Assembly (NCBI RefSeq): GCF_000515115.1
Contig: NZ_KI911538.1
Coordinates: 200,803 to 264,802, forward strand
Reading direction: 5' to 3'
Length of the DNA stretch: 64,000 nt
Source: Nocardiopsis sp. CNT312
Lineage (GTDB): Bacteria; Actinomycetota; Actinomycetes; Streptosporangiales; Streptosporangiaceae
Shown piece by piece: positions 1 to 64,000 of this stretch; within the stretch, counting starts at the first letter, position 1, and the number at the start of each line of letters is the position of its first letter. A model generated the notes under the pieces. It searched no databases, was not told where the DNA came from, and was given only the letters and a program-made list of their open reading frames with translations. The translations under genes were made by a program, and so were the position numbers.

Positions 1-133
1 GGCGCTGCGCTTCATGGCGGCCAGCGCGCGCCTGTGGGGCGAGGCGCACGGGGCCGCCGGGGCCGACACCGCCACCGCGAAGGCCGCCGCCGACCGGACC
101 CTGGCCGCCTACACCGGACAGCCCGAGGGGTAG
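1..133 (+). CDS. C-terminal end of a truncated unknown protein
   Basis: The reading frame is open from the left edge and stops with TAG at 131-133, leaving 43 residues rich in alanine. The tail reads like the end of a soluble helical protein and carries no recognisable motif. It converges on the methyltransferase gene that ends at 170. The start lies outside the window, so no function can be proposed. Confidence 0.5.
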   Translation, partial: ALRFMAASARLWGEAHGAAGADTATAKAAADRTLAAYTGQPEG

Positions 134-169
134 CGGACGCCGCCGTCGGCGAGGGCGCCGCGGCGGGCG

Positions 170-1672
170 TCAGCGCATCACCTTGAAGAAGCCCTCGGAG
201 ATCAGGGTGCGCAGGGCGTCGGGGGCGCGTCCGCGCACCACTTCGGGGTCCTCGCCCATCAGCTCGGCGATCACGTCCAGCAGCGGCCCCACCGGCATGG
301 TGCCGTCGCACACCCCGGCCAGCGCCGCCTCCACGGTCCCGATCCGGGCGACTCGGCGCAGGCCGTCGCGCTGTCTCAACAGGATCTTCTCCGGGTCCGG
401 CGCCCCGGGGCGGCCCACGCGTTCCTCCACCACGCCGGGGGCGAGCGCCACGTGTGCCGACAGCAGGGCCGTGTCGGGGAGCCGCAGCGCGGTCATCGCG
501 CCGTCCACCACCTCCGGCAGGTAGGGGCCCACGGGCCGCTCTATCTCGTGGCGCAGCTCCTCCACGCGCACGGCCGCGTCCTGGGCGACGTCGTTGCGCA
601 GACAGATCCAGCCGAACCCGATCCCCTTGATGCCCTCGCGCTCGAAGTAGTCCAGCCAGGCGTCGTAGCGCCGTGTGTACTCCGGTGTGCCGTGCTCGCA
701 CGAGTCGCGCAGCCACAGCTCCACGTACTCCGCTGGGTCCTGCACGTCCCGCTGGACCACCCAGCCCGAACAGCCGGTCCCCGTCACCCAGCCGCCGACC
801 CGGTCCTCCCAGTCGTCGCCGTCGGAGTGCACCCAGTTGGCGAGGATCTGGCACCAGCCGCCCTCGGTCAGGTGCGCGGGGGCCTGCCGCACGAGTTCGG
901 CGCACACCTGGTCGCCGGGCAGGTCGGACTCCCGGTAGGTGTAGCGGGCCGACTCGGGGGTGATGACGAACGGCGGGTTGGACACCACCAGGTCGAAGCG
1001 CTCGCCCGCCACGGGCTCGAAGAGCGATCCCTGGGCCAGGCGGGCGTCGCGGACGCCGGACAGGGCCAGGCTGGTCCCGGCCAGGCGCACCGCACGCGGG
1101 TTGAGGTCGGTGGCCACCACCTCGCGGGCCCGCGAGGCCAGGTGCAGCGCCTGGACCCCGCAGCCGGTGCCCAGGTCCAGCGCCCGGTCGAAGGGGCCGT
1201 TCACCATGAGTTCGGCCAGGGTGGAGGAGGCGCCGCCGGCACCCACCACGTGGTCCGGGCGGGGGACGAGGCCCTGCCCGGGGCGTACCTTCGGGTCGGA
1301 GACCACGAAGCCGGGCCGCCCCTCCTCCAGTTCCCAGGGGGTCAGGTTGACCAGTGCGCGGACGGTGTCTCCGTCGGTGGCCACGAGCCCGGCCCCGGCC
1401 AGTTCGTCGACGGGCAGGATGGCGCGCGCGGCCCGTTCGGGGATCGGCGACTGCAGCCACCACAGGCGCAGGAGCAGCCCGAGTCGCTCGTCCCCTCCGG
1501 TGGCCCGCAGGGCGGGCACCAGTTCCTCGCGGGCCAGGGCACGCGCGGCCGCGTCGCCGAGCCGGTCGCGGACGCCGGAGACCGTGTAGTCGGCGTCGAT
1601 GAGGATGCCCCGGAGCCGGTCGGCGAGCGAGCGGGGGAAGTCTGTCTCAGGCACGCGCCCATTATCGGTCAC
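170..1672 (-). CDS. Class I SAM-dependent methyltransferase with DUF7059-type N-terminus
   Basis: A 500-residue protein. Residues about 1-140 form the helical winged-helix-like N-terminal region seen in actinobacterial methyltransferases annotated DUF7059. The Rossmann core follows: motif I is DLGTGCGVQAL and the amino-methylating motif is VVSNPPFV, the N/D-PPY/F signature of HemK/RlmG-like enzymes that methylate an exocyclic or amide nitrogen. About 200 C-terminal residues are family-specific. The GTG at 1672 was chosen because GGAG lies 8 nt upstream and it leaves a 28-nt gap after the DUF2530 gene; an upstream in-frame start would overlap that gene. The substrate (rRNA, protein or other) cannot be told from sequence. 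It probably shares a transcript with the DUF2530 gene. Confidence 0.85.
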   Translation of the reverse strand: MTDNGRVPETDFPRSLADRLRGILIDADYTVSGVRDRLGDAAARALAREELVPALRATGGDERLGLLLRLWWLQSPIPERAARAILPVDELAGAGLVATDGDTVRALVNLTPWELEEGRPGFVVSDPKVRPGQGLVPRPDHVVGAGGASSTLAELMVNGPFDRALDLGTGCGVQALHLASRAREVVATDLNPRAVRLAGTSLALSGVRDARLAQGSLFEPVAGERFDLVVSNPPFVITPESARYTYRESDLPGDQVCAELVRQAPAHLTEGGWCQILANWVHSDGDDWEDRVGGWVTGTGCSGWVVQRDVQDPAEYVELWLRDSCEHGTPEYTRRYDAWLDYFEREGIKGIGFGWICLRNDVAQDAAVRVEELRHEIERPVGPYLPEVVDGAMTALRLPDTALLSAHVALAPGVVEERVGRPGAPDPEKILLRQRDGLRRVARIGTVEAALAGVCDGTMPVGPLLDVIAELMGEDPEVVRGRAPDALRTLISEGFFKVMR

Positions 1673-1700
1673 GCGGGGTGCTCCGTGGTGGTCGGGGCGC

Positions 1701-1979
1701 TCAGGCTTCGTCCGCGCCGTCCCCGCCGGTGCGGGAGGCGGGCCGCTCGGCGGCCCGGGCACGTGAGCGCAGCAGCCGCGGGATGTAGAGGAAGCCGAAG
1801 ACGCCCAGGAGGATCCCGGTCACGCAGACCCCGATCCACCAGTGCTCGGTCTCGGGCAGTGAGTCGCCCATGGACAGCAGGACGACGAGCGCGACCGTCC
1901 AGGCGAGGGTGCCCAGGGCCGCGGGCACGCGGTAGTCGCTCTCGTGGACGCCGGGGTCGGGTCGGCGGGATGTGGGCAC
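1701..1979 (-). CDS. DUF2530 small membrane protein
   Basis: A 92-residue protein with two predicted membrane spans, about residues 21-38 and 49-67, followed by a basic Arg-rich stretch and an acidic tail. Length and layout match the actinobacterial DUF2530 family, which is often found beside an NCS2 purine permease, as here. It is divergent from that permease and 29 nt upstream of the methyltransferase gene on the same strand. Function is unknown; a role linked to the neighbouring transporter is only suggested by context. Confidence 0.8.
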   Translation of the reverse strand: MPTSRRPDPGVHESDYRVPAALGTLAWTVALVVLLSMGDSLPETEHWWIGVCVTGILLGVFGFLYIPRLLRSRARAAERPASRTGGDGADEA

Positions 1980-2094
1980 GGTTCCAGGGTATCCGCCGAC
2001 GGCTCCGCCGGACGGTGCGGCGGCCGGGGTGGCGCGGGTCGCGCGGCCGGGAGTGATCGCTCACACTTTTACGATGGATCACCCGGCTCTATGG

Positions 2095-2124
2095 TGTTTC
2101 CTATGAAACATGTCCGATACATGT
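2095..2124. promoter_or_regulatory. Nested palindromes in the DUF2530/NCS2 divergent promoter
   Basis: A perfect inverted repeat TGTTTC-CTAT-GAAACA (2095-2110) overlaps a second one in which GAAACATGT is mirrored by ACATGT at 2119-2124. The surrounding 100 bases are clearly AT-richer than the rest of the window. The site is about 80 nt upstream of the permease start and 115 nt from the DUF2530 start. A repressor-binding site for purine-dependent control is a reasonable inference; the regulator is not identified. Confidence 0.45.
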
Positions 2125-2204
2125 GTTCCTATCTGTAGAAATATGCAACTAATCTGACTCAGAATCCCGTTTGTCCGTTAACAAGATCAGGTCAGGCTGA
2201 GGTC

Positions 2205-3662
2205 GTGAACACACCCACCACATCCCCCGACGCCGCGGAGCGGGCCCCGGGAGGGCCGCTGGACCGCTACTTCCGTGTCTCCGAGCGCGGCTCCACACTC
2301 GGCACCGAGATCCGCGGCGGCCTGGCGACCTTCTTCGCCATGGCCTACATCGTCGTCCTCAACCCGCTGATCATCGGCACCGCCGAGGACGTCGACGGCC
2401 AGACCCTGGGCATCCCCGAGGTCGCGGCCGTCACCGCTCTGGTCGCGGCGATCTCCTGCCTCCTCATGGGCGTGGTCAGCCGCTACCCCTTCGCCATCGC
2501 CGCCGGCATGGGCCTCAACGCGGTCATCGCCTACGGTCTGGCCCCGCTGATGCCGTGGGCCGACGTCTTCCTCCTGGTGATCATCGAGGGCGTCCTCCTG
2601 CTGATCCTGGTCCTCACGGGCTTCCGTACCGCGGTGTTCGCCGCGATCCCACCGGGCCTCAAGACCGCGATCGCCGTCGGCGTGGGCCTGTTCCTGGCCC
2701 TCATCGGCCTGGCCAACGCCGGGTTCGTGCAGCAGGGCGAGGGCACCCTGGTCCAGTTGGGCGACGGCGGACTGCACGGCTGGCCCATCCTGGTCTTCGT
2801 CGTCGGCCTGCTGGTGAGCATCGCCCTGTACGCCCGCAAGGTGAAGGGCGCCCTGCTCATCGGCATCGTGGCCTCCACCGTCCTCGCGATCCTCGTGGAG
2901 GCCGTGTTCGGCGGGACCGAGGAGGGTCTCGGCTGGAGCCTGACCGTTCCGAGCGTCCCCACCGGTATCGGCGACTTGGTCGCCCTGCCCAACCTCGGAC
3001 TCGTCGGCCTGTTCACCGACGGCGGTTTCAACCTCGTCGAGCGCTGGAGCTCCATCGGCGTCGCGACCATCCTCATGCTGGTCTTCACGCTGCTGCTCGC
3101 CGACTTCTTCGACACCATGGGCACCATGGTCGGCGTCGCGAACCAGGCGGGCCTGACCGATGGGGACGGCAACCTGGCCAACGCCCGGGAGGTGCTCGTC
3201 GCCGACTCCCTGGGCACCGTCCTCGGCGGTGTCGGCTCGGCCTCCGTCAACACCGTCTACGCCGAGTCCGCCGCCGGTGTCGGTGAGGGCGCCCGCACCG
3301 GCATCGCGCCGATCGTCACCGGGGTGCTGTTCCTCGTCTCCGCCTTCTTCACCCCGCTGGTGAACCTGGTGCCGTTCGAGGCGGCCACGCCGGTGCTGGT
3401 CTTGGTGGCCTTCATGATGATGACCCAGGTGGTCAGCATCGACTTCAAGGATCCGGCGATCGGCCTGGGCTCCTTCATGGCCATCATCATGATGCCCTTC
3501 ACCTACTCCATCGCCAACGGCATCGGGTTCGGCCTGATCACCTACGCCTTCGTCAGCCTCGTGACGGGCAGGGCCCGTCAGGTCCACCCGCTGCTGTGGC
3601 TGGTCGCCGTGGTCTTCCTGATCCACTTCGCCGAGGCCCCGATCACCGCCCTGTTCGGTTGA
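2205..3662 (+). CDS. NCS2-family purine permease (AzgA-like)
   Basis: A 485-residue polytopic membrane protein with 12-14 hydrophobic segments. Family signatures are present: GMGLNAVIAYG near residue 100, DFFDTMGTMVG near 300 and VNTVYAESAAGVGEGARTG near 350, which are hallmarks of the adenine/guanine/hypoxanthine proton symporters (AzgA/GhxP/PurP branch) rather than the uracil/xanthine branch. It starts at GTG 2205 with a weak GAGG four bases upstream. A long hairpin terminator follows. The palindromes upstream suggest it is regulated. Which purine it takes up cannot be decided here. Confidence 0.9.
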   Translation: MNTPTTSPDAAERAPGGPLDRYFRVSERGSTLGTEIRGGLATFFAMAYIVVLNPLIIGTAEDVDGQTLGIPEVAAVTALVAAISCLLMGVVSRYPFAIAAGMGLNAVIAYGLAPLMPWADVFLLVIIEGVLLLILVLTGFRTAVFAAIPPGLKTAIAVGVGLFLALIGLANAGFVQQGEGTLVQLGDGGLHGWPILVFVVGLLVSIALYARKVKGALLIGIVASTVLAILVEAVFGGTEEGLGWSLTVPSVPTGIGDLVALPNLGLVGLFTDGGFNLVERWSSIGVATILMLVFTLLLADFFDTMGTMVGVANQAGLTDGDGNLANAREVLVADSLGTVLGGVGSASVNTVYAESAAGVGEGARTGIAPIVTGVLFLVSAFFTPLVNLVPFEAATPVLVLVAFMMMTQVVSIDFKDPAIGLGSFMAIIMMPFTYSIANGIGFGLITYAFVSLVTGRARQVHPLLWLVAVVFLIHFAEAPITALFG

Positions 3663-3691
3663 TCCGACCCGCTCCGGCGGGAATCACCCCG

Positions 3692-3741
3692 AGGTGAACG
3701 GCGTTGACTCCACTGATGAGTCAACGCCGTTTACCTTTGTG
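3692..3741 (+). terminator. Hairpin terminator after the purine permease
   Basis: A 19-bp stem (3692-3710 with 3718-3736, one G-T wobble) encloses a 7-nt loop and is followed by a short T-rich run. It begins 29 nt after the permease stop codon. Confidence 0.8.
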
Positions 3742-3806
3742 GCCGCGATCCGGCCCCCCAAGCCCCAGACGTCCCACCACCCGTTCGGAAAGGCGGTGAG
3801 GCGCTG

Positions 3807-5090
3807 ATGCGGCGTGTGGCGATGTTCCGTTCGCTGGCCAACCGCAACTACCGGCTCTTCGCGCTCGGCCAACTCGTGTCCAACCCCGGTACGTGGATGC
3901 AGCGCATCGCCCAGGACTGGCTCGTCCTCCAGCTCAGCGGTGGCAGCGGGATCGCGCTGGGCATGACCACCGCTCTCCAGTTCCTGCCCATGCTCCTGTT
4001 CGGGCTCGTGGCCGGCGCGCTGGTGGACCGGTTCGACAAGCGGAGGCTCCTGGTCTTCACCCAGAGCGCCATGGGCGTGCTCGCCGTCGCCCTCGGCGTC
4101 CTGGCCACCATCGGTGCCGCCCAGGTGTGGCACGTCTACCTCTTCGCCCTGGCACTGGGCATGGTCACCGTCCTGGACAACCCCGGACGCCAGGCCTTCG
4201 TCCCGGAGATGGTCGACCGCGACCACCTCAGCAACGCCGTTGCGCTCAACAGCGCCAGCTTCCAGCTCGGCCGTGTCACCGGTCCCGCCGTCGCCGGACT
4301 GCTCATCGGCTGGATCGGCAGCGGCCCGGTCTTCATGCTCAACGGCGTCTCCTTCGCCTGCACGATCGCTGCCCTGCTGCTCATGCGCACCGGCGAACTC
4401 GACCCCACCGACCGTGTCCCCTTGGGCAAGGGCCGCGTCCGCGAGGGGCTGCGTTACATCAGCGGCCGACGCGACCTCGTCCTCCTGCTCGTCCTGTCGG
4501 CGTGCGTCCAGTTCTTTGGCGCCAATACCCAGAACCAGATCGCCCTGATGGTCAACAACGTCTTCGAGACGGGAGCCGCCGCCTTCGGAGCGGCCGCAGC
4601 CTGCCTGGCCTTCGGCGCGTTCGTCGGTGCCCTGCTGGCCGCGCGGCGTGAGAGGCCCCGGCTTCGGATGGTGCTCCTGGGTTCCCTGGGTTTCGGTATC
4701 GCCCAGGTGGTGTCGGGGCTGATGCCGGGCTACCTGTCGTTCGTGTGCGTCCTCGTCCCCATGGGACTGTGCTTCATGACCTATGTGACCACGCTCAACG
4801 CCACCTTCCAGCTTTCCGTCGAACCCACGATGCGCGGTCGGGCGATGAGCATGTTCATGCTGGTGTTCATGGGGGTGGCCCCCCTCGGCGCGCCCATGGT
4901 CGGAATCCTCGCCGACCTCTTCGGGCCACAGGTGAGCCTGATGGTCGGCGGCACGGCGACGGTTCTGGTGGTCGCCGTGATCAGCACGCTGCTGTTCAGG
5001 GCCAAGGGCGTGCACCCGCGCGACCTGCTGCCCGGCCGGGCCGGAGCGCGGTCCCGGGACGAGCGGGGCGCACCGGCCCCCGCACGCTGA
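3807..5090 (+). CDS. MFS transporter (MFS_3/EntS-like drug or siderophore exporter)
   Basis: A 427-residue membrane protein with about 12 predicted spans. The N-terminus (RSLANRNYRLFALGQLVSN-PGTWMQRIAQDWL) is the standard opening of the MFS_3 group of actinobacterial exporters. The loop 2-3 motif ALVDRFDKRR matches the MFS G-x-x-x-D-R-x-G-R-R region. GGTGAGG precedes ATG 3807 by 6 nt. In related genomes this gene commonly follows a MarR regulator; only 144 nt lie between the permease stop and this start, so no regulator gene is present here. The substrate is unknown. Confidence 0.85.
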   Translation: MRRVAMFRSLANRNYRLFALGQLVSNPGTWMQRIAQDWLVLQLSGGSGIALGMTTALQFLPMLLFGLVAGALVDRFDKRRLLVFTQSAMGVLAVALGVLATIGAAQVWHVYLFALALGMVTVLDNPGRQAFVPEMVDRDHLSNAVALNSASFQLGRVTGPAVAGLLIGWIGSGPVFMLNGVSFACTIAALLLMRTGELDPTDRVPLGKGRVREGLRYISGRRDLVLLLVLSACVQFFGANTQNQIALMVNNVFETGAAAFGAAAACLAFGAFVGALLAARRERPRLRMVLLGSLGFGIAQVVSGLMPGYLSFVCVLVPMGLCFMTYVTTLNATFQLSVEPTMRGRAMSMFMLVFMGVAPLGAPMVGILADLFGPQVSLMVGGTATVLVVAVISTLLFRAKGVHPRDLLPGRAGARSRDERGAPAPAR

Positions 5091-5138
5091 GAGGCACGCG
5101 TTCGGGAGTACGCCTCACCACGGGGGAAGGAACGGGAC

Positions 5139-5687
5139 ATGAGGCTGTTCGTCGCTCTCTCCCCTCCCCCCGACACCCTGGACGCCGTCGAGGCGGCCGT
5201 CGCGCTCGGGCGCGCGCACACGCCCGACCTGAGATGGGTGCCCCGTGAGGAGTGGCACATCACCCTGGTCTTCCTCGGCGAGGTCGCGGAGGAGCGCCTG
5301 CCCGCCCTGGCCGAGCGGGTCGCGGAGCAGGTGCGGGTCCGCCACCCCCTGACGCTCGGAGTCCAGGGCTGGGGGCGCTTCCCGCGGCGGGGACCGCGTT
5401 CGGCGGTCCTGTGGGCGGCGGTCACCGGAGACACCGTCGCCCTGGACCGGCTGGCCCGCGGTCTGCGCTCGGCCGCGCGCGCCGCGCGGATCCCGGTCGA
5501 GCGCCGACCCTACGTGCCGCACGTCACGATCGCCCGCAGCAGGCCGCCGCGCGACCTCTCCGACACGGTCGCCGCCTTGGGAACCCTGTCCGGGACCGTG
5601 TGGGAGGCGCGCCGGGTGCACCTCGTGGAGAGCCGTCCGGGAGCCGCCGACCGGTACCGGACCGTTCGAACATGGGAGTTAGGCTGA
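5139..5687 (+). CDS. thpR: RNA 2',3'-cyclic phosphodiesterase (2H superfamily)
   Basis: A 182-residue protein with both catalytic HxT motifs of the 2H phosphoesterases: WHITLVFLGE near residue 40 and YVPHVTIARS near residue 130. These enzymes open terminal 2',3'-cyclic phosphates of RNA and were first named 2'-5' RNA ligases. The N-terminus MRLFVALSPP is characteristic. The strong AAGGAACGG ribosome-binding region before ATG 5139 fixes the start. It lies 48 nt after the MFS gene and may be cotranscribed. Confidence 0.92.
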   Translation: MRLFVALSPPPDTLDAVEAAVALGRAHTPDLRWVPREEWHITLVFLGEVAEERLPALAERVAEQVRVRHPLTLGVQGWGRFPRRGPRSAVLWAAVTGDTVALDRLARGLRSAARAARIPVERRPYVPHVTIARSRPPRDLSDTVAALGTLSGTVWEARRVHLVESRPGAADRYRTVRTWELG

Positions 5688-5723
5688 GACGATCTCTCAA
5701 CCGACCCTCCGGAGCCCGACACC

Positions 5724-5822
5724 ATGAGCATGCTCACCAACAACCGCAAGCAGCGCTGGCTGCTGCCCGTGGTGCTCGGCTCGATCATGCTCCTCGTGCT
5801 GCTTGGAGCGCTCCTGGACTGA
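5724..5822 (+). CDS. Single-span mini membrane protein (32 aa)
   Basis: A 32-codon frame starts at ATG 5724 with CGGAG 9 nt upstream. It encodes a short polar, basic head (SMLTNNRKQRW) followed by one hydrophobic helix of about 20 residues and ends LLD. The positive-inside charge pattern, the ribosome-binding site and the position 36 nt after thpR argue for a real gene. I recognise no family. Confidence 0.5.
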   Translation: MSMLTNNRKQRWLLPVVLGSIMLLVLLGALLD

Positions 5823-5899
5823 GGCGGGCCGCCGTGTCCGGTGCCCCGCTTACGGGAGGTCCGGGGGCCAGCCGAAGCGGTCCGCGCGCCCTGAACCGT

Positions 5900-6625
5900 T
5901 TACGCCGCGGCGCCCACCAGCTCCACCGCTTGGGCCACCAGGGCGGCGTTGTCGTGGGCCTCCGTGCCGTCGGGCAGGCGCATGGTGTCCTCCAGTCCGA
6001 TCCGCACGTCGTACCCGGCGGAGACGGCCGCCTCCAGCATCGGCCACGCGGTCGCGTCGGAGCCGTGCAGCAGGCGGGGCGCCGCCACCTTGGCGCGGTC
6101 CAGCAGGCTCAGGACGGCGTCGGCGTTGGCGCGGGCGTCCTCGGCCCTCACCTGGGTCGGCTCGACCAGCACCGCCGCCGCCCGGAGCTTCGTGGCGACG
6201 AGGATGCGCGCCGCCTCCACCGTCCACACCCCCGCCTCCACGGCCACCCGCCGGTCCTCCAGCAGGTGGGCCAGGTCCACCGAACCGGCCTCGTGTAGGT
6301 GCACCGTCGCCGAGTCCGGGAGCGCCGAGGCCGCCCACCGCTGCACCATGTCGTAGCGGCGCCAGGGGTCGGACTGTGCGGACAAGGCGGTGGTCAGCGA
6401 CACGGGCACGTTCGGTCCCGCCTCGCGCAGGTACTCCATCAGCGGTGTGACCACCTGGGGTTCCAGCGACTCGGCGCCGGTGGCGTCGCGCGGGTGCACG
6501 TGGATCTCCGTCGCTCCCGCGCCCACGACGGCGTGGGCGTCCGCCACCAGTTGCTCCGGGGACACCGGCAGGGCCGGGTGCGCACCGGGGCGGCGGTCAC
6601 CGTTGAGACAGGCGACGATCCTCAT
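5900..6625 (-). CDS. BKACE-family beta-keto acid cleavage enzyme (DUF849)
   Basis: A 241-residue TIM-barrel protein. The HVHPRD motif near residue 43 supplies the zinc-binding and substrate-binding residues of the beta-keto acid cleavage enzyme family, whose founding member (Kce) cleaves 3-keto-5-aminohexanoate with acetyl-CoA. The C-terminal VRIGLEDTMRLPDG is the typical active-site strand. It is shorter than the usual 270-310 residues. GAGGAGG precedes ATG 6625. The gene stands alone without lysine-fermentation genes, so the natural beta-keto acid is unknown. Confidence 0.8.
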   Translation of the reverse strand: MRIVACLNGDRRPGAHPALPVSPEQLVADAHAVVGAGATEIHVHPRDATGAESLEPQVVTPLMEYLREAGPNVPVSLTTALSAQSDPWRRYDMVQRWAASALPDSATVHLHEAGSVDLAHLLEDRRVAVEAGVWTVEAARILVATKLRAAAVLVEPTQVRAEDARANADAVLSLLDRAKVAAPRLLHGSDATAWPMLEAAVSAGYDVRIGLEDTMRLPDGTEAHDNAALVAQAVELVGAAA

Positions 6626-6717
6626 GGGCCCTCCTCACCGCGCTCCGTATGCCGGAATGTGCCCGCTCCCCAGCGGGTGCAAGCACGTCTCCGCGGATGC
6701 CTGGCAGGATGGCGGCC

Positions 6718-7782
6718 ATGACACGATCGCTCACGCTCGCCGCGGCCGCCGCAGTCGGCCTCGCCCTCGTGCCGTTTCCGGCGCTGGCCGCCGGGGCCGA
6801 CGGCGGCGGGACCGGCGGCCTGGACTACCCGCGGGGCGGCGAGGGCCCGGAGGGGTCGGAGACGGCGTTCACCCTCCAGGACCCGCGGATCGCCGAGTCG
6901 AGCGGGATCGCCCCCTCGCTCAGACACGAGGGGGTGTGGTGGACCCACAACGACAGCGGCGTGGACGTGGCACCCGCGCTGTACGCGGTGAACGGGGAGG
7001 GCGAGACACTGGCGACGGTCACCCTCGCGGTGCGGATCCGCGACTGGGAGGCGGTCACCGTCACCGAGGGGCCTGACGGCGTCCCGGTGGTCCTCGTGGG
7101 GAACATCGGTGACAACTACGGGGGCGGTTGGCCCAGTGTCACCGTGCACCGGTTCACCGAACCGGAGGTGCTCGCCGACACCACCGTGGAACCCGAGACG
7201 CTCACCCTCACCTACGCCGACGGTGGCCGCGACGCGGAGGCGATGATGGTCGACCCCCGCGACGGGCGCCTGTACGTGGTGTCCAAGGAGTTCTCCGGAA
7301 CGGTGTACGCGGCACCCGAGGAGATCGACCCCGCGGCGACCAACGTCCTGGAGCGGATCGACAGCGCGCCGCTGTTCGTCACCGACGCCGCGTTCCACCC
7401 CGACGGAACCCGGTACGTGCTGCGCACCTACTGGGGGGTGACCGTCTACGACTCCACTGAGGGTGTGCCGGGCACCTCCATGGGCTCCTTCGAACTGCCG
7501 GAGTCCGACCGGGGGGAGGCGATTGCCTTCACCCCCGACGGCACCGCGCTCATGGCCGGGACCGAGGGGGTGAACGCCCCCGTGTGGCGGGTACCGCTGC
7601 CCGAGGAGTACCGGTCCGGGCAGGCCCCGGAGAGCGCTGCGGAGACCGGGCAGGAGGGGGAGACGGAGCAGGCCGGCGGTGCCGGTCCCGGCTCGGGCGG
7701 CGCACTGCGGTTCATCGTCGCCGGTGCCGCTGTGGCGCTGCTCGCCATCGGAGGCATCGTGTTGCTCGCCCGGAAGGGGTAG
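6718..7782 (+). CDS. Secreted, membrane-anchored propeller-like protein
   Basis: A 354-residue protein with a Sec signal peptide (hydrophobic run followed by PALAAGA), a mature domain with repeated beta-rich segments, a Gly/Glu/Gln-rich linker from about residue 295 and a C-terminal hydrophobic span ending in ARKG. Short repeats of the type DPRDGRLYVVS and HPDGTRYVLRTY recall blades of a beta-propeller. No catalytic motif is visible. ATG 6718 was preferred because AGGA sits 8-9 nt upstream and it opens the signal peptide directly; ATG 6709 is a close alternative. It is probably exposed on the outer face of the membrane. Confidence 0.7.
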   Translation: MTRSLTLAAAAAVGLALVPFPALAAGADGGGTGGLDYPRGGEGPEGSETAFTLQDPRIAESSGIAPSLRHEGVWWTHNDSGVDVAPALYAVNGEGETLATVTLAVRIRDWEAVTVTEGPDGVPVVLVGNIGDNYGGGWPSVTVHRFTEPEVLADTTVEPETLTLTYADGGRDAEAMMVDPRDGRLYVVSKEFSGTVYAAPEEIDPAATNVLERIDSAPLFVTDAAFHPDGTRYVLRTYWGVTVYDSTEGVPGTSMGSFELPESDRGEAIAFTPDGTALMAGTEGVNAPVWRVPLPEEYRSGQAPESAAETGQEGETEQAGGAGPGSGGALRFIVAGAAVALLAIGGIVLLARKG

Positions 7783-8041
7783 ATAGTCGGTTATGCGGGG
7801 CAGGCTTCTGTCTTGGGATGCTCTGTCGCACCTTCGGACGCCGCATGCGTGAACGAAACCCCCGCCCGCCCAGTCCCACCTGTACGGAGTGCCCGTTCCC
7901 GTCTCGGCCCGTGCCGCGGCCGCCGCCCCGGAGCGGCTCTCCGCCACCGGGGACTGGCGTCGACGGCTCTCGCGGCCCTCTCACGGGTCGATCCGCGCCT
8001 GGTGAGCGTGGACGCCCCGGAACGCTTCTTCCCGGGCGGTG
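7783..8041. other. Intergenic stretch, probably decayed coding sequence
   Basis: This stretch has coding-like GC-rich composition, but every frame is broken by stops or lacks a start. It leads into the VOC-like relic that ends at 8116. I see no promoter, terminator or complete gene. Confidence 0.4.
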
Positions 8042-8116
8042 CGCACGGTGGAGGAGCCCGGGGTCTCGCCGGTCACGATGCTCGACCCGGAGGGCAACGA
8101 GTTCGACGTCCAGTGA
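8042..8116 (+). pseudogene. Relic of a VOC/glyoxalase-family protein C-terminus
   Basis: The frame ending with TGA at 8114-8116 encodes a tail containing MLDPEGNEFDVQ, the closing strand of the vicinal-oxygen-chelate fold (DPEGNEF, with the metal-ligand Glu). An in-frame stop at 8003-8005 cuts it off upstream and no start codon is available, so only about 25 residues of the ancestral gene survive. Confidence 0.55.
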
Positions 8117-8122
8117 CCGGCG

Positions 8123-9124
8123 TCAGCCCTGGTCGCCGAGGAGGAAGTGCTCGCGGGCCAGGAAGGCGTGCCGGGAGAAGTCGGTGAACACACCGTCCAC
8201 GCCCACCTCGAAGAAGGCCTCGTACTCGGCGGCGAAGCCCCCGTAATCGGACGGATCGCCCGGCGATCGCAGGCTCTCGGGCAGGAAGCGGTTCTCGCTG
8301 CGGAACGTGTAGGGGTGGACCAGCAGCCCGGCCTCGTGCGCGTCGGCCACCAGCGGTGTCGGCTCATCCAGTTCGCCGTCTCCGGTCACCGGCACCACCA
8401 GGTTCTTGTCCGGGCCGATCGCGTGGGCGAACGTGGCCACCTCCGCCAGGCCCTCCGGGGTGGTGTAGGGCCGCCACGGCTCCCCAGCACCCATGAGGTA
8501 GACGAGCCGCAGCCCGGTCCCGGCGAGTTTGCGCAGGCTCTCCGCCTCGAAGGACTGGAGGAACACCGGCACCTTCGGCTCGTCGCCGGTGAGCCCGGCC
8601 CCACGCAGCGCCGCGATGAGGAGCGGTTCCAGCTCCAGGCCCTGGGAGGCATGGTAGGCGGGATGCTTGGTCTCCGGGTAGATCCCGATGGGGCGCCCCA
8701 GCTCCTTGGTCAGGGACAGCGCCAGCCCGATGACCTCCTCCAGGGTCGGGACCTCGTAGACCCCGTCCATCGCCGTGTTCTCCGCGCGCACGTCCCGGAG
8801 CCGCTCCACCGCCCGCAGGGTCTTGATCTCGGCCAGGGTGAAGTCCTGGGCGAAGAACCCCTCCGCCTCGCGGCCGTCGATGGTCCGCGTGGTGCGGCGA
8901 TCGGCGAACTCGGGCCGGTCGGCCACGTCCGTGGTGTGCCCGATCTCCTGCTCGTGGCGGCAGATCAGTCGGCCGTCCCTGGTGGCCACCAGGTCCATCT
9001 CGATGAAGTCGCCCCCGTGCCGGGCCCCCAGCTCGTAAGAGGCCAGGGTGTGCTCCGGCCGGTGACCTGAGGCGCCCCGGTGCGAGATGATCGTGATCGG
9101 GAGTTCCTTCTTGTTCCTGCGCAA
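8123..9124 (-). CDS. Glycerophosphodiester phosphodiesterase
   Basis: A 333-residue GDPD-family TIM barrel that hydrolyses glycerophosphodiesters to glycerol-3-phosphate and an alcohol. ISHRGASGHRPEHT gives the catalytic HRG and the PE(N/H)T signature near residue 15. EMDLVATRDGRLICRHE supplies the E-x-D metal ligands and the second catalytic His near residue 58. YPETKHP is the conserved E-x-K segment. The architecture resembles the long GlpQ type but no signal peptide is visible, so a cytoplasmic enzyme is likely. The start is TTG 9124 without a good ribosome-binding site and is the weakest part of the call. Confidence 0.88.
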   Translation of the reverse strand: MRRNKKELPITIISHRGASGHRPEHTLASYELGARHGGDFIEMDLVATRDGRLICRHEQEIGHTTDVADRPEFADRRTTRTIDGREAEGFFAQDFTLAEIKTLRAVERLRDVRAENTAMDGVYEVPTLEEVIGLALSLTKELGRPIGIYPETKHPAYHASQGLELEPLLIAALRGAGLTGDEPKVPVFLQSFEAESLRKLAGTGLRLVYLMGAGEPWRPYTTPEGLAEVATFAHAIGPDKNLVVPVTGDGELDEPTPLVADAHEAGLLVHPYTFRSENRFLPESLRSPGDPSDYGGFAAEYEAFFEVGVDGVFTDFSRHAFLAREHFLLGDQG

Positions 9125-9319
9125 GGTCGAACCGTCCTGGAGTGCGTGCGGTGGCGGTACGGCCCTTCGGGGGAACCGGGGAGGGCCGCGCCCCCCATTG
9201 TCCCCCAGCGGGCGCGCCGCCTCGGACGCGGAGGGGCCGGCCCGTCTGAACTGCTCCCCGGAAGTTGGACTGGGAAATCCAGTTCACGCCCGGGGCGGCC
9301 CCTCCGCGCGGCGATCAGG

Positions 9320-11305
<1,986 letters not shown>

Positions 11306-11401
11306 TCATCGGTGGTCGCTCCCGCGGTCCTGCGGACGTCCCGGTCCCCACTCGGCCCCTGGGAATCACGTGCCTCCGGCCTGTGTTGTGAGAGACCCGC
11401 C

Positions 11402-11430
11402 GTGCCCGGCGTAACTCGCGTGCCGGGCAC
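11402..11430 (+). promoter_or_regulatory. Inverted repeat upstream of the DtxR-family gene
   Basis: GTGCCCGGC (11402-11410) is mirrored by GCCGGGCAC (11422-11430) with 11 nt between the arms, ending 20 nt before the start codon. It may be an operator or a leader hairpin. It is not a classic AT-rich iron box. Confidence 0.35.
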
Positions 11431-11450
11431 AGAGCCTTGGGAGGGGAGAG

Positions 11451-12152
11451 TTGACAGCACACGGGCTGATCGACACGACGGAGATGTACCTCCGGACGGT
11501 CTTCGAACTCGAGGAGGAGGGGATCGTCCCGCTGCGCGCCCGGATCGCCGAGCGCTTGCACCAGAGCGGCCCCACCGTGAGCCAGACCGTGGCCCGCATG
11601 GAGCGCGACGGCCTGCTGCGCGTCGAGAACGACCGGCACCTGGTCATGACGGACGAGGGCCGCAGGCTGGCCACGCACGTCATGCGCAAGCACCGCCTGG
11701 CCGAACGGCTGCTCGTCGACGTCATCGGGCTCCCCTGGGAGGACGTCCACATCGAGGCCTGCCGATGGGAGCACGTGATCTCCGAAGCGGTGGAGGAGCG
11801 GCTCGTGGGCCTGCTCAACAGCCCCTCGGTGTGCCCGCACGGCAACCCCATCCCCGGGTTGGAGGAGCTGGGCCTGAAGGACTACGTGACCGAGCCCTTC
11901 ACCGACGAGTCGATCGTCCCGATGGCGGACGCCGTCGGGCCGGCGGACACCACGGTCACCGTCCGGCGCATCAGCGAAGTCCTGCAGTCGGACGCCGACA
12001 CCATGCTCGCCCTGCGCAGATCCGGGGTACAACCGGAGCAGGACGTGGTGGTGCGGTCCCTGGACGGCGGGGTCCGTGTCACGGGAGGCGAGGCCGGTAC
12101 CACCGATCTGTCGGCGGACGTCTCCGGGCACATCTTCGTCGCCAAACCGTGA
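11451..12152 (+). CDS. DtxR/IdeR-family metal-dependent repressor
   Basis: A 233-residue regulator with an N-terminal winged helix (TVSQTVARMERDGLL is the recognition helix), a dimerisation and metal-binding domain, and a C-terminal SH3-like domain ending HIFVAKP. The metal ligands known from DtxR can be picked out: Met near residue 10, His and Glu in RKHRLAE, His in EDVHIE and the CRWEH triad. All are conserved, so Fe(II) or Mn(II) sensing is expected. TTG 11451 is supported by GGGAGGGGAG directly upstream. The target genes are not evident in this window. Confidence 0.93.
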   Translation: MTAHGLIDTTEMYLRTVFELEEEGIVPLRARIAERLHQSGPTVSQTVARMERDGLLRVENDRHLVMTDEGRRLATHVMRKHRLAERLLVDVIGLPWEDVHIEACRWEHVISEAVEERLVGLLNSPSVCPHGNPIPGLEELGLKDYVTEPFTDESIVPMADAVGPADTTVTVRRISEVLQSDADTMLALRRSGVQPEQDVVVRSLDGGVRVTGGEAGTTDLSADVSGHIFVAKP

Positions 12153-12300
12153 ACCGCCCCTTGCGTGCGGTGGCACATCGGGTTGCCGCAACGCGCTGCG
12201 GGGGCATTGACGGTATTGCTACGCTCGCTTCAAGGTGCGGTCGTTTCGGGTGACCGGGAGCGGGCATGTGTGCAGCTCATGACGGCGAGGTGGCGGCTAG

Positions 12301-14574
12301 ATGACACGGTGGGGCGAGCCCTTCCGGGAGAGTGGGACCCTGGCCTCGGCTTCCGTGGTGGACCAGGCCCAGATCGCCATCGTCGTCATCGACAGGTTCA
12401 GCCTGCTCAGGTACTGGAACCCCTTCGCGCGTGAACTCTTCGGTTTCGTCGACGGCCGCGACTACGTCGGCCTCTCCCTCCTCGACATCGGCATCCACGA
12501 GTCCGACCGCGAACACGCCTCCCAGCTGGCGCGCAGGGTCCTGCGCGGTGAGCCGTGGGAGGGCACGTTCGCCGTCCTCAAGGGCGACTCCACCTGGATC
12601 CACGTCCGAGCCCAAGCGGTCCCCATGCACGACGGGAACGGCGAGATCGACGGCATCACCCTGATCGCGCGCGAAGCGCTGCGCAGCGGCCGGGTGGAGG
12701 AGCAGTACGGCCTGCTGGAGCGGATCGGGTCCCGCCTGGCCAACTCCCTGGGGTTCGACTCCACGGTCAAGGGCGTGGCCGGCATACTCGTCCCACAGTT
12801 CGCCGACCACTGCTTCATCGACCTCTACGACCACGAGCGCCTCATCCGGAGGGTGTCCGTCCACGCCGAGGGGTGGACGCCCCCGGAACGCACCTGGTAC
12901 GGCGTCGGTGACGAGGTCCGCTACCCCGAACGTCACTTCGTGACCCAGGCACTGCGGCGTCAGGAGACCGTCGTCAGCGGCGACCACCTCCTCGACGGCG
13001 TCTACGGGGGCCGGGCCGACACCGTCTCCCGTCAGGTCGGGGTCACCTCCGCGATCGCGGCGCCCCTGCGAGCCCGCGGGGAGGTGCTGGGCGTGCTCAC
13101 CCTGTCTCTGTCGGGACTCTCCCCGCGCCAGAAGAGCACCTACGGCGGGTTCGACCGGGACTTGGTGGGTGCCATCGCCTCCCGGGTCGCACTGGCCATC
13201 GACAACGCCCGGCTGTTCGAGGAGGAGCGCGCCACCGCACTGGTCTTCCAGAAGAGCCTGCTGCCGAGCGGTTTCCCGCCCCTGGACGGGCTCACGATCG
13301 CGCACGACTACCTCCCCGCGGGCCCGCTGTCCGCCCACGGCTACGGGGTGCAGACCCAGGTCGGGGGCGACTTCTACGACGCCATCCCGCTCTCTGCGGG
13401 TCGGGTGGGCCTGGTCATCGGCGACGTCGAGGGCCGGGGGCCGCACGCGGCGGCGGTCATGGGGCAACTGCGCGCCGCCCTGCGCGCCTTCGCCCAGGCG
13501 GATCGGGAGCCCGCCGACATCCTCCGGGAACTCGACGAGTGGGTCCGCCAGCTCGGCAAGCCCGACGACGACGGCGGCGGCACCTGGATCCCCAGTGTGA
13601 GCTGCCTGTACATGGTCTACGACGCATGGTCACGGGAGCTGTCCTACGCCAACGCCGGACACGCCCCACCGCTGCTGGTCACCTCCGACTCGGTGGAGGC
13701 CCTCGAACTGGAGGTCACCGACCGCATGCTGGGCGTGCGAGCCCGCGGCGGAGCCGGCGAGGACATCGTCTACCACCAGGCGAACCTGACGCTGCCCATC
13801 GGGGCCACCCTGGTGATGTACACCGACGGTCTGGTGGAGCGGCACCTGCCCGGGGTCGCGCCCGACACCGCCGACGCGCTGGCGCGCCTGGTGGAGGGCG
13901 TCACCGAGGTCGCGGACAAGGACGTGCGGCAGATCGCCGAGGCCGCCCTGGACAGCGTGCCCGGCGACGCCGACGACGACACCGCGCTCCTGGTGGTGCG
14001 CACGCACTCCGACGAACTGGCGCTGCGCGAGGGCTGGTTCAGATCCGAGGCCTCCACGGTGGGCGAGGCGCGCCACCTGGCGGCCAGCACCTTCAAGGAG
14101 TGGGGGATGGACCGGGACCAGGCGGAACTGGCCTGCCTTCTGGTCTCGGAGATCGTCACCAACGTCGTCATCCACGCCACCCCGCACCCGGTACACCGCG
14201 CGTTCACCGGTGGAGGGGTCCTGGACTCCGAGGTGCCCTTCGACACGGGTGGCGGCGAGTTCGACGAGGACTGGACGGACCTGCTGGAGGAGGTCGCCTC
14301 CTCCGACGCGGTCGAGGACCCGGCGGAGAAGGAGTTCCTCCTGCGGCTGCGGCGCGGTGCCTGCGCCGTGTGGGTGGAGGTGTTCGATCACGACCTGCGG
14401 CTGCCCCGTATCCGCAGCGCCGCCGCCGACGACGAGGGCGGCCGCGGCCTCTACCTGGTCGAGCAGCTCGCTGCCCGGTGGGGTTCGCGCCCCACGCCGG
14501 ACGGCAAGGCGGTCTGGTTCGAGATGCCGATGTACGGCGGCGAGGACGAGGACGGCGCCGAGGAGCTCGGCTGA
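12301..14574 (+). CDS. PAS-GAF-SpoIIE phosphatase-HATPase signalling protein
   Basis: A 757-residue multidomain protein. Residues about 17-125 form a PAS domain, 137-305 a GAF domain, 310-565 a PP2C-like SpoIIE phosphatase (GGDFYDA, VIGDVEGRG, MYTDGLVE and GDADDDTALLVV metal-ligand motifs) and 575-745 an RsbW-like ATPase with the N-box SEIVTNVVIHA and G-box DEGGRGLYLVEQL. Such proteins dephosphorylate anti-sigma antagonists and can phosphorylate them through the ATPase module. The ATPase is split by an acidic insert at about residues 628-688. ATG 12301 has GAGGTGG upstream. The STAS and ATPase genes near 34 kb are possible partners, but that is only inference. Confidence 0.9.
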   Translation: MTRWGEPFRESGTLASASVVDQAQIAIVVIDRFSLLRYWNPFARELFGFVDGRDYVGLSLLDIGIHESDREHASQLARRVLRGEPWEGTFAVLKGDSTWIHVRAQAVPMHDGNGEIDGITLIAREALRSGRVEEQYGLLERIGSRLANSLGFDSTVKGVAGILVPQFADHCFIDLYDHERLIRRVSVHAEGWTPPERTWYGVGDEVRYPERHFVTQALRRQETVVSGDHLLDGVYGGRADTVSRQVGVTSAIAAPLRARGEVLGVLTLSLSGLSPRQKSTYGGFDRDLVGAIASRVALAIDNARLFEEERATALVFQKSLLPSGFPPLDGLTIAHDYLPAGPLSAHGYGVQTQVGGDFYDAIPLSAGRVGLVIGDVEGRGPHAAAVMGQLRAALRAFAQADREPADILRELDEWVRQLGKPDDDGGGTWIPSVSCLYMVYDAWSRELSYANAGHAPPLLVTSDSVEALELEVTDRMLGVRARGGAGEDIVYHQANLTLPIGATLVMYTDGLVERHLPGVAPDTADALARLVEGVTEVADKDVRQIAEAALDSVPGDADDDTALLVVRTHSDELALREGWFRSEASTVGEARHLAASTFKEWGMDRDQAELACLLVSEIVTNVVIHATPHPVHRAFTGGGVLDSEVPFDTGGGEFDEDWTDLLEEVASSDAVEDPAEKEFLLRLRRGACAVWVEVFDHDLRLPRIRSAAADDEGGRGLYLVEQLAARWGSRPTPDGKAVWFEMPMYGGEDEDGAEELG

Positions 14575-14590
14575 GAAGGGCCCGCCCCGC

Positions 14591-14758
14591 TCAGCGCCAG
14601 GACCACGCCCACAGCAGCAGGCACACGAAGATGAAGAACACCACGATCCCGCTGGTGGTCCAGGGGATGTGGACCTTCGGCCGGAGCTTGCGGACGCCGA
14701 TCACGAGCAGGACGATCAGCAGCCCCATGACGATGAGGCCGTCCCACGCGCCGCTCAT
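14591..14758 (-). CDS. Two-span mini membrane protein (55 aa)
   Basis: A 55-residue protein with hydrophobic helices at about residues 7-22 and 35-53 separated by a basic loop (RKLRPKVHIPW). GGAGGAG lies 6 nt before ATG 14758, which decides the start within a longer open frame. It converges on the phosphatase gene. No family is recognised. Confidence 0.65.
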   Translation of the reverse strand: MSGAWDGLIVMGLLIVLLVIGVRKLRPKVHIPWTTSGIVVFFIFVCLLLWAWSWR

Positions 14759-14838
14759 GGCCGTCTCCTCCGTGCCTTCGCGTGTCTCCGCCCGGCGTCC
14801 GAGCCGGAGGCCCGTCCGCCACTCGAACGCGGCGGAGC

Positions 14839-15981
14839 CTACAGTCCCAGTCCGCGCCCCACGATCTCCTTCATGATCTCGGTGGTGCCGCCGAAGATCG
14901 TCTGGACACGGGCGTCCTGCCATGCCCTCGCCACGGGGTATTCCATCATGTACCCGTACCCGCCGTGAAGCTGGAGGCACCGGTCCATGACCCGGTTGCA
15001 CATCTCGGTGGTCCACCACTTGGCCATGGCGGCGTCCTCGACGGTGAGTTCACCCCGGTTGAGCAGTGCGACCGCACGGTCCACGTACACCTGTCCCAGG
15101 TCCACCTCGGTGGCCATCTCGGCCAGGACGAAACGTGAGTTCTGGAAGCGTCCGATCGGTCGGCCGAAGGCGGTGCGCTCCTTGCAGTACTCGATGGTGC
15201 GCCGGAGCATCCCCGCGGCGCCCGCGACCGCGCACGTGGCGATCGACAGCCGCTCCTGGGGCAGGTTCTCCATCAGGTGGATGAAGCCCTGCCCTTCCCG
15301 GCCGATGAGGTTGCCCACGGGAACGCGCGCGTCGGAGAAGAACAGTTCGGCGGTGTCCTGCGCCTTCATGCCTATCTTGTCGAGGTTGCGGCCGCGCTCG
15401 AAGCCGGGTGTGCCCCGCTCCACGGCGATGAGTGAGAAGCCCTGGGCACCCGCTCCGGGACCGGTCCGGCAGACCACGATCACCAGGTCGGCGTTGACGC
15501 CGTTGGTGATGAAGGTCTTCTGCCCGTTGAGGACGTACTCGCCGCCCTCGCGCACGGCGGAGGCCGTGATGCCCTGGAGGTCGCTTCCGGTCCCCGGCTC
15601 GGTCATGGCGATGGCGGTGATGAGTTCACCGGATGCGAAGCCCGGCAGCCACCGCTTCTTCTGGTCGTCGCTGGTGAGGCCCACCATGTAGGGCGCCATG
15701 ACGTCGTTCTGGAGGGTGATGCCGAGCCCGCTGGCGCGGGCCCCGGTGATCTCCTCGTTGACGATCTGGTTGTAGCGGTAGTCGTCGGTCCCCGTACCCC
15801 CGTACTCCTCCGGGACGCCGTGGCCGAGCAGGCCGACCTCACCGGCCCTCGCCCACACCTTGCGGGGGACGATCCCGTCCCGTTCCCACTCCTCGTGGAA
15901 GGGGGCGACCTCGCGGGTGAGGAAGGCGGCCACGCTCTCGCGGAAGAGGTCGTGCTCGGGGCTGAATGCTTCCCGTTTCAT
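14839..15981 (-). CDS. LCAD-like acyl-CoA dehydrogenase
   Basis: A 380-residue FAD flavoenzyme catalysing alpha,beta-dehydrogenation of acyl-CoA. AMTEPGTGSDL and FITNGVNADL are the FAD/substrate signatures. The position that holds the catalytic Glu in medium-chain enzymes (YEGT) reads FGGTTEIMKE, while a Glu is present in LPQERL, the arrangement known from mammalian LCAD. GGAG precedes ATG 15981 by 7-8 nt. An inverted repeat identical in its arms to that of the thiolase gene overlaps its probable -10 box (TAGCGT), so both genes are probably under one TetR-type repressor. Confidence 0.92.
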   Translation of the reverse strand: MKREAFSPEHDLFRESVAAFLTREVAPFHEEWERDGIVPRKVWARAGEVGLLGHGVPEEYGGTGTDDYRYNQIVNEEITGARASGLGITLQNDVMAPYMVGLTSDDQKKRWLPGFASGELITAIAMTEPGTGSDLQGITASAVREGGEYVLNGQKTFITNGVNADLVIVVCRTGPGAGAQGFSLIAVERGTPGFERGRNLDKIGMKAQDTAELFFSDARVPVGNLIGREGQGFIHLMENLPQERLSIATCAVAGAAGMLRRTIEYCKERTAFGRPIGRFQNSRFVLAEMATEVDLGQVYVDRAVALLNRGELTVEDAAMAKWWTTEMCNRVMDRCLQLHGGYGYMMEYPVARAWQDARVQTIFGGTTEIMKEIVGRGLGL

Positions 15982-16020
15982 GCGCTACTCCGAATACGAA
16001 CGCGGATCACCTGTGCCCAC

Positions 16021-16044
16021 ACGCTAACCGAATCACGTTCGGTT
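16021..16044 (-). promoter_or_regulatory. Operator AACCGAA-N5-TTCGGTT and -10 box of the acyl-CoA dehydrogenase
   Basis: AACCGAA (16026-16032) and TTCGGTT (16038-16044) form a perfect 7-5-7 inverted repeat. On the minus strand TAGCGT (16026-16021) is a good -10 hexamer, directly abutting the operator. The same 7-5-7 repeat occurs at 18263-18281. Confidence 0.75.
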
Positions 16045-16159
16045 GAGAAGGTGGGGCGACAAGCGCGGGCAAAATCCCTGTTCATCCCGGTGATTCCTGA
16101 CAAGTCGGTGAACGCCTGGTTCCTAGGGTGGGGGCGCACCCGAGCCGAGGGGGGAGAGC

Positions 16160-18214
16160 ATGGCCCGAGACGAGGCGAGGCCCGGTGGGGCCGGAGGAAG
16201 CCGCCGTCGGCGCAGGGAGCACGACGGGGGCCGTATCGCGGTGATCATGGTCGCGCTCATGCTCACGGTCCTGCTCGCGGCCCTGGACCAGACGATCGTC
16301 TCCACGGCGCTGCCGACGATCGTGTCCGACCTCGGCGGCCTCAACCACCTGTCCTGGGTGATCACTGCCTACCTGCTCGCCGTCACCGCCAGCACCCCGC
16401 TCTGGGGCAAGCTCGGTGACCAGTTCGGCCGCAAGCACCTCTTCCTCGTCTGCATCGCGGTCTTCCTCGCCGGGTCCGCCCTGTGCGGAACCGCACAGAG
16501 CATGCTCCAGTTGATCCTGTTCCGGGGCCTCCAGGGCATCGGCGGCGGCGGGCTCATGGTGCTGGCGTCGGCGATCATCGGCGACGTCGTCTCCCCGCGT
16601 GAGCGCGGGCGCTACCAGGGCTGGTTCGGCGCGGTCTTCGGCGTGGCCAGTGTGGCGGGCCCGCTGCTAGGCGGGTTCTTCGTCGACCATCTGTCCTGGC
16701 GCTGGGTCTTCTACGTCAACCTGCCGATCGGCCTGGTGGCGTTCCTGACCGTCCTGCTGGTCCTGCCCCGCGTCCGGCCCGGGAGCAGGCAGCGTGTCGA
16801 CTACGCCGGGATCGTCCTCCTCGCGGCGACCGCGGTGTGCGTGACCCTCGTGGCCTCCTGGGGTGGCAGCGTCTACCCCTGGTCCTCACCGGAGGTCATC
16901 GGTCTGGGAGCGGCCGCCCTGGTCCTGGGCGCGGGCTGGTGGTGGACCGCCCGACACGCGGATGACCCCGTCATGCCGCTCGGCCTGTTCACCAACCGGG
17001 TCATCGCCGCGTCGATGGCCCTCGGGTTCTGCACCGGCTTCGCCATGCTGGGGTCGCTGGCCTTCATCCCCATGTTCCTCCAGGTGGTGCACGGCCTGTC
17101 GCCCACGGCCTCCGGGCTGTACCTGCTGCCGATGGTGCTGGGCCTCTTCCTCACCTCGCTCGGGAGCGGGCACCTGATCACCCGCACCGGGCACTACAAG
17201 CTCTTCCCCATCGCCGGGATGGTGCTGGTGACGGCAGCGCTGCTCCTCATGTCCACCCTCGGCCCGGACACCCCCGACCCGGTCATGGGTCTGTTCTTCC
17301 TCACCCTCGGGGTGGGGCTGGGCCTGGTGATGCAGGTGGTGGTCATCGTCGCGCAGAACGCCGCCGCCTACCGCGACCTGGGGGTCGCCACCTCCTCCGT
17401 CACGTTCTTCCGCTCCGTGGGAGGGGCGTTCGGCACCGCGGTCTTCGGATCGGTGTTCGCCGGGCGGCTGGCCGCCAACCTCGCCGCGCGCGCCGATCGG
17501 ATCGCTCTCCCGGCCGGGGTGAGCGTCGCCGACCTGGAGAGCGACCCGCGCGGTCTCGACCGGCTGTCCCCGCAGACGCAGGCGTCCTTCCTCCAGGCCT
17601 ACGCCGACGCGATCGACGTCGTCTTCCTGTGCGCGGTGCCCGTCGGGGTCCTCGGGTTCGTCATCGCACTGTGCCTCAGGCAGATCCCGCTGCGCACCAC
17701 CATCGACGCCCCCGACCTGGACGAGTCGGTCCCTCCGGTGGCCTCCGGGGGCCGCAGCGCCCTCGCGCACGTGGAGCGCGAGGTCTATCGGGCCTGCGGC
17801 AGGGAGGGCGCGGACCAGATGTACGAGCGGTTGCGCGAGGCCGCCGGGCTGGAGGTCTCCCCGCACGCGTGCTGGGTGCTGAGCCATCTCGGGGTCACCG
17901 GGCCGCTGTGCCCCGACGAGCTGGCGCGGATGTCCGGGATCGCCGCCGACCGCTGGGAGCCCGTACACGCCGAGCTCCTGGAAGCGGGATACCTGGTCGG
18001 AGAGGGGGAGCCCTGGACGCTCGGACCGGCCGGCGCGCGGGCGGCGCGGAGCGTCTTCGACGCCCAGCGCACGGCACTGCGCTCCCTGCTGGCCGACTAC
18101 GCGCCGCAGGAGCACCCGGAGGTGGTCGCCGCCCTGGAGCGGATGACCGCGGACACCCTGGGGGACGAGGGGGACGCCGCGGCCCTGGGCAGGGGGTCCT
18201 CCGGGGCCGACTGA
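16160..18214 (+). CDS. DHA2-family MFS drug exporter fused to a MarR-like domain
   Basis: A 684-residue protein. Residues about 25-515 form a 14-span EmrB/QacA-type transporter ([19 protein letters not shown] in span 1, GGGLMVL and [10 protein letters not shown] motif C region). After a linker, residues about 545-670 are a cytosolic helical and winged-helix-like region ([23 protein letters not shown]...) resembling MarR regulators. GGGGGGAGAG precedes ATG 16160. The gene is divergent from the acyl-CoA dehydrogenase and followed by the thiolase. Export of a lipid-like or toxic compound is possible; the substrate is unknown. Confidence 0.85.
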
Positions 18215-18247
18215 CCCGGTGGAACGCGGAGAGGGCGTGAAGGGCAC

Positions 18248-18281
18248 TTGTCAGTGCGCCAAAACCGAATACAGTTCGGTT
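18248..18281 (+). promoter_or_regulatory. Thiolase promoter with embedded operator
   Basis: TTGTCA (18248-18253) and TACAGT (18270-18275) are separated by 16 bp and make a good sigma-70-type promoter. The inverted repeat AACCGAA-TACAG-TTCGGTT (18263-18281) straddles the -10 box, so a bound repressor would block RNA polymerase. The arms are identical to those at 16026-16044. Confidence 0.75.
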
Positions 18282-18312
18282 CAGTGATGCCGTCCAGTGC
18301 TTGGAGGACCCC

Positions 18313-19455
18313 GTGGCCGAGGCCTACATCGTCGGCGCAGTACGCACCCCCGTCGGAACCAGGAAGGGCGCGCTGGCTGCCGTGCACCCCGCCGACCTGG
18401 GTGCCCACGTACTCAAGGAGCTCGTGACCCGTACAGGGGTCGATCCGTCCGCGGTCGAGGACGTCATCATGGGCTGTGTCTCCCAGGTGGGACCGCAGGC
18501 CCTCGACATCGCCCGCACCGCCTGGCTCTCCGCCGGGCTGCCCGAGACCGTTCCCGGCGTCACCATCGACCGCCAGTGCGGCTCCTCCCAGCAGGCCGTG
18601 CACTTCGCCGCCCAGGGCGTCATGTCCGGAACCCAGGACCTCGTCGTGGCCTCCGGCGTGGAGAACATGGGCATGGTCCCCATGGGCTCCAACGCCCGGT
18701 TCGCCCTCGACCACGGCCTCAGCCTGTTCGGCGACGGCTGGGCCGAGCGCTATGGCTCCCAGGAGATCTCCCAGTTCCGCGGCGCACAGCTCATGGCCGA
18801 GAAGTGGGGCTACAGGCGTGAGGACATGGAGAGGTTCGCACTGGAGAGCCATCAGCGTGCGGCCAGAGCCGTCGCCGAGGGCCGCTTCGACGACCAGGTC
18901 GCCCCGCTGGCCGGTGTCACCGTGGACGAGGGCGTGCGCCCCGACACCACCCTGGAGAAGATGGCGGGCCTCAAGCCGCTGCGCGAGGGCTGGGACCTGA
19001 CTGCCGCCGTGGCCAGCCAGGTCTCCGTCGGCGCGGGTGCCGTCCTGCTCGCCTCCGAGGCCGCGGTGGAGCGGCACGGGCTGACCCCGCTGGCTCGGAT
19101 CGTGCAGTTGTCCCTGGTCGGCGACGACCCGGTGTACATGCTCACTGCCCCGATCCCCGCCACGAGGATCGCGCTGGACAAGGCCGGACTGAGCATCGAC
19201 GACATCGACGTCATCGAGATCAACGAGGCCTTCGCCCCCGTCCCCATGTCCTGGATCGACGAGCTGGGCGCCGACCCGGCCAAGGTCAACCCCAACGGCG
19301 GGGCCATCGCACTGGGCCACCCGCTGGGCGCCACCGGCGCGGTCCTGATGACCAAGCTGGTCAACGAACTGCACCGCTCCGGCGGCCGCTACGGCCTCCA
19401 GACCATGTGTGAGGGCGGCGGCCAGGCCAACACCACCGTCATCGAACGGGTCTGA
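18313..19455 (+). CDS. Acetyl-CoA acetyltransferase (thiolase)
   Basis: A 380-residue thiolase that condenses or cleaves acyl-CoA units. The nucleophilic Cys is in RQCGSS near residue 88, the His in GGAIALGHPLG and the second Cys in TMCEGGG. GTG 18313 was chosen over TTG 18301 because GGAGG (18303-18307) stands 5 nt before it. The shared operator points to a common beta-oxidation regulon with the dehydrogenase at 14839. Confidence 0.94.
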   Translation: MAEAYIVGAVRTPVGTRKGALAAVHPADLGAHVLKELVTRTGVDPSAVEDVIMGCVSQVGPQALDIARTAWLSAGLPETVPGVTIDRQCGSSQQAVHFAAQGVMSGTQDLVVASGVENMGMVPMGSNARFALDHGLSLFGDGWAERYGSQEISQFRGAQLMAEKWGYRREDMERFALESHQRAARAVAEGRFDDQVAPLAGVTVDEGVRPDTTLEKMAGLKPLREGWDLTAAVASQVSVGAGAVLLASEAAVERHGLTPLARIVQLSLVGDDPVYMLTAPIPATRIALDKAGLSIDDIDVIEINEAFAPVPMSWIDELGADPAKVNPNGGAIALGHPLGATGAVLMTKLVNELHRSGGRYGLQTMCEGGGQANTTVIERV

Positions 19456-19528
19456 GGCCGACTTCCACCCGTGCGTGGTCGGGAACGCCCTCGGTCACGC
19501 ACAGGGACGCCGTTCCTGGCGCCGTCCC

Positions 19529-20953
19529 TCATCCCTGGCGGGGCGGGGGCGGCCGGTACCCGGTGGGTGCGGGCCGGATGTTGTGGTTGCGGTGGAAGAG
19601 GTTGTCTGGGTCGAATTCCCGCTTGACCTCGGCCAGGCGTCGGTGGTTGGCCGCTCCGCGCCCGGCCGCGACACGCTCGGAGCCCTCGTCGCCGACGAAG
19701 TTGAGGTAGACGTCGCCGGTCCGCCAGGGGGCGGTGTCCTCGCATACGTCGTGCACCCAGTCGCGGGCGCGCCGGTCGTCGGCCGCGTCCTCCCACATGG
19801 CCAGCGGGTGCACCGCCCACGCGGAGTGCCGCCACGGCACGGGGTAGTCCGTCTTCGGACGGTCCATCGCGCCACCGAACGGGAAGAGGACGTGCTGGGT
19901 CGGGGAGGGGATCGGCATCCCGTAGGCACGGGCGCAGAACCGCTCGATGAACTCGTCCGGCAGCGAGTCCATGTTCTCCACCGACCAGTAGTTGCGGTAT
20001 CCGGGCGGGTCGTCCAGGGCCTGCTGCGCCTGCGCGTAGGGCATCCCGGCGAGCATCCCGGCCGCCGGTCCCATCTGTGTCAGCGGAGCGGCCAGGTCCC
20101 GCAGCATCCGCTCATCGCCCGCACAGGGCAGGACGACCGCGCACACCAGGGTGCCCACCAGTGCGTCGGGGACGAACGGCTCCGGCTGCGCGACCAGGTA
20201 GATGACGCCGCCGCCGAGTTCGTCCGGGGCCTGTCCCATCAGGTCGCGGTACGCGCGGACCACGGCGGGACCGTCCTCGGGATGGAAGAAGAGCAGTCCG
20301 AGTGAGAAGCTCGGCAGCGGGTGCAGGCGGAAGACCAGCCGGGTGGCGACACCGAAGTTGCCGCCGCCGCCGTGCAGCGCCCAGAACAGCTCCGGGTTCT
20401 CTCCCGCCGAGGCGCGCACGCGGTCGCCCCCGGCGGTCACCAGGTCTGCTTCGAGCAGGTTGTCGCAGGCCAGACCGAACTTGCGCTCCAGCCACCCCGA
20501 CCCTCCGCCGAGCGCGAATCCGGCCACACCGGTGGTCGAGACCCGGCCGCCCGTGGTGGCCAGTCCGAACGGTGCGGTGGCCACGTCCAGGTCGCGCATG
20601 AGGGCACCCCCGCCGACCCGGGCCTCCATGGCCTCAGCATCCACCGTCACCGAACGGAGACGGCACAGGTCGATGACCAGGCCGCCGTCGGTGAGCCCCA
20701 TGCCCGCGACGCTGTGGCCGCCGCCGCGTACGGCGAGTTCCAGCCCCTCCTCGCGTGCGCACTCGACACAGCGCCGCACGTCGTCGACGGACGCGCACTG
20801 GGCGATGGCGGCGGGGCGCAGGCCGATCATGCTGTTGAAGACGGATCGGGCGTCCCCGTAACCGGTGTCTCCGGGGGTGAGTACGGGGCCGGTCAGCCCG
20901 GAGCGGAGCGCTTCGAGCGCGGGTCCCGACTTCGCCGTCGTGAGCCGGGTCAT
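19529..20953 (-). CDS. FAD-linked oxidoreductase of the berberine-bridge type
   Basis: A 474-residue protein with an N-terminal PCMH-type FAD-binding domain and a C-terminal BBE segment (NHRRLAEVKREFDPDNLFHRNHNI). RGGGHSVAGMG carries the His that is normally linked covalently to FAD. The second attachment Cys of bicovalent members is not evident. GGGGAG before ATG 20953 sets the start. Such oxidases act on sugars, alkaloids or polyketides; the gene stands alone and the substrate is unknown. Confidence 0.85.
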   Translation of the reverse strand: MTRLTTAKSGPALEALRSGLTGPVLTPGDTGYGDARSVFNSMIGLRPAAIAQCASVDDVRRCVECAREEGLELAVRGGGHSVAGMGLTDGGLVIDLCRLRSVTVDAEAMEARVGGGALMRDLDVATAPFGLATTGGRVSTTGVAGFALGGGSGWLERKFGLACDNLLEADLVTAGGDRVRASAGENPELFWALHGGGGNFGVATRLVFRLHPLPSFSLGLLFFHPEDGPAVVRAYRDLMGQAPDELGGGVIYLVAQPEPFVPDALVGTLVCAVVLPCAGDERMLRDLAAPLTQMGPAAGMLAGMPYAQAQQALDDPPGYRNYWSVENMDSLPDEFIERFCARAYGMPIPSPTQHVLFPFGGAMDRPKTDYPVPWRHSAWAVHPLAMWEDAADDRRARDWVHDVCEDTAPWRTGDVYLNFVGDEGSERVAAGRGAANHRRLAEVKREFDPDNLFHRNHNIRPAPTGYRPPPPRQG

Positions 20954-21544
20954 GGCTCTCCCCTCGCAGTGGCGGGACGGGGACGGTGCCACTCAGGGTG
21001 GGTGTGCTGCCCCTCTCCGCCTCCCCTCCAGGCTAGGCCCGGTCCCACCCGTGAGATAAGTCCATTTTGAACGAAAATTGCCGGATCATGCGTGGTCAGT
21101 GAGGCGCCGTGCGACCTCTTCCGGGATGCGCTGCCCCCGGGGCGAGCGTCGAAACGTGGGCTTCTCCCGCGGATCGAACAACGCACGAGCCGCAAGCACC
21201 GCGAGACGCCCTCTCCCGGGCGGGTCCGCTCGACACCTCGGGAGAGCCGCGGGAACGCCTGGACGGGACCGCCTTCGAGAGGGCCCGCGAGACCGCGGGC
21301 CGGGGAGCGCCTCTGGCGGAGCTCGTATCCCAGGGCCGGGGGTCGAACCCACCCGAGCGGCAGGCGGACCACCGAGCGCCTGCGCGGCAAAGGCGACGTC
21401 CGCCTGTCCAGCGACCGGATCAAGCAGATGACCAGAGGAGACGAACCGGCCGAACCCTGAGCGTGGGGCGGTGGTCGTGCCGGACCCCGCGCGTCTCGCC
21501 GAACTGACCGGGATCTCCTCCAACGCGGGGGCCGGCGAACACCG
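20954..21544. other. 591-nt gap without a convincing gene
   Basis: The first 130 bases hold an AT-richer patch near 21055-21090 that may contain the oxidase promoter. The rest is GC-rich with open frames in several registers but no ribosome-binding site, no family motif and no consistent codon pattern. A frame ending near 21460 (KGDVRLSSDRIKQMTRGDE) looks faintly like protein and may be a decayed gene. Confidence 0.4.
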
Positions 21545-22765
21545 CTAACCGAGCGCCGGGCCGCCCACGCCCCTCTCCAGGCCCAGCCAGGCGGCCATCG
21601 CGGACAGCTCCTCGACCAGCTCGGGCACGGTCTCGGCCGGGGCGTCCTCCTCCAGCGTGAGCTGCCGCGCCAGCAGTACCCCGGCGGCACGGTCCGCCTT
21701 GAGGTCCACCCGCGCCACCAGCCGGTCGCCCAGCAGGAACGGCAGCACGTAGTAGCCGTGCACCCGCTTGGCCGCGGGCACGTAGATCTCCAGCCGGTAG
21801 CGGAACCCGAACAGCTCCTCGGCGCGGCCGCGCGTCCACACTAGGGAGTCGAACGGGCTGAGCAGGGCGCGCGCCTCCACCCGGCGCGGTAGCCGGGCTC
21901 CGGAGTGCAGGTAGGCGGTCCGCTCCCAGCCCTGTACACGCACCGGGACCAGTTCCCCGGCATCCACCAGGTCGGCGACGGCACGCTTGGACGCGGCGGC
22001 CTCCAGCCGGAAGTAGTCCCGCAGGCACGGCTCGGTCGCCACCCCGTGAGCTCGGGCCGCGATCGCCACCAGCTCCCGGTGGGCCTCCTCCGGATCGGGA
22101 ACCGGAGTTCCGTGCAGCCCCGCTGGTAGGACCCGCTCGGTGAGAGCGTAGCGGCGCTCGAACTGGGCATTGCGCCCGTCGGCCATGACGTCGCCCACCC
22201 AGAACAGGTACTCCAGGCACCGCTTGACCTCGGACCAGTTCCAGCCCCAGTGCTCCTTGGTGCGGGGGGCGTCGTGGGCCATCGCGGCCTCGACCTCGCG
22301 GGCGGTGGCCGGGCCGATCCGGGCCACCTCCTCGTATACCGCCTTGATCAGCTCCGGACTCTCCCGCAGGGCGCCGTCGCGCCAGTCCCGGCCGGCGTTC
22401 GCGCGGTTGCGCTCCATCCGGAAGCGCATCAGCTGCCGGGTGGCGGGCGGCACGAGGCTGGCCTCGTGCGCCCAGCACTCCACCAGGCGGGCGGCGCTCC
22501 CGCCCGCGCGGCTGGTGACGGCCCGGTCCAGCAGGGCGGTGTCGTAGCCGCCCAGCCGGGCGAACACCGGCAGGTACTGGCTGCGGGCGAGAACGTTCAC
22601 GCTGTCGATCTGCACCATGCCCACCCTGCGCACCACCCGTGCCAGGTGGGTGAGGGTGGGCCTGCCTCCGGGGCGCGGGTCGGCGAAGCCCTGGGCGGAC
22701 AGGGCCGCCCGGCGCGCCTGGGCGAGGGAGAGACGCGCGTCGCGGCGCGGGGAGGGTTCTGCCAT
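21545..22765 (-). CDS. Winged-helix protein of the YcaQ/AlkZ DNA glycosylase superfamily
   Basis: A 406-residue protein with the tandem winged-helix HTH_42 fold. [22 protein letters not shown] near residue 50 is the catalytic-site helix region: the QxD form is that of YcaQ-type interstrand-crosslink glycosylases, whereas AlkZ self-resistance enzymes have QxQ. Later segments ([19 protein letters not shown]) are typical. It likely unhooks DNA crosslinks or removes bulky alkyl bases. It lies just downstream of the large acyl-CoA dehydrogenase on the same strand. Confidence 0.85.
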
Positions 22766-22785
22766 CCGCCCACGCTAACCGCCGC

Positions 22786-24735
22786 CTACGACGCTCCGCC
22801 CATCCTCCGGTGCCGGTCCGAGACCCACGACGGGCCGGGCCCGGAGGGGCCGATGAGCGGGCCCGGCAGCGACGGGTCGATGACCCCCTCCTCCAGCCAG
22901 GTGTAGGAGTCGTCCATCAGACGGCGGGACAGCTTGCCGTCCACTTCGTCGGTGTTGGACCACAGCCCCTCGAACAGGGCGTCCGCGCGCAGCCGCGCCT
23001 GGCGGCAGAACACGTCGGCCAGTTCCAGCGGGGTGTCACCGCGCTCGCGGTGGGCGTCGGCGTCGTGGCGGGCGCGTACGATCAGCGCGCTCATCGCGAA
23101 CAGCTCCGCGCCGATGTCCACGATCCGGCTGAGGAAGCCCTGCTTGGTCTCCATCCGGCCCTGCCACCGCGACATCCCGTAGAACGTGGAACGGGCGAGC
23201 CGCCGCGACGCGCGTTCGACGTAGCGCAGGTGCGGGGCGAGCGGACCGAACTCGGCGAACGCGGACGGCCGCTGTCCGCGGCCCACGAGCAGGGTGGGCA
23301 GCCACGAGGCGTAGAATCCGCCCGCCCTGGCCAGGGCCCGCGCCTTGTCCGCGCGCTCGGTGTCCGGGTCGACGAGGTCGCCCGCCACCGACAGGTGCGC
23401 GTCCACCGCCTCACGCGCGATGAACAGGTGCATGACCTCGGTCGAGCCCTCGAAGATCCGGTTGATCCGCAGGTCGCGGAGCTGCTGCTCGGCGGGGATC
23501 CCGCGTTCGCCGCGCGCCGCCAGGGACGCGGCGGTCTCGTAGCCGCGCCCGCCGCGGATCTGGACGAGTTCGTCGGCGATGGCGTAGCCGTGCTCGGACG
23601 TCCACATTTTGGCGATCGCCGCCTCGATCCGGATGTCGGTGTGCCCGTCGTCGGCGAGCCGGGAGGAGAGTTCGAGCATGGCCTCCATGGCGTAGGTGGT
23701 GGCGGCGATGTAGGAGATCTTCTTGGCGACCTCCTCGTGTCGGCCCACCGGGCGGCCCCACTGGACGCGTTCGCGGGCCCACTCGCGGGCGATCCGGGTC
23801 GACCACTTGCCCGCGCCCACGCACAGAGCGGGCAGGGACAGCCGTCCGGTGTTGAGTGTGGACAGGGCGATCCGCAGCCCCTGGCCCTCCTCGCCGACGC
23901 GGTGGGAGGCCGGGACGCGCACTCCGTGCAGCCGGGTGAGGCCGTTCTCTATGCCGCGCAGGCCCATGAACCGGTTGCGGTGCTCCACGGTGATGCCGGG
24001 TGAGCCGCCCTCGACCACGAAGGCCGTGATGCCGCCCCGGTGCCCGGGCCGCCGGGGCACACGTGCCATGACGACCAGGAGGTCGGCGACCACGCCGTTG
24101 GTGGTCCACAGCTTGACCCCGTCGAGGACGTACCCGTCGTCGGTGGGGGTGGCGGTGGTGCGCAGACGCGCCGGATCGCTGCCGACGTCCGGTTCGGTGA
24201 GCAGGAAGGCGCTGATGTCTCCGCGGGCGCAGCGCGGCAGGAAGGCCTGTTTCTGCTCCTCGGTGCCGAACATCGAGACGGGCTGGGGGACGCCGATCGA
24301 CTGGTGCGCGGAGAGCAGGGCGCCGATCGCGGGGGACAGTGCCCCGATCATGGTCAGGGCGCGGTTGTAGTGGAGCTGTCCCAGACCGAGGCCGCCGTAC
24401 TCGACGGGGATCTTCATGCCGAACGCGCCGATCCCGCGCAGGCCGTCGACGACCTCGTCGGGGATGCGCTCGTCGCGTTCGATGCGCTGGGGGTCGATCC
24501 GCCCGCAGAGTTCACGGAGCCGCGTGAGGAAGGCGTCCCCGGCCGCCGCGGCGGTCTCGTCGGGTGCGGTGAGGGGGTGGATCAGGTCCAGGCGGAGCCG
24601 TCCCAGGTAGAGCTCCTTGGCGAAGCTCGGCCGGGTCCACTCGCTCTCACGGGCCTGTTCCGCCGTGGCGCGCGCCCGCCGCTCGTCCACGTCGGACGTG
24701 TGGGCGGGGGTGGTGCCGGATTCGGTGGTCGGCAT
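22786..24735 (-). CDS. Large acyl-CoA dehydrogenase (VLCAD/FadE-like, 649 aa)
   Basis: A 649-residue protein: an acyl-CoA dehydrogenase core of about 400 residues preceded by an 80-residue extension and followed by a C-terminal helical domain of about 160 residues, as in VLCAD and bacterial FadE enzymes. LLTEPDVGSDPA and LWTTNGVVADL are FAD-site motifs, and the catalytic Glu is kept in NRIFEGSTEVMHLFIARE. GAGGGGAT precedes ATG 24735. Its promoter lacks the AACCGAA operator of the other fatty-acid genes, so it is probably regulated differently. Confidence 0.9.
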   Translation of the reverse strand: MPTTESGTTPAHTSDVDERRARATAEQARESEWTRPSFAKELYLGRLRLDLIHPLTAPDETAAAAGDAFLTRLRELCGRIDPQRIERDERIPDEVVDGLRGIGAFGMKIPVEYGGLGLGQLHYNRALTMIGALSPAIGALLSAHQSIGVPQPVSMFGTEEQKQAFLPRCARGDISAFLLTEPDVGSDPARLRTTATPTDDGYVLDGVKLWTTNGVVADLLVVMARVPRRPGHRGGITAFVVEGGSPGITVEHRNRFMGLRGIENGLTRLHGVRVPASHRVGEEGQGLRIALSTLNTGRLSLPALCVGAGKWSTRIAREWARERVQWGRPVGRHEEVAKKISYIAATTYAMEAMLELSSRLADDGHTDIRIEAAIAKMWTSEHGYAIADELVQIRGGRGYETAASLAARGERGIPAEQQLRDLRINRIFEGSTEVMHLFIAREAVDAHLSVAGDLVDPDTERADKARALARAGGFYASWLPTLLVGRGQRPSAFAEFGPLAPHLRYVERASRRLARSTFYGMSRWQGRMETKQGFLSRIVDIGAELFAMSALIVRARHDADAHRERGDTPLELADVFCRQARLRADALFEGLWSNTDEVDGKLSRRLMDDSYTWLEEGVIDPSLPGPLIGPSGPGPSWVSDRHRRMGGAS

Positions 24736-25019
24736 GGCGGATCCCCTCGTCGAGGAAAAGGGTCACACGGGTCCGGTGGCTTCCCGTGCCCGCTCTCTTA
24801 CCCTGGGTGTTGGGATCTGACTCCCGTCGATCCGGTGTGTGACCTGTTCAGCGGCTCTTTCGGAGAAAATCTTGGCGGCGTGCGAACCCTCGGGGGGGTT
24901 GGCACGTCCAAGAAGTCGCGGCGCAAGGCGCATGTGCGCCGGGGGTCGCACGACCCTGGTGCGGAGGACGGCCGCACCAGGGTTTCCCCTCGTCCGGGGC
25001 GGGTGTCGGTGCCATGCCC

Positions 25020-25025
25020 TAGCCT
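25020..25025 (+). promoter_or_regulatory. -10 box (TAGCCT) of a leaderless xthA transcript
   Basis: TAGCCT matches the TANNNT consensus and ends 6 nt before the GTG start of the exonuclease gene. No ribosome-binding site is present, so translation from a leaderless mRNA is likely. Confidence 0.55.
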
Positions 25026-25031
25026 TGCCCT

Positions 25032-25838
25032 GTGCGTATCGCGACATGGAATGTGAACAGCGCCCGTGCCCGGGCCGAGCGGATCGGTGCGTGGCTGGAC
25101 CGCAGCGACGTCGACGTCCTCGCCGTCCAGGAGACCAAGGCCCGGGACCACCAGTTCCCCGCCTCCGTCTTCACCGACCGCGGCTACGAGGTGGCGCACT
25201 TCGGCCTCTCCCAGTGGAACGGTGTCGCGATCGCCTCCCGCGTCGGCTTGGAGGACGTCCGCAAGGGCTTCCCCGGCCAGCCCGGGTACGGGGACCCCGA
25301 GGAGGTCGAGGCGCGGGCGATCGGCGCCCTGTGCGGCGGGGTGCGGGTGTGGAGCCTGTACGTGCCCAACGGCCGCGAGGTCGACCATGCCCACTACGCC
25401 TACAAACTGCGCTGGCTGGAGGCGCTGCGCGAGACCTCAGCCGCCGACCTGGCCGCCGATCCGGACGCGCCGATCGCCCTCGTGGGCGACTTCAACATCG
25501 CGCCCCAGGACGACGACGTGTGGGACATGGCCGAGTTCGAGGGGAGGACCCATGTCACCGCACCCGAGCGGGCCGCCTTTCGCGCCTTGGTCGGCGCCGG
25601 TTTCGACGAGGTGGTCCGCGAGTACGCCCCCGGCCCGGGCGTGTACACCTACTGGGACTACAAGGCACTGTCCTTCCCCAAGCGCAAGGGCATGCGCATC
25701 GACTTCGTGCTCGCCTCCCCGGCACTGCGCGCCCGGGTCTTCGGCGCCCGCATCGACCGCGAGGAGCGCAAGGGCAAGGGGGCATCCGACCACGCCCCGG
25801 TGATCGTCGAACTGGACGGCACGGAGAGCGGAGGGTGA
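25032..25838 (+). CDS. xthA: Exodeoxyribonuclease III
   Basis: A 268-residue exonuclease-endonuclease-phosphatase fold enzyme for base-excision repair. MRIATWNVNSARAR, VQETKARD (metal-ligand Glu), SLYVPNGREVD, VGDFNIAPQDDDVWD and the terminal ASDHAPV (catalytic Asp-His) are all present. GTG 25032 appears leaderless. The ribokinase gene overlaps its stop codon, so the two are translationally coupled. Confidence 0.95.
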   Translation: MRIATWNVNSARARAERIGAWLDRSDVDVLAVQETKARDHQFPASVFTDRGYEVAHFGLSQWNGVAIASRVGLEDVRKGFPGQPGYGDPEEVEARAIGALCGGVRVWSLYVPNGREVDHAHYAYKLRWLEALRETSAADLAADPDAPIALVGDFNIAPQDDDVWDMAEFEGRTHVTAPERAAFRALVGAGFDEVVREYAPGPGVYTYWDYKALSFPKRKGMRIDFVLASPALRARVFGARIDREERKGKGASDHAPVIVELDGTESGG

Positions 25839-26734
25839 GTGCGCCGCGGATCGCCGTCTTCGGCAGTGTGAACATGGACCTGGCGGCCTACGCCGACCGG
25901 ATGCCCTCCTCCGGTGAGACCGTCACCGGCACGGAGTTCCGCCAAGCGCCCGGCGGCAAGGGCGCCAACCAGGCCGTCGCCGCCGCCCGCGCGGGCGCCC
26001 CCACCTCCTTCCTCGGCGCGGTCGGCCAGGACGCCTTCGGGGACCGCTTGCGCGACAGCCTCGTCGACAGCGGGATCGACGTGTCCGGCCTGCGTACGGT
26101 GCCCGGGCCCTCCGGGGTGGCGCACATCGCCGTGGACGGCGGCGGCGACAACCGGATCATCGTGGTCCCGGGCGCCAACGGCGAGGTGCGCGCCGCCTCG
26201 GACGGCGACGCGCACATCATCGAGGGCGCCGCGGCACTGCTGCTCCAGCTCGAACTGCCGATGGCGGCGGTCGTGTCCGCGGCGCGCACCGGTGCTGCTC
26301 TGGGCGTGCCCGTCCACCTGACCCCGGCCCCCGTCCGCGAGCTGCCCGACGCGCTCCTGGAGTGCGTGGACGTCCTGGTGCCCAACCAGCACGAGGCCGC
26401 CGCGCTCACCGGCCGCACCGAGCCGGAGGCGGCCCTGGCGGCGCTGCTGGAGCGGGTGCCGGGGGTGCTGCTCACCCTGGGCGGCGACGGTTCCCTGTTC
26501 GGGCGGCGCGGCGCCGAACCGGTGCACGTCCCGGCGCACCGGGTGCGGCCGGTGGACACCACGGCGGCCGGTGACACCTACTGCGGGTCCTTCGCCGTGG
26601 CGCGCGCGGAGGGGCGCCCGCTGGAGGAGGCCATGCGCTTCGCCGCGGCCGCGGCCGCGCTGTCGGTGCAGCGGCCGGGGGCGAGCGTGTCGATGCCGAC
26701 GCGCGCCGAGGTCGAGGCGCTCCTGGCCGGATGA
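25835..26734 (+). CDS. rbsK: Ribokinase / PfkB-family sugar kinase
   Basis: A 299-residue PfkB-fold kinase. The GGKGANQAVAAAR motif near residue 40 binds the sugar and DTTAAGDTYCGSFA near residue 238 holds the catalytic Asp and anion hole. Sequence and length fit ribokinase best. The start GTG overlaps the xthA stop (GTGA) with GGAGG just upstream. Coupling of a sugar kinase to a DNA repair nuclease could concern deoxyribose or ribose salvage, but this is inference; no ribose transporter is nearby. Confidence 0.85.
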   Translation: MSAPRIAVFGSVNMDLAAYADRMPSSGETVTGTEFRQAPGGKGANQAVAAARAGAPTSFLGAVGQDAFGDRLRDSLVDSGIDVSGLRTVPGPSGVAHIAVDGGGDNRIIVVPGANGEVRAASDGDAHIIEGAAALLLQLELPMAAVVSAARTGAALGVPVHLTPAPVRELPDALLECVDVLVPNQHEAAALTGRTEPEAALAALLERVPGVLLTLGGDGSLFGRRGAEPVHVPAHRVRPVDTTAAGDTYCGSFAVARAEGRPLEEAMRFAAAAAALSVQRPGASVSMPTRAEVEALLAG

Positions 26735-26786
26735 TCCGGGCGGAGCGCCCTGCACCGCCCGTCCGGGCGGCGCAGGGCCCCGCGCA

Positions 26787-28532
26787 CTACATGTGTTCGG
26801 GGGCCTCCACCCCGAGCAGGTCCAGCCCCTGGACCAGGACCCGCAGAGCCGTCGCGACCAGCGCCAGCCGCGACTCGCGCAGCTCGTCGGTCTCGGCGGT
26901 GAGTACCGGGCAGTGCTCGTAGAACGCCGTGAGGGCCTGGGCGAGGTCGAACAGGTACGCGCACAGCCGGTGCGGTTGGAGCAGGTCGCCGACCTGTGCC
27001 ACGGTCCCGCCGAACGCCAGGAGCTTCAGTGCCAGGTCGCGCTCGGCGGGCTCCCCGACGGTGATGGTGCCGCGCGCCTGCTCCGGGGCCAGCCCGCCCT
27101 TGCGGAAGATCGAACGGATCCGCGCCTGCGCGTACTGGAGGTAGGGTCCGGTGTTGCCGGTCAGCGCCAGCATGCGGTCGAAGTCGAACGTGTACTCGGT
27201 GTCGTGGGAGACCGACAGGTCCGCGTACTTGACCGCGCCGATGCCCACCGTCTCGGCGATCGCGGCCCGCTCCGCCCCGTCCAGGTCGGGACGGCTTTGG
27301 GCGACGACCGCCGAGGCGCGCTCCACGGCCTCCTCAAGCAGCGCCATCAGCCGGATCGACGCGCCGCTGCGGGTGCGCAGGATCTTGCCGTCGGAGCCCA
27401 GCACGTTGCCGATCTGCACGTGGACGGTCTCCACGTGCTCGGGCAGCCAGCCGGCCTCGCGTGCCGCCGCCCACACCATCGTGAAGTGCAGGGCCTGCGG
27501 GGCACCGACCACGTACACGACGCGGTCCGCCTTGAGGTCGTCCACGCGGTGGCGGACGGTGGCCAGGTCGGTGGTGGCGTAGCCGTAGCCGCCGTCGCTC
27601 TTGCGTACGATGAGCGGCACCGGTTTGTCCTCGCGGCCGGTGAACTCGTCGAGGAAGACGCACAGGGCGCCGTCGCTGACCTCGGCGATGCCCTTGGCCT
27701 CCAACTCGTCGCACACGTCGGCGAGCATGTGGTTGTAGGTGCTCTCCCCGGCCAGGTCGTCGTCGGTGAGGGTCACCCCGAGCGTGGAGTAGACCCTGTT
27801 GAAGTAGGCCCGGGACAGGTCGACCAGCTCGCGCCACAGCCGCAGGGAGTGCTCGTCGCCGCCCTGGAGCGCCACCACGCGTCGGCGGGCGCGCGCGGCG
27901 AAGTCGTCGGCCCCGGGACCGGAGGAGTCGAACTTGGCCCGCGCCGCCTGGTAGAAGGCGTTGGGGTCGGTGGTGACCAGGCGTGCCTCGTCGGAGGTCT
28001 CGCCGACCTCCAGCAGGTGCTCGATGAGCATGCCGAACGGGGTGCCCCAGTCGCCGATGTGGTTCTGGCGGACGACGTTGTGGCCCAGGAACTCCAGGGT
28101 GCGGGCCAGGGAGTCGCCGACCACGGTCGTGCGCAGGTGCCCGACGTGCATCTCCTTGGCCACGTTGGGCGCGGAGTAGTCGAGCGGGATGTTGAGCGTG
28201 TCCTGTTCGGGTACGCCCAGGCGGGGGTCGTCGAGCAGGGCGCGGGTCTGTCCGGCGATCCAGTCGTCGCGCAGGGTCAGGTTGATGAAGCCGGGCCCGC
28301 TGATCTCGACGCCGCTGCAGACGTCGGCCACGTCCAGGTGCTCCATGATCGCCGCGGACACCTCGCGCGGCTTTCGGCCCAGGCGCTTGGCCAGGGCCAG
28401 TGCGGCGTTCGCCTGGTAGTCGGCGAACTGGGACGGGCGGATGACGGGGTCGGTGCCGGCGAACTCGGGGCCGAAGGCGGCTCCGAGGGCGGACTGGACC
28501 CGTCGCGAGAGTACTTCCTGCGGGTCGGCCAT
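26787..28532 (-). CDS. argS: Arginyl-tRNA synthetase
   Basis: A 581-residue class I synthetase. The N-terminal tRNA-binding domain is followed by the HIGH-type motif APNVAKEMHVGHLR near residue 120. The C-terminal helical anticodon-binding domain carries NTGPYLQYAQARIRSI, and the protein ends with the aromatic/acidic tail DLLGVEAPEHM in which the final Met-terminal helix is normal for the enzyme. It starts 76 nt after plsX and has its own leaderless-type -10 box. Confidence 0.97.
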   Translation of the reverse strand: MADPQEVLSRRVQSALGAAFGPEFAGTDPVIRPSQFADYQANAALALAKRLGRKPREVSAAIMEHLDVADVCSGVEISGPGFINLTLRDDWIAGQTRALLDDPRLGVPEQDTLNIPLDYSAPNVAKEMHVGHLRTTVVGDSLARTLEFLGHNVVRQNHIGDWGTPFGMLIEHLLEVGETSDEARLVTTDPNAFYQAARAKFDSSGPGADDFAARARRRVVALQGGDEHSLRLWRELVDLSRAYFNRVYSTLGVTLTDDDLAGESTYNHMLADVCDELEAKGIAEVSDGALCVFLDEFTGREDKPVPLIVRKSDGGYGYATTDLATVRHRVDDLKADRVVYVVGAPQALHFTMVWAAAREAGWLPEHVETVHVQIGNVLGSDGKILRTRSGASIRLMALLEEAVERASAVVAQSRPDLDGAERAAIAETVGIGAVKYADLSVSHDTEYTFDFDRMLALTGNTGPYLQYAQARIRSIFRKGGLAPEQARGTITVGEPAERDLALKLLAFGGTVAQVGDLLQPHRLCAYLFDLAQALTAFYEHCPVLTAETDELRESRLALVATALRVLVQGLDLLGVEAPEHM

Positions 28533-28538
28533 GCCCCA

Positions 28539-28544
28539 AGCGTA
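28539..28544 (-). promoter_or_regulatory. -10 box (TACGCT) of argS
   Basis: On the minus strand TACGCT ends 6 nt before the argS ATG and there is no ribosome-binding site, which indicates a leaderless transcript independent of plsX. A GC hairpin between 28565 and 28590 may terminate plsX transcription. Confidence 0.5.
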
Positions 28545-28608
28545 CCGACAGGACCGTGCTTCCCGGCCCGGCCCGCGGGGCGGGCCGGCGTCCGCCGCGG
28601 GCCCCGGC

Positions 28609-29712
28609 TCAGCGCTCCTCGGTTTGGGCGAGCCGGTGCAGCCAGCTCGGCGGCCGGTGCTGCACGCGGCGGCGGATCCGCTCGCCGACGCGGCCCGTCG
28701 CCAGGTCGTGCGCCAACTGGCAGGCGCGTGCGACGCCCCGGGCCCGGCTGGCGCCGTGGGCGATCACCACGGTGCCGTTGAGCCCCAGGAGGGCGGCGCC
28801 GCCGTAGGTCTCGCTGTCCAGGCGGGCGCGCAGTTCGCCCAGCGCCCTGCGCTGGAGCAGCGCGCCCGCCTTGGCGCTCCACGACGACGTGAACGCCTCG
28901 CGCAGTGCCGCCATGGTGAACGCCGCGGTGCCCTCGACCGTCTTCAGGGCCACGTTCCCGGTGTGCCCGTCGGCTACCACCACGTCCACCACGCGGGACA
29001 TGAGGTCGTGGCCTTCGACGTTGCCGAGGAAGTCCAGGGACCGGGAGTCGTCGTCGGAGGCGGCTGTCAGCAGTTCCGCCGCCCGGCGGGTCAGTTTGTT
29101 GCCCTTGCCCGGTTCCGAACCGATGGTGAGCAGTCCCACACGCGGCTGCTCGACACCGAAGGCGGTCTGTGCGTAGGCGCACCCCAGGTGGGCGAACTGG
29201 ACGAGCATCTCCGGTTTGGCGTCGGCGTTGGCGCCCGCGTCCACCAGGATCGTCGGGGTCTCTCCCGTGGGAAGGGGGACGGCTAGCGCGGGGCGCAGCA
29301 CCCCCGGCTGTGTGCGCAGCCGCACTGTGGAGGTGGCCACGATGCCGCCGGTGGACCCGGCCGAGACCAGGGCGTCGGCGTCGCCGCGCCGGATCAGGCG
29401 GCAGGCGACGGCGGCGCTGGAGCGGGGCCGCCGCCAACTGGCCAGTGCTCCCTCGTGCATGGCCAGGCTGTCCTCGGAGTGCACGACGGGCACCTCCTTG
29501 AGGGCGTCCTCCCGGGCGAGGAGCTCCGCGATCTGCGACCGCCGCCCGACCAGGACGACGCGCAGGCCCAGTTCCCGCACGGCCAGCACGGCGCCCCTGA
29601 CGATCTCCTCGGGGGCGTGGTCGCCGCCCATGGCGTCCACCGCGATCATCGGCGGGACCGCGGGTGTCGGGGCGGTCGTATCGGGTGTGTCCGCGTCGGA
29701 TGTACCGCTCAA
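28609..29712 (-). CDS. plsX: Phosphate acyltransferase PlsX
   Basis: A 367-residue enzyme that converts acyl-ACP to acyl-phosphate for phosphatidic acid synthesis. VDAMGGDHAPEEIV is the family opening motif, and VSAGSTGG, LVDAGANADAKPE and LLTIGSEPGKGN are conserved. It has an extra 20-residue N-terminal Thr/Pro-rich tail. It is not flanked by rpmF, acpP or rnc as in many bacteria. Confidence 0.93.
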   Translation of the reverse strand: MSGTSDADTPDTTAPTPAVPPMIAVDAMGGDHAPEEIVRGAVLAVRELGLRVVLVGRRSQIAELLAREDALKEVPVVHSEDSLAMHEGALASWRRPRSSAAVACRLIRRGDADALVSAGSTGGIVATSTVRLRTQPGVLRPALAVPLPTGETPTILVDAGANADAKPEMLVQFAHLGCAYAQTAFGVEQPRVGLLTIGSEPGKGNKLTRRAAELLTAASDDDSRSLDFLGNVEGHDLMSRVVDVVVADGHTGNVALKTVEGTAAFTMAALREAFTSSWSAKAGALLQRRALGELRARLDSETYGGAALLGLNGTVVIAHGASRARGVARACQLAHDLATGRVGERIRRRVQHRPPSWLHRLAQTEER

Positions 29713-29945
29713 CTCGAGTGCCCTTCACGGGTGGGTGCGGTGGTCGGGTGACCGCGGACGGGCCTCCGGCCCGGCCCCGCGGTGCCTCGGAGCCCGCGGG
29801 GAACACGGGCCGACCTGGTGTGATCGGCCCCGGCCACGTTATCGGGTTCTGAGGTCTTGGTTGGGGATGTACGTAGTGGCATGCGAAGATGATGGCTGCA
29901 TGTCTGGTTCTTAGTGCCGGGCATCGTGCGTGCCGAGTACCCGAT

Positions 29946-29976
29946 GGGTATAAAGCCCCTGATAGGGGGTATACCC
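29946..29976. promoter_or_regulatory. Hairpin in the plsX/kamA intergenic region
   Basis: GGGTATA (29946-29952) pairs with TATACCC (29970-29976), and an inner CCCC/GGGG stem closes a short loop. The 430-nt gap between plsX and the KamA-like gene is AT-richer than its surroundings and contains this hairpin plus the palindrome at 30015; no gene is seen in it. Confidence 0.45.
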
Positions 29977-30014
29977 GGCCCTTGGTGCGGTCTTCCGACA
30001 AGATCACCGGACCG

Positions 30015-30029
30015 GTGTGATCATCACAC
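30015..30029. promoter_or_regulatory. Palindrome GTGTGAT-C-ATCACAC upstream of the KamA-like gene
   Basis: A perfect 15-bp odd palindrome lies 114 nt before the KamA-like start codon. Its compactness and symmetry suggest a dimeric repressor site. The regulator is not recognised. Confidence 0.5.
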
Positions 30030-30142
30030 AGTTTTCCGTATGCAAGGCGGTCCGCCGGTGACCCGTGAACCGGAACCGCCCGATCAGGGCTGCCTGCGCC
30101 GCCGCACGGCGCGGCCCTGCTGACATGTAGGAGAGGAGAGGC

Positions 30143-31510
30143 GTGAGCGTAACGCCAGACGCGGCACTGTCCCCGTCCGCCGGACGTCGGTTTCGTGCCT
30201 ACACGACGAAACACCTCGACGAGCTCACGGCGCGAGCAGGACTCGCCGCAGACGAGCGGCTGGCCGTGCAGGCGGTGGCCACCGTGCTTCCGTTCCGGGT
30301 CAACAGCTACGTCATCGACGAGCTCATCGACTGGGATGCCGCGCCCGACGACCCGATCTACCGACTCGTCTTTCCACAGGCCGACATGCTGCCCTCCGGC
30401 GATGTCGCCAGGATCGCCGATCTGATCCGCTCCGGTGCCTCCCGTAAGGAGCTCAACGAAGCCGCCAACGGGATCCGTGCCGAGCTCAACCCGCACCCGG
30501 CGGGCCAGATGGAGCTCAACGTCCCCAAGGTCGGCAATGAGGAGCCGATCCCCGGGGTCCAGCACAAGTACAAGGAGACGGTGCTCTTCTTCCCCAAACA
30601 GGGGCAGACGTGCCACGCGTACTGCACCTACTGCTTCCGCTGGGCCCAGTTCGTCGGTGACGCGGACCTGAAGTTCGCCTCCAGTGACATCGACCAGCTC
30701 GTCGAGTACGTCACGTCCCACCCCGAGGTCACCAGCGTCCTCTTCACCGGCGGCGACCCCATGATCATGGGTGAGGGCGTGATCTCCCGGTACATCGAGC
30801 CGTTGCTGGAGATCGAGCACCTGGAGGCCATCCGTATCGGGACGAAGGCGCTCGCCTACTGGCCACAGCGCTTCGTGACCGACCCCGACGCCGACGACAC
30901 CCTGCGCCTGTTCGAGAAGGTCGTCGCCTCGGGCAAGAACCTCGCGTTCATGGCCCATTTCTCGCACCCCAACGAGATGGCTCCGGAGCTGGTGCAGGAG
31001 GCCGTGCGCCGCATCCGGAACACGGGGGCGGTCATCCGGACCCAGGCGCCGCTGATTCGCACGATCAACGACGACTCGGCCACGTGGGAGAGCATGTGGC
31101 GCACCCACCTGCGCCACGGGATGGTCCCCTACTACATGTTCGTCGAGCGCGACACGGGCCCGCAGGACTACTTCGCGGTGCCCCTGGCCGAGGCCTACGA
31201 GATCTTCCAGGGTGCGTACAAGAACGTGTCCGGCCTGGCGCGTACGGTGCGGGGCCCGTCGATGTCGGCGACACCGGGCAAGGTGTGCGTGGACGGGGTG
31301 GTCGAGGTGGGGGGCGAGAAGCTGTTCGTCCTGCACTTCATCCAGGCCCGCGACGCCGAACTGGTGGGCAAGCCCTTCTTCGCCAAGTACGACGAGAAGG
31401 CCGCGTGGCTGTTCGACCTCAAGCCCGCGCTCGGGGCGACCCACTTCCCGTGGGAGGACGCGCCGCCCGTCGGACCCGGTGGCGCGGTGATCGACCCCAC
31501 CCGCCTGTAG
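30143..31510 (+). CDS. KamA-family radical SAM aminomutase-like enzyme
   Basis: A 455-residue protein annotated by similarity to lysine 2,3-aminomutase. The radical SAM cluster motif CHAYCTYC (C-x3-C-x2-C) is near residue 155, followed by FTGGDPMIM. In classical lysine aminomutases the PLP-binding Lys sits in a PGGGGK motif; here the matching region reads ATPGKVCVDG, so a Lys is kept but the glycine-rich loop is not. The substrate may therefore differ. GGAGAGGAG precedes GTG 30143. The gene is single and has a strong terminator. Confidence 0.8.
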   Translation: MSVTPDAALSPSAGRRFRAYTTKHLDELTARAGLAADERLAVQAVATVLPFRVNSYVIDELIDWDAAPDDPIYRLVFPQADMLPSGDVARIADLIRSGASRKELNEAANGIRAELNPHPAGQMELNVPKVGNEEPIPGVQHKYKETVLFFPKQGQTCHAYCTYCFRWAQFVGDADLKFASSDIDQLVEYVTSHPEVTSVLFTGGDPMIMGEGVISRYIEPLLEIEHLEAIRIGTKALAYWPQRFVTDPDADDTLRLFEKVVASGKNLAFMAHFSHPNEMAPELVQEAVRRIRNTGAVIRTQAPLIRTINDDSATWESMWRTHLRHGMVPYYMFVERDTGPQDYFAVPLAEAYEIFQGAYKNVSGLARTVRGPSMSATPGKVCVDGVVEVGGEKLFVLHFIQARDAELVGKPFFAKYDEKAAWLFDLKPALGATHFPWEDAPPVGPGGAVIDPTRL

Positions 31511-31531
31511 GCGCACACCAGCGGAGACCAC

Positions 31532-31562
31532 GGAGCCCGGCACCGGTGCGGTGCCGGGCTCC
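31532..31562 (+). terminator. Terminator after the KamA-like gene
   Basis: A perfect 13-bp GC stem (31532-31544 with 31550-31562) around a 5-nt loop begins 21 nt after the stop codon. Confidence 0.75.
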
Positions 31563-31671
31563 TCGCGTGCCGTGGGGCCCGGGGCCGCCGGGGAGTGGGA
31601 TGGGTCGGCGGCCGACAGGCCGGGCACGCCCCTGGGTGGCTCGGGAGGGCGCGTCCGGTACGGGAGCGGCC

Positions 31672-31908
31672 TCAGGTGAGCAGGGCGTCGAACTCCCCGG
31701 TCTTGGCTCCCATGACGAAGGCCTCGATCTCGGCGGGCGTGTAGACGAGCGCGGGCCCCTGGGGGTCGCGGGAGTTGCGCACCGCGATGTCACCGCACGG
31801 CAGCGTGGCCACCTCGACGCAATTGCCGTTGGGGTTGCTCCAACTGCTCTTCGTCCATGTGACCTTCGGCAGGCGGTCGGCGGGGACGCCGTTGTAGATC
31901 GAGTGCAA
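31672..31908 (-). CDS. DUF397 protein
   Basis: A 78-residue protein with the DUF397 core WTKSSWSNPNGNCVEVA, VRNSRDPQGPAL and a C-terminal helix. TTG 31908 has GGAGG 6 nt upstream, which fixes the start. DUF397 genes accompany XRE/DUF5753 regulators throughout mycelial actinomycetes, and some pairs act in development and antibiotic control (WhiJ-like systems). Here the XRE gene lies just upstream on the same strand. Confidence 0.92.
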   Translation of the reverse strand: MHSIYNGVPADRLPKVTWTKSSWSNPNGNCVEVATLPCGDIAVRNSRDPQGPALVYTPAEIEAFVMGAKTGEFDALLT

Positions 31909-32026
31909 TTCAACCTCCTGGAGCTTCGGCGGACGTGTGAGCGGGTGTGTCCTTACGCGGTCGTCCAGATGCCGCCCGCGGCCCGGGAAGCGCGGTCTCT
32001 CAAGGCATCCGCGTCCCTGCTACGAG

Positions 32027-32072
32027 GCCAAAGCGTATCCCATGCACGTGCATATGTGCTTACATCGGTAAG
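32027..32072. promoter_or_regulatory. Two-part palindromic element, copy 1
   Basis: TGCACGTGCA (32043-32052), a perfect 10-bp palindrome, is followed 6 nt later by CTTAC-ATCG-GTAAG (32059-32072). GGCCAA lies 10 nt upstream (32027-32032). The same three blocks occur at 33464-33508. On the minus strand a TACGCT -10 box (32037-32032) points to the DUF397 gene. The rest of the 421-nt gap to the XRE gene holds only the XRE terminator. Confidence 0.6.
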
Positions 32073-32285
32073 TACATGGCAGAAAACCGGGCGTGATGCG
32101 AACACTTCGTCGCATGTCACACATGGTGGAACCGAGCGCCGAGTGTGTTCGGGTGGGGCGATCGTTCTCGTTCCGTGGCCGAACAAGGCCGATTCCGAAC
32201 CCCCCGGCCCGGCGGCGGTGTCCCACGGGTGGGTGCCGTGCACGGGGCCGGTCACCTCGGGGGCCCGTCTGGGCGCGCACGAGAA

Positions 32286-32310
32286 CGGCCCCCGCCGTGG
32301 GCGGGGGCCG
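32286..32310 (-). terminator. Terminator after the XRE regulator
   Basis: CGGCCCCCGCC and its complement form an 11-bp stem with a 3-nt loop 20 nt after the XRE stop codon (minus strand). Confidence 0.7.
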
Positions 32311-32329
32311 CGTGGTGAGGCGGGGCGCG

Positions 32330-33241
32330 TCAGCCGCCGTAGCGCGAGAGGAACTCCCGCAGGATGTCCTCCGTCTCCTCGGGCCGCGGGGCCTGGGTGG
32401 CGAGGTTGTCCATCGTCAGCGCGTAGCCGTGGGTGTCGTTGTACTTGTCGAAGTACAGGGCGCTGTTCAACTGCTCCAGGTAGACCACGTCCGGCAGCTG
32501 CGGGGTGGGGAAGCGCAGGATGCTGAAGGGGCCGCCGGCCGCGGGGTGGCCGCCCATCGCGAAGGTGGCCACCTGGATGGTGATGTTGGGCAGTCTGCCC
32601 ATCTCGATGAGGTGCTCGATCTGCCCGCGCATGATCTCCGGGGAGCCGTAGGGCCGGTGCAGGACCGCCTCGTCGATGACGGCCCACAGACGGGGCGCCC
32701 CCGCCGTGGTGAAGCGCTGCTGGCGGCGCATGCGCATCTCGACCCTGTGGTCGATGTCCTCCGTGGCCGTGGTCGTGGTCGACAGGCGGATCACCGACCG
32801 GGCGTAGCCCTCGCTCTGGAGCAGGCCCGGCACGAACTGGACCTCGTAGGTGCGGATGCCCGAGGCCGCCTCCTCCAGTCCGACGTAGATGCCGAACCAG
32901 TCGGGGAGGACGTCGCCGTACCTGTGCCACCACCCCTGGGCGTTGGCACTGGAGACGAGGCCGAGGAGGGCCTCGCGCTGCTTGGGGTCGTCCACCCCGT
33001 ACAGCCGCAGCAGGTCGTCCACGTCCCGTGGTTTGAAGCTGACCTGGCCGAGTTCCATCCTGCTGATCTTGGCGTGCGAGGCACGGATGGCGTACCCGGC
33101 GTCCTCGCGGGAGATCCTCTTCTCCTGGCGGAGTCTGCGCAGTTGGCCGCCCAAGAGAATGCGCAGCACGGTGGGGCCACCGCTGGAATTGGCCAGAAAG
33201 TCCTGGGTGACCTGCAGTTTCAAGGCCTGGTCGCCGGCCAC
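32330..33241 (-). CDS. XRE-family regulator with DUF5753 domain
   Basis: A 303-residue protein. Residues about 28-85 form a helix-turn-helix of the XRE type (LRRLRQEKRISREDAG, KISRMELGQ), and residues about 105-290 the DUF5753 ligand or effector domain (VPGLLQSEGYARSV). GTG 33241 follows GGGAGG. With the DUF397 gene downstream and an anti-sigma-like ATPase gene divergent, it forms the common actinomycete three-gene regulatory arrangement. A tandem repeat occupies its immediate promoter. Confidence 0.92.
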   Translation of the reverse strand: MAGDQALKLQVTQDFLANSSGGPTVLRILLGGQLRRLRQEKRISREDAGYAIRASHAKISRMELGQVSFKPRDVDDLLRLYGVDDPKQREALLGLVSSANAQGWWHRYGDVLPDWFGIYVGLEEAASGIRTYEVQFVPGLLQSEGYARSVIRLSTTTTATEDIDHRVEMRMRRQQRFTTAGAPRLWAVIDEAVLHRPYGSPEIMRGQIEHLIEMGRLPNITIQVATFAMGGHPAAGGPFSILRFPTPQLPDVVYLEQLNSALYFDKYNDTHGYALTMDNLATQAPRPEETEDILREFLSRYGG

Positions 33242-33253
33242 GTCGCCCTCCCT

Positions 33254-33313
33254 GTAGCGGCTTCTGAGCTCGCGACGGCTCAGTTAGCGGCTTCTGAGGT
33301 CGCGGGCGGCCCA
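33254..33313. repeat. Two tandem 30-bp repeats in the XRE promoter
   Basis: TAGCGGCTTCTGAG-[C/G]-TCGCG occurs twice with a 30-bp period (33254-33283 and 33284-33313), and a shortened third copy (GAGGTCGCGA) follows near 33321. They begin 13 nt upstream of the XRE start codon, so they may be repeated operator sites for autoregulation. Confidence 0.6.
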
Positions 33314-33454
33314 GTATACCGAGGTCGCGAAAGTGTGAACAGGGTGGAACGATTCTCGTTTTGCGGCTGGCTGAACTCAGTGGTCCCCGTGTCACCACTT
33401 GTGCTTGTCGGTGAATTGGTGGCCACAGGATCTACCGTTTGACCCCCTTCGTCC

Positions 33455-33508
33455 TATAGTCTTGGCCAACGTTGATCTGCACGTGCATACGTAACTTACA
33501 AATGTAAG
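33455..33508 (+). promoter_or_regulatory. Promoter and two-part palindromic element, copy 2
   Basis: TATAGT (33455-33460) is a strong -10 hexamer. Downstream are GGCCAA (33464-33469), TGCACGTGCA (33478-33487) and CTTAC-AAAT-GTAAG (33495-33508), the same blocks as copy 1 at 32027-32072 with 7 nt between the palindromes. The element would lie at or just after the transcription start of the ATPase gene. Confidence 0.6.
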
Positions 33509-33566
33509 GAACGCTCACTGTGTCGGATCTGGCCGCGTGACCCGACATCACATCGTGAGGACCGTG

Positions 33567-34118
33567 ATGAACGCAGAGCTGGTGCCCTCGGAAGTCGCCA
33601 CCGGGGCATCCTGGAGCCGTCCACCACTGGTGGAAGCGTCCGGTGCCGTTCTCGGAGGATGGTGGGAGGCCGCGCTGGGCCGGATCGGTGTGGGAGAGTG
33701 CGCGCGAACGCCCGAGGTCGTGGCTCGGGCGTTCGCGTCCACCCCCGACTCGGTCCGGGGGGCGCGCGCTCTCGCGGCCGAGACCGCCGCGGAGTGGGGG
33801 ATGCGGGGCGTCGCCGAGGACCTGCGGCTGATCATCTCCGAGTTCGTCGGCAACTCGTGTCGGCACGCGGCCCCCGGGCGGCGTTCACGGCTGGCGGCCC
33901 CGGTCCTGGTGCAGCTGAGGCTGCTGGCCCTGTCGCATCAGGTGGTGTGCATGGTTGCTGACACCGATGAGCGGGGCCCCGTACGGGTCGACGCCCACCA
34001 CTTCGCGGAGTCGGGGCGCGGGCTGGGCCTGGTCAGCGCTTTCAGCAGTGAATGGGGATGGGAGCGGATCCCCGGTGAAGGAAAGGTCGTCTGGGCGATT
34101 TGTTCCTCTGATGCGTAA
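33567..34118 (+). CDS. Anti-sigma-factor-like ATP-binding protein (HATPase_c_2)
   Basis: A 183-residue protein whose residues about 60-180 form an RsbW/SpoIIAB-type GHKL ATPase: N-box IISEFVGNSCRHA and G-box ESGRGLGLVSAF. The N-terminal 60 residues are variable. ATG 33567 is supported by GTGAGGA 6-8 nt upstream; GTG 33537 is an alternative. It is divergent from the XRE gene and 152 nt before the STAS gene, so a partner-switching pair is plausible. Confidence 0.87.
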   Translation: MNAELVPSEVATGASWSRPPLVEASGAVLGGWWEAALGRIGVGECARTPEVVARAFASTPDSVRGARALAAETAAEWGMRGVAEDLRLIISEFVGNSCRHAAPGRRSRLAAPVLVQLRLLALSHQVVCMVADTDERGPVRVDAHHFAESGRGLGLVSAFSSEWGWERIPGEGKVVWAICSSDA

Positions 34119-34270
34119 GTCGTCCTTTATCTTGCTCGGATAAGCTGCATTCATCCCGCTGGGGGGATCGGCACCACCGCTCGGGCGGAGTAGGCTGTCA
34201 CTGCATATCGGCATTCGACCGATGCATCATGACAAGCGAATTCCTTACCTTTCGAGCCCGGGAGCGTGGC

Positions 34271-34636
34271 GTGACCGTGCTGGACACGGAGCGGGGACGG
34301 TTCGTCTGCGGTGGGACCACCGTCGTCGAACTGGACGGTGAGATCGACATGGCCACGGCGGACCACGTGTTCGCCCGACTGTCGTCCTCGGTGTCGACCG
34401 AGTGCGCGGTCGCGGACCTGTCCCTGGTGGAGTTCATCGACGCCTCGGGGGTCAACGCCCTGCTCGCGGCGCAGCGCGTGGCCACCCGGTCCCGGCACCA
34501 CCTGGTCCTGGCCTGCCCGCCGCGCCAGTTGACCCGCATCCTCGACGTACTGTCCCTGCATCCCCTCCTGCCCACGCACGCCGACGTCGCCGCCGCCTGC
34601 GCGGCGCACGGCCGCGCCGTCACCGAGCCCCGCTGA
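34271..34636 (+). CDS. STAS-domain anti-sigma factor antagonist
   Basis: A 121-residue STAS protein (SpoIIAA/RsbV type). The phosphorylatable Ser is in EFIDASGVNALL, and VVELDGEIDMATAD is the conserved first strand. GTG 34271 has GGAG 6 nt upstream; ATG 34229 is possible and would add 14 residues but lacks a ribosome-binding site. When unphosphorylated such proteins bind the anti-sigma kinase and free the sigma factor. The neighbour at 33567 is the obvious candidate kinase and the phosphatase at 12301 a possible activator. Confidence 0.85.
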   Translation: MTVLDTERGRFVCGGTTVVELDGEIDMATADHVFARLSSSVSTECAVADLSLVEFIDASGVNALLAAQRVATRSRHHLVLACPPRQLTRILDVLSLHPLLPTHADVAAACAAHGRAVTEPR

Positions 34637-34705
34637 CACCGCCGGGCGCTCACGTGCGAGGGACGCGCCGGGGGAGCCGGACACGCCCCTCAGGCGCGGA
34701 AACCG

Positions 34706-36559
34706 CTATTCGACGGTCACGCTCTTGGCCAGGTTGCGCGGCTGGTCCACGTCGTTGCCCTTGGCCAGCGCCAGCTCGCACGCGAATACCTGCATCGGGA
34801 TCGTCGACACGATCGGCTGCAACAGGGTCGGTACCGCGGGAATCTCGATGAGCGTGTCGGAGTAGGGCCGCACCGACTCGTCGCCCTCCTCAGCGATGAC
34901 GATCGTGCGGGCGCCGCGGGCGCGCACCTCCTGGATGTTCGACACGATCTTGTCGTGCAGCACCCCGCGACCCTTGGGCGAGGGCACCACCACGACCACC
35001 GGAAGGCCCTCCTCGATGAGCGCGATCGGTCCGTGCTTGAGCTCGCCGGCGGCGAACGCCTCCGCGTGCATGTACGCCAGCTCCTTGAGCTTGAGCGCGC
35101 CCTCCAGGGCCACCGGGTATCCCACGTGGCGGCCCAGGAAGAGCACCGTGCGGGCGTCGGCCAGCGACCGCGCCAGCTCGCGCACCGGTTCCACCGTCTC
35201 CAGGACCCGCTCGACCTGGTCCGGCATGGTGGCGAGCTGCCCGATCACCGCGTCGATCTCGTCGTCGAACTTCATCCTGCGCACCTGCGCCAGGTACAGG
35301 CCGACGAGATAGCAGGCGGCCAACTGGGTGAGGAAGGTCTTCGTGGCGGCCACGCCGACCTCCGGGCCCGCGTGCGTGTACAGCACGCCGTCGGACTCGC
35401 GCGGGATCGTGGAACCGTTCACGTTGCAGATCGCCAGGACCCGGGCGCGCTGCTCGCGGGCATAGCGCACCGCCATCAGCGTGTCCATGCTCTCGCCGGA
35501 CTGGGAGATGGCGATGACCAGGGTCTGCTGGTCCAGGATCGGGTCGCGGTAGCGGAACTCGCTGGCCACCTCGACCTCGCACGGGATCCGGCACCAGTGC
35601 TCGATGGCGTACTTGGCGATGAGGCCGGCGTGGTAGGACGTGCCGCACGCGATGATGACGATCTTCTCGACGGTGCGCAGTTGCTGCGGGGTCAGGCGCA
35701 TCTCGTCCAGGGCCAGGCGCCCGTCGGCGGTCACCCGGCCCAGCAGGGTGTCGGCGACCGCGCGCGGCTGCTCCACGATCTCCTTGAGCATGAAGTACTC
35801 GTAGCCGTCCTTCTCGGCGGCGGAGGCGTCCCAGTCCACGTGGTACTCGTTCACGTCGACCGGTGCGCCGTCGTAGTCGGTGACCGCCACGGAGTCCGCA
35901 CGCAGCTCCACGACCTGGTCCTGTCCCAGCTCGACGGCCTCGCGGGTGTGGGCGATGAACGCCGCGACGTCGCTGGCCAGGAAGTTCTCACCTTCGCCGC
36001 GGCCGACGACCAGCGGGGAGTTGCGGCGGGCGGCGACCACCAGGCCGGGATCCTCCACCGAGGTCGCCACGAGGGTGAAGGCGCCCTCCAGGCGGCGGCA
36101 CACGGCGCGCATCGCGGCGGCCAGGTCGCGGTCGCCGCGCCGCTTCAGCTCGGTGCTGAGCAGGTGGGCCGCCACCTCGGTGTCCGTCTCGGAGACGAAC
36201 TTGCAGCCCGCCTCCTCAAGTTCCTCGCGCAGTGCGGCGAAGTTCTCGATGATGCCGTTGTGCACCACGGCGAGCCGGTGGTCGTTGTCCACGTGGGGGT
36301 GGGCGTTGACGTCGTTGGGCGCACCGTGCGTCGCCCAGCGCGTGTGGCCGATCCCCGCGCCGTCGCCCTCCACCGGATGGTTCTCCAGCGCTTGGCGCAG
36401 GTTGGCGAGCTTGCCCGCCCGCTTCTCCGTGTGCAGGGCGCCTCCGCCCTGCACGGCGACACCCGCGGAGTCGTATCCGCGGTACTCCAGCCTCGCGAGG
36501 CCGTTCACGACGACATCCAGCGCCGGTTGCGGCCCGACGTAGCCCACGATTCCGCACAT
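34706..36559 (-). CDS. glmS: Glutamine-fructose-6-phosphate aminotransferase (isomerizing)
   Basis: A 617-residue enzyme that makes glucosamine-6-phosphate for peptidoglycan. The N-terminal CGIVGYVG starts with the catalytic Cys of the glutaminase domain after Met removal. Two SIS domains follow (CGTSYHAGL, ISQSGESMDTL), and the protein ends DQPRNLAKSVTVE as usual. The ATG at 36559 has no ribosome-binding site but a TAGTCT -10 box 7 nt upstream. A DasR-like box lies further upstream. No glmS ribozyme is seen. Confidence 0.97.
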   Translation of the reverse strand: MCGIVGYVGPQPALDVVVNGLARLEYRGYDSAGVAVQGGGALHTEKRAGKLANLRQALENHPVEGDGAGIGHTRWATHGAPNDVNAHPHVDNDHRLAVVHNGIIENFAALREELEEAGCKFVSETDTEVAAHLLSTELKRRGDRDLAAAMRAVCRRLEGAFTLVATSVEDPGLVVAARRNSPLVVGRGEGENFLASDVAAFIAHTREAVELGQDQVVELRADSVAVTDYDGAPVDVNEYHVDWDASAAEKDGYEYFMLKEIVEQPRAVADTLLGRVTADGRLALDEMRLTPQQLRTVEKIVIIACGTSYHAGLIAKYAIEHWCRIPCEVEVASEFRYRDPILDQQTLVIAISQSGESMDTLMAVRYAREQRARVLAICNVNGSTIPRESDGVLYTHAGPEVGVAATKTFLTQLAACYLVGLYLAQVRRMKFDDEIDAVIGQLATMPDQVERVLETVEPVRELARSLADARTVLFLGRHVGYPVALEGALKLKELAYMHAEAFAAGELKHGPIALIEEGLPVVVVVPSPKGRGVLHDKIVSNIQEVRARGARTIVIAEEGDESVRPYSDTLIEIPAVPTLLQPIVSTIPMQVFACELALAKGNDVDQPRNLAKSVTVE

Positions 36560-36566
36560 GGGCGCA

Positions 36567-36572
36567 AGACTA
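36567..36572 (-). promoter_or_regulatory. -10 box (TAGTCT) of a leaderless glmS transcript
   Basis: On the minus strand TAGTCT ends 7 nt before the glmS start codon, in place of a ribosome-binding site. Confidence 0.5.
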
Positions 36573-36633
36573 GGTGAAACCGGACAGGAAATCGACCAAC
36601 CAGTGCCTCATACCAATGGATGTTTTCCCAGGT

Positions 36634-36649
36634 AACGGTATAGACCATT
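36634..36649. promoter_or_regulatory. DasR-like box upstream of glmS
   Basis: CGGTATAGACCA (36636-36647) differs at two positions from the 12-bp core TGGTCTAGACCA of dre sites bound by the GntR regulator DasR in streptomycetes. Extra half sites (ATACCA at 36610, TTGGT at 36649) flank it. It is about 64 bp upstream of the glmS -10 box. The related site at 40678 lies before pckG. Confidence 0.5.
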
Positions 36650-36850
36650 TGGTGTATCAGGGGTAGACCGCGCAGGTGGGGGAGGTGCGGGGATGCGAAG
36701 TGGAACACCGTTCTGTGCCGCTGGGCCACCGAAAAAAACCTTCGGCGACACGGACATGAACGTAGGGTTTCACTCCCGTTCCCCTCCCCGTTCACGCAAG
36801 ATCCGAAACTAGGGGGTACCCAGCTGCGCGGAGCGCGACAGTGCCTCGTC

Positions 36851-36856
36851 TAGGGT
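36851..36856 (+). promoter_or_regulatory. -10 box (TAGGGT) of coaA
   Basis: TAGGGT ends 8 nt before GTG 36865 and no ribosome-binding site is present, which suggests a leaderless coaA transcript. Confidence 0.5.
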
Positions 36857-36864
36857 GGGCAACC

Positions 36865-37809
36865 GTGTCTTACACGACGAAGAACGGCGTCTCCTCGCCG
36901 TACGTGGAGCTCGACAGAGAGCAGTGGGCCGCCCTGCGGGCCAACACGCCGCTCTCGCTGACCGAGGCCGACCTGGCCGCCGTGCGCGGCACCACCGACC
37001 CCACGTCCCTGGAGGACGTGCGGGACATCTACCTGCCCCTGTCGCGTCTGCTCAACCTCTACGTGGGCGCCACCCAGCAGCGGCACGCGGCCGTGCGCGC
37101 GTTCCTCGCGGAAGACGCCCGCCCCTCCCCGTTCATCATCGGGGTAGCGGGAAGCGTCGCCGTCGGCAAGTCGACCACGGCCCGCCTCCTGCGCTCCCTG
37201 CTCGCCCAGTGGCCCGACCACCCCGACGTGGAACTGGTGAGCACGGACAACTTCCTCAACCCGAACTCCGTGCTGGAGTCGCGCGGCCTGATGCGCCGCA
37301 AGGGCTTCCCCGAGAGCTACGACCGCCGCGCGCTGGTGCGGTTCGTGTCGGAGATGAAGGCGGGTGCCGAGCGCATCGACATCCCCGTCTACTCCCACCT
37401 GGCCTACGACATCGTCCCGGGTCTGACCCAGACCGTCTCGCGCCCGGACATCCTCATCGTCGAGGGCATCAACGTCCTCCAGCCCGCTGTCCCCGGGCGC
37501 CTGGCCGTCGCCGACTTCTTCGACTTCTCCATCTACGTCGACGCCAAGGTCGAGAACATCCGCGGCTGGTACCTCGACCGCTTCCGGGAACTGCGCCGTA
37601 CCGCGTTCGCCGATCCGCGGTCCTACTTCCACCACATGGCGACCAACTACGACGAGGGCGAGGCATTGGACTTCGCCGCCAACACCTGGCGCACCATCAA
37701 CGAGATCAACCTCGTGGAGAACATCATCCCCACCCGGGGGCGGGCCACACTGGTCCTGTACAAGGGCGACCAGCACCGCGTCCAGCGGGTGCGTCTGCGC
37801 AAGACCTGA
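36865..37809 (+). CDS. coaA: Type I pantothenate kinase
   Basis: A 314-residue kinase performing the first step of coenzyme A synthesis. The P-loop [10 protein letters not shown] is at about residue 96, and [26 protein letters not shown] and [13 protein letters not shown]-type segments match bacterial CoaA. GTG 36865 gives the conserved start VSYTTKNG-x-SPYVEL. Confidence 0.96.
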
Positions 37810-37859
37810 CGGCACCGCGTCCCCGTGGAATCCCCCCACAGGGCCCCAGGGACGCGAGC

Positions 37860-38285
37860 CTATGGGCTCGGCCGGTGTCCGCGGCGTTCCCAGGCCGCAG
37901 AAACCGTTCCTGAGGTTGAGGCCCGGGAAACGCGCCGGCGGGAGACGCCTGGGAGGCGTGCGGCATCCCGTTGACTCGCTCCGGCCTCCTTGCGTGCCGC
38001 TACCGCGTTGACGAGGGCTTCCTTCCCGCGCGCCCTGTCCTGGACCCGGCGGGACCGGGCCGCCCGAGCTTCGGCGAGCCGCTCCTCGACCCCTTTGGCG
38101 CGCAGTGTGATGGAGACGTCTTCTACGGGCATGTCCCGTCCACCCGTGATCGCGCCCCTGGCCCTCTCCTCGGCGTCTGAGAGGGTGCGGCCGTAGGCGT
38201 GAGTGCGCACCTCGGGGAGGCCGACGGACCGGGAACGGCCCTCTCGTTCGCACCATGCCTGGTGGTGGTGTTCGGACGGAGGCAC
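37860..38285 (-). CDS. HicB-like antitoxin
   Basis: A 141-residue protein. Residues about 8-60 (HQAWCEREGRSRSVGLPEV..THAYGRTLSDAEERARGAI) match the RNase-H-like partial fold of HicB antitoxins, and a charged coiled-coil-like helix leads to a degenerate helix-turn-helix (ASQRDAARLPGVSRRRVS). The tail after the HTH is about 20 residues longer than usual, and the HTH carries substitutions at normally fixed places. GTG 38285 is the likely start. It follows a HicA-like frame, with overlap, so this is a toxin-antitoxin pair that may be decaying. Confidence 0.6.
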   Translation of the reverse strand: MPPSEHHHQAWCEREGRSRSVGLPEVRTHAYGRTLSDAEERARGAITGGRDMPVEDVSITLRAKGVEERLAEARAARSRRVQDRARGKEALVNAVAARKEAGASQRDAARLPGVSRRRVSRASTSGTVSAAWERRGHRPSP

Positions 38286-38473
38286 GGGCTCTCGACCCCC
38301 TTGGCCGTCTTGAGGGCAGTCAGCTCCGGAACATCGGGGTGAGGCCCGGCCGGGAATCGGAACGCTCCGACCCGGCAGATGTCATGCTGGCCGCCGTGAC
38401 GGACGAAGCCCGGGGCCGTGCCCTTCCGTCCCGCTGCGCCCCTGAGCCGGTTCAACAGTTCCCGCCTTTCCAC
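38123..38473 (-). CDS. HicA-like mRNA interferase, C-terminus overrun
   Basis: The first 60 residues of this 116-residue frame match HicA toxins: MERRELLNRLRGAA is the first helix and RHGGQHDICRVG carries the catalytic His in a G-G-x-H context, followed by FPAGPHPDVPELTA. HicA proteins normally stop soon after this point. Here the frame runs on 55 residues into the HicB gene in another register, so the original stop is probably lost or a frameshift has occurred. ATG 38473 has no clear ribosome-binding site. Confidence 0.5.
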   Translation of the reverse strand: MERRELLNRLRGAAGRKGTAPGFVRHGGQHDICRVGAFRFPAGPHPDVPELTALKTAKGVESPCLRPNTTTRHGANERAVPGPSASPRCALTPTAAPSQTPRRGPGARSRVDGTCP

Positions 38474-38572
38474 CGAGGGCGGCTCTGTCGTACGAGCCCG
38501 CCCCTGGCCAGGAAACGAGACAGCGACATGACTGCCTGGCCGCCGCGCCCTGCACGATGGGTCACGGCGGGG

Positions 38573-39292
38573 TCAGCGGGGGGAGGCGGACCTCCGGGTG
38601 CGGGGGGTGCGCAGCCACGGCCCACGCAGGAGCCCGGCGGCCAGCAGCCACAGCGCGAGCGCCACCAGGTGGGCCCGCTCCGCCGTGCCCATCGCGGTGC
38701 CCGGCTGCCCCGTGCCCGAGGACACGAACACCCAGGACACCACCAGGACGCCGACCGCTGTCGCGGCCTGGAACCCGGCCAGGACCGCCACCGGTACCCA
38801 CATCCGGTCGCCGCACCGCCACCGGTTCACCGCCAGCGCCACCACGCTCAGCAGCGCCGCGGCCATCGCGGCCACGGCCAGCACCGCTTGGAGGGTCGCG
38901 GGGCCGCCGGCCCCCTCCACCAGTGCCTCCACCGTGCACGCCACGTCCGTGGACACCGTGCACCGGCCCGGTAGGAGGGACGTGGCCAGGGACAGGGCGC
39001 CGAAGGCGAACATGGCCCACCAGGACACCAGCAGCCAGCGGCGGGTCTCCCGAGCGCCCAGGGACAGGCCCAGCCCCGCGGCCACCATGACCAGGATCGA
39101 GGCCATCCGGTGGGCGCTCTCCCAGAACGCCTCGAACGCCGAGACCGGTGTGCCCGGCTCCGCCCGTACGGTCTCACCGCCGGGCAGGACCATCTCCAGG
39201 ACCCACAGGCTGTAGACCACGGCCGCCGCCACGGCGGCGACCCTTCCGTCGCGGTAGTCCCAATGCAGACTCGCGGTGCCCTTGTCCGGCAT
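38573..39292 (-). CDS. DUF998 integral membrane protein
   Basis: A 239-residue protein with six hydrophobic spans. The motif SLLPGRCT followed by a Cys-containing extracellular loop and the helix pattern fit DUF998. GGAGG lies 4-5 nt before ATG 39292. It is divergent from the universal stress protein gene. Function is unknown. Confidence 0.75.
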   Translation of the reverse strand: MPDKGTASLHWDYRDGRVAAVAAAVVYSLWVLEMVLPGGETVRAEPGTPVSAFEAFWESAHRMASILVMVAAGLGLSLGARETRRWLLVSWWAMFAFGALSLATSLLPGRCTVSTDVACTVEALVEGAGGPATLQAVLAVAAMAAALLSVVALAVNRWRCGDRMWVPVAVLAGFQAATAVGVLVVSWVFVSSGTGQPGTAMGTAERAHLVALALWLLAAGLLRGPWLRTPRTRRSASPR

Positions 39293-39525
39293 GGCGCCTC
39301 CAGTTGTGCTGGGACCCTCTAATACATCTGTGGGACGCGGCCCGCGGGACCGGCGTTCCTCGCTTCCGCTGGAGGACGGTCGTCATTTCCGGACCCTACG
39401 TCACTGGAGTCGCAGTGGCACTGTTACCCATGTGTGCGTGTTCCCGCGCCATGATCGGGGGTGCGGCACACGCGCGGGGCCGGCAGCCCCGGGTAGGGCC
39501 ATGAGTGACGGGAGAGGCGCACGCG

Positions 39526-40434
39526 ATGGACGGCGCGGCCACCACACGGTGGCTCATCGTGGGAGTGGACGGCACCGACTCCAGCCGACACGCCCTGGAG
39601 TGGGCCGCGCAGCAGGCGCTGCTGCGCGAGCTGGCGCTGCGGATCGTCGTGTCCGCCGGGGCCAGGGCGCCGGTGGGCGCGTTCGGTGCCCACCTGCCCA
39701 GTGAGTCAGTACCCCCCGGCGAGGCCGGCACCCCGAGTGCCGAGCGCCTCCTGGAGCAGGCTGCGGACTGGGTGTCCCGCCTCTTCCCCGAACTGGAGGT
39801 CCAGTCGCGCCTGTCCTACACCCGGCCCCTCGACGCCCTGCTCGCGGAGGCGGCCGAACCCGGTGCCGCGGCCGTGGTCGTGGGCTCGCGCGGCCTCAAG
39901 GGGATCGTCGCTGCCTTCGTGGGCTCCGTGGGTATCGAACTCGCCGCCCGCTCGCCCGTCCCCGTGGTGATCATGCCGCACGAGCACGCCTTCGCCCACG
40001 GGGTCCGCGGCCGCGTGATCGTGGGTGTAGACGGATCCGAGCCCAGCCGCCGGGCGGTGGGGTTCGCCTTCGCGCAGGCCGCCTTCGCCGAGACCGACCT
40101 GGTGGCGGTCAGTGCCTGGCAGCCCCTTGTGGCGTTCGCGGCCGCCACCGGCCCCATCCCTCCCGAACTGTTCGACGACTCCACCGCCGAGGAGGCGGCG
40201 CGCGGCTCCCTGGAGGAGGAGGTCGGTGCCGCACGCCTGCGCCACCCCGGGGTGCGCGTGCTCCAGCGGGTCGTACGAGCCCACCCGGTGGTGGCGCTGC
40301 TGGAGGAGGCCACACCGGCCGACCTGATCGTGGTCGGCTCCCGCGGCCGCAGCGGGTTCCGCGGCCTGCTGCTCGGCTCGGTCAGCCACTCCGTGGTCCA
40401 CGGGGCGAAGGGGCCCGTGGCGATCCTGCGCTGA
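39526..40434 (+). CDS. Tandem-domain universal stress protein
   Basis: A 302-residue protein with two UspA domains, about residues 8-148 and 155-302. Each has the ATP-binding loop G-x2-G-x9-G-[S/T]: VVGSRGLKGIVAAFVGS and VVGSRGRSGFRGLLLGS. Both also start with the IVGVDG-[T/S] strand. GGGAGAGG before ATG 39526 was preferred to GTG 39505. ATP-binding stress proteins of this kind are linked to hypoxia and dormancy in Actinobacteria. Confidence 0.92.
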   Translation: MDGAATTRWLIVGVDGTDSSRHALEWAAQQALLRELALRIVVSAGARAPVGAFGAHLPSESVPPGEAGTPSAERLLEQAADWVSRLFPELEVQSRLSYTRPLDALLAEAAEPGAAAVVVGSRGLKGIVAAFVGSVGIELAARSPVPVVIMPHEHAFAHGVRGRVIVGVDGSEPSRRAVGFAFAQAAFAETDLVAVSAWQPLVAFAAATGPIPPELFDDSTAEEAARGSLEEEVGAARLRHPGVRVLQRVVRAHPVVALLEEATPADLIVVGSRGRSGFRGLLLGSVSHSVVHGAKGPVAILR

Positions 40435-40671
40435 CCATGGGGTCGAGGTAGTGCCTGGGGTGCGTCGTGCCTGGTGAGGCCATGAATGTGACGAACAGCA
40501 CGCCGTGTCGGGTCAGCGGGTCGCCGAGGGGCCGGATGCGCCCTGTACGGGGGGGAACGGTCGCGCGGCCCTGACCTCGCGAACACGGTGTGAGCGCTGT
40601 CAGGCGCGTGGTTCAACGAACGGGATCCCTTGCTGCGCTGGGTATTCCGAAGGTTCGCCATGACAGTTTTA

Positions 40672-40696
40672 GACCATTGGACTATACCAATTGGTC
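40672..40696. promoter_or_regulatory. DasR-like box upstream of pckG
   Basis: TGGACTATACCA (40678-40689) reads TGGTATAGTCCA on the other strand and shares GGTATAG-[A/T]-CCA with the glmS site. It is nested in GACCATTGG...CCAATTGGTC, and ACCAATTGGT (40686-40695) is itself a perfect palindrome. It lies 66 nt before the start codon. The 320-nt gap after the USP gene shows nothing else. Confidence 0.5.
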
Positions 40697-40754
40697 ACCA
40701 TCGGGGCTTGTCGTTCATGATGCGAGTGTTCTCGACATGCGATGAGGAGCGGCT

Positions 40755-42572
40755 GTGACTGACGTGGGTATCGATGTGGGCGTAGCACCGACCAGCCACG
40801 AGGAGATGATCTCCTGGGTCCGTGAGGTCGCCGAGCTCACGGAGCCCGACGAGGTCGTGTGGTGCGACGGATCCGACGCCGAGTGGACCCGCCTCACCGA
40901 CCTGCTCGTGGAGCAGGGCACCTTCACCCGGCTCAACCCCGAGAAACGTCCCAACAGCTTCTACGCCACCTCGGACCCCACCGACGTCGCCCGTGTCGAG
41001 GACCGCACCTTCATCTGCTCCGAGCGGCAGCAGGACGCCGGCCCCACCAACAACTGGATCGCCCCCGCCCAGATGCGCGCCACCTTCGGCGAGGTCTTCA
41101 AGGGCGCGATGCGGGGCCGCACCATGTACGTCGTCCCCTTCTGCATGGGCCCGCTCGGCGGCGACATCTCCCAGCTCGGTGTCGAGATCACCGACTCCCC
41201 CTACGTCGTGGTCTCCATGCGGATCATGGCCCGTATGGGTACCCCCGCCCTGCGCCTCATCGAGGAGCGCGGCGACTTCGTCAGGGCCGTGCACTCCGTG
41301 GGCGCTCCCCTGGAGCCCGGCCAGCGGGACGTGCCCTGGCCCTGCAACCCCACCAAGTACATCTCGCACTTCCCCGAGACCCGCGAGATCTGGTCCTACG
41401 GCTCCGGCTACGGCGGCAACGCCCTGCTCGGCAAGAAGTGCTACGCGCTGCGCATCGCCTCGGTGATGGCCCGCGACGAGGGCTGGCTCGCCGAGCACAT
41501 GCTGGTCCTGAAGGTCACCCCGCCCCAGGGCGAGCCGCACTACATCGCCGCGGCCTTCCCCAGCGCCTGCGGCAAGACCAACCTGGCCATGCTCCAGCCC
41601 ACCATCCCCGGCTGGAAGGTCGAGACGGTCGGCGACGACATCGCCTGGATGCGGTTCGACGCCGAGGGCCGCCTGCGCGCCATCAACCCCGAGGCCGGGT
41701 TCTTCGGCGTCGCGCCCGGCACCGGGGCCGACACCAACGCCAACGCCGTCGAGACGCTGTGGGGCAACAGCATCTTCACCAACGTCGCCCTCACCGACGA
41801 CGGCGACGTGTGGTGGGAGGGCCTCACCGAGGAGCCGCCCGCACACCTGACCGACTGGAAGGGCCGCGACTGGACGCCGCACTCCGACGAGCCCGCCGCC
41901 CACCCCAACTCACGGTTCACCACCCCCGCCGGGCAGGCTCCCACCATCGCCCCCGAGTGGGAGGACCCGGCGGGCGTGCCGATCTCGGCGATCCTCTTCG
42001 GCGGGCGCCGCGCCACCGCGGTTCCGCTGGTCACGGAGTCGCTGAGCTGGCAGCACGGCGTCTACCTGGGAGCCAACGTCTCTTCGGAGAAGACCGCCGC
42101 GGCCGAGGGCACCGTCGGTGAGCTGCGCCGCGACCCGTTCGCGATGCTGCCGTTCTGCGGCTACAACATGGGCGACTACTTCGCCCACTGGATCAAGGTC
42201 GGCTCTGGTGCCGACCCGGCCAAGCTGCCCACGATCTTCTACGTGAACTGGTTCAAGAAGGACGCCGACGGCCGCTTCGTGTGGCCCGGCTTCGGCGAGA
42301 ACAGCCGCGTGATCAAGTGGATCGTAGAGCGCCTGGAGGGCAGGGCCGACGCGGTCGCCACCCCGATCGGCAACGTGCCGCCCGCCGAGGCGATCGACAC
42401 CGAGGGCCTGGACCTGTCCGAGGAGGACCTGAGGTTCGTCCTGGACGTGGACCCGCAGGTGTGGAAGCAGGAGGCCGCGCTGGTCCCCGAGTTCTTCAAG
42501 ACCTTCGGCGACCACCTTCCCAGCGAACTCTGGGACGAGTACCACGCCCTGCTGGACCGTCTGGGCCAGTAG
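40755..42572 (+). CDS. pckG: Phosphoenolpyruvate carboxykinase (GTP)
   Basis: A 605-residue enzyme converting oxaloacetate and GTP to PEP, the first step of gluconeogenesis. FPSACGKTN near residue 270 is the P-loop with the reactive Cys of GTP-type enzymes; [30 protein letters not shown] and FGGRR are conserved. GTG 40755 has only a weak GGAG upstream. A clear terminator follows. The DasR-like box may connect it to amino-sugar or acetate growth. Confidence 0.96.
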
Positions 42573-42580
42573 GCGGCCGC

Positions 42581-42609
42581 ACCGGCCCCGCTTCCGTGCG
42601 GGGGCCGGT
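42581..42609 (+). terminator. Terminator after pckG
   Basis: ACCGGCCCC (42581-42589) pairs with GGGGCCGGT (42601-42609) with an 11-nt loop, 8 nt after the stop codon. Confidence 0.7.
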
Positions 42610-42797
42610 CCAGGGGGCGCGGGATCCGTGGCACCCGCGCCCCCTTCCCCGTGCCCGGAGGGGCCCACCCCCGTGGCCATGGACGGCCACCCCTGGCAGG
42701 GCATGCTCGTGGGATGCGCCCTGTCGCTGCTCTTCTTCCTCGCGGCCCGGTCTCCTGCGGGAATTTCGACGGAATCCAAGGGTTCTTCTCCAGGGCC

Positions 42798-42947
42798 GTG
42801 CCGTATCCCTCGCAGACAGAGGGGGAGAAGAGGAAGTGGACCTGGAACGTGAAGAGCTATTTTGTGGCGGGGCTCTTGTTCTTCTGTGGCGCCTCCGCGT
42901 TGTGCCAGGTGGTCCGGTATCCGATCTGCCTGGTCCGCGGCTGCTGA
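42798..42947 (+). CDS. Candidate mini membrane protein (49 aa)
   Basis: The frame from GTG 42798 ends at TGA 42945-42947 and encodes a charged head (TEGEKRKWTWNVKS) followed by a hydrophobic helix (YFVAGLLFFCGASAL) and a Cys-containing tail. GTG 42849 would give a 32-residue version. The hydrophobicity and charge pattern look genuine but the ribosome-binding site is weak. The rest of 42610-43156 holds no better gene. Confidence 0.35.
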   Translation: MPYPSQTEGEKRKWTWNVKSYFVAGLLFFCGASALCQVVRYPICLVRGC

Positions 42948-43156
42948 GGCTGCCCGCCGTGTCCCCTGGCTCCTCCGGGGCCCCGCGGATCGTTACCCGG
43001 TGGAGTCCGGCCCCCGAACGCCCTGCTCGGCGGGGTCCGCGCCGCCCCTCCGGGGGCTCTGACCAGCCTGGACGGGCTTGGGGCCGCTTGCGGCGGTTTA
43101 CGGTGGTTGGGTAGCTTTCGCGAGGATTGCGGGATCACGAGGAGCGGGGTGCACCC

Positions 43157-43732
43157 ATGGCGGGCGAAGACGTGAAGACCGGAAAGGTTCTCCGGAACCG
43201 GTGGACGGCGGGGTTCGGGATCGCCGTGACCGTGATCTTCCTCCTCGCCTGGCTGTTCATGGTGGTGTTCGAGGCCCTGGACGGTGAGCCGCTCCGGGTG
43301 CAGAACCTCCTGTTCATGGCGGTCTTCTTCCCCTTCTTCTGGTGGTTCTTCCTCAAGGTCACCTTCTTCACCCGCGTCGAACTCACCGACGACCGCGTCG
43401 TCGTGAAGAACGTCTTCCATCGGGTGGACATCCCGGCCCGAGAGATCACCGCCGTGCACGGGAAGGGCCGTCTCCGGATCGAGGTCAGGGGTGGTCAGGC
43501 GTTCTCCTGCTTCAACCTGGACGGATCACTGCTCGGCAGGCTCACCGGACACTCGACCAACCAGCGGTGCGCCCGTGAGATCGAGGACTTCCTTGCCGCC
43601 GGCAAGAAGGCCGGCCACCGCTCCCGTGGGGAGGAGATCCGCACCGCGCCCCACCTGAACCTCGAATTCCTGCTCGGGGCGGTCCTGTTCGGGTTCGTGG
43701 TGCCGCTCCTGCTGAACCTGCTCCCCGCCTGA
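43157..43732 (+). CDS. Membrane protein with PH-like domain
   Basis: A 191-residue protein. Two hydrophobic spans at about residues 22-40 and 50-66 are followed by a beta-rich region (RVELTDDRVVVKNVFHRVDIPAREITAVHG) that resembles bacterial PH domains, and a third span closes the C-terminus (LLGAVLFGFVVPLLLNLL). ATG 43157 was chosen over TTG 43127 because GAGGAG stands upstream. No precise family is assigned. Confidence 0.65.
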   Translation: MAGEDVKTGKVLRNRWTAGFGIAVTVIFLLAWLFMVVFEALDGEPLRVQNLLFMAVFFPFFWWFFLKVTFFTRVELTDDRVVVKNVFHRVDIPAREITAVHGKGRLRIEVRGGQAFSCFNLDGSLLGRLTGHSTNQRCAREIEDFLAAGKKAGHRSRGEEIRTAPHLNLEFLLGAVLFGFVVPLLLNLLPA

Positions 43733-43845
43733 GGGCCGGGGTCGCCGACCGTATATTCCAGGACGTTTCGAACTTCGTCGTATGCGCTGGCCACAGGCGT
43801 GTTACGGATGATCTGACATCCGCACACTCCCCGAGGAACAGTTCC

Positions 43846-44622
43846 ATGACGACTCTCATCCCGGTCCTGGCCGTCCTTCTCACCATGGTGGCCGGGGCCG
43901 TGCTCGCGGTGCGCCGGTTCCGCGTCAGCGATGACTACTCCGGCGGCTCGGTCGGCATCGTCATCGCTCCCTGTGTGCTCGCCCTGTACCTGGTGGCGGC
44001 GGCGATGGGCGTCGTCATCGGCTGGGAGGACTTCAAGGACTCCCAGGACGGCGTCGCCACCGAGGCGGGTGCCGCACAGGCGCTGTACTGGAGCACCACC
44101 GCCCTGCCCGAGGAGGACGGGGAGGCGGTCCGAGACAGCCTGCGCACCTACCTGTCCACGGTGGTGGAGAAGGACTGGCCCATGATGGTGAACGCGGGTG
44201 AGCTCAGCGCCCAGGGGGACATGGCGCTGGCCGACCTCACCGCGTCGGTGCGGGTCCTGCCCGAGACCGAGAACAGCGACGGCCTGGACCGGCTGACCGC
44301 CCGCCAGGAGCTCACCAACCTCAGCGACGCGCGCATCGCTCGGGCCGACGCCGCCGGGGACGGCATCCCCGGCCTCGTCCTCATCATCACCGTGCTCACC
44401 GCGATCCCGGTTGCCGTCCTTCCCTTCGCGATGATCAAGAAGGGTGCGAGCGTCGCCTACTTCTGGGCTACGGTCAACCTGGCGTTCGTCTTCGGCACGG
44501 TGGCCCTGCTCTTCTTCATGGGCAACCCCTACACCGGTGTCCTCGCCACCGACGCCGGGGGGATCGAGGGCACCCTGGCCGCCTTCGAACGGGCCGACCG
44601 CGCCATGCTCGGCCTCGGTTAG
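43846..44622 (+). CDS. DUF4239 (bestrophin-like) membrane protein
   Basis: A 258-residue protein with an N-terminal pair of spans (residues about 3-22 and 37-57), a long cytosolic or external helical region and two C-terminal spans. Length and layout resemble DUF4239, a family distantly related to bestrophin channels. GAGGAA precedes ATG 43846. It follows the PH-like gene by 113 nt. Function is unknown. Confidence 0.6.
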   Translation: MTTLIPVLAVLLTMVAGAVLAVRRFRVSDDYSGGSVGIVIAPCVLALYLVAAAMGVVIGWEDFKDSQDGVATEAGAAQALYWSTTALPEEDGEAVRDSLRTYLSTVVEKDWPMMVNAGELSAQGDMALADLTASVRVLPETENSDGLDRLTARQELTNLSDARIARADAAGDGIPGLVLIITVLTAIPVAVLPFAMIKKGASVAYFWATVNLAFVFGTVALLFFMGNPYTGVLATDAGGIEGTLAAFERADRAMLGLG

Positions 44623-44639
44623 CCGGGAGGCCCGTGCCG

Positions 44640-45320
44640 TCAGCCACCCGAGCGCGCGGCGGCCCGGCCCGAACCCATGGCGGCCAGGGCGCCGATCACG
44701 GCGATGACCGCCATGGTGCGCATGGGGGTGAACGTCCCGGCGGCCTGGGAGCCGTCGGGCGCGGACAGGTCGGCCAGGATCTGCTCCCGGGCCTGGTCGG
44801 GGACCTCGGGTGGCGGTGCCGGAGACGCCGAGGACTCCTGCGGAGCAGGCTCGGAGGGCTCCGGCTCCACCGGGGGATCCTGCCGTTCCACAGCGGGCTC
44901 CGGCTGCGCCGCAGCCGCGGGTGGAGCCGCGGGCTGCGGCTCCGCCTCAGGGGGTGCGGGGGCCGGCGTCTCCTCCTCCGGTGCGGGTTCCGGCTCGGGG
45001 TAGGGCTCCGGATCCACGGCCGGGGGCTCGGCCGGGGCAGGGCACAGGGGCGGCGACCCCGCGTGCACCACCACCCGCACCCCGTTGGCGCACACCAGGA
45101 CGTAGGAGCCGGGCCGTACCACCGCGTGCTTGTCCCGGAGCCGCACCGCGGTCTCGTCGGAGCCCACCGACACCTCGGCGTCGCCCGCAACGATCTCCAC
45201 ACCGGAGGGGCCGACCTCCACCCGTGGGCCGGCCTCCTGGGCGAGCGAGGCGGGCGCGGACCCGGCGAGCAGGAGGGCGCTGAGAGCCGAGAAGCCGCAA
45301 AAGCGGAGAAAGGGGGGCAT
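44640..45320 (-). CDS. Secreted Pro/Glu-rich surface protein
   Basis: A 226-residue protein with a signal peptide (residues 1-27, ending ASLAQE), a short beta-rich domain of about 65 residues, a Pro/Glu/Ala-rich stalk of about 90 residues, and a C-terminal hydrophobic span with a basic tail (residues about 203-226). The stalk probably spans the cell wall. No sorting motif of the LPxTG type is seen. The next gene on the strand is the SSS symporter, but its promoter is far upstream, so they need not be linked. Confidence 0.65.
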   Translation of the reverse strand: MPPFLRFCGFSALSALLLAGSAPASLAQEAGPRVEVGPSGVEIVAGDAEVSVGSDETAVRLRDKHAVVRPGSYVLVCANGVRVVVHAGSPPLCPAPAEPPAVDPEPYPEPEPAPEEETPAPAPPEAEPQPAAPPAAAAQPEPAVERQDPPVEPEPSEPAPQESSASPAPPPEVPDQAREQILADLSAPDGSQAAGTFTPMRTMAVIAVIGALAAMGSGRAAARSGG

Positions 45321-45392
45321 ATTACTCCTCGTGGTGGCGTGGGTTCACATGGTGATCGTATGCTGCCCGACCCGCCGCCACCGCCGAAACCC

Positions 45393-47045
45393 TCAGGGGG
45401 AGTGCAGACGCAGGACCGCGTGCTCGGCCCACTCGGGCGGGCGCGCCAGCCGCGAGCACACCGCCATCGTCGCGAACGCCAGCGGAACCGTCCACGCGGC
45501 GGGCTGGGCGAGCAGGACACCCGGCAGCCAGGTCGGCACCTCCGCCAGGATCGACCACCCGACCGCGCCCGTCGCCGTGACCGCGCCTACGACCAGCCCG
45601 GCCGCAGCTCCGGGCAGGGTCAGGCCGCGCCACCAGATCCCCAGGACGAGCAGTGGACAGAACGTCGACGCCGCCACGGTGAACGCCCACAGCACCAGCA
45701 CGTTGATGTCGATCCGTTGGGCGGGCAGCGCCAGCACCACCGCCACGCACGCCCCCACAGCCACCGCCAGCCGCAGCCGGGGCACACTGCCCTGGAACAG
45801 GTCGTGGGACAGACCGCCAGCCAGGGCCAGCAGCAGCCCTGAGGACGTGGACAGGAACGCCCCGAACGCGCCCGCCGCCACTAGCGCGGTCATGAGGGTC
45901 CCCACCGCCCCCGGCTCGGCCTGCGCGGGCAGGACCACCGCGACGGTGTCGGTGCCCCGCAGCAGCACCAACTGCGGGGTGAGCACCCGCCCCAACAGTC
46001 CGTACACCGTCGGGAACAGATAGAACAGCCCCAGCAGCGCGATCACCCCCACCGCCACCCGGCGGGCGACCCGCGCGCTCGGGCTGGTGTGGAAGCGCAT
46101 GATGACGTGCGGCAGCCCCATGCACCCGAACGTGATCGCCAGCAGCGTCGACCACGTCTCGAACACGGGGTGCCCGCCGGTGTCCAACAGGGGGGTGCTC
46201 CACCGCTCGCCGCCCAGATCCGGCAGCCCCGCCGGGTGCGGCACGGGGGCACCGGCCGGGAACACGTACTCCGTGCCTTCCTCAGCGGTGTGCTCACCCG
46301 CCGCCAGCCGCACCTCCGCCCCCGAGGAGTCGGTGACGGTCACCGGTCGGTCCAGGTCGAACCGGGTGCCAACGCTGAACTCCACGCCCGTGCTCTCGGG
46401 GAAGCGGGTGCCCCACTCCGGGTGGAGCGCCTCCGAACGCGTGTCCGCGCCCGCGACCACCACCAGGTAGACGGCGGGCACCGCGATGAAGCCCAGCTTG
46501 ACCACGTAGTGGAAGGCCTGCACGTAGGTCGCTGACCGCATCCCCCCGACGGCGATCGACCCGCTCACCACCAAGCCCGCCAATACCACACCCACCCAGT
46601 ACGGTGTGCCGCTCACCAGGGCGAACACCACACCGGCCCCCTTGAACTGGGGCACCAGGTACAGCAGCATGATCACCAGGACGACGCAGCCGCAGAGCTT
46701 GCGCAGCGGCGGCGCGCCCAGCCGGTACTCCGCGAAGTCGGGCACCGTGTAGGCCCCGGACCGGCGCATCGGCCCGGCGACCAGTGCCACCACGGCCACG
46801 TAGCCCGCGGTGAACCCCACCGCGTACCACATCGTGCCGAGCCCGTTCTTGAGCAGCAGCCCGGCCAGTCCGAGCACCGAGGCGGCCGAGAGGTACTCCC
46901 CGGCGATCGCCGTCGCGTTCCAGTTCGGGTTCACCCTGCGGGAGGCCACGAGGAAGTCCGATGCCGACCGTGCCGCCCGCACCCCGTAGAGCCCGATCGC
47001 CAAACTCGTGACCAGGACCAAGCCGATGGTCAGGACGGAGATCAC
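45393..47045 (-). CDS. Sodium/solute symporter (SSS family, carboxylate type)
   Basis: A 550-residue SSS transporter with about 13 spans. DFLVASRRVNPNWNATAIAGEYLSAAS in the first loops and GLPHVIMRFHT near residue 330 are signatures of the ActP/MctP branch for acetate and other monocarboxylates. A hydrophilic insert of about 70 residues (about 215-285) distinguishes it from the actP-like neighbour. GTG 47045 overlaps the DUF485 stop. It is the last gene of the four-gene operon led by the histidine kinase. Confidence 0.88.
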   Translation of the reverse strand: MISVLTIGLVLVTSLAIGLYGVRAARSASDFLVASRRVNPNWNATAIAGEYLSAASVLGLAGLLLKNGLGTMWYAVGFTAGYVAVVALVAGPMRRSGAYTVPDFAEYRLGAPPLRKLCGCVVLVIMLLYLVPQFKGAGVVFALVSGTPYWVGVVLAGLVVSGSIAVGGMRSATYVQAFHYVVKLGFIAVPAVYLVVVAGADTRSEALHPEWGTRFPESTGVEFSVGTRFDLDRPVTVTDSSGAEVRLAAGEHTAEEGTEYVFPAGAPVPHPAGLPDLGGERWSTPLLDTGGHPVFETWSTLLAITFGCMGLPHVIMRFHTSPSARVARRVAVGVIALLGLFYLFPTVYGLLGRVLTPQLVLLRGTDTVAVVLPAQAEPGAVGTLMTALVAAGAFGAFLSTSSGLLLALAGGLSHDLFQGSVPRLRLAVAVGACVAVVLALPAQRIDINVLVLWAFTVAASTFCPLLVLGIWWRGLTLPGAAAGLVVGAVTATGAVGWSILAEVPTWLPGVLLAQPAAWTVPLAFATMAVCSRLARPPEWAEHAVLRLHSP

Positions 47046-47419
47046 CGCTCGCCCCCGCTCGGGCCGCCCGCCTGGGACCGGTCCTCGGCGCGTTCGGCCG
47101 CGCGCACGTGCCACAGAGCGAGGCCGAACAGCAAGGGGTAGATCGCCACCGTCAGCAGCAGCCACGACAGCGGCAGCTCCGCGATCCGCACCTCCCCGAG
47201 TGCGGGCAGCAGCGCGAACGCGCCGCTCATCCCGAACAACAGCAGCGACAGCAGCGCCACAGTACGGATCGCGATCCGCCGCTGCCTGCGGAACAGCCGC
47301 CGGGCCGCCTCGGCGTCGACGGGCTCGGGCAGGGGCAGCAGGTGCTGGGCCGGCCGGTTGCCCCGGGCGAGCGCCACCCGGGTCTGCGGGCTGGTGAGCT
47401 TCTCACGGCGCGGGCTCAC
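47042..47419 (-). CDS. DUF485-like small membrane protein
   Basis: A 125-residue protein with a basic N-terminus and two spans at about residues 54-73 and 81-103. DUF485 proteins usually precede ActP-type symporters and are thought to be accessory subunits. It overlaps the response regulator (GTGA at 47419) and the symporter (GTGA at 47045), which indicates tight translational coupling. Sequence similarity to the second DUF485 protein at 51271 is limited. Confidence 0.7.
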   Translation of the reverse strand: MSPRREKLTSPQTRVALARGNRPAQHLLPLPEPVDAEAARRLFRRQRRIAIRTVALLSLLLFGMSGAFALLPALGEVRIAELPLSWLLLTVAIYPLLFGLALWHVRAAERAEDRSQAGGPSGGER

Positions 47420-48243
47420 GGCGCGGCCCTCCGGGACCCCTCACCGTCCCCGGGAGCAGGGGCGCCCTGCGGACCGGCGTGGGCGTTGGCCGCGCGGCCG
47501 AGCTGGTCCTTGCGGGCCGCCTCCTTCAGTTGTTCGCGCAGGTGGCGGCCGTGCCTGCGGCTCACCGGCACGTCCCCGGCGGGGGTCCCCGCCACCAGAC
47601 CGGAAGAGGACGTCACCCGCAGGTCCCGCACCCACGGGATGGCGACGAGGTACCCCCGGTGCACGCGCACGAACCCGGCGGCGGACCACACCTCCTCCAG
47701 GTAGGAGAGCGACAGCCGGATCAGGTGGGTGCCGTCGGCGGTGTGCAGTCGCACGTAGTCCCCTTGGGCCTCCACGAACTGCACGTCGTCGCGTTTGACG
47801 AACACCGTGCGCCGACCGGTGTCGATCTGCACCACGTGCAGGTCCTCGGCGGGCGCCTCGGCCGCCGAGGACCGGCGCAGTTGCGCGATCCGCCCCACCG
47901 CCTCGGCCAGGCGCTCCGGACGGATCGGTTTGAGCAGGTAGTCGACGGCGCCGATCCCGAACGCCTCCACGGCGTGTGCTTCGGAGGCGGTGACGAACAC
48001 GATCGACGGCGGCTCCGAGAGCACACTCAGCACTCGGGCCACGTCCATGCCGTCCAGCCCCGGCATGAGGATGTCGAGGAAGGCGGCGTCGATGCTCGTG
48101 GTGCCCAGCAGCCGTACGGCGCTCGCGCCGTTCTCCGCCACCAGCACCTCCGACACCTCGGGCATCTCCCCGAGCAGGGCGGCCATCTCCTGGCGGGTCG
48201 ACGCCTCGTCCTCCACCACCAGGACCCTCAGGTCGGCCTTCAC
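47416..48243 (-). CDS. LytTR-family response regulator
   Basis: A 275-residue regulator with a receiver domain (VVEDE at 10-14, phospho-acceptor Asp57 in FLDILMPGLDG, conserved Lys in LLKPI) and a LytTR DNA-binding domain at about residues 138-240 (VQFVEAQGDYVRLHT, GFVRVHRGYLVAI). The last 30 residues are disordered. GTG 48243 overlaps the kinase stop. In other bacteria LytTR systems of this kind control carboxylate transporters, e.g. BtsSR and YpdAB of E. coli, which matches the symporter genes here. Confidence 0.93.
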   Translation of the reverse strand: MKADLRVLVVEDEASTRQEMAALLGEMPEVSEVLVAENGASAVRLLGTTSIDAAFLDILMPGLDGMDVARVLSVLSEPPSIVFVTASEAHAVEAFGIGAVDYLLKPIRPERLAEAVGRIAQLRRSSAAEAPAEDLHVVQIDTGRRTVFVKRDDVQFVEAQGDYVRLHTADGTHLIRLSLSYLEEVWSAAGFVRVHRGYLVAIPWVRDLRVTSSSGLVAGTPAGDVPVSRRHGRHLREQLKEAARKDQLGRAANAHAGPQGAPAPGDGEGSRRAAP

Positions 48244-49337
48244 TGGGCCACCACCCCCCGGGTGAATCGCGGGACGCGCACGGTGACCTTGGTGCCCTCA
48301 CCGAGCGCCGTTTCGATCACCAGACCGTACTCGGGCCCGTAGACCGCCCGCAGCCTCTGGTCGACGTTGGCCAGGCCCACGCCGCGGGTCTCCGGGCCGG
48401 TGCCTGCCAGGAGTGAACGGGCCAGGTCGGGGTGCATGCCGACCCCGTCGTCCTCGATCTCGATGACGCACAGCGGCCCCTCGCCGTAACCGGACACGCT
48501 GATGTGGCCCCGCCCCTCCTTGCGTTCCAGGCCGTGCCGGACGGCGTTCTCCACTATCGGCTGCACCACCAGGAACGGGACGGCCACGGGCAGGATTTCC
48601 GGCGCGATGCGCACGGTGATGTCGAGGCGGTCGTGGAAGCGGGCCCGCTGGAGTTCGAGGTAGGTCTCCACCGCTTCGAGCTCGTCGGCGACCGTGGCGT
48701 AGTCGCCCTTCTCGGAGAATCCGTAGCGCAGGTAGTCCGCGAAGTCGGAGAGCAGTTGCCGGGCGCGGTCGGGGTCGGTGCGCACCATCGCCGCGATCAC
48801 GGCGAGGGCGTTGTGCACGAAGTGCGGGGAGATCTGCGCGCGCAGCGAGCGCAGGTCCGCGGCGGCGATTCGGGCGCGGGCGCGGCGCAGCGCGGCGTGG
48901 TCCAGGTGCTCGGCGACCAGCGCGGCGGCGGCCTCCACGTCCGCTTCGACGGTCTCCCCGACGGCGACCAGGGCCCCGGAGAGCTCGTCGGCGACCATGA
49001 GCGGGGTGGCGTACAGAGGGGTGTTGTCGGCCATGCGCTCGCAGACCCCGCCCCCGTATTCGAAGACCTGGGCCAGCAGCGCATCGACCTGGGATGAGGG
49101 GATGTGTCGGCCGTGGGAGACGACCGGCCCGTCCAGGTCGGCCAGCACCACCCCGTCGACCGCGAGCAGCCGCCGCAGCCGCCGGGCCGCGGAGGGCGCG
49201 TCCCTGCCGTGCAGCCCGCTGCGCAGGTCGAGGCCCAGGGCGTGGATCCGGCGCATCAGTTCGACGCTCGCCTGCCGCTCCGAGGGCGCCGGGCGCCGCC
49301 GGGAGTGGAGCTTCCGCGACAGCCACCTTTTTGACAC
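48240..49337 (-). CDS. LytS-type sensor histidine kinase
   Basis: A 365-residue kinase of the His_kinase/HATPase_c pair. The phospho-acceptor is His172 in AQISPHFVHNAL. N-, G1- and G2-boxes are PIVENAVRHGL, EDDGVGM and RGVGLANVDQRL. The N-terminal 150 residues resemble a GAF-like domain; no transmembrane segment is visible, so it is probably a cytosolic sensor. GTG 49337 lacks a ribosome-binding site and is probably leaderless. Confidence 0.92.
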   Translation of the reverse strand: MSKRWLSRKLHSRRRPAPSERQASVELMRRIHALGLDLRSGLHGRDAPSAARRLRRLLAVDGVVLADLDGPVVSHGRHIPSSQVDALLAQVFEYGGGVCERMADNTPLYATPLMVADELSGALVAVGETVEADVEAAAALVAEHLDHAALRRARARIAAADLRSLRAQISPHFVHNALAVIAAMVRTDPDRARQLLSDFADYLRYGFSEKGDYATVADELEAVETYLELQRARFHDRLDITVRIAPEILPVAVPFLVVQPIVENAVRHGLERKEGRGHISVSGYGEGPLCVIEIEDDGVGMHPDLARSLLAGTGPETRGVGLANVDQRLRAVYGPEYGLVIETALGEGTKVTVRVPRFTRGVVAQ

Positions 49338-49343
49338 GAATCG

Positions 49344-49349
49344 ACCTTA
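49344..49349 (-). promoter_or_regulatory. -10 box (TAAGGT) of the kinase/regulator/transporter operon
   Basis: On the minus strand TAAGGT ends 6 nt before the kinase GTG, consistent with leaderless transcription of the four-gene operon. The gap to the actP terminator at 49564 is GC-rich and otherwise featureless. Confidence 0.5.
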
Positions 49350-49563
49350 TCCCAGCGGAGTGTGTCGGTGGTCACGTCCGGGTGTCACCTTTCGTGGGTG
49401 AGGGCGCACACGGGGGCAGTGCGGGCAAGGGGCGGGCCCGCCCCCGTGGGAAGGGGCGGGCCCGGTGCGGGGTGGAGCCGGGGCGGCGGCCGCCCCCTGG
49501 GGTGGAGTGCGGTCCCGAGCGGCCGCCGTAGGCGGCCCCGGCTCCGGGGGGATGGTTTCGGAG

Positions 49564-49591
49564 GCGGGCGCCCGGCCTTCCGGGCGCCCGC
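49564..49591 (-). terminator. Terminator after the ActP-like symporter
   Basis: A perfect 12-bp stem (49564-49575 with 49580-49591) with a 4-nt loop lies 4 nt after the symporter stop codon. Confidence 0.8.
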
Positions 49592-49594
49592 TGG

Positions 49595-51274
49595 TCAGTG
49601 GCTGCCCGCCTTCTCCGCTCCGGCGCCGGTCAGGGCACGGACCTGGAGCATGGCGAACTTGTCGAAGTCCTGCTCCTTGGAGCTGAGCGTGCCCAGGACC
49701 GCGCACAGCAGGCCGAAGGGCACCGACACCAGCGCCGGGTAGGGCATCGGGAACCAGGCGAAGTCGGCGCCCGGGACGAGCGCGGTCTCCGACCCCGACA
49801 CCACCGGCGAGAAGAACACCAGGCCGACGGCGGAGACGAGGCCGCCGTAGATGCCGGCCAGGGCGCCCCTGGTGTTGAACCGCTTCCAGAACAGGCTGAG
49901 CAGCAGGGTGGGCAGGTTGGCCGAGGCGGCGATCGCGAAGGCCAGCGAGACCAGGAAGGCCACGTTGAGGTTCTGCGCGAACACGGCCAGGACGATGGCC
50001 ACGACACCGATGCCCAGGGCGGTGAGCTTGGCGACCCTGACCTCTTCGCTTCCGGTCGCCTTGCCCTTGCGCAGCACCGAGTTGTAGAAGTCGTGCGCCA
50101 GGGACGAGGAGGAGGCGATGACCAGCCCCGCCACGGTGGACAGGATGGCCGCGAAGGCCGCCGAGGCGATGAGCGCCAGCAGGACGGAGCCCGCGAACGG
50201 TCCGCCGATCTGCTCGCCCACGGTCTGGGCGAGCTGCGGGGCGGCCGTGTTGCCTCCCGGGTTCTGCGCGGTGATGGCCTCGTGGCCGACCAGGGCGGCG
50301 GCACCGAAGCCGAGCACCAGCGTCATGAGGTAGAAGACACCGATGAGGCCGATCCCCCAGTTGACCGACTTACGGGCGCTCTGGGAGTCGGGGACCGTGT
50401 AGAAGCGGATGAGGATGTGCGGCAGGCCGGCCGTACCCAGGACCAGGGCCATGCCGAGGCTGATGAGGCTCAGCTTGTTCCACATGGTCGCGACGGCGTC
50501 GCCGGGCACCTCGACCCCGAACCGCAGCCCGGGCTCCAGGAGCGCCGCGCCGTGCTGGCTGGCGCTGGCCGCGTCGTTCATCAGCGCGCCCAGGTTGAAG
50601 CCGTACAGGGACAGCGTGAGCAGGGTCAGCAGGGCCGCGCCGCCCATGAGGATGACGGCCTTGACGATCTGGACCCAGGTGGTGCCCTTCATGCCGCCCA
50701 GCGACACGTAGAGCGTCATCAGCAGGCCGACGACCACGATGCCGACGATCTTGGCGACGTCGGCGCTCATGCCCAGGAAGGTCTGCCCCTCCTGGATGCC
50801 CAGCAGCAGGGCGATGAGCGCGCCCGCACCGACCATCTGGGCGAGGAGGTAGAAGATCGACACGACGACGGTGGACACCGCCGCGGCCGTACGGACGGGG
50901 CGCTGCTGCATGCGGTAGGACAGCACGTCGCCCATGGTGTAGCGGCCGGAGTTGCGCAGGAGTTCGGCCACGAGCAGGAGGGCGACCAACCACGCCACCA
51001 GGAAGCCGATGGAGTAGAGGAAGCCGTCGTAGCCGAACAGCGCGATCATGCCGGCGATGCCGAGGAAGGAGGCGGCCGACATGTAGTCGCTGCCGATCGC
51101 CAGGCCGTTCTGGAGGGGGGAGAAGCCGCGTCCGCCCGAGTGGAAGTCGGTGGCGTTGCGGGTGTTGCGGTTGGCCCAGATCGTGATGCCGATCGTGGCC
51201 GCGACCATGAGGCCGAAGAGGACCAGGGTGACGAGGCGGGTGCTCTCGCTCGTCGCTTCCGCCGCGAGCATCAT
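49595..51274 (-). CDS. actP: Cation/acetate symporter
   Basis: A 559-residue SSS transporter. DFHSGGRGFSPLQNGLAIGSDYMSAASFLG, GYDGFLYSIGFLVAW and GLPHILIRFYTVPD match ActP closely. It has 13-14 spans. ATG 51274 overlaps the DUF485 stop (ATGA). The paired DUF485 and ActP genes lie directly upstream of the LytS/LytTR operon on the same strand, so the two-component system may control both transporter pairs. Confidence 0.93.
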   Translation of the reverse strand: MMLAAEATSESTRLVTLVLFGLMVAATIGITIWANRNTRNATDFHSGGRGFSPLQNGLAIGSDYMSAASFLGIAGMIALFGYDGFLYSIGFLVAWLVALLLVAELLRNSGRYTMGDVLSYRMQQRPVRTAAAVSTVVVSIFYLLAQMVGAGALIALLLGIQEGQTFLGMSADVAKIVGIVVVGLLMTLYVSLGGMKGTTWVQIVKAVILMGGAALLTLLTLSLYGFNLGALMNDAASASQHGAALLEPGLRFGVEVPGDAVATMWNKLSLISLGMALVLGTAGLPHILIRFYTVPDSQSARKSVNWGIGLIGVFYLMTLVLGFGAAALVGHEAITAQNPGGNTAAPQLAQTVGEQIGGPFAGSVLLALIASAAFAAILSTVAGLVIASSSSLAHDFYNSVLRKGKATGSEEVRVAKLTALGIGVVAIVLAVFAQNLNVAFLVSLAFAIAASANLPTLLLSLFWKRFNTRGALAGIYGGLVSAVGLVFFSPVVSGSETALVPGADFAWFPMPYPALVSVPFGLLCAVLGTLSSKEQDFDKFAMLQVRALTGAGAEKAGSH

Positions 51275-51642
51275 CGGGTGGCCTCCTCACTGCTGCGGAC
51301 GAGTTCGTCGTGCAGCTCGGTGGCCTGGGGGTCGAGCTTGCCGCGGGCATAGGACGTGTAGGCGACGGCGATGCCGAAGGTGGAGGCGAACTGGAGCAGG
51401 CCGAACACCAGCGCGAAGTTCACGTTGCCGAAGAGCACGGTGCCCATGAGGTCGCGTGCGAAGGCCGACATGAGCACGTAGAGGAAGAACCATGCCAGGA
51501 AGGCCACGCTCATGGGGAAGACGAAACGGTACAGTCGGCGCTTGAGCTCGTTGAAGCGCGGATCGCTGTGCATGGCGATCAGCGCCTCCTCGGAGATGCC
51601 GCCGTTCGTCGGCGGACTGCCCGTCTGCTTCTCTTCTGCCAT
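51271..51642 (-). CDS. DUF485 membrane protein
   Basis: A 123-residue DUF485 protein with spans at about residues 42-62 and 73-95 and the conserved region SDPRFNELKRRLYRFVFPMSV. GAGGAGG before ATG 51642 sets the start. It is translationally coupled to actP. An imperfect inverted repeat TTAC-N8-GTAA (51709-51724) lies 67 nt upstream. Confidence 0.9.
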   Translation of the reverse strand: MAEEKQTGSPPTNGGISEEALIAMHSDPRFNELKRRLYRFVFPMSVAFLAWFFLYVLMSAFARDLMGTVLFGNVNFALVFGLLQFASTFGIAVAYTSYARGKLDPQATELHDELVRSSEEATR

Positions 51643-51849
51643 GTGTCCTCCTCAGGGGGATGAGCGGTTCCCGCCGGTTTCGTGGTGATTGCGGCGGTGT
51701 GACCTGCGTTACTGGGCACTGTAAGGAGGGACACGCTGGGGGAGGAGGTGCTGTGGCTCCGTGAGCGCCGAACGCGGGGGTGGAGCGTCGAGTGGTCGCC
51801 CAGTGTGCGGCGAACGGTCGGATGGAGCGGTGAACGGTCGTCGAGCGGC

Positions 51850-51891
51850 CCCTGGGGCGGAGTGCGGCCGGTGGAGTGCGCCGCCCCAGGG
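51850..51891 (-). terminator. Terminator of the secreted protein gene at 51898
   Basis: An 11-bp stem (51850-51860 with 51881-51891) with a 20-nt loop follows the stop codon on the minus strand by 6 nt. Between this and 51750 are short direct repeats of the type GCGAACGGTCG/GTGAACGGTCG. Confidence 0.6.
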
Positions 51892-51897
51892 CCGGGA

Positions 51898-52260
51898 TCA
51901 ATCGACCCAGGTGCGGACGATGTCGGCGCCGGCGCCGCCGGGGCCGGCGAAGTACTCGCTCTCGGTGTAGGTCGCCGATCCGTCCTCGTCGACGGTGCTC
52001 CGAACGAGGGTGAGGCGGGCACCGTCGCCGCCGATGCGGAGGGTGCGGTGTTCGTAGCCGAGCTCGAACTCGGTGTGCCCGGGGCGTCCGCCGACCGCGA
52101 TGGCGGTGCCGTCGTCGGCGGCGGCAGCGGTGGCCGTCCCGGTGACGACGGCCGCGGCGGCGAGGGGGAGCAGGGCCAGGCCGAAGGCGCGCGGCGCGCT
52201 GCGGGTGCGGCCGGTCCGGGCGGCGGTGCGTTGCGGCGGTGCGTTGTGGTCCACGGTCAA
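51898..52260 (-). CDS. Small secreted protein
   Basis: A 120-residue protein with a basic N-terminus, a signal-peptide core (FGLALLPLAAAAVVTGTATAAAADDG) and a mature domain of about 70 residues with beta strands and no Cys. TTG 52260 has GGAAGG 7 nt upstream; GTG 52254 is an alternative. It is the last gene downstream of the Gly/Tyr-rich gene at 52447, from which it is separated by a strong hairpin. No family is recognised. Confidence 0.6.
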   Translation of the reverse strand: MTVDHNAPPQRTAARTGRTRSAPRAFGLALLPLAAAAVVTGTATAAAADDGTAIAVGGRPGHTEFELGYEHRTLRIGGDGARLTLVRSTVDEDGSATYTESEYFAGPGGAGADIVRTWVD

Positions 52261-52292
52261 TGGGCGTCCTTCCCTCGGGGCGGCGCGTGAGC

Positions 52293-52326
52293 GGGGAGGC
52301 CCGGCCCGCGCGGGCCGGGCCTCCCC
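52293..52326 (-). terminator. 34-bp perfect GC palindrome (terminator)
   Basis: Two 17-bp arms are perfectly complementary without a spacer, 121 nt after the stop of the 52447 gene and 33 nt before the next start on the same strand. It should stop or attenuate transcription between these genes. Confidence 0.65.
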
Positions 52327-52446
52327 GGGTGTGCGTGCGTTGGCGCGTGTTCCTCTCGCGAGGGCGGCTCCGGGCCCGAGGCCCGTCGCCACAGTGGGAG
52401 CCTGTCCTATGCGTGTCGGAGGCGCGGTCAATGACACGCGCTTTCC

Positions 52447-52689
52447 TCACATTCCGTGACGGTGTGGAGATCCTCGGTGGTATCTGTCGCCGCCGTGGCC
52501 GACCGAGCTGGCGTAGTAGCTGCCGTAGCCGTAGCCGTGGTGGCGGAAGCAGTCGTGCCCGTGACGGGTCCTGGGGTAGCCGCCGGAGGACGGCGCGGTG
52601 TCGGCCATCGTGGTGGACGGCACGCCGAACGCCAGCGCCGGGGCCGCGAATCCTGCGAACAGGGCTCGCGCGATGTGTCTCCTGTCCAT
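52447..52689 (-). CDS. Small secreted His/Gly/Tyr-rich protein
   Basis: An 80-residue protein with signal peptide MDRRHIARALFAGFAAPALAFG ending TTMAD, closely like those of the proteins at 55464 and 56791. The mature 50 residues are rich in His, Gly, Tyr and Arg (HHGYGYGSYYASS) with one Cys; the SFxGP repeat of its relatives is missing. A GGGGGAT ribosome-binding site precedes ATG 52689. Metal binding by the His-rich part or a structural surface role is possible; both are inference. Confidence 0.6.
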   Translation of the reverse strand: MDRRHIARALFAGFAAPALAFGVPSTTMADTAPSSGGYPRTRHGHDCFRHHGYGYGSYYASSVGHGGDRYHRGSPHRHGM

Positions 52690-52939
52690 GGGATCCCCCG
52701 GTGCGCCGGGGCCCGCGCTCGGCGTGTCCGTCCGTCCGCGTTCCGCCCGTCCGGTCGACGGGGGCCCCTTGTACCCATGAACCCTGCCGAGGATCCGGGC
52801 GGCGCGGTGGGACGCCACGCGATGGCGACATCTCCACGTAAGCACACCAGGTGATGATTCGTACGCTTTGTGCGGTTGTTATGACTCTTTCTTTAGGGTT
52901 TCAACTTCTTAGTGGAGTGATGCCCGATGTGTACTTCCT

Positions 52940-52956
52940 ATGACAAGGACTGTCAT
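52940..52956. promoter_or_regulatory. Inverted repeat ATGACA-N5-TGTCAT
   Basis: A perfect 6-5-6 repeat in the AT-rich gap between the gene at 52447 and the mini gene at 53100, followed by a further ATGACAT at 52961. It could serve either divergent gene. The rest of this 410-nt gap shows only AT-rich promoter-like sequence. Confidence 0.45.
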
Positions 52957-53099
52957 TGATATGACATTCGGCTCGCCATGTCGTGCCGGTCCCCGTGGGT
53001 GCGGTCTAGATTGCGAGTTGTTCGGGCGCTACCGGTCCTTGCGGACTCATGGTGTTAAGCGCCTGGAACCGTATACAACTCATCATTTCGGAGATACAG

Positions 53100-53279
53100 A
53101 TGACCTACAGGCAGGGCGACCGCGTCCAGTTCCGCAGCAGCCGCCACAACGACCAGATCCGCACCGGCCAGGTGCACGAGGTCCAGGGCAAGGGCCAGAA
53201 CGCCCGTCTCACGATCACCGACGACGAGGACCAGCAGTCGGTCCGCGTCGAGGCGAACCAGATCGAGGGCAAGCTCTAA
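53100..53279 (+). CDS. TUDOR/SH3-like mini protein (59 aa)
   Basis: A 59-residue protein (YRQGDRVQFRSS..IRTGQVHEVQGKGQNARLTI) with the K/R-x-GD-x-V start and five-strand pattern of the Hva1/TUDOR-like small barrel proteins. GGAG lies 7 nt before ATG 53100. Such proteins are found in many soil actinomycetes without a known role. It is followed by a good terminator. Confidence 0.7.
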   Translation: MTYRQGDRVQFRSSRHNDQIRTGQVHEVQGKGQNARLTITDDEDQQSVRVEANQIEGKL

Positions 53280-53300
53280 CCTGGATCTCCTGGGTTCTCT

Positions 53301-53331
53301 GGGGCGCTCGGCCGTCAGGGCCGGGTGCCCC
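53301..53331 (+). terminator. Terminator after the mini barrel protein
   Basis: A 13-bp stem with two G-T wobbles (53301-53313 with 53319-53331) and a 5-nt loop begins 22 nt after the stop codon. Confidence 0.7.
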
Positions 53332-53493
53332 TCTCGTGTGCCTCTTCTCCCCGGCCCGTCCGTCTCCGTCGGCGGCCCGTTAGCAAGCACCGGATTATGG
53401 TGCGTTTCCGGACGTGTTCCTCGGTAAAGGAATATTTTCGTTGTCTCTCGGTTCGGAGCGATGTGCCGTCCGGGACCGTTACGCTCCGTCGTG

Positions 53494-53509
53494 TTGTAAT
53501 CGCGGACAA
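53494..53509. promoter_or_regulatory. TTGT-N8-ACAA site upstream of the first Crp-like gene
   Basis: TTGT and ACAA are symmetrically placed with 8 nt between, compatible with a Crp/Fnr-type half-site arrangement. It lies in an AT-richer patch 190-210 nt before the gene. The remainder of 53332-53701 shows no gene. Confidence 0.3.
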
Positions 53510-53701
53510 GAGGAAGGCTGGCGTTCGTGTGGGGAGAGGCGGCTGCGGCCGCCCGGACATGTACCGGTTCCACCACCGTGTACCGCTGTTGCGGTCCGCG
53601 GTGCACGCGGCGCGCCCTCCCTTCTGCCTGTGGCTGTGCGGCCACACGTATCCACCGTCCACGTCGCCGGTCAGGCGAGCACGAGTTCGGGTGAGGGACC
53701 G

Positions 53702-54451
53702 TTGAACAACATGCAGGCGCCCAGTGTGGGACGTGCGGAGGGCTACCGAGTCCCTGCACCGAGGACGACAGAGGAGACGGTCGACGCGGAGCGGCTCCAC
53801 CAGGCCGAGTGGGTCGTCTCGTGTTTGGAGGGCCGCTCCGCGGCCCGGCCCGGGCGCGGAGCGGTCGTGGCCCTGGCCTCCAGGCTGAGGACCCGTCTGC
53901 TCCGCCGCGGTGAGCTGGCCTTCCGTGAGGGGGACAGCGAGGCGGGGGTGTGGATCGTCCGGGCCGGGCGGCTCGAACTGGCCGTCAAGGGGCGCCAGCG
54001 TCCGCTGATCGTGCAGATCATGCGCTCGGGAGGGATCGACGGCGACATACAGAAGCTGCTGGGCATGCCGTTCCCGTACCGTGCGCGGGCCCTGGAGGAG
54101 ACCGAGTGCCTGACCCTGGCACCCCGGGACTTCGAGGAACTGCTGGCAGAGCACCCCCAGATCGCCCGGATGTGGATGTCTACCATGGCGGAGCGGCTGT
54201 CCTACTCCCACGACCGGATCGTGGGGATGCTCGGGCGCACGCTCACACAGCAGAGTTCCCGCCTGCTGCTGGACGAGGCCGCCTCGGGGGTGGTCGACGT
54301 GCCCCAGCAGAAACTGTCGGAGATGCTCGGTGTCTGCCGTCCGTCGCTGAACAAGGTGCTCAAGGAACTGGAGGGGCAGGGCCTCATCCGTCTCCGCTAC
54401 GGGGCCGTGGACATCCTCGACCCCTACGGGCTGGCCCAGCGGGCGGACTGA
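53702..54451 (+). CDS. Crp/Fnr-family transcription regulator, copy 1
   Basis: A 249-residue regulator with a cNMP-binding-like beta-barrel (about residues 60-150: GELAFREGDSEAGVWIVRAG), a dimer helix and a Crp-type winged helix (VPQQKLSEMLGVCRPSLNKVLKELEGQGLIRL). The phosphate-binding cassette that contacts cAMP in Crp (GELGLF..RSA) is replaced by GGIDGDIQKLLGMPFPYRAR, so cAMP binding is doubtful. No Fe-S Cys cluster is present. TTG 53702 has GAGG 5 nt upstream; ATG 53711 is possible. The protein is a paralogue of the one at 55951. Confidence 0.85.
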   Translation: MNNMQAPSVGRAEGYRVPAPRTTEETVDAERLHQAEWVVSCLEGRSAARPGRGAVVALASRLRTRLLRRGELAFREGDSEAGVWIVRAGRLELAVKGRQRPLIVQIMRSGGIDGDIQKLLGMPFPYRARALEETECLTLAPRDFEELLAEHPQIARMWMSTMAERLSYSHDRIVGMLGRTLTQQSSRLLLDEAASGVVDVPQQKLSEMLGVCRPSLNKVLKELEGQGLIRLRYGAVDILDPYGLAQRAD

Positions 54452-54469
54452 GACACGGAGGAAGAAGAA

Positions 54470-54499
54470 GGGGCGGGGGCCCTTTCGGGCCCCCGCCCC
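54470..54499. terminator. Bidirectional terminator
   Basis: A perfect 13-bp GC stem with a TTTC loop lies between the convergent Crp-like gene and the LAxTG protein gene. Confidence 0.85.
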
Positions 54500-54522
54500 C
54501 GTGTTCTCCGATGTCCGCAGTG

Positions 54523-54975
54523 CTACTCGGCGGCCTCGGAGGAGGCGGCCTCGCGGCGACGGCGGGTCATGTACATGACCACACCGCCGGTCAGGGCGAT
54601 GGCACCGCCGATCAGGGCGAGGTCCTCGGACGGGCCGGTCGTGGCGAGCACCTCGGGGGCACCGCCCACAACGGCGGCGCCACCCTCCTCGGCAACGGGG
54701 CAGGGGCCCTCGAAGGCGCCGCCCGGGCCCGCCCCGTCGCAGACCTCGTGGAACTCGGCGCCGTCGGCCTCGCTGTGGATGCCGGCACCGTCGTTGCCGT
54801 GGTGGTCGTCGCGGCCACCGCGGTTGGTGTCCTCGGCAGCCTGCTCGGCGTTGTCGTCGACGGTGTCGGCGGTGGCCACACCCGCCACCGACAGGGAGCC
54901 GCCGATGAGGGCGGCCATCGCGACCCCGGGCCAGAACTTCTTGTTCAGGACGGTGCGTCGAACGAGTTCAGACAT
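54523..54975 (-). CDS. LAxTG-type sortase substrate, secreted surface protein
   Basis: A 150-residue protein with a signal peptide (residues about 1-37, ending ATAD), an acidic, Gly/His-rich mature part with two Cys, the sorting motif LATTG near residue 111, a hydrophobic span and the basic tail MTRRRRE. LAxTG is the motif used by class E sortases of high-GC actinomycetes, so covalent wall anchoring is expected. No sortase gene is in the window. AGGA 6 nt before ATG 54975 sets the start. Confidence 0.75.
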   Translation of the reverse strand: MSELVRRTVLNKKFWPGVAMAALIGGSLSVAGVATADTVDDNAEQAAEDTNRGGRDDHHGNDGAGIHSEADGAEFHEVCDGAGPGGAFEGPCPVAEEGGAAVVGGAPEVLATTGPSEDLALIGGAIALTGGVVMYMTRRRREAASSEAAE

Positions 54976-54986
54976 TTGCACTCCTA

Positions 54987-54999
54987 TGCATCGGATGCA
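54987..54999. promoter_or_regulatory. TGCAT-CGG-ATGCA palindrome in the LAxTG gene leader
   Basis: A perfect 5-3-5 inverted repeat lies directly upstream of the ribosome-binding site of the LAxTG gene and could act on its transcription or translation. Confidence 0.35.
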
Positions 55000-55068
55000 G
55001 GTAGTCGCAGTTTTTCGTGGATTCGTCGGCTATCAGAACACCGGCACGCTGCTTCAACGGGGGAAATG

Positions 55069-55084
55069 TGTCGTACTTACGACA
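55069..55084. promoter_or_regulatory. TGTCGTA-CT-TACGACA palindrome
   Basis: A perfect 7-2-7 repeat that can also be read as TGTCG-N6-CGACA, the geometry of Crp-family sites (TGTGA-N6-TCACA). It is 94 nt upstream of the LAxTG gene on the minus strand and in the shared 482-nt gap before the Gly/Tyr-rich gene at 55464. That gap is AT-rich for this genome and otherwise contains no gene. Confidence 0.5.
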
Positions 55085-55221
55085 GTTCCGTTGTCTTTTG
55101 CTCGGGCGGGAGAATGGCGGGATCCCTCGTGGTGGTGCTCCGAGGGCCCCATGGGGGCGAGAATGGTTTTGATGCTGCTTCGGCAACTGCTCTCATGTAT
55201 GGGGCAAAATGAAGGAAATAC

Positions 55222-55237
55222 TGTCGCTTCGATCACA
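55222..55237. promoter_or_regulatory. TGTCG-N6-TCACA Crp-like site
   Basis: The right half site equals the Crp consensus and the left half matches 3 of 5. The flanking bases extend the symmetry (C...G). It lies 227-242 nt before the start of the Gly/Tyr-rich gene at 55464. Confidence 0.4.
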
Positions 55238-55463
55238 GATAAGCCTGTGCGTCTGATTTCATGTGGTTATGTGGAGCCCGTTGCCGCTGAGCAGCCGGGT
55301 ATTCCCGGATCTGCGCATCGGTGACCCGGGTTCCTTCCGAGGACTTCTGGAGGGGAAGACCCGGGGCGGGAACCGCCGGGCACACCGGAACCGGTGCGCC
55401 GGGTGGAACCGGCCAAGGGCTCGGACCGGGCCTCGGCCCGTCCGTTGAGCTAGGAGGTATTCC

Positions 55464-55763
55464 ATGAAGTCGAAGACGATCGCCCGTGTCCTGGTCGCCG
55501 GTGTCGCGGCCCCGATGCTCGCTCTGGGTCTGCCGTCCGTCGCCATGGCCGACAGTTTCTGGCACGGTCACAGCTCGTTCGCCGGACCCAAGGGAGCGAT
55601 GTCCCAGAGCATCACCGCCTTCGCAGGCAACGGCTACGGCTACGGATACGGCGGCGGTTACGGCGGTTACGGCGGCGGTGGCGGGTCGTTCTACAAGGCG
55701 AACGCCTCGTTCGCCGGCCCGCACGGCGCCGGGTCGCAGAACATCTTCAGCTTCGCCAACTAG
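55464..55763 (+). CDS. Small secreted Gly/Tyr-rich repeat protein, copy A
   Basis: A 99-residue protein with signal peptide (KTIARVLVAGVAAPMLALG...VAMAD). The mature part has two copies of a 20-residue repeat, HSSFAGPKGAMSQ-SITAFA and NASFAGPHGAGSQ-NIFSFA, flanking a linker of YGYGYGGGYGGYGGGGG. It contains no Cys. AGGAGG with good spacing precedes ATG 55464, so it is probably highly expressed. The composition recalls structural or amyloid-forming surface proteins, but I know no matching family. Confidence 0.75.
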   Translation: MKSKTIARVLVAGVAAPMLALGLPSVAMADSFWHGHSSFAGPKGAMSQSITAFAGNGYGYGYGGGYGGYGGGGGSFYKANASFAGPHGAGSQNIFSFAN

Positions 55764-55862
55764 TTGCCCGACAAGAGAGGCGGTGACGGCCTCGCCGGGA
55801 CGGAACACCGGAGACGGTGGTTTTCCGCTCGGCCCTGCGAGGCCGGTCCGATCACCGCGAAG

Positions 55863-55890
55863 GGGGGTCCCGCCCACGTGCGGGACCCCC
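55863..55890 (+). terminator. Terminator after copy A
   Basis: An 11-bp perfect stem (55863-55873 with 55880-55890) and 6-nt loop stand about 100 nt after the copy A stop and 60 nt before the next gene. Confidence 0.65.
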
Positions 55891-55950
55891 GCTCACGCGT
55901 TTCCCGCGGGGCGCACCCCGGGGAGCGGCGGGCGTGGACGGAGGACGGAC

Positions 55951-56688
55951 ATGGACGTGAGGGCGACACCGGTGACCACGGGCCGGTTCAACGGCGCCGA
56001 CACCGGCGATCCGCTGATCCAGCAGGCCGCGTGGGTGGCCCGCTCCGTCGGCCGGGGCTCGGCGGCGCCGCTGACCCCCCGCGACCTCTCCGCGCTCGCC
56101 GCGTACCTGCACCGGCAGACCCTGAGCAGGGGCGCCGTGGCCTTCCGCGAGGGCGACCCCGCCTCACGGGTGTGGATCGTCCGCTCCGGCCACATCGAAC
56201 TCTCGGTCGGCTCGGGGGACGAGCACACCGTCGTCGAGATCAGACACGCCGGAGACGTCGACGGCGACATCCAGTTCCTGCTGGACAAGCCCCTGCCCTA
56301 CACGGCACGCGCCGCCGACGAGGTCGAACTCCTCTACCTCCGGGCCGCGGACTTCGAACGCCTCATGTCCGAGCACCGCGCACTGGCCCGCAGGTGGCTC
56401 GCCAGCATCGCCGGCCGCCTCGACGCCAGCCAGATGCGGATCATGGACCTCCTGGGCAAGTCGCTGACCGAGCAGACCGCGCAACTGCTGCTGGACGAGG
56501 CCTCCAGCGAGGTGGTCCCGCTGCCACAGCGGACCCTCGCGGCGATGCTCGGGGTGCGCAGGCCCTCCCTCAACCGCGTCCTGAAGAGGCTGGAACGGGA
56601 ACGGCTCATCGAGATGCGCTACGCCGCGATCGAGATCCTGGACCCCGACGGCCTCGCCAAGAAGGCGCGCGGTGACGCAGGACACTGA
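55951..56688 (+). CDS. Crp/Fnr-family transcription regulator, copy 2
   Basis: A 245-residue paralogue of the regulator at 53702. The barrel (GAVAFREGDPASRVWIVRSG), the altered cassette (GDVDGDIQFLLDKPLPYTAR) and the winged helix (LPQRTLAAMLGVRRPSLNRVLKRLERERLIEM) align throughout. The shared GD-[I/V]-DGDIQ sequence suggests that both respond to the same kind of signal, probably not cAMP. GGAGG before ATG 55951 is clear. It lies between the two repeat protein genes, 102 nt ahead of copy B. Confidence 0.87.
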   Translation: MDVRATPVTTGRFNGADTGDPLIQQAAWVARSVGRGSAAPLTPRDLSALAAYLHRQTLSRGAVAFREGDPASRVWIVRSGHIELSVGSGDEHTVVEIRHAGDVDGDIQFLLDKPLPYTARAADEVELLYLRAADFERLMSEHRALARRWLASIAGRLDASQMRIMDLLGKSLTEQTAQLLLDEASSEVVPLPQRTLAAMLGVRRPSLNRVLKRLERERLIEMRYAAIEILDPDGLAKKARGDAGH

Positions 56689-56748
56689 TTCGGTCATCTA
56701 GGAGACAGTTGGACTGCGTTTCGGCCGTGAGGGTGCTTGATTGGTTAG

Positions 56749-56766
56749 TGGTTGCGGATACAACCA
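56749..56766. promoter_or_regulatory. TGGTTG-N6-CAACCA operator before copy B
   Basis: A perfect 6-6-6 inverted repeat, exactly the spacing of a Crp-type dimer site, 24 nt before ATG 56791 and 10 nt before its ribosome-binding site. At this position a bound protein would repress the gene. Confidence 0.55.
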
Positions 56767-56790
56767 TTCTCCGTTGCAAAGGAGTAGACC

Positions 56791-57078
56791 ATGGCCAAGC
56801 GCAGCGCACGCCGTCTGGCGGCCGCGGTCCTCGCCGCTCCCGTTCTGGCTCTGGCAGCACCCGCCGCGGCCTCCGCGGACGCGTACTGGTCGTCCCACGG
56901 ATCCTTCGTCGGGTACGGCGGAGCGTCCAGCTACCACGTGAAGAGCTTCGCCGGCAGTGGCTACGGCTACGGCTACGGCGGTGGCTACTGGAGCGGCGGA
57001 TCGTTCTACAAGGCCAGCGGCAGCTTCGCCGGACCCTACGGAGCGTCGTCCTACAACGTGTTCAGCGGCGCCTACTAG
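56791..57078 (+). CDS. Small secreted Gly/Tyr-rich repeat protein, copy B
   Basis: A 95-residue paralogue of the protein at 55464. A signal peptide ending AASAD is followed by HGSFVGYGGASSYHVKSFA, a linker GYGYGYGGGYWSGG and the second repeat SGSFAGPYGASSYNVFSGA. The repeat consensus is x-S-F-x-G-x-x-G-A-x-S-x-x-[V/I]. No Cys is present. AAGGAG stands 6 nt before ATG 56791. It is followed by a palindromic terminator. Confidence 0.75.
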   Translation: MAKRSARRLAAAVLAAPVLALAAPAAASADAYWSSHGSFVGYGGASSYHVKSFAGSGYGYGYGGGYWSGGSFYKASGSFAGPYGASSYNVFSGAY

Positions 57079-57108
57079 CCCGGCGGCTCCCGAAAGCCGC
57101 CAGCGACG

Positions 57109-57138
57109 CGGGCCCGACCCCGGCCGGGGTCGGGCCCG
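57109..57138. terminator. 30-bp perfect palindrome, bidirectional terminator
   Basis: Two 15-base arms without a spacer form a GC hairpin between the convergent copy B gene and fdhD. Confidence 0.8.
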
Positions 57139-57153
57139 TTCGCAAGCGGTTCG

Positions 57154-58032
57154 TTACCGGCCCAGGGCTTCACGGTCCCCGGTGCCCGGCGCAGCGCCGG
57201 CGCGTTCCTCCAGCAGCACCCGGTCCTGCCCCGTGTAGACGTTCATCGAGGAGCCGCGGAGGAAGCCGACGAGGGTCATCCCCGCTTCGGCGGCCAGGTC
57301 GACGGCCAGGGACGAGGGCGCCGAGACGGCGGCCAGGGCTGGCACGCCGGCCATCCACGCCTTCTGCACGAGCTCGAACGAGGCGCGTCCGGAGACTACG
57401 AGGACGGTCTCCCTCAGCGGCAGGCGGCCCGAGTTCAGCGCCCAGCCGATCAGTTTGTCCACGGCGTTGTGTCGCCCCACGTCCTCGCGGACCGCGAGCA
57501 TCTCCCCCTCGCCGTCGAAGAGCCCCGCCGCGTGCAGCCCCCCGGTGCGGTCGAAGAGCCGCTGGTAGGAGCGCAAGCGCTCGGGCAGCAGCCCGAGGGT
57601 GTCGGCACCCACGCGCAGGGCGTCGTCGGAGACCAGCCACTGGGCCTGCATGCGCACCGCGTCCAGGCTGGCCCTGCCGCACAGACCGCAGGAGGACGTG
57701 GTGTAGAAGTTGCGCTCCAGCGAGGTGTCCGGGCGCGGCACGCCCGGGGACAGGGACACGTCGAGCACGTTGTAGGTGTTGGTGCCGTCCTCGGCGGCCC
57801 CGGCGCAGTACCGGATGGCCTGGACCTCCGAGCGGGCGGCGACCACGCCCTCACCGACGAGGAACCCCGAGACCAGATCGAAGTCGTGCCCCGGGGTGCG
57901 CATGGTGACGGCGAGCGGAGTGCCGTCCACCCTGATCTCCAGGGGCTCCTCGGCGATGAGGGTGTCCACCCGTTCGCTCGCCGCCCCGTCCCTGATCCGC
58001 AGGACCTTTCCTCTGACCGTGGACCGTCCCAT
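57154..58032 (-). CDS. fdhD: Formate dehydrogenase accessory sulfurtransferase
   Basis: A 292-residue FdhD protein, which passes sulfur from IscS-type desulfurases to the molybdenum cofactor of formate dehydrogenase. The active CxxC is in TTSSCGLCG near residue 115; [37 protein letters not shown] and [12 protein letters not shown] are family motifs. No formate dehydrogenase gene is in the window. The ATG at 58032 is the natural start. Confidence 0.95.
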
Positions 58033-58118
58033 GCGCCTCGCCCCCCTCGTGATCGGTGATCTCGTCGGCGCTTTCCGCCCGTCCCGTCCCCGCCGCGCCA
58101 GGCGCGGCGGGGACGGGC

Positions 58119-58616
58119 TCAGACCCGTGCGACGCGGTACCTGCTCCCGTCGGCCTCGCGTTCGAGGTAGCCCTCCTCGACCAGGTAGCGGCGCATCGCG
58201 GAAGGATCGTCGAAGCAGGTGAGGATCGCGGAGTTCACCTGCTTCTCCGTGTACTCCTCTTCGGGGGAGAAGAGGCGGTCGGCCACACGCCGGAGGGTGG
58301 CCCGGCGCAGGGCCCGCTTGGCGGGGAGTTCCCGCAGGCGGCCCTCGTGGAACAGCGTGTCGACCGGTGTGGCCTCCACGGGTCGACGGCCCTCCACGGC
58401 CTCCTGGAACACGCCGGTGTCGGCCACGACCCGCTCGTTCCTCTCCTGCAGGAGGCCGTCGCGGAGTAGGCGTGACAGCCGTTTGGCCGCCTGGGGGCCG
58501 CCGGCTCGCAGGTCCTCCGAGGCGAGCCCCTCCGGTCCCGCGCAGACCACGCGGGCGAACAGGTTCAGCCGTTCGGGGTCGGCGAGTGAAGAGGCGATCT
58601 GGGTGGGGTGCGGCAC
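58119..58616 (-). CDS. DUF2087 protein with winged-helix N-terminus
   Basis: A 165-residue protein. Residues about 1-80 look like an ArsR-type winged helix ([17 protein letters not shown]) and residues 95-165 are a DUF2087 domain ([48 protein letters not shown]). GTG 58616 was chosen because GGAGGG is upstream and the family begins near there; an ATG at 58724 would add 36 residues from AT-rich sequence that looks like promoter. A transcription regulator is likely. Confidence 0.75.
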
Positions 58617-58754
58617 AGGGCCCTCCGGGTCGAGCGTGAAACGTTCCGCCTGGGAAGCGTAGAAGGTCTGCGCGGCCACGACCAGTACTTTTGGTGCTTT
58701 CTTACTATTTTGCAGCGATTTCATGGCTCCGTGTCGGCGCCTCGCGACCCGTGG

Positions 58755-59573
58755 TCACAGCCCGGCCAGATAGCCCTCCACGACCTGGGCCACGCCGTCC
58801 TCCTGGTGCGAGGGCGCCACGCGCAGACCGAGCGCCGGGTCGAGCAGATCCGGGTGGCCGTTGGCCATCGCGTACCCGTGCCCGGCCCACGCCAGCGCCG
58901 GCAGGTCCGCTGGCATGTCACCGAAGTAGGCGACCTCGTCGGCGGGAACCCCCCACCGTTCGCACAGCTCGGCCAGCGCACGCCCCTTGTTCACCCCAGG
59001 AGCGCTCAGCTCCAGCATGCGGTTGCCGCCCGAGTAGGAGATCTCCGCGAGCGGGCCGACGGCCGCCGCTGCGGCGGGCCGCAGTACGTGCAGCGGGGTG
59101 GCCGCCGAACGTGTGATCAGCTTGCCGATCGGCGCCGCCCGCTCCAGGAGTTCGTCGACCGACCGGACCGCCGTGAGCCACGGCGCGCCCGGATCCCCAG
59201 CCCACGAGCTCAGTTCGAACCCGGGCTCGTGCAAGAAGCCCTCACCCGTCTCGATCCCGAACCCCAGGTCCGGCACGGCCGCGGCCAGCTTCTCGATGAC
59301 GGTCCGGGCGGTTCCCGGATCCAGGGCCTGGACGAGCGGGTCCGAGCCGTCGGGCAGATGGACGAAGGCACCGTTGGCGCACACGCGCGCGGCCCAGGTG
59401 AAGCGGTCGGAGACCATCGTGGTGGCCAGCGGCGGCCGGGCGGTCACGATGACCACCCTCAGGCCGGCGCCCTCGGCGGCGGCCAGGGCGTCCAGGGTAC
59501 GGGGGGAGAGGGAACCGTCGAATCGGAGGAGCGTGCCGTCGAGATCGGTCGCGATGACCCGGGGAGAGACCAT
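58755..59573 (-). CDS. HAD-superfamily phosphatase (Cof type)
   Basis: A 272-residue HAD hydrolase with a C2B cap. Motif I is IATDLDGTLL, motif II VIVTARP, motif III Lys in VNKGRAL and motif IV YFGDMPADLPAL. Cof-type enzymes dephosphorylate sugar phosphates and cofactors such as FMN and PLP. ATG 59573 gives the normal N-terminus; GTG or ATG codons further up would add unrelated residues. Confidence 0.9.
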   Translation of the reverse strand: MVSPRVIATDLDGTLLRFDGSLSPRTLDALAAAEGAGLRVVIVTARPPLATTMVSDRFTWAARVCANGAFVHLPDGSDPLVQALDPGTARTVIEKLAAAVPDLGFGIETGEGFLHEPGFELSSWAGDPGAPWLTAVRSVDELLERAAPIGKLITRSAATPLHVLRPAAAAAVGPLAEISYSGGNRMLELSAPGVNKGRALAELCERWGVPADEVAYFGDMPADLPALAWAGHGYAMANGHPDLLDPALGLRVAPSHQEDGVAQVVEGYLAGL

Positions 59574-59651
59574 GATCGGATTATCCTGGTCGGTGCCGAC
59601 CATCGCGAGCATCTCCCGTGGCCACAACCGGCAACACCCCGCGCCCGGCGG

Positions 59652-60104
59652 TCACGACACCCCGAACGGCGCCCGGTGGGCAGCGAGCCCCGCGGCGCGG
59701 CCGCCTTCGGCGGCCACCGACTCCAGGCCGGAGCGCATCGTCGGACACTCCAGAACGTCCTCCGAACCGCAGTCGGCCGCACAGGCCATCATGTCGCGGG
59801 TGGCCCGCAACCGCGCGATCCGATCGTCCAGCTCCGCCAGGTGCTCGCGCATCAGGCCGCGCCGTGCCGGACCGTCGGGGGCCTCGACCAGCGCCCTGAT
59901 CTGCTCCAGGCTGAACCCCGCCGCCTGGGCCTGGAGGATCAGCGCCACGCGCAGGCGGTGCTCACGGGTGTACCGGCGCCGGTCGCCCACCCGTCGGGCC
60001 GGGCGGAGCACCCCCGCCGCCTCCCAGTGCCGCAGTACGTGCGTCGCCAGACCGAAGCCGGCCGCCAGGTCTCCGATGGACAGTTCTTCCCCGCTTGACT
60101 TCAT
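59652..60104 (-). CDS. MerR-family regulator with C-terminal cysteines
   Basis: A 150-residue regulator. The winged helix ELSIGDLAAGFGLATHVLRHWEAAGVLRP and RRVGDRRRYT is typical, followed by the dimer helix and the Cys-containing segment MACAADCGSEDVLEC. Three Cys in 14 residues could sense thiols, oxidants or metals. Its start codon overlaps a perfect palindrome in the promoter shared with the methyltransferase at 60175, which fits MerR-type control of itself and that gene. Confidence 0.87.
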   Translation of the reverse strand: MKSSGEELSIGDLAAGFGLATHVLRHWEAAGVLRPARRVGDRRRYTREHRLRVALILQAQAAGFSLEQIRALVEAPDGPARRGLMREHLAELDDRIARLRATRDMMACAADCGSEDVLECPTMRSGLESVAAEGGRAAGLAAHRAPFGVS

Positions 60105-60125
60105 GTCGACATGAACTCGCACACT
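60095..60125 (+). promoter_or_regulatory. MerR-type promoter with central palindrome
   Basis: TTGACT (60095-60100) and CACACT (60120-60125) are 19 bp apart, the extended spacing known from MerR-activated promoters. The spacer holds most of the perfect palindrome TTCATGTC-GACATGAA (60100-60115), which also covers the merR-like start codon. Confidence 0.6.
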
Positions 60126-60174
60126 GGCGACGCAGTCAAGGGCCGAAGGCCGGCGCAGACAGGGGGAGTTCGTG

Positions 60175-60762
60175 GTGGACGAGAGAACACAGGCGATGCG
60201 TGAGCGGTGGACCCGCCAGGCAGACGGGTACGACCGCGGTGCCAGGGCACAGAGACTGCTGCTCGGCGGGCTCCGGAAGCGCCTGTGCGGCCCGGCGCGC
60301 GGGCGGATCCTGGAGGTCGCGGTGGGCACCGGCCAGAACCTGGAGTACTACGCCGACGGAGCGGACGTCACCGGGGTGGACCTCACCCCGGCCATGCTGG
60401 ACCGGGCCAGGGAGCGCGCCGCCGCGCTCGGCCTCCGGACGCGCCTGGTCGAGGGCGACGCCCAGCACCTGCCGTTCGGTGACGGGGAGTTCGACACCGT
60501 GGTGTGCGGGCTGGCGCTGTGCACCATCCCCGACCAGCGCCGGGCCCTCGACGAGATGCGGCGGGTCCTCATGCCCGGCGGCTCCCTGCGGCTGGCCGAC
60601 CACGTCGAGTACACCAGGTGGCCGCTCCGGGGCAGGGAGGCCCGTAAGGAACGGCCGCGCCGCAGGCCGGTCGAGGTCGCCGCCGAGGCCGGGTTCACCG
60701 TCGACCGTGTGCGCAGATCGGCGTTCGGACTCCTGGACGAGGTGACCGCACACCGACCGTGA
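60175..60762 (+). CDS. Class I SAM-dependent methyltransferase (UbiE-like)
   Basis: A 195-residue methyltransferase with motif I ILEVAVGTGQN, VTGVDLTPAMLDRAR, EGDAQHLPFGDGEFDTVVC and RVLMPGGSLRLADH. It belongs to the Methyltransf_11 group of small-molecule enzymes; the substrate is unknown. GTG 60175 is preferred to GTG 60172 for spacing from GGAG. The MerR regulator is divergent and the promoter geometry suggests it is the direct activator. Confidence 0.87.
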   Translation: MDERTQAMRERWTRQADGYDRGARAQRLLLGGLRKRLCGPARGRILEVAVGTGQNLEYYADGADVTGVDLTPAMLDRARERAAALGLRTRLVEGDAQHLPFGDGEFDTVVCGLALCTIPDQRRALDEMRRVLMPGGSLRLADHVEYTRWPLRGREARKERPRRRPVEVAAEAGFTVDRVRRSAFGLLDEVTAHRP

Positions 60763-60854
60763 CACACCCCCGGAGCGGTGCGGCCCGAGGGCGAAGTACC
60801 GAAACACCGCCCCGGAAGCGCGACTGTTCGCGTGCGTGGTGTGACAGTTGGTGC

Positions 60855-61640
60855 ATGGCTAGGCACAGCGAACTGCGCGACTTCTGGGAACGCCGCCTCG
60901 AAGGCGACTGGACCGAGAGCGGGGTCGGGTACCGGGCGCTCGGGCGCCCCTTCAACCGGTGGATGTACCGGGTGCGGGAGGAGGTCTTCCTCCGCGAGGC
61001 CGCCCGCCTGGCCCCGCGCGGCCACAGCGTCCTGGACGTCGGCAGCGGCACCGGTTTCTACATCCGGCTGTGGGAGCGCCTCGGCGCGGGCGACATCACC
61101 GGGTGCGACATGACCGACGCGGCGGTGGCGCGGCTGCGCGGACGCTTCCCCGACCACCGGTTCGTCCGCCAGGACGTGTCCGACCTGGACGCCTTCGACA
61201 CAGACGCCTTCGACACGGCCTCGTGCATGGACGTGCTCTTCCACATCACCGACGACGACCGCTACGCGCGGGCCTTCCGAGAACTGGCCCGGGTGCTGCG
61301 TCCCGGCGGATACCTGGTGGTCTCGGAGAACTGCCTGCAACGCCCTGAACAGCGCGGCGAGCACCAGGTCAACCGGACCCTGGAGTGGATCGGCGCTACC
61401 GCGGACAAGGCCGGGTTCGACCTGGTCCGCAGGGTGCCCCTGCTCGTCCTCATGAACGCGCAGGTCGACTCCCCCCTGCTCTGGCGCAAGCTGTGGGGCG
61501 GGATGCTGCGGGCGGCGACCATCACCGCACCCACCGGCTGGCTGGCGGGCGCCGCCCTGTACCCGTTCGAGCGGAGCATGGTCCGCACCCGGCGGGAGAG
61601 CCCCACCACGGAACTGGTGGTCTTCCGCATGCGCGACTGA
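60855..61640 (+). CDS. Class I SAM-dependent methyltransferase
   Basis: A 261-residue enzyme with motif I VLDVGSGTGFYIRLW, ITGCDMTDAAVARLR and DVLFHITDDDRYARAF. The C-terminal 80 residues (LLVLMNAQVDSPLLWRKLW...) contain a hydrophobic stretch and may bind membranes or lipid substrates. ATG 60855 was chosen over a longer frame from 60759 that starts inside the upstream gene. It is 92 nt after the first methyltransferase and could be cotranscribed. Confidence 0.82.
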   Translation: MARHSELRDFWERRLEGDWTESGVGYRALGRPFNRWMYRVREEVFLREAARLAPRGHSVLDVGSGTGFYIRLWERLGAGDITGCDMTDAAVARLRGRFPDHRFVRQDVSDLDAFDTDAFDTASCMDVLFHITDDDRYARAFRELARVLRPGGYLVVSENCLQRPEQRGEHQVNRTLEWIGATADKAGFDLVRRVPLLVLMNAQVDSPLLWRKLWGGMLRAATITAPTGWLAGAALYPFERSMVRTRRESPTTELVVFRMRD

Positions 61641-61767
61641 GCGCCGACACGGGCCCGGAACACCGCGCGGCGGTGCTCAACGGGATACGTTGGAAGTCCA
61701 CTTCGTGTCGAAATACCGGCGTTCGGGGCGCTCCCCGTGCCGGTCAGCGTCCGTTCGGGAGGCGACA

Positions 61768-63003
61768 GTGCGACGCGCCAGGCTCGTGTCCGTGCTCAAA
61801 TGGGGGGTCGCGGGACTGCTCACGGCCCAGGTGGGCGTCGCCGCGACGGTCATCGGGGTCGACCACTGGCGCAAACAGGCGCGCTCACGCCGCATCGGCT
61901 TTCCCCGTACGCCCCCTGCGGAACTGGCCGTGGGAGAGACCGCCATCACCGTGTACACCTACGGTGAGGACGTCTACAAGGACATGCTCGCCGCCATCCG
62001 CGGGGCGCGGCGCCGGATCCTGTTCGAGTCGTTCATCGTCAAGGACGACCGGGTGGGCGGAGAGTTCAAGCAGGCGCTCATCGAAGCCGCCGACCGGGGC
62101 GTGGAGGTCTGTGTCATCTACGACGGGTTCGCCAACCTCGTCGTCCCCCAGTCCTTCTTCGACTTCCCGCCGAACGTGCGGGTGCTGCGGTACCCGGCGT
62201 TCCGGCCCGGGATCCTGCTGCTCAACGTGCGCAAGTCCGGCCGCGACCACCGCAAGATCCTCACGGTGGACGGGGAGACCGGCTTCGTGGGCGGGTATAA
62301 CGTGGGGTCGCTGTACGCCACGGAGTGGCGGGACACCCACATGCGGATGATCGGCCCGGCCACGTGGGAGCTGGAGAACGCCTTCGTCGACTTCTGGAAC
62401 ACCAACCGGCGCGAGGGCCAGCCTGCCCTGGACCACATCGGCGACACCGGTTGGGACTCCCGCATGCGGGTGCAGCGCAACGTGCCCGAACAGCTCATCT
62501 ACCCCATCCGGGCGATGCTGTTGGAGGCCATTGACCGCTCCAACGAACGGGTGCTCTTCACCCAGGCCTACTTCATACCCGACCGCGAACTGCTGCACGC
62601 CCTCACCCAGGCCGCCGCGCGCGGCGTGGACGTCAACGTGCTCGTCCCCGACCGCTCCAACCACGTCATCGCCGACTGGCTGGCCCGGGGGCAGTACACG
62701 GCGCTCCTGCGGGGCGGCGTGCGGCTGTGGCTGTACGAGAACGCCATGGTGCACGCCAAGACGGCGACCGTGGACGGCAAGTGGAGCACCATCGGCACGG
62801 CCAACGTGGACCGCCTGAGCATGACCGGCAACTACGAGATCAACGTCGAGATCTTCGACGAGGGCGTGGCCGGGCACCTGGAGGAGGTCTTCGCCAACGA
62901 CCTCGCCAACGCCCGCGAACTCACCATGGCGGAATGGTGCGGCCGGCCGGTGGCCGCCAAGTTCGGTGAACTCGTCCTCGCCCCCTGGCGGCCGTTCCTC
63001 TGA
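61768..63003 (+). CDS. Phospholipase D-family / cardiolipin synthase-like protein
   Basis: A 411-residue membrane-anchored PLD-superfamily enzyme. One N-terminal span (about residues 10-30) precedes two HKD motifs, HRKILTVD near residue 160 and HAKTATVD near residue 328, each with the x-x-x-x-D and a following Gly. The layout fits bacterial Cls enzymes, which join two phosphatidyl units. GGGAGG 6 nt before GTG 61768 sets the start. Cardiolipin synthase is the best guess, though Actinobacteria also use a CDP-alcohol type enzyme for that step. Confidence 0.83.
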   Translation: MRRARLVSVLKWGVAGLLTAQVGVAATVIGVDHWRKQARSRRIGFPRTPPAELAVGETAITVYTYGEDVYKDMLAAIRGARRRILFESFIVKDDRVGGEFKQALIEAADRGVEVCVIYDGFANLVVPQSFFDFPPNVRVLRYPAFRPGILLLNVRKSGRDHRKILTVDGETGFVGGYNVGSLYATEWRDTHMRMIGPATWELENAFVDFWNTNRREGQPALDHIGDTGWDSRMRVQRNVPEQLIYPIRAMLLEAIDRSNERVLFTQAYFIPDRELLHALTQAAARGVDVNVLVPDRSNHVIADWLARGQYTALLRGGVRLWLYENAMVHAKTATVDGKWSTIGTANVDRLSMTGNYEINVEIFDEGVAGHLEEVFANDLANARELTMAEWCGRPVAAKFGELVLAPWRPFL

Positions 63004-63314
63004 ACCCGGTCAGGGCTTCAGACGTTGGGGGAACAGGGGATCGCGCTCAGCGCGGCGGGGCCGGGGACCGCCCCAGTGCTGGGGACCCGGGTGGGGCGTG
63101 CGGTGCAGTGCTCCGGAGATCGCCGACGGGGACGCGCCGCGCTGCCGGCCACGGGGGCGCGACGGTTCGCCGTCGTCGGACCGTTCCGCTTCCCCCATGG
63201 TGCGCCCCCCTGCGTCGGACGGCCGGTCTGGGGCCGGCCGTGTTCGCCCTCGCCAGCCATGATCGGGCAGTTACCGTCCGCTGTCATGGCGACACGGTGG
63301 GGGTGCGCGGTTTC
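63004..63314. other. 311-nt gap without a gene
   Basis: GC-rich sequence with short frames in several registers but no ribosome-binding site, family motif or strong hairpin. I see nothing in it that I can support. Confidence 0.4.
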
Positions 63315-64000
63315 TCAGGTGGTGGAGGCGACCAGGCGGGACTCCTCGTCCAGCCACACCAGTTGGAGTTCGGAGGAGACGGTGAGACCGAACCTGGTGT
63401 GTGCGGGCCGACCGGCCTCCGTCCACCAGCGGTACGCCGCCTCCAGCTCGGTGAACAGTTCACGCGGTCCGTACTGGCGGACCTCGTGTCCGCCGGAGTC
63501 CCGTTCGGGGTCGACACGCCAGGAGGCCCGGGAGGAGGTGCGCGGGTCGGCCAGGTGCACGGTGAACCCGGGGCCGTCGTCGGGCAGCACCCGGACGGTG
63601 ACGCCGGGCAGGTGCAGGCCGATCGCGAAGGAGGCGTCGAAGTCGTCGACGGGTTCGTTCGGCCGCAGATCGGTACGGGTGACCGAGAACCCCCCGGACC
63701 CGGGGAAGCGGGGGTGGTCCTGCGCGGCGGGGGCCGTGACCTCCGGCCACGGCCGGCAGAAGGGGCCGCTGATGAAGCGGCCCGAGGCGGTGCCGCTTGG
63801 GCCGACCCGCAGATCCGCCAGGACACCGTCGCGGTAGGAGGTGCCCCACGGGGTGAGGATACGGCCGCAGGGCTCGGTCTGGGCCACCCAGTGGTAGGGG
63901 ACGCGCTGCACGGACACGGTGCTGATGACCCGGTCGTAGGGTCCCCGCGCGGGCCAGCCCTGGAGGCCGTCGCCGGTCACGACGAGCGGGGTGAAGCCGG
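63315..64000 (-). CDS. C-terminal part of a PCMT-like methyltransferase
   Basis: The frame is open at the right edge and ends with TGA at 63315, giving about 228 residues. The first part (VTGDGLQGWPARGPYDRVISTVSVQRVPYHW) is the core strand 4-5 region of protein L-isoaspartyl methyltransferase-like enzymes, followed by CGRILTPWGTSYRDG and a long beta-rich C-terminal extension of the kind found in actinobacterial peptide-modifying relatives. The N-terminal half, with SAM motif I, is outside the window. Confidence 0.7.
   Translation of the reverse strand, partial: GFTPLVVTGDGLQGWPARGPYDRVISTVSVQRVPYHWVAQTEPCGRILTPWGTSYRDGVLADLRVGPSGTASGRFISGPFCRPWPEVTAPAAQDHPRFPGSGGFSVTRTDLRPNEPVDDFDASFAIGLHLPGVTVRVLPDDGPGFTVHLADPRTSSRASWRVDPERDSGGHEVRQYGPRELFTELEAAYRWWTEAGRPAHTRFGLTVSSELQLVWLDEESRLVASTT

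Follow-up and report, generated by a model that had tools for sequence, protein, structure and literature searches.

A conserved Nocardiopsis island of Cmr-type regulators, small secreted hairpin proteins and candidate Cmr operators

Two Crp/Fnr regulators akin to Mycobacterium tuberculosis Cmr, several small secreted proteins and one protein with a sortase sorting signal are encoded together in Nocardiopsis sp. CNT312, within a 64,000-nucleotide window (the whole stretch of DNA analysed here). The island probably encodes surface proteins, one anchored and the others free, whose expression is controlled by thiol redox state through the two Cmr-type regulators. Regulation of the island genes is well predicted from sequence, a surface role for the secreted proteins is plausible, and we infer that these proteins could serve as a coat.

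Gene order and the two regulators

The island runs in the order Tudor-like gene, Crp1, LAxTG gene (opposite strand), secreted gene, Crp2 and secreted gene (Table 1). This order is common to the window and three other Nocardiopsis as far as the contigs reach; in N. lucentensis, the contig stops past Crp2 and does not reach the final secreted gene. Both the cluster and its conservation are real, and the gene order is beyond chance. Most parts listed in the preliminary description were recovered, namely the LAxTG surface protein, the Tudor-like mini protein and the two paralogous Crp/Fnr genes, whose products share 50% identity over 217 aa. Homologues of the secreted genes lie beside Crp-like genes at loci L058, L059 and L060, and beside a partial Crp gene in Nocardiopsis FR4. 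No described system of this make-up was found in the literature searched, in agreement with the preliminary description.

Table 1 Coordinates of island features and bordering elements within the window
Feature	Position	Strand	Basis
Type-B secreted protein, 118 aa, two compact beta-hairpins, the second with an AGPGGA turn	51898..52254	-	Aligns with type-B partners of other genomes; AF2
Inverted repeat, perfect, terminator-like, no T-run seen	52292..52327	.	
Small secreted His/Gly/Tyr-rich protein, common signal peptide, without AGPxGA module	52447..52689	-	
Degenerate Cmr box (7/8), starting 21 bp before the 52951 box	52930..52945	.	
Exact Cmr box TGTCATTGATATGACA, between the 52447 gene and the Tudor-like gene	52951..52966	.	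Fits published Cmr site; half-sites in four genomes
Tudor/SH3-like (DUF1918-like) protein, 59 aa, Crp1 partner	53100..53279	+	
Crp1, Cmr-type regulator; both Cmr cysteines and a Cys adjoining the recognition helix	53711..54451	+	
LAxTG (LATTG) cell-wall-anchored protein, conserved EFHEVCD(G/T)AG(P/V)GG(A/S)FxGPC loop	54523..54975	-	
Exact Cmr box TGTCGTACTTACGACA, divergent region LAxTG/secreted	55069..55084	.	Conserved footprint
Degenerate Cmr box (7/8), upstream of 55464, kept in four genomes	55222..55237	.	
Type-A secreted protein, 99 aa, two AGPxGA beta-hairpins and Gly/Tyr linker	55464..55763	+	
Inverted repeat, imperfect (83%), terminator-like	55856..55897	.	
Crp2, Cmr-type regulator; second Cmr cysteine absent, first also absent in the window's genome	55951..56688	+	
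Degenerate Cmr box GGTCATCTAGGAGACA (7/8), upstream of 56791; also before each FIRDI 009 tandem copy	56692..56707	.	
Type-A secreted protein, 95 aa, Gly/Tyr/Ser-rich	56791..57078	+	
Inverted repeat, perfect, terminator-like, no T-run seen	57109..57138	.	

Sequence comparison identifies the 'Crp-like' genes more precisely as encoding Cmr-type regulators. For both proteins, M. tuberculosis Cmr (PDB 5w5a/5w5b) was by far the closest solved structure, over nearly the whole length (E = 1.1e-65 for Crp2 and 2.4e-52 for Crp1). The available text of PMC5499769 describes Cmr as thiol- and nitrosation-responsive, its DNA binding being lowered by oxidation or nitrosation and not by cAMP; other work cited there reports that, for a Cmr homologue, a cAMP analogue shifted binding at certain loci. 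The two Cmr cysteines (Cys36 and Cys131 in Cmr) were both present in 7/7 Crp1 proteins. The second was missing from 4/4 Crp2 proteins and the first from the window Crp2 only. The Tudor-like gene adjoined Crp1 in all seven genomes looked at.

The two regulators had been proposed to stem from duplication of a regulator plus secreted-protein unit, and here the evidence went the other way. Three Nocardiopsis carry a Crp1 orthologue beside the Tudor-like gene with no secreted-family gene adjoining. A tree uniting the four island Crp1 and four Crp2 proteins apart from these orthologues was rejected (AU test, P = 1.6e-7); a sister grouping of all Crp1 and all Crp2 was not (AU test, P = 0.19). The phylogeny thus places the Crp1/Crp2 split before that of Crp1 from the orthologues without a neighbouring secreted gene, and an older Crp duplication with losses afterwards is possible. 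In FIRDI 009, where the secreted gene occurs as three tandem copies, the repeat unit is the gene plus its upstream DNA, without a regulator.

Secreted hairpin proteins and the anchored protein

Three related secreted proteins with nearly the same signal peptide had been proposed. All three ORFs exist and carry the signal-peptide pattern; the mature domain, however, is common to 55464 and 56791 only, and a fourth gene, just outside the interval first described, had been overlooked. The 55464 and 56791 proteins belong to an unnamed family of small secreted hairpin proteins (type A), built of two beta-hairpins with AGPxGA turns and a Gly/Tyr/His linker between them. Their usual partner is a compact two-hairpin type-B protein, which in the window is the overlooked product of 51898. 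The 52447 protein has only the signal peptide in common with the family; it ends in a Gly/Tyr/His tail and has no AGPxGA module. Its positional counterpart is His-rich in L058, cut by the contig end in L060 and represented in CNR-923 only by matches in an uncalled open frame. The strong ribosome-binding site ascribed to each gene held for 55464 and 56791 (AGGAG(G), score 4 each) but was weak before 52447 (score 1). Where a terminator had been ascribed to each gene, a GC-rich inverted repeat follows all three, with no T-run seen behind them.

Paired hairpins appeared in two AF2 models of moderate confidence (pTM 0.42–0.43). In the 51898 model, strands spanned residues 64–75/78–88 and 94–104/107–117, with ten-residue pLDDT means of 63 (residues 61–70) and then 81–86. 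Searching these two moderate-confidence models against the PDB returned no match at E ≤ 0.001, and none of the 26 secreted-family members scanned was covered by a Pfam model. Within the family the hairpins are conserved and the linkers vary freely. As a gauge of chance occurrence, AGPxG(A/S) was present in 5/791 predicted genes longer than 160 aa, of which two were LAxTG proteins of the island locus and one a family member. The family is spread through the family to which Nocardiopsis belongs, and a stricter profile found it in 24 genomes of the genus; an earlier, looser count of 25/40 includes at least one weak match (G030). Few candidates were scored per genome, making absences in these counts soft. 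Weak C7 matches in the window's genome are similar in the signal peptide only.

Small size, secretion, fast-changing linkers and tandem copies would also suit antimicrobial or signalling peptides, as would a match to a bacteriocin family (E = 0.37). That match lies far under the cut-off (11 bits against 32), no processing, immunity or export genes were recognised alongside by eye, and the anchored protein has a similar module; we regard such a role as highly improbable.

The anchored protein has the layout of a sorting signal, with LAxTG (here LATTG), a hydrophobic stretch and a basic tail (TIGR01167, 17.8 bits against a cut-off of 15.9), and the window's genome holds one sortase match, of class E (NF033747, 189.7 bits against a cut-off of 160). 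Its loop resembles the AGPxGA turn. The link to the AGPxGA module is weaker in CNR-923 than in the other three genomes because the loop reads AGVGGA there and has the AGP form elsewhere.

The pairing of one sortase-anchored protein with a number of small free ones, similar in beta-turn motif, recalls long and short chaplins, as these are outlined in the accessible portions of PMC13251363 and PMC4255298. The island might then encode a hydrophobic or amyloid sheath for aerial hyphae and spores, with regulators that are developmental and not redox switches; the class E sortase would fit. Yet no chaplin model matched any of 16 members at E up to 1, the mature parts look polar by eye (Gly/Tyr/His/Ser-rich) and not strongly hydrophobic, and the kinship of the regulators and their boxes favour thiol redox. 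Since each of the 40 Nocardiopsis genomes searched has chaplins of its own, their loss was also rejected as the reason for the secreted family. A chaplin-like developmental coat is therefore rather unlikely.

Cmr boxes in the island and in other genomes

The Cmr binding site is given as TGTCAGCGTGCTGACA in the text available from PMC5499769. The only two exact TGTC-N8-GACA sites of the window both fall in intergenic DNA of the island (1954 bp, 3% of the window), and the half-sites of both are kept in four species. The 52951 box reads TGTCA-N6-TGACA in all ten positions. The 55069 box reads TGTCG-N6-CGACA and figured among 11 conserved dyads picked out without reference to the published Cmr site. 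Three other dyads, none of them Cmr-like, were set aside: TTCCT-N6-AGGAA and GTGGC-N6-GCCAC upstream of Crp1, neither of which is kept in the Tudor-Crp1 genomes, and GTTGCGATCGCGAC ahead of the final secreted gene. The number of boxes in the window was not raised (exact, 2 versus 1.1 expected; 7/8 or better, 15 versus 25.5 expected), so the signal lies in their position and conservation. The best box within 350 bp of either type-A gene in the window is 7/8, and that of the type-B gene is 6/8.

Across 36 of 40 cmr loci (all except L078–L080 and L114), 17 had an exact box in the 350 bp preceding cmr (21 sites versus 1.5 expected; at most one for each of eleven permuted quartets); the other 19, all eight Nocardiopsis loci among them, had none. 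In the three genomes with the Tudor-Crp1 pair alone, no box of 7/8 or better came closer than 700 bp to the Tudor-like gene. TGTCAN6TGACA sites numbered 39 in ten cmr-positive versus nine in ten cmr-negative Nocardiopsis (P = 0.0004), and a reversed control gave three versus seven.

Genes with the AGP pattern, which pools type-A, type-B and LAxTG genes, were preceded by an exact box in 8/25 cases in six cmr-positive genomes (the window LAxTG gene included, those of the other three island genomes not counted; 0/4 in G062), versus 0/59 elsewhere, with G572 counted there provisionally. Because some boxed genes of the four island genomes are orthologues of one another, the counts are not independent. 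Actinopolyspora mortivallis (exact box) and N. endophytica (no box) match the loose pattern only and were omitted; with both, the count is 9/27. Half of the eight boxed genes are carried on contigs other than that of the island, spread over three of its four genomes, and the two unlinked AGP-type genes of the window's own genome have no box of 7/8 or better. A box also stands at the mycothiol INO1 gene in two island genomes.

These boxes bear on whether the secreted genes adjoin the regulators merely by inheritance, the Cmr-type genes controlling themselves and distant redox genes. Such control is in keeping with the boxes at cmr's own promoter in relatives and with the autoregulation of Cmr in M. 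tuberculosis that PMC5499769 describes in its available part. In addition, 41/47 secreted-family genomes lack a Cmr match, and hence the family does not need Cmr-type regulation. Against mere neighbourhood, boxes conserved in four species mark the promoters of the LAxTG and secreted genes, each FIRDI 009 tandem gene has a box ahead of it, and unlinked AGP-type genes of three island genomes carry boxes too; we consider it quite improbable.

In FR4, an AGP-type gene adjoins a multicopper oxidase gene with exact boxes upstream of each, and for an AGP-type gene near the partial Cmr gene, the upstream box is 7/8 and an exact one separates the two genes. The oxidase pairing, together with His-rich family variants in many relatives, would suit proteins that, at the wall, chelate copper or zinc through their His/Tyr/Gly linkers, with Cmr-type regulators acting in a copper and thiol stress response. 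However, the window type-A linkers are Tyr/Gly with no His (the mature parts hold three and two His), and it is the hairpins that are conserved while the linkers vary; the metal-binding reading is thus unlikely. In A. mortivallis and Nocardiopsis potens, unrelated small Gly/Tyr/His-rich secreted proteins with an exact upstream box are encoded close to a Cmr-type gene. Among 37 loci (L114 included), such boxes preceded 3/61 small proteins near cmr versus 0/101 far from it (P = 0.052), which is suggestive only.

Proposed regulation and comparison with known systems

Under the favoured reading of thiol-redox control, which narrows the hyphal or spore surface role first suggested, Crp1 and Crp2 would act through TGTC-N8-GACA boxes, bound both between the two divergent gene pairs and ahead of the final secreted gene, to switch the sortase-E-anchored protein and several small free AGPxGA-hairpin proteins. 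Once exported, the free proteins may gather on the hyphal wall. Crp1 would be the sensor, having kept the cysteines on which the oxidation and nitrosation responses of M. tuberculosis Cmr depend; Crp2, lacking the second, would be a constitutive or differently tuned partner. As to direction, repression lifted by oxidant would be simplest, by analogy with Cmr at dosR. Computation establishes the gene order and its conservation, the Cmr kinship, the boxes, the cysteine pattern, the hairpin family, the sorting signal and the single class E sortase match; from these we infer DNA binding, redox response, direction and wall assembly, as well as any role in aerial growth or stress protection.

A bolder version, which we consider improbable, is a redox- or NO-gated coat. 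Here, thiol oxidation of Crp1, with its third Cys by the recognition helix, would free or activate the Tyr-rich hairpin genes, the anchored loop protein would seed assembly by strand pairing, and tyrosines would be oxidatively cross-linked (in relatives such as FR4, through a multicopper oxidase). Oxidant would then both trigger and cure the coat, and small secreted proteins rich in Gly/Tyr/His would have come under Cmr-type control repeatedly among actinobacteria.

For Cmr-type regulators beyond the mycobacteria, the island predicts a class of targets, of which no earlier example was found in the literature searched, and its boxes are defined candidate operators. If the proposal is true, oxidative or nitrosative stress would be tied to surface remodelling in actinomycetes.

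Among known systems, the Tudor-like protein resembles DUF1918 (PF08940), which 7/7 members scanned matched at E ≤ 1 (best, 0.0007); for the window protein it was the best Pfam match (E = 0.0037), although at 17.3 bits below the family cut-off of 24. CwpA and CwpB of Actinoplanes missouriensis, compared by description only, are likewise non-chaplin surface proteins anchored by a class E sortase and important in morphogenesis. They differ in that their mature parts have no homologues in that genome, according to the available text, and so no free short forms. The secreted family parallels the chaplin arrangement (ChpA–H, PF03777) in a filamentous actinomycete, with one long LAxTG-anchored and several short free secreted proteins sharing a beta-turn motif, but is built from unrelated parts. 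Only the short loop, AGVGGA in one of four, is common to the anchored and free island proteins, which makes this an analogy and not membership. Chaplins, as partly accessible descriptions have it, carry three GN motifs 12–13 residues apart, whereas 55464 has one GN and 56791 none, and the island proteins, outside PF03777, consist of AGPxGA hairpins and variable Gly/Tyr/His linkers. The closest solved relative of the regulators is Cmr (Rv1675c) itself, with full-length similarity far above that of other solved Crp/Fnr proteins, the helix core RPS(I/L)N in both, the same TGTC-N8-GACA site, tandem sites, a site in a divergent promoter and both cysteines retained in Crp1. The island differs in having two paralogues, Crp2 without the second cysteine, and in its predicted targets, which are surface proteins as opposed to dosR or rv1676 for Cmr.

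Gene order, conservation and origin of the island

The window lies in a draft genome of 4.68 Mb, in which genes of the island were taken from a simple codon-usage gene caller and an ORF list. For Crp1, one of the two Crp/Fnr regulators, the caller gave a start at 53867, and 53711 was adopted because its relatives retain that start. The closest named relatives at this locus were Nocardiopsis sp. CNR-923, FIRDI 009 and N. lucentensis DSM 44048, and the window's genome is accordingly assigned to Nocardiopsis. In all three, island order was identical to that in the window up to the contig ends, including the co-occurrence of secreted and Crp-like genes, which upheld the cluster proposed in the preliminary description. 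One end of the N. lucentensis contig falls beyond Crp2, the other within the 52447 counterpart; at the position of 52447, CNR-923 had no called gene but possessed an open frame matched by a profile.

Genes of the island and the fdhD-like gene beside it (window positions; types A and B are the two forms of secreted AGPxGA beta-hairpin protein)
Gene	Position	Strand	Basis
Type-B secreted	51898-52254	-	Gene caller/ORF list
Secreted	52447-52689	-	Gene caller/ORF list
Tudor-like (DUF1918-like, 59 aa)	53100-53279	+	Gene caller/ORF list
Crp1	53711-54451	+	ORF list; start kept in relatives
LAxTG protein	54523-54975	-	Gene caller/ORF list
Type-A secreted	55464-55763	+	Gene caller/ORF list
Crp2	55951-56688	+	Gene caller/ORF list
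Type-A secreted	56791-57078	+	Gene caller/ORF list
fdhD-like	57154-58032	-	Named by eye

Adjoining the island (45393-51642) were a sensor/response-regulator-like pair and two symporter-like operons, all named by eye; a symporter operon occupied the same position in FIRDI 009 and CNR-923.

Duplication of a regulator plus secreted-protein unit had been suggested as the origin of this arrangement, and this was not supported. Three further genomes (G001, G026, G030) carried a Crp1 orthologue beside the Tudor-like gene with no adjacent secreted-family gene, and a tree placing the 4 + 4 island regulators in one clade that excluded these orthologues was rejected (AU test, P = 1.6e-7). A sister relationship between all Crp1 and all Crp2 was not rejected (P = 0.19). 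The simplest reading is that, within a single Nocardiopsis lineage, a Tudor-Crp1 pair and a Crp2 gene came together with secreted genes of the AGP type, and doubling of the unit need not be invoked.

The secreted AGPxGA hairpin family

The module consensus from aligned matches was approximately F-x5-S-x-AGPxGA-x-S-x2-V-x-S-x-A. Alignment showed that type A comprises two modules separated by a Gly/Tyr/His linker of varying length, with the first module degraded in some members, and type B (~82 aa) consists of two modules connected via a short DDGxVxY turn. In many genomes, B directly followed A on the same strand. AlphaFold2 predicted two hairpins in each type: strands 31-41/44-55 and 74-85/88-98 in A, turning at P-x of AGPxGA, and strands 64-75/78-88 and 94-104/107-117 in B, where the second hairpin turns at P-G of AGPGGA. 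Mean pLDDT was 61 for either model, with ten-residue means over the strands of 55-80 (A) and 63-86 (B).

Pfam returned no convincing model for 16 A members (best E 0.021) or 10 B members (best E 0.013, a proline-rich family), and the best NCBIfam match of window proteins 52447, 55464 and 56791 was only E 0.37. One NCBIfam beta-lactamase match among the 10 B members (0.00077) was taken as spurious. Matches to the A profile occurred in 47/345 genomes of the order, representing 14/70 genera, and in 16/394 genomes of a class-wide sample, all but one (G572) belonging to the same family. As the preliminary description had supposed, a system of this composition appears not to be described, judging from these scans and a non-exhaustive search of the open-access literature.

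FIRDI 009 had three copies of the last secreted gene (L079, 13022-14900) at intervals of ~590-660 bp, the repeat unit being the secreted gene plus its upstream DNA. A 150-nt upstream stretch was 97% identical in two of the copies; the C-terminal module was retained and the protein centre was wholly altered (His/Gly vs Tyr/Trp/Asp).

Elsewhere in the window's genome, contig C13 carried two A-type genes in tandem (L006, 6729-7016 and 7344-7598), whose products contain cysteines and have KKGCGDDFKKRPW at the C-terminus. The pair follows a gene that looks methionine-aminopeptidase-like by eye, and it has no neighbouring regulator; related loci with two or three copies were present in N. lucentensis, CNR-923 and FIRDI 009. 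Contig C7 encoded two Gln/Asn/Gly-rich secreted proteins with GQGQEGTN-like repeats (L075, 4939-6008), whose signal peptide was similar to that of the island proteins and which lacked their module.

Cmr-type regulators and their predicted boxes

Both regulators possessed cNMP-binding and Crp-type HTH domains. Their best solved relative was Mycobacterium tuberculosis Cmr (Rv1675c; Crp2, E 1.1e-65; Crp1, E 2.4e-52), and the next different solved protein scored 5.8e-11 and 8.4e-11, respectively. According to PMC5499769, DNA binding by Cmr is not directly modulated by cAMP, is lowered by oxidation or nitrosation of Cys36 and Cys131, and occurs in its own promoter at TGTCAGCGTGCTGACA; another group's finding, cited there, is that binding of a Cmr homologue was shifted by a cAMP analogue at some loci. 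The first cysteine position was occupied by Cys in 41/42 aligned relatives, the exception being Crp2 of the window's genome, and the second in 16/42 (Crp1, 7/7; Crp2, 0/4). A further Cys, immediately before the core RPSLNK of the helix that serves for DNA recognition in this family, occurred in 7/7 Crp1 and in none of the remaining 35 alignment rows. Crp1 and Crp2 (53711-56688) also resembled family 2B encapsulin shells in their cNMP-binding region, with a score far below the cut-off.

Comparison of intergenic sequences from the four genomes with the island yielded eleven conserved dyads before the published Cmr site was consulted; one of these was TGTCG-N6-CGACA, in the interval that separates the LAxTG gene from 55464. 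The window contained two exact TGTC-N8-GACA boxes (52951 and 55069), both inside the island, as were 5/7 intergenic sites matching at least 7/8 positions. Window totals showed no telling excess over first-order Markov expectation (exact, 2 vs 1.1; at least 7/8, 15 vs 25.5). Half-sites of both exact boxes were invariant across the four genomes and their spacers varied, apart from an identical spacer at 55069 in FIRDI 009 and N. lucentensis. A degenerate (7/8) box preceded 56791 and recurred before every tandem gene of FIRDI 009.

For 36 of the 40 named loci, the 350 bp preceding the regulator gene were scanned, and 17/36 contained an exact box there (21 sites vs 1.5 expected); eleven quartet permutations gave at most one site each. 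The eight Nocardiopsis loci among the 36 had no exact box in this interval, and in N. lucentensis and FIRDI 009 a box lay just beyond the opposite end of the Nocardiopsis-type cmr gene. TGTCAN6TGACA occurred 39 times in ten Nocardiopsis genomes with a Cmr relative vs 9 in ten without, and the reversed control pattern 3 vs 7 times in the same genomes. Exact boxes stood within 350 bp upstream of 8/25 AGP-type genes (type A, type B and LAxTG) in genomes with a Cmr relative and 0/59 elsewhere (Fisher, P = 2.5e-5, although the genes are related by descent). These eight comprised the window's LAxTG gene, two 55464 counterparts, one gene in strain FR4 and four at an unlinked second locus of N. lucentensis, CNR-923 and FIRDI 009 (L011, L012, L013); the unlinked pair in the window's genome had no exact box over the same distance. 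The inositol-3-phosphate synthase gene was also preceded by an exact box in FIRDI 009 and N. lucentensis (L216, 3417; L222, 2758), with differing spacers. The L216 copy was assigned to the mycothiol type with a model, and a box at such a gene is compatible with a thiol-redox regulon.

In Nocardiopsis FR4, one AGP-type gene adjoined a partial Cmr relative (L065/L114), and a second, with an exact box upstream, adjoined a multicopper oxidase gene itself preceded by two (L213, 1672-4231). Actinopolyspora mortivallis (L091, 9947-12054) and N. potens (L092, 9473-10666) each encoded, close to a Cmr-type gene, a small secreted protein rich in Gly, Tyr and His that lacked the AGPxGA module and had an exact box upstream. 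Such proteins accounted for 3/61 small genes within 2.5 kb of a regulator and 0/101 farther away (P = 0.052). Beside other Cmr relatives were pyridine nucleotide-disulphide oxidoreductases (identified at one locus, by eye at others) and thioredoxin-/glutaredoxin-like genes (by eye).

The anchored LAxTG protein and comparison with chaplins

Strong matches to the LAxTG protein were confined to the four island genomes among 342 searched, with two further weak matches. Beyond the signal peptide and sorting signal, the best-conserved stretch in three aligned proteins was EFHEVCD(G/T)AGPGG(A/S)FxGPC, which contains the turn motif of the secreted family; the fourth, from CNR-923, has AGVGGA at this position. 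AGPxG(A/S) occurred in only 5/791 predicted genes >160 aa of the examined loci, two of them LAxTG proteins of the island locus and one a secreted-family member. The window's genome gave a single sortase match, of class E.

The most likely scheme is that redox-dependent box occupancy would govern wall-associated hairpin proteins. Reduced Crp1 and/or Crp2 would occupy boxes in the divergent regions, and oxidation or nitrosation of Crp1 may alter this occupancy. The hairpin proteins, anchored and free, would then be expressed at a higher or lower level and, once made, may gather on the wall.

Chaplins were found in 40/40 Nocardiopsis genomes searched, and the island is excluded from the chaplin system by sequence. 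Its pairing of anchored and free proteins nevertheless resembles that of long and short chaplins, as presented in PMC13251363 and PMC4255298.
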